Source: Thioalkalivibrio sp.
GTDB taxonomy: Bacteria > Pseudomonadota > Gammaproteobacteria > Ectothiorhodospirales > Ectothiorhodospiraceae
DNA length: 38,209 bases
Assembly (NCBI RefSeq): GCF_007692535.1
Contig: NZ_REBW01000118.1
Coordinates: 1-38,209, forward strand
Direction of reading: 5' to 3'
How positions within the stretch are numbered: the first letter of the stretch is position 1; each line of letters starts with the position of its first letter. The notes under the pieces were generated by a model, which saw only the letters and a program-made list of their open reading frames with translations, was not told where the DNA came from and searched no databases. This document shows positions 1-38,209 of this stretch, one piece after another. The translations under genes were made by a program, and so were the position numbers.

Positions 1-62
1 GCGTGCTGCGGCTGCAGGCCGAGGTCCGGATGACCCGGTAACGCGAAAGTCACGGTCCAGTT

Positions 63-183
63 CTGTAGGTCGGGTTAGCGTAGCGTAACCCGACGTGCCG
101 GGGTGCCGGACGACGCTGCTTTGCGGCCATGGGTGGGCACGAGACCCGTCGGGTTACGCCCTTTGGGCTAACCCGACCTGCAG
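63..183. repeat. Composite REP-like inverted repeat (two nested hairpins)
   Basis: Two palindromic units share the arms GTCGGGTTA and TAACCCGAC. The first occupies 69-94 with an 8-base loop. The second occupies 148-177 and has an inner GCCC-TTT-GGGC stem. The outer flanks, 63-79 and 167-183, are also inverted copies of each other at 16 of 17 positions. The whole element is therefore an inverted pair of palindromes, the layout of a bacterial REP/BIME element. No REP-associated tyrosine transposase gene is in the window. It lies upstream of the PPi-PEPCK candidate and codes for nothing I can support. Confidence 0.75.
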
Positions 184-200
184 TTTGCGGCCTTTCATCG

Positions 201-354
201 TCAAGGGTGCCGCGCATCCAAGGTCATGATCGTTAGGCCGAAGACCCGCGGCTGCCCGGTTTCGACGCGGGTCCCGCCAACCGGCACCCCCAGGTGGCCC
301 CCTCCCCTGCCAGGCATCGCGCTTGAACTGAACGAGGGGGTCCGGCACCCTTGA
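201..354. repeat. 12-bp perfect inverted repeat bounding 154 bp
   Basis: TCAAGGGTGCCG at 201-212 is repeated in exact inverted form at 343-354. The interior is non-coding and GC-rich. The arms could be terminal repeats of a small non-autonomous element or a long-range stem in the leader of the downstream gene. A single 12-bp match in GC-rich DNA could also be chance. No target-site duplication is evident. Confidence 0.35.
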
Positions 355-360
355 GCCTCC

Positions 361-381
361 CCGCGGCGGCACACGCCGCGG
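361..381. terminator. GC-rich hairpin upstream of the PPi-PEPCK candidate
   Basis: CCGCGGCG (361-368) pairs perfectly with CGCCGCGG (374-381) around a 5-base loop. The hairpin lies about 80 bases before the ATG at 463. There is no T-run after it on the plus strand, so a strong intrinsic terminator is unlikely. It could be a leader structure, or a stop signal for transcription entering from the left edge. The remainder of 1-462 holds only the repeats described and no gene. Confidence 0.4.
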
Positions 382-462
382 ATTCCGGACCGAAATGGCG
401 CCTCGAACGCCAACGGTCGATAAAAACGACGTGACCCACAGGGCGCGCTGGAGGATGGCTTG

Positions 463-3400
463 ATGGATATCGAACGCATGCTCGGCCTGGGTACCCCCCC
501 GGCCGATCCCGAGGCGGAGCGCCTGAAGGTCCAGCTCTATATCAATCTGAAGCTCGCCTCGTCCGGCCAGCCGACCTTTCTGACCGGTGACATGGCCGAG
601 TTCCTGGGCACCGCGCAGGATCTGCTGAAGTCCTACCGCGAGAAGAACCGGTTGCTCTCGCATCATCACTGCCCGTCCGACCGGCGCATCCAGGACTTTC
701 TCAGGCGCTACCTGCAGGGCCTCGACATTGGTCCCGTTCCCTCGCTCCCGACACAGACATTCATTCTCGACCGGCACGGGGTCGCACGCGAGCTGTCGCT
801 GCCCATCGACGGGGACGAGTTTCACTCGGAGATCCTGTCCAGCTACCGAGTGCGCCAGGGCGTGCTGCACAATCCCGACAAGGACCGACGCACCACCGAG
901 GGCTCGTTCCACATCGCCGAGGGCGGACTGCCCATCCCCGGAGACAAGAAGGCCGTTCCCCGCGAGACCTTCGCCCACCTGCTGGGCCATGCGTTGAATC
1001 CGCCGCAGGATCTGCTGACCCTGCCGTTCACGATCAACGCGAAGCGGCCCGCGCGGATGTTCGTCTCCCTGCTCCTGCGGCCCACCGTCTGCCCCGAGAT
1101 TCCGCACCGCGAGGCGGAAAAGACGATGGAGATCCGCTTCTTCGCGCCCGGGAACCTGGTCAGCAACCTGGACTTCGTAGAGAGCATTTTCGGCAACGGC
1201 GGCAACCCCAACCTCCCCGAGTTCGACGCCGCCCTGGACGTCGAACACTGGACCGGGCACACCGGCTGCGTGATCCTCGCCCCGCACCTGATCCGTTGCA
1301 CCAAGAAGGAACTGGGCCTGCCCCGATGGGACGAGGCCAGCGAACGTCAGCGTCAGGAGGGGATGTGCTGGCGCGACGAAGGCGAACTGTACAACGAGGG
1401 CCAGGCCTTCAAGCTCACCGCGCGCGACGAGTCCGGCGTCATCGTGACCGTGATCGCCGACAACTACTTCGGCTACTGCAAGAAGGAGGTGAAGACCCAG
1501 ATCAGCTTCGCCGCCAACCTGTACGGCCTGGCCGAGGAGGAGCATGCCGGTGGCGCCCTCGCCTTCCGGCGCCGCAACCATGGCGAGGAGTACGGCGTCG
1601 ACAGCCGCACCCGCGAGGCGGGGTACAGCTTTGCCGAAATGGTCGAACGCTATGGGCCGATCATGGACGTGCGCCCCGAGGGCTATGCGGTGGACCGCCG
1701 CCATCCGGAGGTCGTGTACGTCCCCCAGGATCTGCGCATGGCCCTGAACGCCCAGACCATCACCTGGGACAAGGACGGTCAGACGCAGACCATCCGCCTG
1801 CAGCCCGGAAAGATCTACATGCAGCCCAACGGCTATCGGGTGGAAATGCTGAAACACCCCGGTGCCCCGTCCTGGCGGCTGGTGGGTACCGATCCCGAGG
1901 GAACCTTCTGTCACAAGCCCTGCACTGTCTCCGGCGGCGGCAAGAGCGAGATATCCAAGTCCATCGAAGATGCCGTGATCTTCGGACCGTTGTTCGTCGA
2001 CGACCTGCACAGGGATCTCGATCGCGTGCAGGAGATCTTCGACCGCGACTACAGCTCGCGCTTTCGCCCGGGGCTCGAACAGGAGGACCGCGATCCCGCC
2101 CGCAAGCCGCTGAGTCCCAAGCGGAGCCTGGGGTCGGTGATCAAGCTGCTGACACCCTCGAAGAGCTACACGGCCGAATTCAACCGGTGGCTCGAATCCA
2201 TCCCCCCGCGCATCCTGGCCCTGGTTTTCCTGATCAAGCGCTTCTACCGTCAGGAGTGGGGCAACGACTGGCGCCGGCATCTCTCGGTGGACGAGGTCGA
2301 TGGTGCACCCGGCCATGAGCTGAAGCTGCACGGCCGGCGCATCATCGCCACCTACCTGCGCCTTGGCTTCGATACCGAAGGCAAGTGGCGCACCTTCAAG
2401 GTCCGCCAGGATTACATACCGGCCGAGAAGGTACAGATGGAGGACGACATCAGCGCCAGCGTGGTCGTACCGGCAACCTGTCTGACCTCGGCACCCCCGG
2501 GGGACGGCGGCCGGCGCAGCCACAAGCTGGTCAAGAACTGCGAGTCCCGGCTATTCCAGCGGCCGGATGAGGCGATTCATCCCGGGTTCGATCGACAGAC
2601 CGAGTTCGACATCGCCCAGCAGGGCAGCTTCCTGGCCAATTACGAACCCCTTCGGGGCGACAGCCTCGCTGCCGTCACCGAGGACGTGCTGACGCTGTGC
2701 AACTTCACCGACCCGATGCGTGACCTCCTGCTCGAGGCTGGTCGCTCCGATGGCTACGTCGTCTCGTCGGCGCATCCGCGCCTGGTGGACGGCAAGCCCT
2801 CGAAGAATCCCCGGTACCTGCAGATCCGTCCCGATCTGGTCCGGCCGGAGCGGCGCTATGCCGCCGAGATGGGCGCGCGCTTCCACCGCAAGCTGCCGCT
2901 GGAGGAAACGCTGTGCCTGCCGGTGGACGCGGTGCTGACCGGCCGGCGCAACAACCCGCCGGAGCCCGGTATCCGGCCGCTGGCGGTGTATAACCCCATC
3001 CACTACCAGGAACTTCCCGAGCTGTTCATGGACTTCGTCTGCTCCCTGACCGGCAAGTCCCCGTCGACCACGGGGGCGGGCAGCGAGGGGGCACTGACCA
3101 AGGGCCCGTTCAACGCGCTGCGGCCGACGGCCGACCTGAACAACGCACTGGTGTCGTTCATCCTGACCGGCTATGCAGGCTTTTCGAGTTCCGCCGGCCA
3201 CATCGGCCCGCAGGTGCGCGTCGACCATGACGTCAGCCTGCTGATCCCGGAGATCTGGACCCGCCTGCACCGGCAGGAACGCGAGCCGGGCTTCCTGATC
3301 GAGAACGGCTACCTGGAGCCGCTGCACGACTTCGAACACCAGGGACGCAAGGTACTTGCCAGCCGGCTTGGCTACCGCATCACCGATCGCTTCGTCCACG

Positions 3401-3960
3401 ACTTCATGGGCAAGATCTTCGACAATCCCAGCGCGGTCTTCACGGATACGATCCTGCGCCCCGAGACCCAGGATCTGGCCGTCTTCGCAGACGGCGTCGG
3501 CAACATCGTCGAAGCCCAGCAGCGGGTGGCGCAACGTTACCTGGAGGACGGCTGCCTGGATGACGCCTGCCCGCCCCTGCAAGCCCTACTGCACATCATG
3601 GCCGAAGGGCACTTCCAGGGTCGTGACGTGCATCACCCCGACATCCGGGCCATGTTCACCCGCGACTACCTGCTGGGTTCGGACTGGTACCGGGAGCGCC
3701 TGGAAACCAAGCAGCGACGTGACAGCGCACTGTGGGAGCGCCATGTGGAGAGTCTGCAGGCATTCCTGCACATGGAGAGCCACGCCGACGAGGCCGAGCG
3801 CCTGGGCCTCAGCATGCGCCTCGACGCAGCACGGCGGAAACTCTCCGAGGTGCGGGGCGAGGACTACCTGAAGAGCCTGATCGGGACCATCGGCGCCGAC
3901 CCGCTCCGTCCCACACGCTGCGGCGTCGAGCTGCCGGTACCGCAGCGCAAGGTCGCCTGA
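463..3960 (+). CDS. Probable PPi-dependent phosphoenolpyruvate carboxykinase
   Basis: A 1165-residue cytosolic protein with no signal peptide or membrane segment. Its length and several blocks match my recollection of the PPi-type PEP carboxykinases described in Entamoeba and Propionibacterium, which interconvert PEP, CO2 and phosphate with oxaloacetate and pyrophosphate. Visible blocks are EGGLPIPGDKKAVP near the N-terminus, GHTGCVILAPH, KKEVKTQISFAANLYG, a P-loop-like SGGGKS at residues 490-495, and FVDD about 20 residues later. The last two resemble the kinase-1a and kinase-2 motifs of ATP- and GTP-type PEPCKs. ATP- and GTP-type enzymes are only about 530-620 residues. ATG 463 is chosen over the adjoining TTG at 460 because GGAGG at 450-454 is 8 bases away. 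The family call is from memory of motifs, not a search; the reading frame itself is secure. Confidence 0.65.
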   Translation: MDIERMLGLGTPPADPEAERLKVQLYINLKLASSGQPTFLTGDMAEFLGTAQDLLKSYREKNRLLSHHHCPSDRRIQDFLRRYLQGLDIGPVPSLPTQTFILDRHGVARELSLPIDGDEFHSEILSSYRVRQGVLHNPDKDRRTTEGSFHIAEGGLPIPGDKKAVPRETFAHLLGHALNPPQDLLTLPFTINAKRPARMFVSLLLRPTVCPEIPHREAEKTMEIRFFAPGNLVSNLDFVESIFGNGGNPNLPEFDAALDVEHWTGHTGCVILAPHLIRCTKKELGLPRWDEASERQRQEGMCWRDEGELYNEGQAFKLTARDESGVIVTVIADNYFGYCKKEVKTQISFAANLYGLAEEEHAGGALAFRRRNHGEEYGVDSRTREAGYSFAEMVERYGPIMDVRPEGYAVDRRHPEVVYVPQDLRMALNAQTITWDKDGQTQTIRLQPGKIYMQPNGYRVEMLKHPGAPSWRLVGTDPEGTFCHKPCTVSGGGKSEISKSIEDAVIFGPLFVDDLHRDLDRVQEIFDRDYSSRFRPGLEQEDRDPARKPLSPKRSLGSVIKLLTPSKSYTAEFNRWLESIPPRILALVFLIKRFYRQEWGNDWRRHLSVDEVDGAPGHELKLHGRRIIATYLRLGFDTEGKWRTFKVRQDYIPAEKVQMEDDISASVVVPATCLTSAPPGDGGRRSHKLVKNCESRLFQRPDEAIHPGFDRQTEFDIAQQGSFLANYEPLRGDSLAAVTEDVLTLCNFTDPMRDLLLEAGRSDGYVVSSAHPRLVDGKPSKNPRYLQIRPDLVRPERRYAAEMGARFHRKLPLEETLCLPVDAVLTGRRNNPPEPGIRPLAVYNPIHYQELPELFMDFVCSLTGKSPSTTGAGSEGALTKGPFNALRPTADLNNALVSFILTGYAGFSSSAGHIGPQVRVDHDVSLLIPEIWTRLHRQEREPGFLIENGYLEPLHDFEHQGRKVLASRLGYRITDRFVHDFMGKIFDNPSAVFTDTILRPETQDLAVFADGVGNIVEAQQRVAQRYLEDGCLDDACPPLQALLHIMAEGHFQGRDVHHPDIRAMFTRDYLLGSDWYRERLETKQRRDSALWERHVESLQAFLHMESHADEAERLGLSMRLDAARRKLSEVRGEDYLKSLIGTIGADPLRPTRCGVELPVPQRKVA

Positions 3961-3993
3961 GCGCGTCGGGACCGCACGCGCACGCAAGAGAGG

Positions 3994-4023
3994 CTGTACC
4001 GGCCCGCATGCGGGCCGGTACAG
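3994..4023. terminator. Perfect 30-bp palindrome between convergent genes
   Basis: CTGTACCGGCCCGCA is followed immediately by its exact reverse complement, giving a loopless 15-bp dyad. It sits between the stop of the PEPCK candidate (3960) and the stop of the leftward DsrC-like gene (4027). That position is typical of a bidirectional terminator. There is no T-tract on either side, so it may work through RNA folding with Rho, or be a protein-binding site. Confidence 0.6.
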
Positions 4024-4026
4024 GGA

Positions 4027-4398
4027 TCAGGATACGCTGCCGAAGCTCTGGCTCGACGCCTCGGGGGGCGGCTGGAGACCGGCCAGGCGACAGCCCTGCG
4101 CAACCGGACCGCCGGGCATGAGTTCGTAGAGGTACTTACGCCCCCCGGCAGCATGAAAGTGTTCCTCCAGCGCATCGTGCAATTCCCGCATATTGATGCG
4201 CGGGGAGTCCTTGTGGCGATGGAAGAACTCCTGCAGGGCACGGACGAGTTCCCAGTGCTCCGAGGTCAGTTCGAGCCCCTCCTCGCTGGCGACACGCTCC
4301 GCGTCCTCGCGGCTCCAGTCAAACGGGGCATGGGGAAACTCGGGATCGCGTTGGATCGCCCCCGGATTGAGGACTTCTTGCATCAGATCTTCAGCCAT
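4027..4398 (-). CDS. DsrC/TusE-family sulfur carrier-like protein with atypical C-terminus
   Basis: A 123-residue protein of the DsrC/TusE family, small cytosolic proteins that carry sulfur on C-terminal cysteines in tRNA thiolation or dissimilatory sulfur metabolism. The family core is clear: a W at the start of the helical region (HWELVRALQEFF), INMRELHDALEEHF, and the signature KYLYELMPGGPVAQGC. Cys103 matches the upstream cysteine (CysB) of the DsrC CX10C arm. The position of the usual penultimate CysA is Ala114, and the chain then continues for nine residues ending SFGSVS. GGAGGG stands 8 bases before the ATG. No other dsr or tus genes adjoin it. It is unlikely to form the usual CysA-CysB disulfide and may be regulatory or degenerate. 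Confidence 0.85.
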   Translation of the reverse strand: MAEDLMQEVLNPGAIQRDPEFPHAPFDWSREDAERVASEEGLELTSEHWELVRALQEFFHRHKDSPRINMRELHDALEEHFHAAGGRKYLYELMPGGPVAQGCRLAGLQPPPEASSQSFGSVS

Positions 4399-4449
4399 TA
4401 TGGGTGCCCTCCTTCAGGCAAGTCGTTTGCGTGGAGACTCTCCATCATG

Positions 4450-4455
4450 AGTATA
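4450..4455 (-). promoter_or_regulatory. Candidate -10 box for the DsrC-like gene
   Basis: On the minus strand this reads TATACT, matching five of six positions of the sigma-70 -10 consensus. It lies 52 bases before the ATG at 4398. No good -35 box is found at 17 bases, so this is tentative. The rest of the 4399-4522 gap shows nothing else. Confidence 0.35.
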
Positions 4456-4522
4456 GACAGCCACCGATCAATGCCCGAATCCACGCCGGCCGCGCTCCTT
4501 CATCGCGGCAGGCAGGGACGCG

Positions 4523-4972
4523 TCAGTAGAGGAAATCCGGGAGATAGGATCGGAGGCCCTCCGGGTCCTCGATCTTGACGACGTTCTTGGCCACTTCCGC
4601 CCTGACGGTTTGGGCGACATGGCGATCCATGACGTCGCGCAGCGCACCGAGGAAGGATGGCGATGCGACGATCACCAGATGCTTGAACACGCCTTCGTGA
4701 TGGGCGGACTTCAGCCGCTCGGCAACCATGCGTGCGAAACGATCGCGCTCATGGTGAGCCGGATCCGTGGTCTCATCGAAGGCGTGGCGGGCGTCACCCT
4801 GGGCACTGGCCCAGCCCCGCCCCGGTCGATCGGAAACCAGATCCTGATTCTGAGCACGGGATTCGCTGTGCGACAGCGCCTCCACGTCCGTGATTCCATG
4901 GCAGGCGCGACCTTCGCAGCGCAGGATGCGCGCTCGGGCGGCGTCGGCAACCACAATCCAGACAGTGTCCAT
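4523..4972 (-). CDS. Host-attachment family protein (eRF1/VLRF1-like fold)
   Basis: A 149-residue protein matching the family annotated 'required for attachment to host cells'. The N-terminus MDTVWIVVADAARARILRCE is the usual opening (W-I-V-V-A-D-x-A-R-A-R-I). The middle contains a charged, variable stretch (residues ~30-75). The C-terminal half has KHLVIVASPSFLGALRD and a final LPDFLY. The family name derives from Agrobacterium work; in free-living bacteria the role is unknown and a stress or ribosome-related function has been suggested from the fold. GGAGG is 6 bases upstream of the ATG. It sits alone between the DsrC-like gene and the rhomboid gene, with gaps of more than 100 bases on both sides. 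Confidence 0.8.
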   Translation of the reverse strand: MDTVWIVVADAARARILRCEGRACHGITDVEALSHSESRAQNQDLVSDRPGRGWASAQGDARHAFDETTDPAHHERDRFARMVAERLKSAHHEGVFKHLVIVASPSFLGALRDVMDRHVAQTVRAEVAKNVVKIEDPEGLRSYLPDFLY

Positions 4973-5151
4973 TCAAATCCTCCATGTGAAAAACAATGGA
5001 TGCCCTTGCGGGCCTGGCGGGTCGAACAAGGGTCGCCGGGACGACAGGCACCGGCTGATTCCTCTCGCTTGCCCCTCTCTAGAGTGTAGATGTTCGGGCG
5101 CGGACTCGGGCGATCATCAGAACGACCCGATCCCGTCGCCGAAGCCCTGTC

Positions 5152-5835
5152 TCACCACCGCAAGACCCGCCTGCGCGGCCGGATCGGCAGCCGCCCACGC
5201 CAGTACTGGATCAGCAGGAACCCGAACAACATCCCGCCCAGATGCGCGAAGTGCGCCACCCCGGCGATCGTGCCGGTGATCCCCGCGAACAACTCGAAGG
5301 CGCCGTAGCCGATCACGAAGTATTTCGCCTTGATCGGAATGGGCAGGAGGATGAAGATCAGACGCTGGTTCGGAAACATCATGCCGAAGGCAAGCAGGAT
5401 GCCGAACACGCCACCGGAGGCGCCAATGGTCGGATAGATTTCCGCGTTCAGCACGCCGTACGAGGCCACCACGAGCTGGATCAGGCCAGCGCCGACGACG
5501 CAGACGAAGAAATAGATCGCGAACAGGCGGGATCCCCAGGCATTCTCCAATTGCACGCCCAGCATCCACATCGCGAACAGGTTCAGGAACAGGTGCAGCA
5601 GGCCGCCATGCAGGAAGCCATAGCTGACCAGTTGCCAGATCTGGAACTGGGGCACCCAGACCATCTCACCGTTCTGCTCGATGACGTCGGGGGTACCAAC
5701 CGGCCAAAGCGCGAAGTTGACCAGCAGGGGTTCAAAGGCAAAGAGTTGCAGGATGAACACGAGGCCGTTTGCGATCAGCAGAAAGCTGATCACCGGCGGA
5801 AACAGAACGGGGCGCGGTTCGAACGGTTCGTTCAT
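5152..5835 (-). CDS. Rhomboid-family intramembrane serine protease
   Basis: A 227-residue inner-membrane protein with about six hydrophobic segments. Rhomboid features appear in order: HGGLLHLFLNLFAMWMLG (the HxxxN segment of TM2), GASGGVFG with the catalytic serine, and AHFAHLGGMLFG with the catalytic histidine. The protease cleaves transmembrane substrates within the bilayer; the substrate cannot be read from the sequence. The open frame extends 54 codons further upstream, but that stretch lacks membrane or conserved character and runs into the intergenic region. ATG 5835 (MNEPFEPRP) gives a normal family N-terminus. The C-terminus ends in a basic tail (RPRRR), expected to be cytoplasmic. 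Confidence 0.92.
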   Translation of the reverse strand: MNEPFEPRPVLFPPVISFLLIANGLVFILQLFAFEPLLVNFALWPVGTPDVIEQNGEMVWVPQFQIWQLVSYGFLHGGLLHLFLNLFAMWMLGVQLENAWGSRLFAIYFFVCVVGAGLIQLVVASYGVLNAEIYPTIGASGGVFGILLAFGMMFPNQRLIFILLPIPIKAKYFVIGYGAFELFAGITGTIAGVAHFAHLGGMLFGFLLIQYWRGRLPIRPRRRVLRW

Positions 5836-5951
5836 GGACAGGAGCCCTCGGGAGGCGGTTGCGGGAGCGAACGGGACTGGCTGCGCCGCGCGAGTCTTGC
5901 GTCCGGCGGCTGATCGACTCTGGCTGCCGGCGGTTGAAAGCGGCTGGCCCG

Positions 5952-6659
5952 TTAGTTCACTGGCAGGCGGGTCCGAAGTTCGTCCCGATCGAACCACCAG
6001 TGCTCGCCAACGATCGCATCGAGCATCCGGCCCAGTCGCTTCAGAAGGGTATCGGTATTGTTGAGCTCGTACATCTCGATCCAGGTGTCCAGCGTTTCCT
6101 GATCCTCGATTCCGCGGTGCCGCCGTGCGACCCTGGCGATGATCTGCGTGGTCAGGAACATCAGGCTGTCGCGCTCCCTGCCCTCCGTGCGCAAACCGGC
6201 AATGTAATGCGCCATCATCGCGGCGACGGCGGCACCGTCCGCCTGCTCCGGCGTCTCATCCACGATGTGACCCAGCATGGCCACCGTGGTCTGCGCCTTG
6301 ACCGGGTAAGTCACACTCAGCCACACCCCCTGGCCCAGGGCAAGAATGGAATCTTCCTGCTCGGCCCGATACAGCACGTCGCAGGCCTCGACGGCCTCCT
6401 GCCAGTCGCCCGCGGCAACCAGCGGCTCCACCAGTGGACGTACGGTCTCCCAGGCCTCTTTCCCCCGCTCCAGGCCGATCAGGGCTTCGCCCATGTCCAG
6501 CAGCACATGGGCGCGATGCACGAGACCGGCGCTTTCGGGCAGCGCTGCCAGATGGGCCCGGTGCTCTGCGAGCTGCTGCTCCAGCACCGCCCGGCTCTCG
6601 GGACCGATGCTGCCGGAAAGGAAGCTCTCGGGACTGGATTGTGGGGTACGGTCTGCCAT
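5952..6659 (-). CDS. Conserved-looking helical protein of unknown function
   Basis: A 235-residue soluble protein I do not recognise. It is almost entirely predicted helix, with alanine- and leucine-rich amphipathic stretches (LVHRAHVLLDMGEALIGLER, WQEAVEACDVLYRAEQ) that look like TPR-type helical hairpins. The C-terminal part is rich in conserved-looking aromatic and charged residues (YELNNTDTLLKRLG, GEHWWFDRDEL). There is no signal peptide, metal motif or catalytic signature. The start at 6659 (MADRTPQSS) has AGGCAGG 8 bases upstream and is preferred to the longer frame. It lies 66 bases downstream of pcm in the same direction and could be cotranscribed with it. Confidence 0.7.
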   Translation of the reverse strand: MADRTPQSSPESFLSGSIGPESRAVLEQQLAEHRAHLAALPESAGLVHRAHVLLDMGEALIGLERGKEAWETVRPLVEPLVAAGDWQEAVEACDVLYRAEQEDSILALGQGVWLSVTYPVKAQTTVAMLGHIVDETPEQADGAAVAAMMAHYIAGLRTEGRERDSLMFLTTQIIARVARRHRGIEDQETLDTWIEMYELNNTDTLLKRLGRMLDAIVGEHWWFDRDELRTRLPVN

Positions 6660-6725
6660 AGGAAAGGCCTGCCTGATTCTCGAGCGAGCCTGCTTTGTAC
6701 CGAAGCGGCCCGGGCTTGGCAATAT

Positions 6726-7421
6726 TCAGTGGTGGCCGTGCCCGCCGTCGCCACCGATCAAGGGGACAAAGATCACCGACAGCGCCCTGCGCTTCTTCAG
6801 ACTGCCGTCTTCCTGCTTGACCGCGACGAACAGGTCCTGCCCCGTCCACTGCGCGTCTACCGGAATCACGAGCCGACCCCCGGTTCGGAGCTGTTCCACG
6901 AGTGCCGGGGGAACTTCATCTGCGCCCGCGGTCACGATGATGGCATCGAACGGCGCGGCCTCGGGCCAGCCGTCCCGGCCATTGCCCGCGCGCACGTGAA
7001 CATTGTGGTAACCCAGGCGCTCCAGGACGGCCGATGCGGTCTCGGCCAGTTCCGGCACCACTTCGATACTGAAGACCTCGCCGGCCAGCTCCGCCAGGAT
7101 CGCGGCCTGGTAACCCGAGCCGGTACCGATCTCCAGGACCCGGCTGTCCGGCGTGAGCTCCAGCAGCTGCGTCATCAGGGCGACAACGAAGGGTTGCGAG
7201 ATGGTCTGGCCCTGCCCGATCGGCAGCGCCCGGTTCTCCCAGGCGCTGCGGGCCGCCGCACCGGGAACAAATTCATTCCTGGGCACCCTGCGTAACGCCT
7301 CGACCAGGCGCGGATCCGGCGCACTGACCCCGGTCGTGTGCGCGGTCTCGCGAAAATCCCTCAGGACGTCGTGGATCAAAGCCTCGACCCGGCGTTCATC
7401 CTCGTCGCTCATGTCTGCCAT
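6726..7421 (-). CDS. pcm: Protein-L-isoaspartate O-methyltransferase
   Basis: Methylates isoaspartyl residues in damaged proteins using S-adenosylmethionine, starting their repair. The family signatures are present: VPRNEFVP, the IGQGQTISQPFVVALMTQLL segment, SAM motif I VLEIGTGSGYQAAILA, and the DAIIVTAGADEVPPAL loop. The length (231 residues) is close to the usual 210-220. Two starts are possible: ATG 7421 (MADMSDEDER, GGAG 8 bases upstream) and ATG 7412 (MSDEDER, GGGGAG 9 bases upstream). An oddity is the C-terminal tail GGDGGHGHH, a short His-rich end not typical of this enzyme. The protein is cytosolic. Confidence 0.93.
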   Translation of the reverse strand: MADMSDEDERRVEALIHDVLRDFRETAHTTGVSAPDPRLVEALRRVPRNEFVPGAAARSAWENRALPIGQGQTISQPFVVALMTQLLELTPDSRVLEIGTGSGYQAAILAELAGEVFSIEVVPELAETASAVLERLGYHNVHVRAGNGRDGWPEAAPFDAIIVTAGADEVPPALVEQLRTGGRLVIPVDAQWTGQDLFVAVKQEDGSLKKRRALSVIFVPLIGGDGGHGHH

Positions 7422-7477
7422 CTCCCCTGCTCCACCGCTTGCCCGCGCCGCTGCAGGCAAGCGCATTCAGGCTTCGC

Positions 7478-7906
7478 TCAGCTGGCGATGTAGAGCTCCA
7501 GCTGAGAAATGATGAATTGCTGTTCATCGATGATGGACTTGACCAGGTCCCCGATCGAAACCATACCGACCAGATGTCCGTCCTGCAGCACAGGCAGGTG
7601 GCGCACCCGCTTGTCCGTCATCAGGGCCATGCATTCCTCCACGGTCCGCGTGGGGCTCACGCAGGGCACCCGGGACATCATGATGTCCCGCACCCGGGTG
7701 TCGCTCGAACGGCGATCGAGCAGGATCACCTTGCGGGCATAGTCACGCTCGGAGATCAGGCCGACCAGCCGCTCCCCGTCCACTACGGGCAAGGCGCCGA
7801 TCTCCTGTTCCGCCATCAGACGCAGGGCGTCCAATACGCTGTGATCAGGACCGATCCGGTACAGATCGTGTCCTTTTTCATTCAGGATTTCCTGGACGGT
7901 CTTCAT
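7478..7906 (-). CDS. Two-CBS-domain protein
   Basis: A 142-residue stand-alone pair of CBS domains. The first covers about residues 8-65 (ALRLMAEQEIGALPVVDGERLVGLISERDYARKV) and the second about 72-130 (MSRVPCVSPTRTVEECMALM, RHLPVLQDGHLVGMVSIGDL). Such pairs bind adenine nucleotides or S-adenosylmethionine and usually act as sensors or regulators. The partner is unknown. GGAGG precedes the ATG by 7 bases. It lies 56 bases upstream of pcm on the same strand, so cotranscription is likely. Confidence 0.92.
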   Translation of the reverse strand: MKTVQEILNEKGHDLYRIGPDHSVLDALRLMAEQEIGALPVVDGERLVGLISERDYARKVILLDRRSSDTRVRDIMMSRVPCVSPTRTVEECMALMTDKRVRHLPVLQDGHLVGMVSIGDLVKSIIDEQQFIISQLELYIAS

Positions 7907-7996
7907 CGGCGGTCCTCCCGCTTTCCTGTGCGTTACCCCTCAGTCTAGTCGTGATTTTCGCGAATGGGGCTTCGGGCGCCCGGGCCATCCACGCCT

Positions 7997-8881
7997 TCAG
8001 CGCCCGTGGCCGTCCCAGTCGAAGCCCGAAAGCTGTGCGAGTTCGCGCGGCTGCAGGACCTCCTCGAAACGCCGCCCATGAATGATCCAGGTCGGGTAGG
8101 TGGCGATTCCGGCCGCGACGCACACCTGTGCCATCGGCGTTCCGCGCCCGCCCGGGCTGCATTCCACGTAGGGAAGGCGATCACTCGCGGCTCCGAACAG
8201 CCGCGCCTGATCCCGGCAACTCGGGCACCACGACGCGCCGTAATAGCGCACCCCGGACTCCTCCAGATGCGTCGCCAGCGCCGCCAACCGGGGACTTTCG
8301 GGCCGCGAGAGGAGATCGCTGGAATAGAGATGCAGGGCGACGACAACGACCAGACCGGCGCCGGCGCTGCGCAGCAGCCACGGACCCCAGGCCATCCCCG
8401 GGGCCGAGGCGGGTCGCCGCAGAAAGATCGCGATCAATAACGCGCTGATGGTGGCCAGGGAGACGAGGCACCAGGGGCAGAAGGCGTCCAGGACCAACCA
8501 GCCGACGGCTGTCAGGTACAGGCTGATGGAGACCCCGATGAAGGCCAGGAACCAGAGGCGGCGCCAACGCTTCAGCTTGGCCGGCATGCGGAATGCGATC
8601 AACCCCAGCAGCGCATATAACAGGAGCCCCCACAGCGAAACGGGCAAACCCAGCAGGGTGGACCACTCACTCTGCTGGATCAGGTCGCAGCCGGAGCCCT
8701 CCGCACAAAAAGCGGGCGCAGCGCTCAACCAGGCTCCCGCGGTCAGGTACGCCGTGACCGCCACCCCGACCAGCGCCAGGCCGACGACCACCCAGTCGGG
8801 TTCCTTCCGGCCCGCTCCGGCAGTTGCCGCGCCCTTTGCCCCCTGCGGCGAACCCTTGGACTTGCGCCTTGCCTTTGCCAT
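7997..8881 (-). CDS. VKOR-thioredoxin fusion, membrane disulfide oxidase
   Basis: A 294-residue inner-membrane protein that fuses a vitamin K epoxide reductase domain to a thioredoxin-like domain, as in bacterial VKOR homologues that replace DsbB and supply disulfides to exported proteins. After a basic, Ala/Gly-rich N-terminal tail (1-28) come four to five transmembrane helices. The loop cysteines are C59 and C65, and the active-site pair is C135-P-W-C138. The C-terminal domain (about 200-294) carries C219-P-S-C222 in the context YGASWCPSCR. Quinone is the expected electron acceptor. GGAGG lies 6 bases before the ATG. The oxidase and its immediate partner are thus on one chain. Confidence 0.92.
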   Translation of the reverse strand: MAKARRKSKGSPQGAKGAATAGAGRKEPDWVVVGLALVGVAVTAYLTAGAWLSAAPAFCAEGSGCDLIQQSEWSTLLGLPVSLWGLLLYALLGLIAFRMPAKLKRWRRLWFLAFIGVSISLYLTAVGWLVLDAFCPWCLVSLATISALLIAIFLRRPASAPGMAWGPWLLRSAGAGLVVVVALHLYSSDLLSRPESPRLAALATHLEESGVRYYGASWCPSCRDQARLFGAASDRLPYVECSPGGRGTPMAQVCVAAGIATYPTWIIHGRRFEEVLQPRELAQLSGFDWDGHGR

Positions 8882-8981
8882 CGACTTCCTCCTCGCTTCA
8901 GACCAGCCAGAGTAAACGATAAACCCCGGTTTCGGGGGCAGCCCGCGGCAATGTCCACCAGGCCTCTAGTGGGCCATGCGC

Positions 8982-9758
8982 TCAGCGCACGGGCTCTCCC
9001 AGCCTGCTGAGCTCATCCAGCTCCTGCTTGAGCTCGCCGATCGCGAAGGTCTCGATCAGCTGTGCTCCCCGGCGGTGCAGATACAGGGCGAGCACGGCGC
9101 TGGCAACCTCGTAGACCGCGATGCGCGCGCCGGGAAACCGGATCTCCCCGGCGCGCGGTAGTCCGTCGACTGCACAGAAGAGATACTCGGGGCGCAGCGA
9201 CCTCAATGCCGCGCGCTGGCGCCACCGCTTGATCACGCCGCCGAGCGCATGCCAGCCCAACGGCCCCGGCGCCCCCTCGAGGCGCTCGCGCGCAGCCGAC
9301 AGTAGTGGGAGGGCAAAGGAAATCAGCACACAGCGATCCGACACCGAGCGGAGTTCCGCGCCAATCGCGTCCAGGACCCTGACGATCCCGAAATGTTTGA
9401 TTGCGATCGCCTTCACCTCGACAAAGGCGATGATCCCGGGATTCGCTTCGAGAAACACGCGAAGCTGCGCGAGACTTGCCAGGTCCGTCCCGGCAAATCG
9501 ATCCCCGAAACGGCCCGGTTCGGTGGCGGAAAGCCGTTGGAGTTCCTGAAACGAACGCCGGTGCACGGAGCCGGATACCGCACACATGCGCCAAAGCCCC
9601 CGGTCATGAAACAGCACCGGAACACCGTCCGCGGAGAGCTGTACGTCCACCTCCACGAAACGGGCCCCGGCGGCCGCAGCGGCTTCGAGTGCCGGCAGGG
9701 TGTTTTCCGGAAACCGCGCGGCATAGCCGCGGTGGGCAATCAATTCAGGCACCAGCAT
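8982..9758 (-). CDS. Glycerophosphodiester phosphodiesterase
   Basis: A 258-residue GDPD enzyme that hydrolyses glycerophosphodiesters to glycerol 3-phosphate and an alcohol. The signatures are AHRGYAARFPENTLPAL, with the catalytic His-Arg-Gly, and EVDVQLSADGVPVLFHD, with metal-binding Glu and Asp. FVEVKAIAIKHFG, with its EVK, is a further typical block. No signal peptide is visible from the chosen start (MLVPELIAHRG), so it is probably cytosolic, like UgpQ. It follows glpK by 80 bases on the same strand, and both enzymes deliver glycerol 3-phosphate. The reading frame extends further upstream but without family similarity. Confidence 0.88.
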   Translation of the reverse strand: MLVPELIAHRGYAARFPENTLPALEAAAAAGARFVEVDVQLSADGVPVLFHDRGLWRMCAVSGSVHRRSFQELQRLSATEPGRFGDRFAGTDLASLAQLRVFLEANPGIIAFVEVKAIAIKHFGIVRVLDAIGAELRSVSDRCVLISFALPLLSAARERLEGAPGPLGWHALGGVIKRWRQRAALRSLRPEYLFCAVDGLPRAGEIRFPGARIAVYEVASAVLALYLHRRGAQLIETFAIGELKQELDELSRLGEPVR

Positions 9759-9838
9759 GGCCAGACTCCAGCATCGGTAGGCCGCGGCAGCTACCGGATC
9801 CCGTAGGTGTTCATCTCCCCACGGACAGAGATCCCGGT

Positions 9839-11350
9839 TCAGTCCTCGTCGCGTGCCCAACCCCCGGACAGGGCCACGGCACGATGCCAGCGCCGGTAAA
9901 GACGCTCCCGCCGGGACTCAGCGAGCTGTGGAGTATAGCGGTTGCGCACCCGCCACTTACCGGCGAGCTCCGCACGGTCTTCCCAGAAACCTGTCGCCAG
10001 ACCCGCAAGGTAGGCGGCACCCAGCGCGGTGGTCTCGACGATCTCCGGCACCACCACCGCGCTGTCCAGGATATCCGCCTGGAACTGCATCAGCATCGGG
10101 TTCAAGGCGGCACCACCGTCGCAGCGCAGTTCCGCCAACCGAATGCCCGAGTCCCGCTGCATCGCCTCGAGCACGTCACGGGTCTGGTAGGCAATGCTCT
10201 CGAGCACCGCGCGCGCGACATGGGCCCGGGTGGTGCCCCGGGTGATCCCGATCAGCAGCCCGCGGGCATAGGGATCCCAGTGCGGTGCGCCCAGGCCGGT
10301 GAGCGCGGGGACGAAATAGACCCCGTCATTGTCCTTCACGGAGGTCGCCAGTTCAGCCGTTTCGGACGCCGACTCGATCATGCCCAGACCATCCCGCAAC
10401 CACTGTACGGCCGACCCGGTGACGAAGATCGCTCCCTCCTGTGCATATTCCACCGGCTCGTCGCCGATGCCCCAGGCAATCGTCGTCAGCAGTCGCTGAT
10501 GGCTGGGTACGGCCTCGGTCCCCGTGTGCTGGAGCACGAAAGAACCCGTTCCGTACGTGTTCTTGGCCATCCCCGGGCGATAGCAGGCCTGTCCGAAAAG
10601 GGCCGCCTGCTGATCGCCGGCGATGCCGGCAATCGGGATGGGCCGCGTACCCAGGAACAGTTCCGGGTCGGTCTCGGCGTAGACCCAGGACGACGGCATC
10701 ACTTCGGGCAGCATCGCCTTGGGTATGTCGAGCAGCTCCAGCAATTCGTCATCCCAGCGCAGCTCGTGGATGTTGTACAACAGCGTACGCGAGGCGTTCG
10801 AATAGTCGGTCACGTGCGCCTGGCGACCACTCAGACGGTAAACCAGCCAGGAGTCGATGGTGCCGAAGGCAATCTCGCCACGCCGTGCCCGTGCACGCAG
10901 GCCCGGTTCGTGATCCAGCAGCCATCCGATCTTGGTGCCGGAGAAATAGGGGTCCAGCAGCAACCCGGTTCTGTCCTGCACCCAGGCCTCGAGACCCCGC
11001 TCGCGCAGTCCCTCGCAGGCCGGTGCGGTGCGCCGATCCTGCCAGACGATGGCCCGACCCACCGGCTTGCCGCTGGACTTGTCCCACAGCACGGCGGTTT
11101 CCCGCTGATTGGTGATGCCTATGCCCTGTATATCCGCTGCGCGCAGACCGCCTGCGCGCAGCGCCTCCCCGATCACCCGCAAGGCCACCATCAGGATCTC
11201 TTCGGCATCGTGCTCCACCCAGCCGGACCGCGGATAGTACTGGGTGAACTCCGAATAGCCGCGGGCGCGAATCCGTCCTGCGTGATCGAACACCAGAGCC
11301 GTGATTCCGGTGGTGCCGGCATCGATCGCCAGGATGTAGCGTTCCGTCAT
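9839..11350 (-). CDS. glpK: Glycerol kinase
   Basis: Phosphorylates glycerol with ATP to sn-glycerol 3-phosphate. The FGGY-family features are clear: the N-terminal phosphate loop [25 protein letters not shown], the substrate segment [41 protein letters not shown] and the C-terminal [20 protein letters not shown]. At 503 residues it has the normal length. ATG 11350 follows GGAGG by 4 bases; the frame upstream of it is non-conserved. No glpF, glpD or glpR neighbour is in the window, so it is not part of a classical glp operon. Confidence 0.97.
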
Positions 11351-11436
11351 GTGACCTCCCCCCCCGGACAACACTGAGTCAGGCATTGCTGACCCCACTC
11401 GGCGTTGCCCGAATCCGGTGTGGTTGAGATTTACCC

Positions 11437-12339
11437 TCAATCGTGTGCAGGCGCCAGGGCTTCATGGCCTGACGGAAAGGCGCCGGGCGGATCTCCCGCC
11501 AGCCAGTTCTCGATATGCGCCCGCAAAGCCTCCGGCTGCTCGGTGTGAATCCAGTGCTCGGCCTCGAGGACCACGATCACGTGGTGGGGTAACTCGGCCA
11601 GGGTCCTGCGCAAGTACCCCAATTCGCCGAAACGACTGCCGGAGGAGAGCAGGACCAGGGTCGGGGCGTCGATATCGCGCCACGGTGGCATCGGTCGCAG
11701 TGTCTCGAGCAAACCCTGCAGATAGCTCGACACCGGCACATACCGCAGATCATGCAGCGGCGAACCGTAGCGGCGGGTCAGGGCCTGCATGCCTGCCCCA
11801 TCCACCATCTTCCGTCGCGTTTCCCGGTCGAGTTCCTCGAGGTCCAGCACCGGCAGGCCGCGCCGCTTCAGGCCGACGGCATTGGCCGCCAGCGTCACGG
11901 CGAGCAGTGGCCGCAGGAGACCCCGCAGCCGCGACAGCAGGCCGAGAGAACCGGTCAGGGCCTCGACCAGCATGGGCTCGACCAGGATCAGCCCCCGTAC
12001 CCGCTTCGGCCAGCGTCTGGCGAAACGCGCCGCGACATTGGCGCCCAGGCAATGCCCGCCGATCACGCAATCCTCGAATCCCTCCTGGTCGAGCATCGCG
12101 GCCAGATCCGCCGCCCAGTCCTCCGAGCGCGTCCTGCCTCGGTACAGCGACAGGGCCTGTCCACGGAGATCGGGAACCAGCACGGTCCAGTGCTCCCGGA
12201 GTTCGCTGGTCCTGACCAGCTCGTTCCAGCGCGTGCCGTTGCTGGCCAGCCCGTGCAGCAATACCAGCGCAGGTCCTGGCCCTCCCATGCGCCGGTAGTG
12301 CACGGGTCCTGCGCCCACCCGCCGGATTTCCTGTTCCAT
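11437..12339 (-). CDS. Alpha/beta hydrolase with cysteine at the nucleophile position
   Basis: A 300-residue alpha/beta hydrolase fold protein. [15 protein letters not shown] is the oxyanion-hole HG block, and [12 protein letters not shown] is the strand-4 block. The nucleophile elbow is G95-H-C97-L-G99, with Cys (codon TGC) where most members have Ser. [14 protein letters not shown] supplies the catalytic His, probably His262. A helical lid of leucine-rich segments spans about 120-215. Members of the fold with Cys exist, dienelactone hydrolase being the classic case, but the lid here looks like esterase or acyl-hydrolase types, so the substrate is unknown. The start at 12339 (MEQEIRRVG) fits the fold; a divergent methyltransferase gene begins 157 bases away. 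Confidence 0.85.
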
Positions 12340-12496
12340 GGCTGCATCATACGACCGTCGCCTGGCGCCGTGCAGGCGCTGATGAACCATGCCGTGCACG
12401 GTACCGGCGATGCGGCCGGCAGCAGGGGTCCAGTGCGAATGCCGACGCGGAACGCCCGGGGTGTCGGGCCTTCCACGAATCCGGGACAATGGAGAC

Positions 12497-13360
12497 ATGT
12501 CCGGCGACGAACTCCAGCGTTATTACGACCGCAACACGGATCTGTTCCTGCGCATCGGCAGCAGCGGGTCCGGGCACGCCATCCATCGCGGCCTCTGGGG
12601 TCCCGGGGTGCGCACTGGCAGGGAGGCCGCCGGGTACGTCAACGCCCTGATCGCGGAAGAGATCCGCAGCGTGCTGCCCAGAGAGCCCCGTACGGTGCTG
12701 GACCTGGGCTGTGGTGTGGGCGGCACCCTGTTCAGCCTCGCCCAGACCTTTCCCGACGCTCGGCTGCACGGCGTCACCATCAGTGCTCGGCAGGTGTCGA
12801 TTGCCCGCGAACTGGCGCGGCAGCAGAGCCTGGAGGAGCGCTGTGATTTCGTTCAGGACGATTTCGAGGATCTGCAACTGGATCTGCGGGCCGACGCGGT
12901 CATCGCGGTCGAGTCCTTCATCCATTCGTCCAGACCAGACCGCCTTCTGGCCACCTGCCGCGAACACCTGGTCGGCGATGGGGTACTGGTCGTTGTCGAT
13001 GACTTTCTGACCCGCCCGACACCAACCGACGACCCGGCGCGATGCAAGACCATCGACACCTTTCGTGCGGGATGGCGCGTTCCCGGCCTTTGCACGCTGA
13101 CCGACTTCGATGCTGAGGCCAGGCGGGCGGGTTTCGAGCCTCTGAAGCAGCAGGATCTGTCGGGGCTGATCCGTACCGGGCGTCCCAGGGACTGGCTGGT
13201 GTCCATGGTCAGTCCGGTCGCACAGGCGCTGGGACTGATGCGCCGCCCGTTCTGGGCCAATGTGGTCGGAGGCAATGCCCTGAATGCAGCGCTCCGCTCC
13301 GGGGAGGTGCAGTACCGCATGCTCGCCCTGCGGCCCTCGACCCGGGATCGCTCGTGCTGA
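12497..13360 (+). CDS. Class I SAM-dependent methyltransferase
   Basis: A 287-residue small-molecule methyltransferase. The SAM-binding motif I is VLDLGCGVGGTLFSLA (about residues 70-85), followed by the acidic strand-2 region and the motif IV-like DAVIAVESFIHS. The opening YYDRNTDLFLRIGSSGSGHAIHRGLW resembles the N-terminal arm of sterol, tocopherol and polyketide methyltransferases. The C-terminal part is hydrophobic but has no transmembrane helix. The substrate cannot be assigned. ATG 12497 has GGAG just upstream at a short spacing, which is weak. It is transcribed divergently from the alpha/beta hydrolase and could share a promoter region with it. Confidence 0.85.
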   Translation: MSGDELQRYYDRNTDLFLRIGSSGSGHAIHRGLWGPGVRTGREAAGYVNALIAEEIRSVLPREPRTVLDLGCGVGGTLFSLAQTFPDARLHGVTISARQVSIARELARQQSLEERCDFVQDDFEDLQLDLRADAVIAVESFIHSSRPDRLLATCREHLVGDGVLVVVDDFLTRPTPTDDPARCKTIDTFRAGWRVPGLCTLTDFDAEARRAGFEPLKQQDLSGLIRTGRPRDWLVSMVSPVAQALGLMRRPFWANVVGGNALNAALRSGEVQYRMLALRPSTRDRSC

Positions 13361-13422
13361 GGTAAGCCACCCGGGTGCGAAGATTTCGCTGCCGGGCCGG
13401 GCATTTTCGGAATCTTGCCTAC

Positions 13423-13451
13423 TTGACGCTGTCTGAGCCTCCGGATAGCTT
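13423..13451 (+). promoter_or_regulatory. Candidate sigma-70 promoter for the IalB-family gene
   Basis: TTGACG at 13423-13428 and TAGCTT at 13446-13451 are separated by 17 bases. Transcription would begin near 13458. That is downstream of every ATG in the longer reading frame, and supports the late start proposed for the following gene. The same two hexamers with the same spacing recur at 28905-28933. Confidence 0.45.
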
Positions 13452-13485
13452 CAGCGACGCCCACACCACTTCCGGGAGACCAGCC

Positions 13486-14010
13486 ATTACCATCTCGAAC
13501 CGTATACGCAGCACCCTGCCCCGCATTGCTGCCCTCACCCTGCTGCTGATGCTGTTCGGCACGGCACCCGCGTCCGCCCAGCTTGGCGGCGAGGTTCGTC
13601 CGGGTCCCACCCACCAGGACTGGCAAGTGATCTGCGAGGATACGCCGACCGGCGAGAGCTGCTTCATCACTCAGGCCGCCATCGACGAGAGTGGGGAACC
13701 GGTGATGCAGATATCCGTCGGCGTCATCGAGGGCGAGAATGTCATGGTGATCTACCTGCCGCTGGGTCTCGACCTTCGGCCCGGCATGCTGTTCCAGGTC
13801 GGTGAGACCCTCCGGCGCGAGTTTCCCTTCCAGACCTGCATACCCAACGGGTGCCGCGTCGTCGCGCAGGTCGATTCCGAGATGATGGCGGCGATGCGTG
13901 GCGGAACCGCCTTCCAAGTCGGCGTGAAGACGCTCGATTCCGATCGCGTGGCCGTCGTCGAGGGATCACTGATGGGCTTCACGGCCGGTTTCCGGGCGGT
14001 CTCGCAGTAG
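13486..14010 (+). CDS. IalB-family exported protein with probable ATT start
   Basis: A 174-residue protein of the invasion-associated locus B (IalB) family, small periplasmic proteins of uncertain function. Family features are WQVICEDTPTGESCFITQ with paired cysteines, a central YLPLGLDLRPGM, FPFQTCIPNGC with a second cysteine pair, and the closing GFTAGFRAV. The open frame extends to 13375, but that part is not signal-like and would precede the promoter. From the ATT at 13486 the protein begins TISNRIRSTLPR, then a hydrophobic core and APASA before QLGGE, a textbook Sec signal peptide. GGGAG at 13474-13478 lies 7 bases before the ATT. No ATG, GTG or TTG fits as well. AUU initiation is rare, so this is inference. 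Confidence 0.75.
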   Translation: MTISNRIRSTLPRIAALTLLLMLFGTAPASAQLGGEVRPGPTHQDWQVICEDTPTGESCFITQAAIDESGEPVMQISVGVIEGENVMVIYLPLGLDLRPGMLFQVGETLRREFPFQTCIPNGCRVVAQVDSEMMAAMRGGTAFQVGVKTLDSDRVAVVEGSLMGFTAGFRAVSQ

Positions 14011-14017
14011 CAGAAGA

Positions 14018-14035
14018 ACCGCGTCGATTCGCGGT
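14018..14035. terminator. Short hairpin between convergent genes
   Basis: ACCGCG (14018-14023) pairs with CGCGGT (14030-14035) around a 6-base loop, followed by GGTTT. It begins 8 bases after the stop of the IalB-family gene and may be a weak terminator. The opposing TusE-like gene ends at 14114. Confidence 0.4.
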
Positions 14036-14113
14036 GGTTTCACCGCACCCGGAAAGCGCTTTCGGAACCGTCGATGCCTCTTGCGGGAGCGACCGCTTCC
14101 CGCGTGCAGGCTG

Positions 14114-14407
14114 CTAAACGCAGCCCGTGGGCTTCGGCAGGCCGCCGTACTTGGTGATCGGCTTCATCGGGCCGGTCATCCAGGTCGTGAACATGCCCTT
14201 CTGGTCGGCATTCATGAATTTCGCGAACTTGCGGATCGGCGGCACCACCGCATGGTCCTCGAAATACTCGCGGGCCTTCACGATGTGTTCCCACTTTTCG
14301 TCGTCGAGTTCGATGCCGTCGGCCTCGGCCATGGCACGCCCGATTTCTGGGGTCCAGCAGTCCCTGTCGACGAGGTAGCCGTCGCCGTCGCGTTCTGGAA
14401 GATCCAT
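14114..14407 (-). CDS. TusE/DsrC-family sulfur relay protein, single C-terminal cysteine
   Basis: A 97-residue member of the TusE/DsrC family. The opening DGYLVDRDCWTPEIGRAMAEADGIEL is typical, as are WEHIVKAREYFEDHAVVPPIRKFAKFM and the end GGLPKPTGCV. The penultimate Cys96 is the persulfide-carrying CysA; the CysB position is Thr85. This is the TusE-type pattern, in which a single cysteine accepts sulfur in relay pathways such as tRNA 2-thiouridine synthesis. No TusBCD or rhodanese neighbour is present. AGGAG is 7 bases before the ATG. It is the second family member in the window; the paralogue at 4027 keeps CysB and lacks CysA. Confidence 0.9.
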   Translation of the reverse strand: MDLPERDGDGYLVDRDCWTPEIGRAMAEADGIELDDEKWEHIVKAREYFEDHAVVPPIRKFAKFMNADQKGMFTTWMTGPMKPITKYGGLPKPTGCV

Positions 14408-14442
14408 GCATTTACTCCTGATCGTTGTTCAATTCGGGCAAT

Positions 14443-14448
14443 AGTTTA
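14443..14448 (-). promoter_or_regulatory. Candidate extended -10 promoter for the TusE-like gene
   Basis: The minus strand reads TGCTAAACT, an extended -10 (TGn) followed by TAAACT, which matches four of six consensus bases. It lies 36 bases before the ATG at 14407, with an AGGAG ribosome binding site between. No -35 match is needed for this promoter class. Confidence 0.4.
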
Positions 14449-14732
14449 GCACAACGCTAGGGATTTCCGGCGAGACCGACCGTGTCCCGAACCCTCCATT
14501 GCCGTATTAACGGGGCTTGGGGATGCCGACTCCGACGACCTGAAGGCGCGCTTTCGCGATGGCATCCCAGCCGTTATCATCGGCCGCAAGCCGAATGGAG
14601 ACAGCGGGTCCCGGACGGTCAACATCGAGTGACGCTTTTCCCGGCGGTCGGATGCGCCTTGAACCCGACCGCCGTCCCAGTTGGAGACCGATGACGCGCG
14701 GCACTGCGCGCGCTGCACGACGGAGCGTGTTC
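14449..14732. other. Intergenic region before the exported nuclease gene
   Basis: The gap from the TusE-like start (14407) to the nuclease start (14733) is 325 bases. Apart from the TusE-like promoter and a GGAG for the nuclease gene, I see no convincing promoter, hairpin or small gene. An in-frame ATG at 14691 could extend the nuclease by 14 residues but would spoil its signal peptide. Confidence 0.5.
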
Positions 14733-16388
14733 ATGCATAGGCATACAGGGATTGTTGGCCTGCTCCTGGCCATCCTCGGGGGATTCGTTCCGGGCGCCGG
14801 ACCGGCTGTTGCGGACTGTCCCGGCGCCCGGGTCACCCCGCTCGCGGAATTGCGGGCCGGCCGGGTCACTGAGGATCGCCACGTCACGATCGAGGGCGTC
14901 GTGACAGGCGTATTCACCGGCGCTGATCGCTTGGGTGGCTTCTTTCTCCAGGACGGAGATACGCCCCCGGTCGGACTGTTTGTCTATGCGCCGGCGCTGG
15001 AGGGCCGGGAACCGAAGCCCGGCGATAGGGTACAGATCGCCGGGCGATTCGCCCGCTTCCACGACCGTCCCCAGGTCAGCCGCATCACGGACTTGAACGT
15101 CTGTGCCCACGAGGGGTTACCCCGCCCTGTCGATCTGCGTCTGCCGCAGGACGCGGCGCGCCTCGCCGACCTACAGGACATCAAGGTTCGCCTCGACCAG
15201 ACGCTTACGGTGACCGGCAACGCCGAACTCGGCCGCTACGGCAGCCTGCGCCTGGCCGCCGATGGGAGGCTGTTCCGCTCCGGTCAGGGCACCGTGCAGC
15301 ATCGAGACTCCAATATGGCCCGCCAGATGGTGCTCGACGACGGCAGCTATCGCGCGAACCCGCAGCCCATCCCCTACCTCGACGCTGACGGAACCCGGCG
15401 GGTCGGAGACCAGATCGAGGGACTGACCGGCATCCTGACCCATGCCTTTGATGCACACCGCATCCATCCGACCCGGATCCCGGTGTTCCGCTCCGCCAAT
15501 CCGCGACCGTCACCACCCGCAGCGCCGAACGGAGCCCTGCGCCTGGCGACCCTCAACATGGAGAACTACTTCCTCACGCTGGGAAGCCGGGGCGCATCCA
15601 GCCGCGCGGAATTGCGACGACAGCGGCAGAAGCTTACGGCGGCGGTGCGCGGCATCGACGCCGACGTGATCAGCCTGACCGAGGTGGAAAACCGTGGCCG
15701 GGCACTCGACGATCTGGTGGCCACCCTCAACCGCGGGCTACCCATCCGCCAGCGCTATCGCGCAGTGGCAAACCCGGACGCGGGGACGGACCCGATCCGC
15801 AACGCCCTGCTCTACCGACCCGCCCGCGTGACCCTGCTCGGGACCGATGCCGACCTCGATCCCGTGCACAACCGCGCGCCCCTGCTGGCCTGGTTCCGAC
15901 CGGCCGGCGGCGGCGATCCCTTCGGCGTCGTCGCGGTGCACTTCAAGGCCAAGGTCGGCTGCCCGTCGGAAGGCGACATCGACCGCGGACAGGGCTGCTG
16001 GAACGAACTGAGAACGGCGCAGTCGCGACAGCTGCTGGACTGGCTCGATCGGGTGCGCAGAGACGGCGCACCGGTGCTGATCGCCGGCGATATCAACGCC
16101 TACGCCGCCGAGGATCCGGTCGTCACGCTGCTGGCCGCGGGCAAGCGTGACCTCACGGCGCCGCACCTGTCCCCACCAGATCGCTACACCTACGTCTTTC
16201 GCGGCGAGGCCGGGCAACTCGACTACCTGCTCGCGGGCCCCGCCCTCGCCGGGCAGGTTTCGCGCGCAGGCATCTGGCACATCAACGCCGACGAACCGCG
16301 GTTCCTGGGATTCAGCGGCCGGACACCGGCGGCAGGGCCGTGGCGGTCATCCGACCACGACCCCGTCTGGGCGGAAATCGCGAATTAG
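14733..16388 (+). CDS. ExeM/NucH-family exported endonuclease
   Basis: A 551-residue exported nuclease. The signal peptide is about residues 1-27 (MHRHTGIVGLLLAILGG to AVA), so the protein acts in the periplasm or outside. Residues ~30-130 form an OB-fold domain (GVVTGVFTG, GGFFLQDGD, PGDRVQIAGRFARF). The C-terminal half is an endonuclease/exonuclease/phosphatase domain with its catalytic residues: LATLNMENYF, SLTEVENRG, VAVHFKAK, IAGDINAYAAEDP and the closing SSDHDPVWAEI. Related enzymes degrade extracellular DNA for nutrients or biofilm turnover. ATG 14733 is chosen because GGAG lies 7 bases upstream and a clean signal peptide results. It converges on gdhA with a 10-base gap. Confidence 0.92.
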   Translation: MHRHTGIVGLLLAILGGFVPGAGPAVADCPGARVTPLAELRAGRVTEDRHVTIEGVVTGVFTGADRLGGFFLQDGDTPPVGLFVYAPALEGREPKPGDRVQIAGRFARFHDRPQVSRITDLNVCAHEGLPRPVDLRLPQDAARLADLQDIKVRLDQTLTVTGNAELGRYGSLRLAADGRLFRSGQGTVQHRDSNMARQMVLDDGSYRANPQPIPYLDADGTRRVGDQIEGLTGILTHAFDAHRIHPTRIPVFRSANPRPSPPAAPNGALRLATLNMENYFLTLGSRGASSRAELRRQRQKLTAAVRGIDADVISLTEVENRGRALDDLVATLNRGLPIRQRYRAVANPDAGTDPIRNALLYRPARVTLLGTDADLDPVHNRAPLLAWFRPAGGGDPFGVVAVHFKAKVGCPSEGDIDRGQGCWNELRTAQSRQLLDWLDRVRRDGAPVLIAGDINAYAAEDPVVTLLAAGKRDLTAPHLSPPDRYTYVFRGEAGQLDYLLAGPALAGQVSRAGIWHINADEPRFLGFSGRTPAAGPWRSSDHDPVWAEIAN

Positions 16389-16398
16389 CCGTGGCTCG

Positions 16399-18663
<2,265 letters not shown>

Positions 18664-18671
<8 letters not shown>

Positions 18672-19221
18672 GCAGGGCACCGCGCGAGCGCATCGCCTGC
18701 GTCACCATCTCCGCGTTGTGCACGCCCTTGTCCAGCGCGGCGAGGCCGATCGCCGCGCTGCCCAGATAGCGCTGATGCAGCGTGGGCGCGACCACCGTAC
18801 GGCTCTTTTGGGCGCAGCGGTAATCCTGGGCCAGCCGACGGAAGAGTTGGACCTGACCGCGCACGATCACCAGCCAGCGACGGGCCCGTGGCCAGCGCGC
18901 CAGGGCGAGGTCGAGATCGACGTCACGCACCATCCAGGCGGTCAGCAGCGCCAGCACCACGACCCTCAGGTTGATCAGCAGCAGCGCACCGAGCACCGGC
19001 TGCCCCGTCAGCCATCCCATGAACAGGATCCCCGAGGAGAGCAGCAGCAGAATCCAGAGCACCGGCCGCCCCGCGCGCAGCAGGAGCGCGGGGCGGCCGG
19101 ACCCGGAGAGCAGCAGAAGCCCGGCGAGCACCAGCAGCAGCACGCGCGGATCATGGATCAGCGTGACCGCAATCACTGCAGTGAGGTAGAGAGCGAAGCG
19201 AACCGGATGCGAGAGAGGCAT
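18664..19221 (-). CDS. nikQ: Nickel/cobalt ECF transporter T component (CbiQ/NikQ)
   Basis: A 185-residue membrane protein with several hydrophobic helices. The cytoplasmic coupling region carries the paired motifs typical of T components, with an A-R-x type sequence seen in the last third (VVAPTLHQRY, VTQAMRSRGAL). It links the NikM core to the ATPase. The protein is shorter than many CbiQ proteins (about 225 residues) but appears intact. ATG 19221 follows the nikM stop after 4 bases. It overlaps nikO by 8 bases. Confidence 0.88.
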
Positions 19222-19225
19222 GACT

Positions 19226-19888
19226 TCAGATCTCCCGCCCGCTGGTCGCGGGTATCCAGCATCGTCTGCGCGCATGCCGCCAGATCAACAGGGTCAAAGC
19301 CGCCTCGGCGAGCCCGATGAACAGGTGCGGCAGCAGGATCGCCGGCAAGGTCACGGACCAGCCGAAGGGGAAGAAGCGTGGACTACCATCCGGACCCTGG
19401 GCGATCAGCGGCTGGAGACCCAGGACCAGCGCCACCAGCAGGGCGGAAAAGAGGATGGAGATGAAAACGGCGGCGAGCACCGCAAAATCGGCCTGGACAT
19501 GCCGCAGGAGATGGAACAGCAGGTAGGCGGTCCAGGCTCCGATGAAACCCATCGCCAGGGCATTCACGGGCAGTGCGGTGATGCCGCCTGCACCCATGAC
19601 CAGCGCCTGCAGTACCAGCACGAGGGTGTAGGCAAGAAACGCAACCCATGGCCCGAACACCAGCGCCAGCAGCCCCACGCCGATCGCGTGACCGGAGGTC
19701 CCGCCCGGGAGCGGCAGCATCAGACTCGACAGCACAAAGGCCAGTGCGGTGAATACCGCGAGTCGCGGCAGGGCCTCGTCCCCCACCTGTCGCGTGAACG
19801 CGCGCGCCGCCCACCACCACAAAGGTACGGCCACGGCCAGCGCGGGAAGGTAGGTCTGCGGCGAGATCAGTCCGTCGGGGATATGCAT
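19226..19888 (-). CDS. nikM: Nickel ECF transporter substrate-specific component (CbiM/NikM)
   Basis: A 220-residue integral membrane protein that binds the metal. The start MHIPDGLIS is diagnostic: in this family the N-terminal Met-His amine and the His2 side chain coordinate nickel or cobalt. That makes ATG 19888 certain even though the frame continues upstream. Later blocks include LMLPLPGGTSGHAIGVGLLAL, with another metal-ligand histidine, FGPWVAFLAYTLVLVLQALV and NALAMGFIGAW. It follows nikL with a single-base gap. Six to seven transmembrane helices are expected. Confidence 0.96.
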   Translation of the reverse strand: MHIPDGLISPQTYLPALAVAVPLWWWAARAFTRQVGDEALPRLAVFTALAFVLSSLMLPLPGGTSGHAIGVGLLALVFGPWVAFLAYTLVLVLQALVMGAGGITALPVNALAMGFIGAWTAYLLFHLLRHVQADFAVLAAVFISILFSALLVALVLGLQPLIAQGPDGSPRFFPFGWSVTLPAILLPHLFIGLAEAALTLLIWRHARRRCWIPATSGREI

Positions 19889-19889
19889 G

Positions 19890-20399
19890 TCAGGTGGGCC
19901 GGTGACGGCCGCGACGCCCGCGCCATAGCGCGATGAGACCAAAGACCCCGAGAAGGTAGCCGATCCCCGCCGTCAGGCGCGCTGGCTGCGAGAGCCCGGC
20001 ACCGGCCCCGCCGGCGGTCACCGCCCCTTCCGGGCCGACCTCGATCCGCACCTCCGCGCCATGCCCGTCCTCGGTGGCGACGACGACCCGCCAGGGACCG
20101 GGTCGGTCCGGGCGAAAACTCACCTCGCCGACCGCATTGATCCGGCCGCTTTGAAACGGCCGCGTGTCATCCGGGGCCATGACCCGGTAGGCCTCGAAAA
20201 AGGGTTTGTCACCGTCAGGAAAATGGAAATGCACGACGGCTGCTTCACCAACCGAGGACTCGTGCAGCAGGGCGTGCGCCAGCGCATTCGAACCGGGCAG
20301 CAACAGCAGCAACCCGGTGAGACCCGCGATCAGGCGCCTTTCGCGCCTGCGCCGTTGGGCACCCATTCGCGAGCGTCGCTGCCACAGGGACACGCTCAT
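19890..20399 (-). CDS. nikL: NikL-like accessory subunit of the nickel ECF transporter
   Basis: A 169-residue membrane-anchored extracytoplasmic protein. A basic N-terminus and hydrophobic core (residues ~20-40, LIAGLTGLLLLLPGSNALA) precede a beta-sandwich domain with AHALLHESSVGEAAVVHFHFPDG, FRPDRPGPWRVVVATEDGHGAE. A C-terminal transmembrane helix (GIGYLLGVFGLIALW) and basic tail follow. This is the pattern of NikL, the small subunit that takes the place of CbiN in NikKLMQO systems. Histidines near the mature N-terminus could help in metal capture. It overlaps the end of nikK by 4 bases. Confidence 0.85.
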   Translation of the reverse strand: MSVSLWQRRSRMGAQRRRRERRLIAGLTGLLLLLPGSNALAHALLHESSVGEAAVVHFHFPDGDKPFFEAYRVMAPDDTRPFQSGRINAVGEVSFRPDRPGPWRVVVATEDGHGAEVRIEVGPEGAVTAGGAGAGLSQPARLTAGIGYLLGVFGLIALWRGRRGRHRPT

Positions 20400-21145
20400 C
20401 GAACCACGAAGGTCAGGGTCGAGTGATACGACCTGCGGTCACAGATCTCCGGATCGGGGAAGTCCTCCCCCGCGTGCACCAGAACCAGCCAGTGGCCGGC
20501 AACGGCTGGAACGAAACGGGCGACACCCGCGGCGTTCGTGGCCACGCGAACGGCGTAGGCCTCCTCATCCTGCGCCTCGTGTCCCGCGTAGGTCGCACGA
20601 ATCTCACCCGTCCAGGGCTCGCCGTGAAGCAGAACACGGATCTCCAGCGGATCCCCGGTCCGCAGCGTCGATGGGTCGCTCAGCGGAATCAGTTCCAGGG
20701 GGTGGCCCTGTTCCTGCCCCCAGGCTTCGCCCGCGCCACGGCCCACGACGGCCTTCATCACGTTTGCCGACTGGCTGCAGCTGAATGCGTCTGGATACTG
20801 TTCGCGGGAGGCACGCCGCCCCCCCTCGTGGGTACGGCTCCAGAAGCTCAGGTTCTGTTCGACCACGAGCAGATGCGTACCCGCGCCGAGGGGCGGCAGG
20901 GGGTGAAGTTCGTCATCCTCCAGCGCCAACTCATGCACTACCCCGTCGGGTGCGATCAGGCGGACGGCCTGCAGCTGATGTGGCGCCAGCCGACCCTCGG
21001 CGGGAAACCGGTGACCGAAATGAACCCGGAACGCCGGGCCGGCGTCTCCTTCGGTGACGGTGATCCAGGGGTAATGCGCCAGCACCGGAGCGGATATCGC
21101 AGCCAGGGAAAAGGCCGCAACAGCCACCAACGCGGTCCGGAACAC
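20396..21145 (-). CDS. nikK: NikK-like DUF4198 periplasmic subunit of the nickel transporter
   Basis: A 249-residue exported protein of the DUF4198 type found as NikK in nickel ECF operons. The signal peptide ends APVLA before HYPWITV, giving a mature N-terminal histidine as usual for the family. Later blocks include GHRFPAEGRL, GAGTHLLVVEQ, DPLEIRVLLHGEPWTGEIRATYAG and GVARFVPAVAGHWLVLVHA. The start is uncertain: no ATG exists near the signal peptide. GTG 21145 gives the cleanest signal peptide but has no good ribosome binding site. TTG 21220 would add 25 residues. The frame's ATG at 21430 lies beyond an extragenic repeat and is rejected. Confidence 0.82.
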   Translation of the reverse strand: MFRTALVAVAAFSLAAISAPVLAHYPWITVTEGDAGPAFRVHFGHRFPAEGRLAPHQLQAVRLIAPDGVVHELALEDDELHPLPPLGAGTHLLVVEQNLSFWSRTHEGGRRASREQYPDAFSCSQSANVMKAVVGRGAGEAWGQEQGHPLELIPLSDPSTLRTGDPLEIRVLLHGEPWTGEIRATYAGHEAQDEEAYAVRVATNAAGVARFVPAVAGHWLVLVHAGEDFPDPEICDRRSYHSTLTFVVR

Positions 21146-21230
21146 GTAGAACAGGCGTCGGAATCCCGTCTCCTGATGATCACGAAAGGTCCGCCGGTAA
21201 TCAGATTCGTGTTGTTTCAAGGGGCGCGGA

Positions 21231-21298
21231 CGTAGGAGGCCAGCCCCTGGCCGATGGGTTTCCCGGCGTCCGATCGGCGAGAGGGCTCGCCTCCTACG
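21231..21298. repeat. REP-like extragenic palindrome
   Basis: CGTAGGAGGC (21231-21240) pairs with GCCTCCTACG (21289-21298). Inside this, after one mismatch, AGCCC pairs with GGGCT, and further in CCGAT pairs with ATCGG. This long imperfect hairpin resembles the 'GTAGGAG' class of extragenic repeats widespread in gammaproteobacteria. It stands between the nikK coding region and the inverted repeat at 21446. Confidence 0.6.
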
Positions 21299-21445
21299 GG
21301 GGAAGGCTGATGCGGAGAGCGCATTGTGCACGACAGGACGGCCTGCGGAGCTTGCGTGATAACCGGGTCCCGTGTTGAACGGGCTCGCGCCGCGTCCTGT
21401 CGATGCCCACTTGTAGAATTCTGCTTTCATCGCCGGGACTCGCCA

Positions 21446-21477
21446 GTAAGATCAATTTCTCATACCGCTCATCTTAC
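21446..21477. promoter_or_regulatory. Inverted repeat, candidate NikR operator for nikKLMQO
   Basis: GTAAGAT (21446-21452) and ATCTTAC (21471-21477) form a perfect 7-bp dyad with an 18-base spacer. A further TCATAC lies inside at 21459-21464. The E. coli NikR operator is GTATGA-N16-TCATAC, so half-site sequence and architecture are similar although the spacing differs. It lies upstream of nikK and downstream of ggt, and nikR is 1.7 kb away. A hairpin terminator is unlikely with an 18-base loop and no T-tract. The rest of 21146-21554 contains only this and the REP-like repeat. Confidence 0.4.
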
Positions 21478-21554
21478 CCGGCCGGCCTTCTGCAGACCAG
21501 ATCCAGCTTCGCGAAGCCGGCGCCGGCCCCGGATCAACAGGGGCCCTGCGCCGG

Positions 21555-23144
21555 TCAGGTGCCCTCGCCGGTGGGCTCCGAAAAACGACCCTGCGTCCGT
21601 TGGACGACGCCACCGCGCCGCGAGTCACCGGTACCGAAGAATCCTTCGGGGCCGCGGGCCACCGCGTGCACGCCACCGAAGAACAGGCTCCGATCCCCCC
21701 ACAGGCGATGCTCGGGATGGCGGGCCAGGAAGGCGGAGAAATCGGCATCGAAACCGAAGCCGGCCTCGACGCTGAGGAGCTGGTTCTCGAAATGAATGCG
21801 CGGGGCATCGACTGCCTGCGCCAGGGGCATCCCGAAATCCAGCAGGTTCACCAGCACCTGCAGGATCGCGGTGCGGATGCGGTTGGAACCGCCGGAGCCC
21901 AGCGCGACCTCGCCACCGTCGGCACGCACGACCAGTGTCGGCGCCATCATCGAGGTCAGCCGCTCATTCTCCCGCCAGCGGAAGAAACCGTTGGGGTTGA
22001 GATCCTGCTCCCCGAGCATGTTGTTCAACATGACGCCGGTATCCGGAATCAGCCTGCCGCAGCCCTCCCCGTTGCTGGCGGTCAGGCTGGCGACATTGCC
22101 CCTGCCATCCATCACGCTGATGTGCGTGGTTCCGCGTAGCGCGGGGCTCAGCCCCTGCAGTTCCCGCAGGTACCGGTCCAGGAGAGCCGGATCCAGCAGT
22201 GCCCGGGCATCGACGGATCTGTCGTCATCAGACATCGCTTCCAGCCGCGCCCGGTCGGTCAGGGCCATCACCCGCGACAGCCTCTCGAGATGGCGCGTCG
22301 AGCCGAAAGGATCCTCGGGGATGTCCATGGCCTCCAGCAGCTTCAAGGCAAAGCCAAGGAGGATCCCCCCCGACGAGGGGGGCGGATTGGTCCAGATCCG
22401 GTGCCCCCGGTAGTCCAGGGCCAGCGGCTCCCGGTTCTCCGCACGGTACTCGCGGAGGTCTTCCAGTCGCAGCAGGCCGCCGTCGCGCCGGCTCAGGTCC
22501 GCCACCAGATGCGCGAATTCGCCCTCGTAAAACCATGCTTCGCCCTCACGAGCCAGGTGCTCGAGGACATCGGCCAGGGCCGTCTGGCGGAGCAGGTCGC
22601 CTTCCACCACCAGCGAGCCGGGACGGGTGGGACTCGCGAACAGGTTGCGCGAATCCTCCGAGTGGGCATAGATCGCCTCGACGATCCGGAAGGCGTGGGC
22701 CTGCAGCGCATTGACGCGGACGCCCTCCCGCGCCAGCCGCACGGCGGGTTCCACCAGCTCGTGCATGGGGAGGGATCCCAGGCTGCGATGCGCGGCAAAG
22801 AGGCCGCGCACCATGCCGGGCGTGGCCACTGAGCCAAGGCCGATATGGAATTCCTGCTGGGCGTCACCGAAATCAGCGACGATCGGGAGAAATTCGATCT
22901 CGTCCACCGGCCGCTTGTGCCGGGGCGTCTGCACGAAGAAGTCCAGTGCCTGCACGGGACCGCGTCCTTGCCTGGCCAGCAGAAACCCTCCACCTCCAAG
23001 CGAACAGAGCACCGGCTCCGCGACGCAGGCAGCGAACTGTCCGGCGATCACCGCGTCGAAGGCGTTACCCCCGGCGTCGAGGATCGTCGCAACCGCCTCC
23101 GCAGTGGCGGGATGCCCCGCCGCCGCTACACCGCCCGCAGTCAC
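21555..23144 (-). CDS. ggt: Gamma-glutamyltransferase family protein, no signal peptide
   Basis: A 529-residue N-terminal-nucleophile hydrolase. The GGT hallmarks are HPATAEAVATILDAGGNAFDA, ATPGMVRGLFAAH, the self-cleavage site at GTTHISVMD, where Thr339 would become the N-terminus of the small subunit, and GSGGSNRIRTAILQVLVNLLD. Classical GGTs are exported and cleave glutathione. This one starts directly at the fold (GTG 23144) with no room for a signal peptide, suggesting a cytosolic enzyme of YwrD type. Substrate is unknown. It follows nikR by 42 bases on the same strand and so probably belongs to the amrS-hypX-nikR transcript. Confidence 0.9.
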   Translation of the reverse strand: MTAGGVAAAGHPATAEAVATILDAGGNAFDAVIAGQFAACVAEPVLCSLGGGGFLLARQGRGPVQALDFFVQTPRHKRPVDEIEFLPIVADFGDAQQEFHIGLGSVATPGMVRGLFAAHRSLGSLPMHELVEPAVRLAREGVRVNALQAHAFRIVEAIYAHSEDSRNLFASPTRPGSLVVEGDLLRQTALADVLEHLAREGEAWFYEGEFAHLVADLSRRDGGLLRLEDLREYRAENREPLALDYRGHRIWTNPPPSSGGILLGFALKLLEAMDIPEDPFGSTRHLERLSRVMALTDRARLEAMSDDDRSVDARALLDPALLDRYLRELQGLSPALRGTTHISVMDGRGNVASLTASNGEGCGRLIPDTGVMLNNMLGEQDLNPNGFFRWRENERLTSMMAPTLVVRADGGEVALGSGGSNRIRTAILQVLVNLLDFGMPLAQAVDAPRIHFENQLLSVEAGFGFDADFSAFLARHPEHRLWGDRSLFFGGVHAVARGPEGFFGTGDSRRGGVVQRTQGRFSEPTGEGT

Positions 23145-23186
23145 CGTCCTGCCACCGTCTCCCGCTCCGGCAAGCCCCCACGCGGC

Positions 23187-23654
23187 TCACCGATCATGCT
23201 CGTGCCCGTGCCCGTGATGGGGGCCCGCCGCCGGCCGCTCCTCCGGCGCGTGTTCCAGAGGGATCCGGTGCAGCCGGCCGTGCCGTATTCCGGGTCGCGC
23301 CACGACCGATTCGGCAAAGGCCTGGACATCGCTGGCCCTGCCCCTGAGCAGTACGGATTCCACGCAGAGGTCATGATCCAGGTGCATGTGCAGCGTGGTC
23401 ACGGTGAGGTTGTAGTGGGCATGGTGTGCCTGGGTCAGGCGCTTGCTCAACTCGCGTTCGTGATGGTCATACATGTAGCTCAGCACCCCCACGCAGGCAC
23501 CGTCCTGGTCGGGATCGAGACGTTCCGTGGCCAATGCACCCCGGATCAGGTCGCGTACCGCCTCCGACCGGTTGCTGTACCCCTTGCGCTTCATGAAGTC
23601 GTCGAACTCCTGCGCCAGCCCGGGTTCGACGGAGACCGTGAAACGTTCGCTCAT
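23187..23654 (-). CDS. nikR: Nickel-responsive regulator NikR
   Basis: A 155-residue ribbon-helix-helix repressor. Residues 1-45 are the DNA-binding domain (RFTVSVEPGLAQEFDDFM, SNRSEAVRDLIR). The ACT-like nickel domain follows, with the ligands His78, His89, His91 and Cys97 aligning with E. coli NikR His76, His87, His89 and Cys95. The C-terminus ends in a His-rich tail, PHHGHGHEHDR, longer than in E. coli. The start overlaps the hypX stop by ATGA (23651-23654), so the two are translationally coupled. Its likely target is the nikKLMQO operon downstream. Confidence 0.97.
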   Translation of the reverse strand: MSERFTVSVEPGLAQEFDDFMKRKGYSNRSEAVRDLIRGALATERLDPDQDGACVGVLSYMYDHHERELSKRLTQAHHAHYNLTVTTLHMHLDHDLCVESVLLRGRASDVQAFAESVVARPGIRHGRLHRIPLEHAPEERPAAGPHHGHGHEHDR

Positions 23655-25399
23655 GTTCTGGTCCTTGCAGTGGCGCCCAAGCCCCCGGCTGCGCCGCCGA
23701 TGCGTCGGTGCAGGGCGAGATGAAGCGGCGTACGGGATTGCGGCACGCGGTGCACGAAGTTGTACCGCGCCACATGATAACTGGGATCGAAGCCAAAGAA
23801 ATTCAGCCGCATGTGCCGCATCTCCTCTTCCCGGTATTCTGCGAGCGGCCGCTGGGCCTCGTCCTGCCGGCGCCGCGCCTGCTTGGCCTGGAGACGCCCT
23901 GCCAGATCGGGCGCCGACGCCAGATCCTCGGCGCGCCCGGAGGCCAGCTCGGCGAAGTCGGCAGCGTCGCTGCCGAACACCGCATCGAGCAACCCGGCCT
24001 GCAACGCCTCCGGGGCGCCCAGTGGCAAGCGGTTGCCGATGATGGTCCGCGCGCCGTCGCTACCGGCCCGCCGAGGCAGCAGATAGGTCCAGTATTCGGA
24101 CCCGTACAGGTTGCCCATGTTCTTGTAGTGGGGGTTCAACACCACGCCGGGCGCCGCCCAGACCTCGTCCGCAGCCAGCGCAAGAAAGACGCCGCCGGCC
24201 CCCGCGTTGCCGCGCAGGGCCGCAATCACCAGCCGGTCGTCGGTCTCGATGATCGCCCGGGTCAGGTCGTTCATCGCCTCGATGTTGTCCCAGGAGGCGT
24301 CGGCGGAATTTTCCCTGGCCTCGATCCGGTGCAGGTGGATGCCGTTCGACCAGAAGTCGCTTCCGCCCAGCAGCACCAGCACCCGGGCGGATGTCTGCCG
24401 CAATCGTTCCCAGGCCACCCGCAGCCTGCGGCACTGCTCGGTCGACATCGCCCCGTTGTGGAATTCGAAGGCAAGGTAGCCAACACCGTCGTCGATCCGA
24501 CAAACGATCTCACGCCAGGTATCCCCGTCCACCGCAGCAAAGGGGTCCAGGGGAATATCGGGCACGGCGCTCAGGCGGTCGGCACCCAGCACCTCTACCG
24601 CGGGCAGCTTCAGGTCGCCCTGCCCGGCCCCGATCCCGCGCAGATGCGTGATCCAAACCGCCCCATCCCGGGTGGCCCGGCAGATCGCACCGTCGCGGGT
24701 GGCGATCACCGCTCCCGGTTCACCGCGCAGGCGTGACTCCGGCCAGGCATTGAACAGGCGCACCGGCAACCCCAGGATCTCGTCACAGACACCGGGGAAT
24801 CCGTCGGCCGCCCGTATCCTCCGCAGCACGCCAGCCGTGCTGTCGTTGCCCCAGTCGATGCGCCGCTCGGCGGCCTTGATCGCGGGCCGCCAGCGTCCGC
24901 GACTGCCGTCCGGGCCTTCGGGCAGCGCCGCGGGCCGGAAATCCGGATCCCGGAGCCGCTCCAGAGCAAGCGTGACTGCACGGACCGCGGCATCGGCAAC
25001 CTCGCGACGGTACAGGCTGCTCTTGGACCCTGCCCGCATCGGAAACCCCGCTGAGGCCCAGACATCGCCAGCGTCCATCTGGGCATCGGCCTGGAGCACG
25101 GTCACGCCCCACTGTGCGGCACCGTCCTCGATGGCCCAATCCAGCGCCGCCGGGCCGCGGTCGCCCAGCGGACCCGGGTGCACGATCCAGCAGAGTGTGT
25201 GGCGCCATACCGACTCCGGAATCGCGCGCTTCAGGAAGGGCGCGATCACCAGGTCCGGCCGGTACAGTGCGACGGCCTCCTCGGTCACCCGGTCGTTGAT
25301 GTCGAACTCGATCGAGATCTCATGCCCGAGGCGCCGCAGTTCCACGAACAGGCGCTGGCTGAGGCTGTTGAAACTGTGAGTCAGGAACAGGATACGCAT
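23651..25399 (-). CDS. hypX: Hydrogenase maturation protein HypX
   Basis: A 582-residue two-domain enzyme that makes the CO ligand of [NiFe]-hydrogenase from a one-carbon formyl unit under aerobic conditions. The N-terminal part (to about 290) is a formyltransferase-like domain: MRILFLTHSFNSLSQRLFVE is the family opening, HPGPLGDRGPAALDW holds the catalytic His, and ADAQMDAGDVW the Asp. The C-terminal part (about 310-560) is a crotonase-fold domain (LVLLGGSDFWSNGIHLHRIE, AALRGNAGAGGVFLALAADEVWA, NPHYKNMGNLYGSEYWTYLLP). ATG 25399 matches the usual N-terminus. HypX is found mainly with O2-tolerant hydrogenases. It lies 48 bases after amrS and overlaps nikR. Confidence 0.96.
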   Translation of the reverse strand: MRILFLTHSFNSLSQRLFVELRRLGHEISIEFDINDRVTEEAVALYRPDLVIAPFLKRAIPESVWRHTLCWIVHPGPLGDRGPAALDWAIEDGAAQWGVTVLQADAQMDAGDVWASAGFPMRAGSKSSLYRREVADAAVRAVTLALERLRDPDFRPAALPEGPDGSRGRWRPAIKAAERRIDWGNDSTAGVLRRIRAADGFPGVCDEILGLPVRLFNAWPESRLRGEPGAVIATRDGAICRATRDGAVWITHLRGIGAGQGDLKLPAVEVLGADRLSAVPDIPLDPFAAVDGDTWREIVCRIDDGVGYLAFEFHNGAMSTEQCRRLRVAWERLRQTSARVLVLLGGSDFWSNGIHLHRIEARENSADASWDNIEAMNDLTRAIIETDDRLVIAALRGNAGAGGVFLALAADEVWAAPGVVLNPHYKNMGNLYGSEYWTYLLPRRAGSDGARTIIGNRLPLGAPEALQAGLLDAVFGSDAADFAELASGRAEDLASAPDLAGRLQAKQARRRQDEAQRPLAEYREEEMRHMRLNFFGFDPSYHVARYNFVHRVPQSRTPLHLALHRRIGGAAGGLGATARTRT

Positions 25400-25447
25400 G
25401 GCGGCCGCAAGCATAGCAACCGTCGATCCGCCCCGCGAGGCGGCGCC

Positions 25448-26548
25448 CTACGCGTATTCGGCGAGGCGGACGGGTTGACGCCGGGAGCCCCAGTCGCCGG
25501 GGAGGGGTTCGAAGTGCCCGGCCAGCGGTGTCGCGCAGACGCTGCAACAACCATCCCGGTCCAGATTCCAGGCGGTGATCTCGTACCCCGAGCGCCCGAT
25601 CACGCGCTCGCCGCAGCCATGACAGTAGGTGGACTGCCCGGCCGGATCGTAGGCGTTGCCCGTGTAGGCGTACCGAAGGCCCGCATCCAGGGCGATGCGA
25701 CGGGCGCGGCGCAGGGTCTGCACCGGCGTCGGCGGATGATCGGTCATCCGGAAGTCGGGATGGAACGCGCTGAAGTGCATGGGTACCTGCGGCCCGAGCC
25801 TGTCCACGACCCAGTCGCACATATTTCGGATTTCGTCGTCGCTGTCGTTTTCGCCGGGGATCAGCAGGGTGGTCAGTTCCACCCAGACTTTCGTTTCCCG
25901 CACCAGCCACTCGAGATTGTCCAGCACCGGCTGCAGGTGGGCACCGGTCAGCCGGTGATAGAAACGTTCGGTGAAGGCCTTCAGGTCGACGTTTGCAGCG
26001 TCCATGCCGGCGTAGAACTCGGCCCGCGCCTCCTCAGTGATGTAGTTCGCGGTGACCGCTACGGTGCGTACGCCCACGGCACGGCACGCGGCCGCAACAT
26101 CCTGTGCGTACTCGTGGAAGATCACCGGATCGTTGTAGGTGAAGGCCACCGAGCGGCAACCCGATGCCACGGCTGCGCGGGCGATCGTCGCCGGATCGGC
26201 GCGATCCATCAGGGTGTCGAGTTCGCGCGACTTGCTGATGTCCCAGTTCTGGCAGAATTTGCAGGCAAGATTGCAGCCGGCGGTACCGAAGGACAGCACC
26301 GGAGTACCCGGTAGGAAATGGTTCAGCGGCTTCTTCTCGATGGGGTCGATGCAGTAGCCGCTGGAACGTCCATAGGTCGTCAACACCACCGCGCCATCCA
26401 GGTTTGCCCGCACGAAGCATGCGCCCCGCTGACCGGGCTTCATCCGGCAAAGACGGGGGCACAGATCGCATTGGACACGGCCATCCGCCAACGTCCGCCA
26501 GAAGCGGGTCGGAACGGTGAACTCATCCCTGCCGACAACCTCCGTCAT
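25448..26548 (-). CDS. amrS: AmmeMemoRadiSam system radical SAM enzyme (AmrS)
   Basis: A 366-residue radical SAM protein of the AmmeMemoRadiSam set, whose reaction is unknown. It has an N-terminal cysteine cluster (C27-DL-C30-PRL-C34, then C44), the radical SAM motif C92-NLA-C96-KF-C99, and the family stretch KKPLNHFLPGTPVLSFGTAG. C-terminal CHGC and CCSVC motifs may bind another cluster or zinc. GGAG is 4 bases before the ATG. It is divergent from its partner amrB (142-base gap) and reads into hypX after 48 bases, which is the notable feature of this locus. Confidence 0.95.
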   Translation of the reverse strand: MTEVVGRDEFTVPTRFWRTLADGRVQCDLCPRLCRMKPGQRGACFVRANLDGAVVLTTYGRSSGYCIDPIEKKPLNHFLPGTPVLSFGTAGCNLACKFCQNWDISKSRELDTLMDRADPATIARAAVASGCRSVAFTYNDPVIFHEYAQDVAAACRAVGVRTVAVTANYITEEARAEFYAGMDAANVDLKAFTERFYHRLTGAHLQPVLDNLEWLVRETKVWVELTTLLIPGENDSDDEIRNMCDWVVDRLGPQVPMHFSAFHPDFRMTDHPPTPVQTLRRARRIALDAGLRYAYTGNAYDPAGQSTYCHGCGERVIGRSGYEITAWNLDRDGCCSVCATPLAGHFEPLPGDWGSRRQPVRLAEYA

Positions 26549-26690
26549 GTCTCTCCGTCACTCTTGAAATACCCTGCTCCTTTCAGACCCATGCCCCTTG
26601 GCGCAGTTCCGCGCGGACGTCCCGTCCCGGAGACGCAACCGTCGCCCACCGGGGTGGTCCAACAAGGGAAAACCAGCTTGAGACACGGTA

Positions 26691-27494
26691 ATGGATACAC
26701 AACAGACGATTCGCCAGCCTGCGGTCGCGGGCCTGTTCTATCCCGACGATCCGGCAACACTGAAGCAGCAGATCCTTGCCCTGATGTCGCAGGCGTCTCC
26801 GCGCGGCAAAGTGGCCTCCCACCCCAAGGCGCTGGTCGCCCCGCATGCGGGCCTACCCTACTCTGGGCCGGTTGCCGCCTCGGCCTACGCTGCACTGGGA
26901 ACCGGCGCGGATCAGATACGCAGGGTGGTTCTGCTCGGCCCCTCCCACCGGGTACCGTTCCGCGGCGTCGCAACCACGGCGGCGACCGCGTATCGGACGC
27001 CTCTCGGAGTCGTTCCGATCGACCGCACGGCGGTCGAGGCCATCGGCGGGCTTCCCGGGGTGACCAACCTTGACGAGGCGCATGGGCCGGAGCACAGCCT
27101 GGAGGTCCATCTGCCGTTTCTGCAGGTGATCCTGCACGACTTCACGTTGGTTCCTCTGGTCGTCGGAGAGGCTGGGCCGGAGACCGTTGCAGCGATTCTG
27201 GAGCAGCTCTGGGGTGGTCCCGAGACCCTGATCGTCATCAGCTCGGACCTGTCGCATTACCACGACTACCTGACCGCCCAGGCACTCGACGCGGAAACCT
27301 CACGGGCGATCGAATCCTGCGACGAGGGCCAGCTGGATCCATACAAGGCCTGCGGCTACCAGCCACTGGCAGGCCTGTTGCGGGTGGCGCGCAGGCGCGG
27401 GCTGAAAATCGAGACGCTGGACCTGCGCAACTCCGGCGATACCGCCGGTCCGCGCAGGGAAGTGGTGGGTTATGGCGCCTGGGCATTCCACTGA
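26691..27494 (+). CDS. amrB: AmmeMemoRadiSam system protein B (Memo-like, AmrB)
   Basis: A 267-residue Memo-family protein, related in fold to class III extradiol (LigB-type) dioxygenases. The metal-site residues known from human MEMO1 (His49, His81, His192, Cys244) all have counterparts: APHAGLPYSG, LGPSHRVPF, SDLSHYHDY and KACGYQPLAGLL. The opening RQPAVAGLFYPDDPATL is also typical. Copper or iron binding has been reported for the family; the biological reaction is unsettled. The ATG has only a weak GAG upstream. It runs into amrA with overlap or a short gap. Confidence 0.95.
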   Translation: MDTQQTIRQPAVAGLFYPDDPATLKQQILALMSQASPRGKVASHPKALVAPHAGLPYSGPVAASAYAALGTGADQIRRVVLLGPSHRVPFRGVATTAATAYRTPLGVVPIDRTAVEAIGGLPGVTNLDEAHGPEHSLEVHLPFLQVILHDFTLVPLVVGEAGPETVAAILEQLWGGPETLIVISSDLSHYHDYLTAQALDAETSRAIESCDEGQLDPYKACGYQPLAGLLRVARRRGLKIETLDLRNSGDTAGPRREVVGYGAWAFH

Positions 27495-28071
27495 GCGGAC
27501 GGCCACGGTCTCCGCCACGAGCATGCGTGACCGGCTGCTGGAAATTGCCGCGCAGGGCGTGCGCCATGCGGCGGAACTGCTTCCGGCCCCGGTCATCGAC
27601 CCGCGCCGGGAAATCGGGTTGCTGCTGCGTCCCGGGGCCAGCTTCGTCACCCTGAAGCGCGCGGGCACGCTGCGCGGCTGCATCGGTAGCCTGAAACCCA
27701 CCCGTCCGCTCGCCGAGGACGTCGCGGAAAACGCCTATGCGGCCGCCCGACGGGACCCCCGCTTCCCCAGGCTCGAGGTCTGGGAGCTTGCCGGGCTGCA
27801 GCTGTCGGTCGCCACTCTCGGGCCGCATGAAACACTGCTCATCGATACGCGCGACGCGTTGCTCGCGGCGCTGCGTCCGGGTATCGACGGCCTGGTCGTC
27901 CGTAGCGGCGCGTTGAGGGCCACATTCCTTCCCGCAGTATGGGAGCAGCTGCCGGAACCGGCGGACTTCGTCGACGCGCTGTGGCACAAGGCCCGGCTGA
28001 CCCCGGGTACATGGCCGGAGCAACTCCAGCTCAGCCGCTATCACGTCGAGACTGTGCACACCCGTCTGTGA
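27472..28071 (+). CDS. amrA: AmmeMemoRadiSam system protein A (AMMECR1-like, AmrA)
   Basis: A 199-residue AMMECR1-domain protein, the third member of the set. The conserved core is TLRGCIGSLKPTRPLAEDVAENA, with the family's invariant RGCIG, followed by AAARRDPRFPRL and a C-terminal ALWHKARL. Its molecular function is unknown. ATG 27472 overlaps the end of amrB by 23 bases. An internal ATG at 27523 (MRDRLLEIAAQG) gives an N-terminus closer to family length but lacks a ribosome binding site. Both are possible. Downstream, 160 bases separate it from a lipoprotein gene. Confidence 0.93.
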   Translation: MAPGHSTERTATVSATSMRDRLLEIAAQGVRHAAELLPAPVIDPRREIGLLLRPGASFVTLKRAGTLRGCIGSLKPTRPLAEDVAENAYAAARRDPRFPRLEVWELAGLQLSVATLGPHETLLIDTRDALLAALRPGIDGLVVRSGALRATFLPAVWEQLPEPADFVDALWHKARLTPGTWPEQLQLSRYHVETVHTRL

Positions 28072-28231
28072 TCGCGACGCCGTCGAATGGCAGGCGGACT
28101 TCCCCGTGTCCAATCTGCTAAGCTCGGGACAATCCTCTGCTTCACACCATCCGCGTTGACCGCCGCCGGCAGCCCGGCGTATCGGGTCAAGACGCGCATC
28201 AACGACTCCAGATACGCGAGGTTTTCCACTC

Positions 28232-28870
28232 ATGACTTCACGACTTTTCGGCCCGTTGCTGGCCTCCCTCCTGGCCATGGCGCTTATGGCGTGCTCCCCG
28301 GAACAAACACCGGAGATGGACGCCGTAACCGACCCGGTGGCACCGACCCAGCAGCCCCGACCCGCGGCGGAACAGGTGCCGCCCGCAACCGCCCAGGGCG
28401 CGGTCGCCGGTCTGTCCTGGTCCGTCCCCGAGGCCTGGGTTGCACAGCCGCAACGCCCGATGCGGGTGGCGACTTACCACACCAGCTCGGCCGAGGGGGA
28501 TAGCGATCCGGGCGAGATTGCGGTGTTCTATTTCGGTCCCGGCGAAGGTGGAACGGTGGAAGCGAATGTCGACCGCTGGTTCCAGCAGTTCGACCAGGAT
28601 GATGGTCGCCCGACGAGCGAAGTCGCCGAACGTGAAACCATGGATGTCAATGGCACCCGCGTGACCCTGGTCCGGGCCAGCGGCACCTACAATGCGGCGG
28701 CCGGTCCCATGGCGCCCAGAGCCGACCTGCGGCCGGGCTACCGGCTCATGGGCGCGATCGCGGAGGGTCCGGAAGGTGCGGTCTTCTTCAAGTTCACGGG
28801 TCCTGAGAACACGGTTCAGCAGGAAGAGCCCCGTTTCATGAGCATGGTGGAATCGATCCAGGAGATGTGA
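28232..28870 (+). CDS. Predicted lipoprotein of unknown function
   Basis: A 212-residue exported protein with a lipoprotein signal: MTSRLFGPLLASLLAMALMAC gives the lipobox LMAC with Cys21. A Pro/Gln/Ala-rich linker (about 25-60) leads to a compact domain starting LSWSVPEAWVAQ and including GEIAVFYFGPGEGGTVEANVDRWFQQF and MSMVESIQEM. It resembles conserved 'proteobacterial lipoprotein' domains without a known role. GAGG lies 10 bases before the ATG. A possible promoter, TTGACC at 28156 and TATCGG at 28180 with 18 bases between, is weak. It could instead be cotranscribed with amrB-amrA. Confidence 0.82.
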   Translation: MTSRLFGPLLASLLAMALMACSPEQTPEMDAVTDPVAPTQQPRPAAEQVPPATAQGAVAGLSWSVPEAWVAQPQRPMRVATYHTSSAEGDSDPGEIAVFYFGPGEGGTVEANVDRWFQQFDQDDGRPTSEVAERETMDVNGTRVTLVRASGTYNAAAGPMAPRADLRPGYRLMGAIAEGPEGAVFFKFTGPENTVQQEEPRFMSMVESIQEM

Positions 28871-28885
28871 TTGCGCCGAATCACA

Positions 28886-28925
28886 CCCCTGCCGCCGGCA
28901 TGGATTGACGCGCCCGGCGCAGGGG
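28886..28925 (+). terminator. Hairpin after the lipoprotein gene
   Basis: CCCCTG and CGCCGG (with one bulged C) pair with CCGGCG and CAGGGG around a 15-base loop. It begins 16 bases after the lipoprotein stop. There is no T-tract. The -35 box of the next promoter falls in its loop, so termination and initiation would be overlaid here. Confidence 0.5.
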
Positions 28926-28933
28926 AATAGCTT
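28905..28933 (+). promoter_or_regulatory. Candidate sigma-70 promoter
   Basis: TTGACG (28905-28910) and TAGCTT (28928-28933) are 17 bases apart, identical in both boxes and spacing to the candidate promoter at 13423-13451. It would serve the small membrane protein gene at 29105 with a leader of about 165 bases. Confidence 0.45.
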
Positions 28934-29104
28934 TGTTTCAGACAACCCATGGAGGTAACCCCGACGTACGCGGCCTTCGCGGAATCGGTGGTCTGAGACG
29001 CTTGAAGCAATGGCCAGCACCAGGAAACAGCGGCGCGGCACACCCGGAATGAGACTCCCGCAGGCAGCCGTGCCCGTCATCGGGCGCCAGGAGGCGGGAC
29101 GACC

Positions 29105-29407
29105 GTGAAGAAACCCGAAGATACGTCCCTGCATGAACTCGGGGCGGACGCGCGTGTCGCCCGGATCTTCCGCTGGTCAGCGATCGCTGCGGCCGTCCTG
29201 ACCCTGATCGTGGCATTGGGCCTTCTCGCCTGGTGGTGGCTCTCCCGCGACACACCCGCAGCGACCGATGAGATCGCAATGCTGCCGCCCGAACCGCTAA
29301 TGGAGCGCGCGCGCGTGCTCCCGCTGTCCGACATGGGGTCCAGCCCCACGCTCCAAAGTGCAGGCCAGCCGCCGCAGTCTATCGGCGTCGCGCGTCCGAG
29401 GTCATAG
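29105..29407 (+). CDS. Small single-pass membrane protein, unknown
   Basis: A 100-residue protein I do not recognise. It has a charged N-terminal segment (1-22), one clear transmembrane helix (about 24-46, WSAIAAAVLTLIVALGLLAW), and a proline-rich tail of about 50 residues that would lie in the periplasm. The start is GTG, with AGGAGG 10 bases upstream. That GTG overlaps the stop of a 32-codon open frame (29010-29108) by GTGA, which could couple their translation. It precedes gnd by 155 bases but shows no functional link to it. Confidence 0.6.
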   Translation: MKKPEDTSLHELGADARVARIFRWSAIAAAVLTLIVALGLLAWWWLSRDTPAATDEIAMLPPEPLMERARVLPLSDMGSSPTLQSAGQPPQSIGVARPRS

Positions 29408-29472
29408 AAGTCAGGGATACGCCCCGCGGCCGATCCAACCTTCGACGCAGGCGGCTGCATACCCTATCCTCT

Positions 29473-29537
29473 CCCGAGCAGATCTTCCCAGACTCTCCCG
29501 ATCCGGCGCGGTGAGGCACGTCCGTTCGCTGCTCGGG
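29473..29537. promoter_or_regulatory. Inverted repeat in the gnd leader
   Basis: CCCGAGCAG (29473-29481) is repeated inverted as CTGCTCGGG (29529-29537), about 25 bases before the gnd start. The 47-base separation permits either a leader stem or paired protein sites. No known regulator can be named. Confidence 0.35.
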
Positions 29538-29562
29538 TAGCAAAAATCCAAGGGGTAACAGC

Positions 29563-31011
29563 ATGGCAAAGGCAGATATCGGCCTGATCGGGCTCGCCGT
29601 CATGGGCCAGAACCTGGTTCTCAACATGGCCGATCACGGCTACCGCGTGGCGGTCTTCAACCGCACCACGAGCCGGGTGGACGAATTCATAGAGGGACCG
29701 GCCAGGGGCCACCCCATCATCGGCTGCTACAGCATGGAGGAGCTGGTGGAGAGCCTGGAACGGCCCCGCAAGGTCATGCTGATGGTCAAGGCCGGCACGG
29801 TCGTGGACCAGTTCATCGACAGCCTGGCGCCGTTGCTGGACCCCGGCGACGTGATCATCGATGGCGGCAACTCGCACTATCCCGACTCCACGCGGCGCAC
29901 CCGGGAACTGCGCGAACGCGGTTTGCGCTTCATCGGCACCGGCATCTCGGGCGGCGAGGAAGGCGCCCGCCACGGGCCGTCGATCATGCCAGGGGGCGAC
30001 CCAGAGGCTTGGCCGCTGGTCCAGGAAATCTTCCAGTCCATCGCCGCGCAGGTGGATGGCGAACCCTGCTGCCGCTGGGTCGGCCCCGACGGCGCCGGGC
30101 ACTTCGTGAAGATGGTGCACAACGGCATCGAGTACGGCGACATGCAGCTGATCACCGAGGCCTACGCGCTGATGGACCGGGCCCTGGGCATGGACCATGA
30201 AGCCATGGCCGCGGTGTTCGCGAAATGGAACAAGGGCGTTCTGGATTCCTACCTGATCGAGATCACCGCCGAGATCCTGGCCATCAAGGACACGGATGGG
30301 GCCCCGCTGGTGACCCGGATCCTGGACACGGCCGGGCAGAAAGGCACCGGCAAGTGGACCGCGATCAGCGCCCTGGAACTGGGGGTACCGCTGACCCTGA
30401 TCGGCGAGGCCGTCTTTGCCCGCGTGCTGTCGTCGCTGAAGGACGAACGCGTGCGCGCAGCCGGCATCCTCGGGGCTCCACCGCAAAGGGACTCCGTAAC
30501 GCCCGGGGAGTATCTGCCGGCCCTGCACGACGCTCTCTACGCCTCCAAGATCATTTCCTACGCGCAGGGCTTCATGCTCATGCGCGAGGCGGCCCGGGTC
30601 GAGGGCTGGACGCTGGACTACGGCGACATCGCCCTGATGTGGCGTGGCGGCTGCATCATCCGCAGCGCCTTCCTGAACGACATCAAGGTCGCCTACGACC
30701 AGGACCCGCAGCTGCAGAACCTGGTGCTGGACGGGTTCTTCACCCGCGCGCTGCAGCAGGCGGAATCCGGCTGGCGGCGGGCCGTGATCCTGGGCGTCGA
30801 ACACGGCGTGGCCACGCCGGCCTTCGCCTCTGCGCTCAGCTATTTCGACGGCTATCGCAGCGCGCGCCTGCCCGCCAACCTGCTGCAGGCACAGCGCGAC
30901 TACTTCGGCGCGCACAGCTATGAGCGGGTCGACCGCGAGCGCGGCACCTTCTTTCACACGGACTGGACAGGGCGCGGCGGCGATGTGGCCTCGTCCACCT
31001 ACGAGGCCTGA
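29563..31011 (+). CDS. gnd: 6-phosphogluconate dehydrogenase, decarboxylating
   Basis: A 482-residue enzyme converting 6-phosphogluconate to ribulose 5-phosphate and CO2 with reduction of NADP. The motifs are IGLIGLAVMGQNLVLNMADHG (nucleotide fold; the lone NRTTS that follows favours NADP), IIDGGNSHYPDSTRR, GTGISGGEEGARHGPSIMPGG, the catalytic HFVKMVHNGIEYGDMQ and QKGTGKWT. Length is normal for the homodimeric long form. AAGGGG precedes the ATG by about 8 bases. zwf begins 3 bases after the stop, so both are one transcript. Confidence 0.97.
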   Translation: MAKADIGLIGLAVMGQNLVLNMADHGYRVAVFNRTTSRVDEFIEGPARGHPIIGCYSMEELVESLERPRKVMLMVKAGTVVDQFIDSLAPLLDPGDVIIDGGNSHYPDSTRRTRELRERGLRFIGTGISGGEEGARHGPSIMPGGDPEAWPLVQEIFQSIAAQVDGEPCCRWVGPDGAGHFVKMVHNGIEYGDMQLITEAYALMDRALGMDHEAMAAVFAKWNKGVLDSYLIEITAEILAIKDTDGAPLVTRILDTAGQKGTGKWTAISALELGVPLTLIGEAVFARVLSSLKDERVRAAGILGAPPQRDSVTPGEYLPALHDALYASKIISYAQGFMLMREAARVEGWTLDYGDIALMWRGGCIIRSAFLNDIKVAYDQDPQLQNLVLDGFFTRALQQAESGWRRAVILGVEHGVATPAFASALSYFDGYRSARLPANLLQAQRDYFGAHSYERVDRERGTFFHTDWTGRGGDVASSTYEA

Positions 31012-31014
31012 GCC

Positions 31015-32499
31015 ATGGAACACACCCTCTCCCCCTGCACCCTGATCATCTTCGGTTCCACCGGAGATCTGTCGCGGGTCAAGCTGATGCCGGCCCTGTA
31101 CCACCTGGAGGCGGCCGGCCGCCTGCCCGAATCCTGCCGCATCGTTGCCACCGGGCGGCGACCCTGGGACCGTGAGCGCTGGCTCAATGAGATGCGGGGC
31201 ATGCTCGAGGGACAGGTCCGCGGACCCATCGAACCCGCAATCCTGGAACGCCTGGAAGCCCGACAGGACTATTTCCGGGGCGACATCACCGAGCCCGAAA
31301 TGTACACGGCGCTCGCGCAGTGGCTGGGCGAGCGCAACGACCTTCCGGACAACCTCGCGATCTACCTCGCCATCCGGCCGGCGGAGTTCGGCGTCGTGAC
31401 CGAGAACCTGAGCCGCACCGGCCTGCTGACCGAAGACGGCGGCTGGCGGCGGGTGGTGATCGAGAAGCCTTTCGGTTACGACCTCGAGAGCGCCCAGGCC
31501 CTGCAGCGGCGCCTGTCCCGGTTTCTCAACGAGGAACAGATCTACCGAATCGATCACTACCTCGGCAAGGAGATGGTCCGCAACCTGCTGGTGTTCCGGT
31601 TCGCGAACCTGATGCTGGAGCCGCTCTGGAACCGCAATTACATCGACCACGTGCAGATCACCCAGGCCGAGACGCTGGGCGTGGGCACGCGGGCCGCCTA
31701 CTACGACGGTGCGGGCGCGCTGCGCGACATGCTCCAGAGTCACCTGATGCAGCTGTTCACACTGGTGGCGATGGAACCCCCGGCCTCGATGGCGGCCGAG
31801 GATCTGCGCGACGAGAAGGTCAAGGTGCTGAAATCGGTGCGCCCGATCACTCCCGGCGCGGTCCATGCCCAGGCCTTTCGCGCACAGTACGGCCCGGGAG
31901 TCATCAATGGCGAGAGGGTACGGGGTTATTTGGAGGAGGCTGACGTGCCGCCGGACAGCGTAACCGAGACCTATGCGGCCATGAAGCTGTACGTGGACAA
32001 CTGGCGCTGGCGCGGCGTGCCCTTCTACCTGCGTACCGGCAAACGCATGGCCGAGGGCACTTCGCACATCATGATCCGGTTCAACCAGCCCCCGCAGCAA
32101 CTCTTCCGCGGGACGCAGGTCCAGAACGTGGAGAGGAACTGGCTGGTGATCGGCGTGCAGCCTTCCGAGTGCATCAGCATGCAGCTCACCGCCAAGCAGC
32201 CGGGGCTGGAGATGAAAACCCGGCAGGTCGCCCTGAACGCGGGCCTGAGCCCGACCGAGGGATCCGGAACCGGCGCCTACGAGGGGCTGCTGCTGGACAT
32301 CATGGAAGGAGACCGTTCCCTGTTCCTGCGTTACGACGAGGTGGAATACGCCTGGCGGATCGTCGATGCCGTGCTGAAGACCTGGTCGGTGGAGCGGGAC
32401 TTCATCCACACCTACCCGGCGGGTGGCTGGGGTCCGGACGAGAGCCGGCGCCTGTTCGAGAAGGAAATCGACGCATGGCGGCACAGCAAGGAACCCTGA
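31015..32499 (+). CDS. zwf: Glucose-6-phosphate 1-dehydrogenase
   Basis: A 494-residue enzyme for the first step of the oxidative pentose phosphate pathway. The coenzyme motif [21 protein letters not shown], the substrate motif [17 protein letters not shown] with the catalytic histidine, and the [12 protein letters not shown] block are all present. [11 protein letters not shown] is a further family block. It pairs with gnd upstream (3-base gap) and with pgl, which converges from the other strand 131 bases away. Together they encode the whole oxidative branch. Confidence 0.97.
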
Positions 32500-32524
32500 C
32501 GCGCGACCGGCCGTAAACGCCCGT

Positions 32525-32604
32525 TATGGAGTGCGGGAGCTTGCTCACGCTGTTCGGCCCAGGGGCCATCGCACCCAAAAGCGGCGGCAAGCCGCCGCAC
32601 TCCA
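32525..32604. repeat. REP-like palindrome between zwf and pgl
   Basis: TGGAGTGCGG (32527-32536) pairs with CCGCACTCCA (32595-32604). Between them are GGCCC-AG-GGGCC (32556-32567) and GCGGCGGC-AA-GCCGCCGC (32581-32598). The right end resembles a common extragenic repeat (GCGGCGGCAAGCCGCCGC followed by ACTCCA). It may also stop transcription from both convergent genes. A truncated relative of its left end is at 36668. Confidence 0.65.
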
Positions 32605-32630
32605 CAGGTGCTGCAACCGGGGTAGTCCAC

Positions 32631-33383
32631 CTACGCTCCGATCAGGGCCGCCGCCTCCCGATCCAGGTGCCACTCGACCTCGCCGTCCTTCGGCAATACC
32701 AGTGAAGAGGGAAAGTCGCGCCGGGGACCGTCGGCGAGCACGCGGGCCAGGGTCGCCGCCTTCCCCGCACCGGTCACCAGGAAGACCACGTTGCGCGCCG
32801 CGTTCAGGAGCGGCAAGGTCAGACTCAACCGCCAGCTATCCATGCGTGGCACGTACACCTCTGCGACGAGGCGTTCCTCGTCGAGAATCGGGGTATCGGG
32901 AAACAGCGAGGCCGTGTGCCCGTCGTCGCCCATGCCCAGCAGCACCACATCGAAGCGAGGTACCGGGGTTCCGTCGCCCGGGATCTCGCGGACCAGCCGC
33001 TCGGCATAAAGCCCGGCCGCCTTGGCCGGATCCGGATGGCCGCCGGGCATGGGATGGAACGCCGGGGCCTCCGGCAGATCGACCAGCAGCGATTCCCTGA
33101 CCATGCGCTCGTTGCTGTCCGGATGATCGGGCGGCACGCAGCGTTCGTCGCCAAGGAACAGCTTGACGCGGCTCCAGGGGATGTCCAGATCAAAGGGCGG
33201 CGCGGCCAGCAACCGGTACAGCTGTTTCGGGGTCGAGCCCCCCGCGAGCGCCATGGTGGCGACACCACGCTGCTCGACCGCCGCGCTCAGCAGGGTCGCG
33301 ATGCGCCGGGCTGCGACGCGCATGACCTCGCCGACGTCGCTACCCACGTTCACCGCGGGACTGCCGCGCACCGGGCTCATCAT
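32631..33383 (-). CDS. pgl: 6-phosphogluconolactonase
   Basis: A 250-residue lactonase of the SOL/DevB type that hydrolyses 6-phosphogluconolactone between the Zwf and Gnd steps. Family blocks are MALAGGSTPKQLYRLL, VKLFLGDERCVPPDHPDSNERMV, FDVVLLGMGDDGHTASLFPDTP and VFLVTGAGKAATL. Two adjacent ATGs (33383 and 33380) are possible, with AGGG 4 or 7 bases before; the longer frame above has no family similarity. It lies 43 bases after slyD on the same strand, and converges with gnd-zwf. Confidence 0.95.
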   Translation of the reverse strand: MMSPVRGSPAVNVGSDVGEVMRVAARRIATLLSAAVEQRGVATMALAGGSTPKQLYRLLAAPPFDLDIPWSRVKLFLGDERCVPPDHPDSNERMVRESLLVDLPEAPAFHPMPGGHPDPAKAAGLYAERLVREIPGDGTPVPRFDVVLLGMGDDGHTASLFPDTPILDEERLVAEVYVPRMDSWRLSLTLPLLNAARNVVFLVTGAGKAATLARVLADGPRRDFPSSLVLPKDGEVEWHLDREAAALIGA

Positions 33384-33426
33384 CGGACCCTGCCCGCGCC
33401 TGGCCAACGGCACCCGGGCCGGGGTT

Positions 33427-33912
33427 TCAGTGGGAGTGACCTTCGGGACCGTGCGCGTGGCCGTGCGCCTGTTCCTCCTCGGAGGCATCGCGCACGTCGA
33501 CCACGGTGACGTCGAAGGTCAGCGTCTCGCCGGCCAGGGGATGGTTGGCATCAATGGTCACGTGTTCCGAATCCACGCCGGTGACAGTGACAATCTGGGT
33601 GCCGCCCTGCTCGGACATCGTCTGGAACTGCATACCCACGGTGACATTGTCCGCATCCTCGAACATCTTGCGCGGCACGGCCTGGCGCAGTGAGTCATCG
33701 CGTTCTCCGTAGGCTTCCGCCGGAGTAACCGTCACCTTCAGGCTATCCCCGACGACCTTGCCCTCGAGGGCCGATTCCAGACCGGGGATGATGTTCTGAT
33801 GCCCCTGCAGGTAGGCCATCGGCCCCCGCTGGGAGGAACTGTCGATCACCTCGCCCTGTGCATTGGTCAGCGTGTAGTCGATCGATACGACCTTGTTTGG
33901 AGCAATTTGCAT
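33427..33912 (-). CDS. slyD: SlyD-type FKBP peptidyl-prolyl isomerase with His-rich tail
   Basis: A 161-residue SlyD-like folding helper. The opening MQIAPNKVVSIDYTLTNAQG, the FKBP segment GHQNIIPGLESALEGKVVGD, and the inserted flap domain (YGERDDSLRQAVPRKMF to NHPLAGETLTFDVTVVDV) are standard. The tail AHGHAHGPEGHSH should bind nickel. In E. coli, SlyD works with HypB to deliver nickel to hydrogenase, and here the gene sits 249 bases downstream of hypE. ATG 33912 is preferred for family fit; an adjacent ATG at 33915 is equally close. A separate promoter is likely. Confidence 0.94.
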   Translation of the reverse strand: MQIAPNKVVSIDYTLTNAQGEVIDSSSQRGPMAYLQGHQNIIPGLESALEGKVVGDSLKVTVTPAEAYGERDDSLRQAVPRKMFEDADNVTVGMQFQTMSEQGGTQIVTVTGVDSEHVTIDANHPLAGETLTFDVTVVDVRDASEEEQAHGHAHGPEGHSH

Positions 33913-33945
33913 CATAAATCCCGGGATTTCGTTCAACGGCCGCGC

Positions 33946-33974
33946 AGTTTACGTGGATTGGATGAGCAAACCAA
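33946..33974 (-). promoter_or_regulatory. Candidate promoter for slyD
   Basis: On the minus strand, TTGGTT (33969-33974) and TAAACT (33946-33951) are separated by 17 bases. Transcription would start near 33939, about 27 bases before the ATG. TAAACT is also the candidate -10 box of the TusE-like gene. Confidence 0.45.
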
Positions 33975-34048
33975 GAAACAGCCGTCGTCGCGCAGGATGC
34001 CCTTCAGCAGAGCTCATTCGAACGAACGCGGCGCAGCGTACCCCGATC

Positions 34049-34063
34049 GCGCGCGAAGCGCGC
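34049..34063. repeat. Short REP-like hairpin between hypE and slyD
   Basis: GCGCGC, GAA, GCGCGC forms a 6-bp stem with a 3-base loop inside a CCCCGATCGCG...CTCCTGCGGG context that resembles extragenic repeats. It could end hypCDE transcription. The rest of the 33913-34161 gap holds only the slyD promoter candidate. Confidence 0.45.
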
Positions 34064-34161
34064 TCCTGCGGGTTGCGGTATTTGCAGGAAACTGCCTTGA
34101 AGCTCAAGGATGGCCGCATCTTTCGCATCAAGGCGATAGCGGACGATTCGTGTAAATCAGA

Positions 34162-35223
34162 TTAGCAAATGCGCGGAAGCTGCTCGCCCGAGAGCCAGTC
34201 GACGTTGCGGCGGCCGCCGAAGCTGGTCTCCATCTGCACGAAACCGTGGCTGTCCTCGATCACCTCGCCGATGATCGCGGCGTCCTGGCCAAGCGGGTGG
34301 ATGTGCATCGCCGCGAGCAGCGCATCGGCCGACGCCGCCGGGCAGATCGCGATCACCTTGCCCTCGTTGGCGACGTACAGCGGGTCGAGCCCCAGCAGTT
34401 CGCAGGCGGCTTCGACCTCCTCGCGTACCGGGATGTCCTCCTCGCGGATGGCCATACCGACGCCGGACTGGCGGGCGATCTCATTCAGCGTGGAAGCCAG
34501 TCCGCCGCGGGTGGGGTCGCGCAGGCAATGGATGTCGGGTGCGGCCCGAAGCATCGCGGCAATCAGGTCGTGCAGCGCGGCGGAATCGGAGACGATGTTG
34601 GTGCTGAAACTCAGGTTCTCGCGCAGCGACATGATCGCAACGCCGTGGTCCCCGAGGTAGCCACTCACCAGAATCCGGTCTCCGGGACGGGCGCGATCCC
34701 CGGAGATCTCGATGCCGTCCGGCACCACGCCGACCCCGGTGGTGTTGATGAACACCCCGTCGCCCTTGCCGCGCTCGACCACCTTGGTGTCGCCGGTCAC
34801 GATCGGCACCCCGGCCTCCCGGGCCGCCGCCGCCATCGAATCGACGATGCGTTTAAGGTCGGCGAGCGGGAAGCCCTCCTCGAGGATGAAACCGGCGGAA
34901 AGCCAGAGCGGGCGCGCCCCGCTGGTCGCGACATCGTTGATCGTACCGTGTACCGACAGGCTGCCGATGTCGCCACCGGGGAAAAACAGCGGCGAGACCA
35001 CGTGGCTGTCCGTCGCCATCACGATGCGGCCCTCGGGCCGGCTGAGCAGCGCCTGGTCGTTGGCCTGGCGCAGCCAGGGATTGTCGAAGGCCTGCTGGAA
35101 CAGCTCGTCGATCAGCTGCGCCATGGCGCGTCCGCCGCCGCCATGGGACATCTCGACCTTGCCTTGCTTGAGATCCAGTGGTCGAATGTAGCCCCGCTTG
35201 ACCAGCTTGGGGTTGGCGCTCAC
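34162..35223 (-). CDS. hypE: Hydrogenase maturation protein HypE
   Basis: A 353-residue PurM-like ATPase. It dehydrates the carbamoyl group placed by HypF on its C-terminal cysteine to a thiocyanate, which becomes the CN ligand of the hydrogenase iron. The C-terminus is PRIC, with the essential terminal Cys. Other blocks are SHGGGGRAMAQLI, FFPGGDIGSLSVHGTINDVATSGARPLWLS, VTGDTKVVERGKGDGVFINTTG and LRDPTRGGLASTLNEIA. The GTG start overlaps the hypD stop by GTGA, which settles the start; the longer upstream frame is antisense to nothing but overlaps hypD. hypF is not in the window. Confidence 0.97.
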   Translation of the reverse strand: MSANPKLVKRGYIRPLDLKQGKVEMSHGGGGRAMAQLIDELFQQAFDNPWLRQANDQALLSRPEGRIVMATDSHVVSPLFFPGGDIGSLSVHGTINDVATSGARPLWLSAGFILEEGFPLADLKRIVDSMAAAAREAGVPIVTGDTKVVERGKGDGVFINTTGVGVVPDGIEISGDRARPGDRILVSGYLGDHGVAIMSLRENLSFSTNIVSDSAALHDLIAAMLRAAPDIHCLRDPTRGGLASTLNEIARQSGVGMAIREEDIPVREEVEAACELLGLDPLYVANEGKVIAICPAASADALLAAMHIHPLGQDAAIIGEVIEDSHGFVQMETSFGGRRNVDWLSGEQLPRIC

Positions 35224-36365
35224 GAGGCCTCCGCGACCTCTGCGGAACCCTTGAACTGGCCGTAGGTATAGTAGGCGGCGCAGGCCCCCTCGGCGGAGAC
35301 CATGCAGGAGCCGAGCGGGTTGTCCGGCGTGCAGACGGTGCCGAAGACCTTGCAGTCCTGCGGCTGCTTGAGCCCGCGCAGGATCGTTCCGCACTCGCAG
35401 GCCTTGTGGTCGGGAACCGAGCGGTACGGCAGGTCGAAGCGCACTTCGGCGTCGAAGTCGCGGTAGGCTTCGCGGATGCGCAGCGCGCTGTAGGGCACCT
35501 CGCCCAGTCCGCGCCACTCGAAACGATCGCGCAGTTCAAAGACCTCGGCGACCAGCGCCTGCGCCTTCAGGTTGCCCTCACGGGTCACCGCGCGGCTGAA
35601 CTGGTTCTCGACCTCGGCCCTCCCCTCGTTCAGCTGCCGCACCAGCATCAACACCGACTGCAATACGTCGAGTGGCTCGAAGCCCGCGATCACCACTGGC
35701 TTCTGGAATTCCTCGGCGAAGAACTCGTAGGGCCGGCTGCCGATGATCGTGGACACGTGCGAGGGGCCGATGAAACCGTCCAGCGGGATGGTGCCGAGCT
35801 CGCGCACCTCGGGAGACTCGAGGATGTTCTGGATCGCCGACGGGGTCAGCACGTGGTTCGCAAACACGCTGAAATTCTTCAGGCCCTCGGTACGGGCCTG
35901 ACGCAACGCAACCGCGGTCGGCGGTGTGGTGGTCTCGAAGCCGATGGCGAAGAAGACGACCTCGCGCTCGGGATTGTCGCGCGCGATCTTCAGGGCGTCG
36001 GCGCTGGAATACACCATGCGGATATCGGCGCCTTCGGCCTTGGCCCGCAACAGGCTCATGCGTTCCGAGGCCGGCACGCGCAGGGTGTCGCCGTAGCTGC
36101 ACAGAATCACGCCATGGTCGCGTGCCAGTTCGATCGCGCTGTCGATGCGTCCGATGGGCAATACGCAGACCGGGCAACCGGGGCCATGGATGAAATGGAT
36201 CTCCGGCGGTAGCAGGTCGCGCAGCCCGTAACGCGAAATCGCGTGGGTGTGCCCCCCGCAGAACTCCATCAGGTGATAGCGGCGGTCCGGCCGCACTTCG
36301 GCGGCGATCGTCTGTGCGAGACTCCGGGCGACCTTGCCGTCGCGGAACTCGTCGACGTACTTCAC
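35220..36365 (-). CDS. hypD: Hydrogenase maturation protein HypD
   Basis: A 381-residue iron-sulfur protein that, with HypC, is the scaffold for the Fe(CN)2CO group. Signatures are MEFCGGHTHAISRYGL, HGPGCPVCVLP, the GFETTTPPTAVAL block, GFIGPSHVSTIIG, and the C-terminal cluster-binding cysteines in KACECGTILRG, DCKVFGTVC and GSCMVS. The GTG start at 36365 overlaps the hypC stop by GTGA, as hypE does with hypD. The frame continues upstream only as antisense-free overlap with hypC and is rejected. Confidence 0.97.
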   Translation of the reverse strand: MKYVDEFRDGKVARSLAQTIAAEVRPDRRYHLMEFCGGHTHAISRYGLRDLLPPEIHFIHGPGCPVCVLPIGRIDSAIELARDHGVILCSYGDTLRVPASERMSLLRAKAEGADIRMVYSSADALKIARDNPEREVVFFAIGFETTTPPTAVALRQARTEGLKNFSVFANHVLTPSAIQNILESPEVRELGTIPLDGFIGPSHVSTIIGSRPYEFFAEEFQKPVVIAGFEPLDVLQSVLMLVRQLNEGRAEVENQFSRAVTREGNLKAQALVAEVFELRDRFEWRGLGEVPYSALRIREAYRDFDAEVRFDLPYRSVPDHKACECGTILRGLKQPQDCKVFGTVCTPDNPLGSCMVSAEGACAAYYTYGQFKGSAEVAEAS

Positions 36366-36595
36366 GCGGCCGCCTCGGGCTGCACGCCCATCTCGCGCAG
36401 CATCGCCAGCGTCTTCTGCGCCTCGGTTTCGTCCAGCCTGTTGATTGCGAAACCTACGTGCAAGATCACGTAATCGCCTACCCGCACGCCGTCCACGAGG
36501 CTCACGTCCACCTCCTTGCGCACGCCGCCGACATCGACCAGGGCCTGCTCGGCCTCCAGCAGCTGAACTACCTTCACGGGAATCGCGAGACACAT
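36362..36595 (-). CDS. hypC: Hydrogenase maturation chaperone HypC
   Basis: A 77-residue chaperone of the HypC/HupF family. The N-terminus MCLAIPVKV is diagnostic; Cys2, exposed after Met removal, carries the iron group. LVDGVRVGDYVILHVGFAINRLDE is the family core. An upstream in-frame ATG (36619) would bury Cys2 and is rejected. There is no ribosome binding site before ATG 36595. A possible promoter, TTGCAC-N17-GACAAT on the minus strand, would place the transcript start almost at the ATG, so leaderless expression is conceivable. It leads hypC-hypD-hypE. Confidence 0.96.
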   Translation of the reverse strand: MCLAIPVKVVQLLEAEQALVDVGGVRKEVDVSLVDGVRVGDYVILHVGFAINRLDETEAQKTLAMLREMGVQPEAAA

Positions 36596-37100
36596 GGCGC
36601 GATTGTCTTTTCTCCCCATGTTCAGTGCAAGAAACCGCGATCCCTCAGAGGGACAACCAGTGCCCGCTATGGAGTGCCGCGGCTTATCCCGCCTGCGTCG
36701 GACAAGGCTGCTGGGGGTCGGACCAGCGCAAGCCTCTGTTTTTACTCCTCGGGAGGGATCTTTTCCACCCCATTACACACCTTAAACGGGCAATTTTGGG
36801 GCCGAAAATACCCGTCGAGGCAGAAACCCTGCGACCGCTGACATCGGGCAACCAAGGCCGCACATACCGCGCAAGCAACCATCGGTTCCTATTGGATTCA
36901 ATACATTACCGGAGTGCGAACTCCGCGGCGGGGGCAGAGTATTCCCCATTCTTTTCCTGGGTTACTATGTGAGGCCTTTTGCGGGGAGCTGGCCTAAGCA
37001 TGCCCACCGACCCGAAGGAACACGAACACCGCGACAGCACCCCCCGCCGCCACTCCGCGGGCACCACCGACGGATCCATCGGTGGGCCCAGGCCTGCACC
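36596..37100. other. 505-base intergenic region with repeat remnants
   Basis: This divergent gap separates hypC from the SBF-family transporter. TATGGAGTGC at 36668-36677 repeats the left end of the element at 32525 but lacks its partner arm. GGGGTCGGACCA at 36714-36725, followed by CGCA and TGTTTT, recurs at 38023-38034. A small hairpin CGGAGT-GCGA-ACTCCG lies at 36910-36925. No gene is supported. The transporter's promoter was not found. Confidence 0.5.
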
Positions 37101-37973
37101 ATGAATCTCGTGACTTTCGTTCCGGTTATCGTGGTGTTGCTGATGATCATCGTTGGCACCGAGATCTCACGCGCCCAGCTTGTGGCCTCCATGCGTATGC
37201 CGAGGGCACTGGTCGGCGCTGCCCTCGCCCAGTGGCTGCTTCTGCCCTTGCTCGCGGTGATAGTGATCTGGCTGCTGCGTCCGCCCCCTGCACTGGCGGG
37301 TGGGCTGTTGCTTTTGGCGACCAGTCCGAATGGATCGCTGTCGAACTACTATTGTTCCGTCGCTCGCCTGAACGTGGCTTTTTCGGTCACGCTGACCACC
37401 ATTTCGGGTTTTGTTGCACTGGCGGCGATGCCACTGCTCCTCGCGGTCACCATGCCGGTGGCGCTGGGCGTCGAGGCCTACAGGGTACCGCTCGGTGAAC
37501 TGACGCTCCGGCTCGTACTGTCCCTGTTGCTGCCGGTTGCCGCCGGTATGGGCCTGCGGCACTTCTTTCCCGACGCCGTCGAGCGCAACGGAAAGGCGAT
37601 CCGCGCTTTTGGTCTGTGGCTACTCGCACTCTTCCTCGTGCTGGTGTTCTTCGACCAGAGGCATGCGATCGTCGAGATATTCGCAGAAACCGTGCTGCTC
37701 ACGGTCACATTCACGGCATTGGCCCTCGCCGCCGGGTGGTACAGCGGGAGGGTTCTGCGTCTGAACCCGGCGGACCGCGCTGTGCTCGCGATCGAATTCG
37801 CAGTACGCAACGTGGGCATCGCCGCCCTGCTGGCTCTGACGACTTTCCAACAGCCGGAATTCGCAGCCTTCGGCGCCCTGTTCGTGCTGCTTCAGGCGCC
37901 CGTACTGATCCTCGCCCTGTTGCTGAATGCAAGGCTGAGAGAACAGCCACCAACAGGCACTCGCGCCGACTGA
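37101..37973 (+). CDS. Bile acid:sodium symporter (SBF/BASS) family transporter
   Basis: A 290-residue inner-membrane protein with about nine to ten hydrophobic helices. It belongs to the SBF family, named for bile acid transporters but in bacteria moving varied organic anions. Indicative blocks are LLLATSPNGSLSNYYCSVARLN, the substrate-site helix break after TM4, and IEFAVRNVGIAALLAL, the crossover motif near TM9. Both motifs depart somewhat from the usual forms. ATG 37101 begins a hydrophobic first helix (MNLVTFVPVIVVLLMI); the frame's GTG at 36969 would add an unlikely 44-residue basic, proline-rich leader. Substrate is unknown. It stands alone. Confidence 0.85.
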   Translation: MNLVTFVPVIVVLLMIIVGTEISRAQLVASMRMPRALVGAALAQWLLLPLLAVIVIWLLRPPPALAGGLLLLATSPNGSLSNYYCSVARLNVAFSVTLTTISGFVALAAMPLLLAVTMPVALGVEAYRVPLGELTLRLVLSLLLPVAAGMGLRHFFPDAVERNGKAIRAFGLWLLALFLVLVFFDQRHAIVEIFAETVLLTVTFTALALAAGWYSGRVLRLNPADRAVLAIEFAVRNVGIAALLALTTFQQPEFAAFGALFVLLQAPVLILALLLNARLREQPPTGTRAD

Positions 37974-38209
37974 CGCCAGGGTCGATTTCGATCGGCTGGG
38001 GGCGCTCGCGATGGCCACAATTGGGGTCGGACCAACGCAGGTATTTGTTTTGAAATACTTACCTGATGATCACGAATCGTCCGCAGGCAGGGAACATCGC
38101 CTTGACCGCAGCGAAACCGCCAAAATCTTCGCCCGCAAGGCAGGCTCCAACAAGGGCAACAACCCGGCGGAGCTTTCGTCTTAACCAGGAATCCTCATAG
38201 GCCTTGTTA
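37974..38209. other. Right-edge region with repeat remnant and a doubtful small ORF
   Basis: GGGGTCGGACCAACGCA (38023-38039) matches the motif at 36714. Just after it, GTATTT-GTTTTG-AAATAC (38041-38058) and CAGGTA/TACCTG (38038-38043, 38060-38065) form alternative stems. A 57-codon frame at 38011-38184 runs through the repeat (MATIGVGPTQVFVLKYLPDD onward) and ends NPAELSS. I do not recognise it and see no ribosome binding site; it may be a gene remnant. Confidence 0.35.

Follow-up and report, generated by a model that had tools for sequence, protein, structure and literature searches.

A DsrC-family protein of Thioalkalivibrio very probably belongs to a distinct, conserved branch marked by an FG tail and tied to reverse-Dsr genomes

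Introduction

Members of the DsrC/TusE family are told apart by two cysteines: DsrC carries both, on a CX10C arm; TusE carries CysA alone; and RspA-like proteins carry neither. The CysA, CysB and RspA labels are used below as in the original prediction.

Several reports bear on what these cysteines do and where unusual copies occur. PMC3397948 reports Cys111 as the sole site at which DsrC was found persulfurated. Phage-encoded DsrC proteins were tallied in PMC8190135 as 23 with both cysteines, 112 with the second only, 1 with the first only and 5 with neither. Outside the dsr operon, several DsrC-like genes in A. vinosum (PMC3368242) and non-canonical dsrC homologues in the S. velum symbiont (PMC4287430) have been recorded, with their role stated as open or doubtful in both papers.

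Here, we analyse one such gene on a 38,209-nucleotide contig of Thioalkalivibrio sp. (the whole stretch is referred to as the window). The original prediction had described its product as an uncommon DsrC-like protein that retains CysB only and has an extended end. We place it in a group termed FG-tail for its C-terminal signature, FG[ST][VA]x. The FG-tail branch is apparently undescribed: searches of open-access literature gave no account of it, though one may already exist in Venceslau et al. 2014, the principal review on DsrC.

Results

The gene and its product are laid out as follows.

4027-4398, minus strand: FG-tail DsrC-family open reading frame, 123 aa; ATG at 4398, TGA stop at 4027-4029
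4090-4092, minus strand: codon of Cys103, CysB position and sole cysteine of the protein (translation and family alignment)
4057-4059, minus strand: codon of Ala114, in the DsrC CysA column (translation and family alignment)
4030-4056, minus strand: nine residues past the CysA column, with the end FGSVS; Ser121 codon at 4036-4038
4030-4092, minus strand: C-terminal arm beginning at the CysB position, 21 residues (13 in DsrC)

The plus-strand frame over the same interval is another, different open frame; the gene reads on the minus strand. Judged by profile scores, the protein falls in the DsrC family far beyond chance, with matches to Pfam DsrC (PF04358; E 1.2e-19, 71.2 bits, cut-off 24.9) and TIGR03342 (68.8 bits, cut-off 53.5); the closest PDB entry by sequence is A. 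vinosum DsrC (1yx3, 3.4e-14). In the family alignment, Cys103 sits in the DsrC CysB column, Ala114 occupies column 114 and nine residues follow, so that the C-terminus was read correctly by the original prediction on all three points. The protein ends in ...EASSQSFGSVS and is a net eight residues longer than DsrC past column 114. It thus has Cys103 at the CysB position with no CysA to pair with, lacks the penultimate cysteine of canonical DsrC, differs from RspA-like proteins in having Cys103, and shares with the FG-tail group the 21-residue arm and the FG[ST][VA]x signature (here QSFGSVS). No RNA family reached the gathering threshold anywhere in the window, and neither an intrinsic terminator nor a sigma-70 promoter was detected near the gene.

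Codon comparisons show purifying selection on the gene, with a dN/dS of 0.05-0.16 between the window gene and seven same-genus orthologues and 0.03-0.24 over 28 same-genus gene pairs, the lowest value reflecting saturated dS, and pN was below pS in the arm codons.

The wider family alignment (130 rows, with 94 FG-tail and 15 DsrC rows) was built from a set cleared of identical sequences, 3'-open reading frames and hits extending more than 40 residues past the match; alignment counts were made with the spurious partial frame L054_3_215 and the truncated paralogue L148_4080 removed, taking the FG-tail rows from 95 to 94. All 15 DsrC rows had Cys in columns 103 and 114. Among a closer set of 40 aligned relatives of the window protein, equal arm length and Ser121 were found in all 40, and Cys103 in 36, with Ala in four same-genus rows (L013-L016). 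Further members of the group include more divergent sequences, L111-L130 among them, and a set ending in ...RLANLRTPA..TDLSFGTNY or similar. Counted from the CysB column, the arm was 21 residues long in 89 of the 94 FG-tail rows, the other five giving 15 or 25 by pattern match, vs 13 residues in 14/15 DsrC rows. Position 121 was Ser or Thr in 91/94, and the three residues ahead of the last two were FGS in 68, FGT in 13, MGS in 6 and other in 7. The CysB position was far less constant, with Cys in 67/75 rows of the main clade and 6/19 of the divergent set (73 of the 93 FG-tail rows in the tree) and at least nine changes of state on the tree among those 93 rows (L054_3_215 and L124 left out of this count); 18 of the 94 rows lacked any Cys within the last 100 residues. 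As far as the alignment can tell, the trait kept by the group is the FG tail, not CysB.

With 40 aligned relatives and 94 family rows, the protein is not the rarity that had been proposed. No orthologue ended in GCV, whether in Thioalkalivibrio, Thiobacillus, Rhodoblastus or other Gamma- and Alphaproteobacteria, although near relatives keeping that terminus had been named as the finding that would expose a frameshift or sequencing error. Such an error at the 3' end, or one of assembly, was rejected, as relatives in independent genomes across genera end alike.

In the tree made from all columns (132 rows), a branch (99/89) divided off 36 DsrC, TusE and other non-FG rows, and L148_4080, the truncated paralogue, fell among the FG-tail rows. 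When the arm was removed (130 rows, L003 also left out), 95 rows (the 94 FG-tail rows and L148_4080) were divided from 35 at an SH-aLRT of 81, below the tool's mark of 95. The FG-tail label changed twice in either tree, vs about 32 times in shuffles; the trees rest on few columns, and the FG-tail rows need not form a rooted clade. On these trees the group appears distinct from DsrC, from TusE and from the remaining cysteine-poor members, and weakly so without the arm. The idea of a clade defined by CysB alone did not survive: the tree and the CysB state changes reject it, the FG[ST] tail is what marks the group, and proteins with CysB only also occur outside it. Taken together, we consider the protein at 4027-4398 very probably a member of a distinct, conserved DsrC/TusE branch tied to the reverse-Dsr pathway.

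Compared with the described types, FG-tail proteins have in common with DsrC (A. vinosum Cys100/Cys111) the fold, as predicted, the HW and KYLYxLFPxGPxxQ(A/G)CxxAG(L) core, the CysB position and an occurrence in dsrA genomes; they differ in a CysA column that is mostly Ala, Ser or Thr, in the arm of 21 vs 13 residues from CysB, in the end (FG[ST][VA]x vs GC[VI]) and in a changed lysine surface. TusE shares the family model TIGR03342 and shows the reverse cysteine pattern, keeping CysA without CysB (L062, L064 and L072 end in TNCL). Cysteine-poor paralogues of the ESRRKGGY type (L002, L051, L058, L059, L190) likewise lack CysA and occur in dsrA genomes, but have another tail, no CysB and a separate place on the tree. 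Proteins ending in RPR[AT]WSTG (L026, L027, L191) keep CysB and lack CysA, but have no FG tail and lie on a separate branch (seen on the tree for L026 and L027). The SUP05 phage dsrC_1 also misses the second C-terminal cysteine and is in addition without a 7-8 residue insertion, a comparison with the FG-tail proteins by description only, as given in PMC4164917.

Orthologues were found in same-genus genomes, Thiobacillus, Rhodoblastus, Hydrogenophilales, Muproteobacteria and marine or sponge-type gammaproteobacterial MAGs. Their distribution was followed in an order set of 47 genomes and a class set of 369 genomes (by profile search), together with a GTDB-based contig collection, dsrA being called at E<=1e-60. 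Among the 38 genomes of the home order that were at least 90% complete, nine carried an FG-tail gene and all nine had dsrA; two (G012, G027) had dsrA without it. In the class sample, at least 62 genomes among the matches listed were carriers and 117 had dsrA. The carriers were counted by hand and include the variant ends FGASY (G202), FGVAQ (G340), MGSVH (G170) and AGGTVK (G156 and G279); G171, whose hit ends in NDCIDHS, was left out. Among the matches listed, dsrA was present in 56/62 FG-tail genomes (of at least 62 carriers) vs 61/307 others, i.e., 56 genomes with both, 61 with dsrA only, 6 with the FG-tail gene only and 246 with neither (Fisher p 2e-26, kinship ignored). The 61 dsrA genomes with no FG-tail member detected among the matches listed indicate that the protein is not required for the pathway. 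Of the six carriers without dsrA, G340 and G139 held pieces of dsrB, G257 a weak hit only, and G165, G355 and G369 none. Among 26 genomes reached through contig loci, dsrA exceeded the cut-off in 20 and was partial in three (G047, G048, G069), and was absent or present only as scraps in G061, G070 and G072. The branch is thus widespread, mostly in reverse-Dsr sulfur oxidisers. Within the Alphaproteobacteria, 2/240 sampled genomes gave an FG-tail hit (G049, the sample centre, and G481), the remaining hits being DsrC or other types; one scan of viral contigs returned 51 pattern matches and no confirmed FG-tail member.

Two side observations arose from these searches. A contig titled as a Halobacteria archaeon (L060) codes for an FG-tail protein; the dsrA of the genome to which it belongs scores 643 bits, like gammaproteobacterial ones, and the label of this bin looks doubtful. 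In some genomes of the family, a second, different dsrA (~570 bits) was also seen beside the usual one, at G013:C1:1775437, G041:C99:4673 and G042:C514:15386.

In the window genome and most others, the FG-tail gene lies far from dsr. No conserved operon or neighbours emerged from 25 FG-tail loci plus the window, nor from a larger set; these neighbour counts are rough, the custom gene caller having assigned wrong strands in L204, which is GC-rich, and overlooked the FG-tail gene itself in a few loci (L039 and L056 among them). Closer placements do occur. In the alphaproteobacterial genome G481 (L204), the FG-tail gene (17701-18066, minus strand) is convergent with a cobB-type gene, taken by position to be dsrN, and is separated from its end by 8 bp. 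This cobB-type gene closes the run dsrA, dsrB, dsrE, dsrF, dsrC, DsrM-type, DsrL, dsrO, dsrP; a Sulf_transp gene comes after. At five marine gammaproteobacterial loci (L051, L052, L057, L058, L059), the gene and a DsrL homologue run convergently; this homologue shares 51% identity with the DsrL of G481 and 55% with the own-genome DsrL, and in G058, G065 and G066, dsrA lies about 6 kb away on the FG-tail contig.

In the window, the following features lie next to the gene.

463-3960, plus strand: convergent neighbour, homologue of PPi-dependent PEP carboxykinase (PPi-PEPCK), 1165 aa (matches 6k31 and 8e1u)
3994-4023, no strand assigned: perfect 30-bp palindrome between the convergent genes, 15-nt arms, no spacer

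The palindrome has no T-run and is therefore not scored as an intrinsic terminator. The 463-3960 product gave no Pfam hit. A PPi-PEPCK homologue was found in 5/47 order genomes and adjoins the FG-tail gene in all five; the distant G320 has one less than 1 kb from its FG-tail gene. As a candidate partner it was set aside as probably not part of the system: of 31 class genomes with PPi-PEPCK, only G000 and G320, among the matches listed, have it near the FG-tail gene, and the arrangement is read as local synteny.

Six DsrC-family members are encoded by the window genome (3.13 Mb, 99.8% complete). Its true DsrC (L001, on contig C136) ends in TGCV, keeps CysB and shares its contig with dsrA, and three others (L002, L005, L006) have neither cysteine in the usual place. 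Another lies in the window.

14114-14407, minus strand: second DsrC-family member of the window, 97 aa, TGCV end, CysA kept, Thr at the CysB position

This second protein has an odd stretch ahead of CysA (WMTGPMKPITKYGGLPKPTGCV) and a long tree branch. Elsewhere, a second kind of DsrC-like protein with CysB only and without the FG tail was noted (L026 and L027, ending in RPRAWSTG; L191, ending in RPRTWSTG; L116 1959-2318). Beside ESRRKGGY-type DsrC-like genes, in marine gammaproteobacteria and in the window's own genome, stands a gene matching Pfam 'Cas6', at the following places.

L058, 9333-10022, minus strand: 'Cas6'-matching gene (9e-61)
L051, 4600-5289, minus strand: same, by BLAST cluster
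L002, 720-1403, plus strand: same, by BLAST cluster

The AlphaFold2 model of the FG-tail protein has a DsrC-like helical fold (mean pLDDT 77.5). Its nearest solved structures are A. vinosum DsrC, 1yx3 (E 6e-4, TM 0.57/0.62), the best PDB match of what is a predicted model only, and then 7syb (E 0.019), a DsrC-family sulfurtransferase; Foldseek gave no significant match other than DsrC members. The arm end, residues 117-123, has pLDDT <50 and is therefore predicted to be flexible. In the main FG-tail clade, the lysines that DsrC has at columns 75, 79, 100 and 110 (87-100%) are replaced by Asp (97%), Glu (95%), Ala (83%) and Pro/Ala/Val, respectively.

Discussion

From these comparisons, the FG-tail protein is probably not a sulfur carrier, with CysA replaced and CysB dispensable. 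The residue at which DsrC is persulfurated, Cys111 according to PMC3397948, is missing from it, and it should therefore not carry sulfur as DsrC does. A flexible end of fixed length and fixed sequence suggests, on the predicted model, a docking arm. Our best overall reading, to which we assign a probability of roughly 0.45, is that of a dsr-associated, non-carrier DsrC paralogue whose FG(S/T) arm docks on a partner in the reverse-Dsr (rDsr) pathway as a regulator or competitor. For the mechanism, we infer that the DsrC fold and flexible arm would dock on an acceptor of DsrC (DsrAB/DsrL, DsrEFH or DsrMK) or, alternatively, on DsrC itself; this docking would tune sulfur flux, and Cys103, where kept, could add a redox-sensitive mixed disulfide. 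The role of docking regulator is put forward tentatively; it falls within the class of decoy, regulator or partner that the original prediction had suggested, and that class is the one we would prefer. Counting against it, the gene is unlinked to dsr in most genomes, the window genome included, and Cys103 is kept in more main-clade rows (67/75) than a purely structural residue needs. With the lysine surface replaced in that clade, partner choice may differ from that of DsrC, and the protein may not bind DsrC partners at all.

The retention of Cys103 could instead point to a sulfur relay or redox partner working with one cysteine, in which Cys103 would form a disulfide with, e.g., CysA of DsrC, TusA or DsrE and the arm would merely position it. 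The counts (67/75 main-clade rows, 73/93 FG-tail rows) and a GCRxAG context close to that of DsrC CysB speak for such a relay; we nonetheless hold it possible but doubtful, given at least nine CysB state changes, Ala in four same-genus orthologues and a DsrC persulfuration site (Cys111; PMC3397948) that FG-tail proteins do not have, while the 18/94 rows without a Cys in the last 100 residues make persulfide loading on CysB unlikely as a shared function. That the gene stands alone and unlinked in most genomes would equally suit a transcription regulator of sulfur genes, i.e., a DsrC-fold DNA-binding protein (RspA-like in the terms of the original prediction) with the arm as sensor, and PMC7787665 refers to a putative transcription-regulating role of DsrC. 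This appears unlikely, since the 75-84 region has acidic or other residues in place of lysines in the main clade, no DNA-binding family in Pfam or NCBIfam was matched and Foldseek gave nothing significant outside the DsrC members.

A TusE-like role in tRNA thiolation would explain the match to the TusE/DsrC/DsvC subfamily model; it is very improbable with an NF008562 (TusE equivalog) score of 58.6 bits vs a cut-off of 191, the absence of the CysA that TusE keeps and a distribution that tracks dsrA. A pseudogene, frameshift or 3' assembly error can practically be dismissed in view of the like end in independent genomes across genera and the dN/dS of 0.03-0.24 over 28 pairs. On balance, and with confidence somewhat short of even, we thus favour a role in rDsr as a binding or control partner over the Cys103 relay, the DNA-binding regulator and the TusE role. 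A narrower form of the docking reading, in which the long, Ser/Thr-ended arm would slot into the position of DsrC on rDsrAB(L) or on a different Dsr acceptor as a dummy DsrC that cannot form a persulfide or trisulfide, seems improbable to us; if true, it would constitute a protein brake on the reverse sulfite reductase of sulfur oxidisers.

Ultimately, the FG[ST] arm signature sorts part of the DsrC-like genes that rDsr sulfur oxidisers carry outside the dsr operon into one group, and this group raises the question of whether sulfur flux through rDsr may be controlled by a DsrC copy that is itself unable to carry sulfur.
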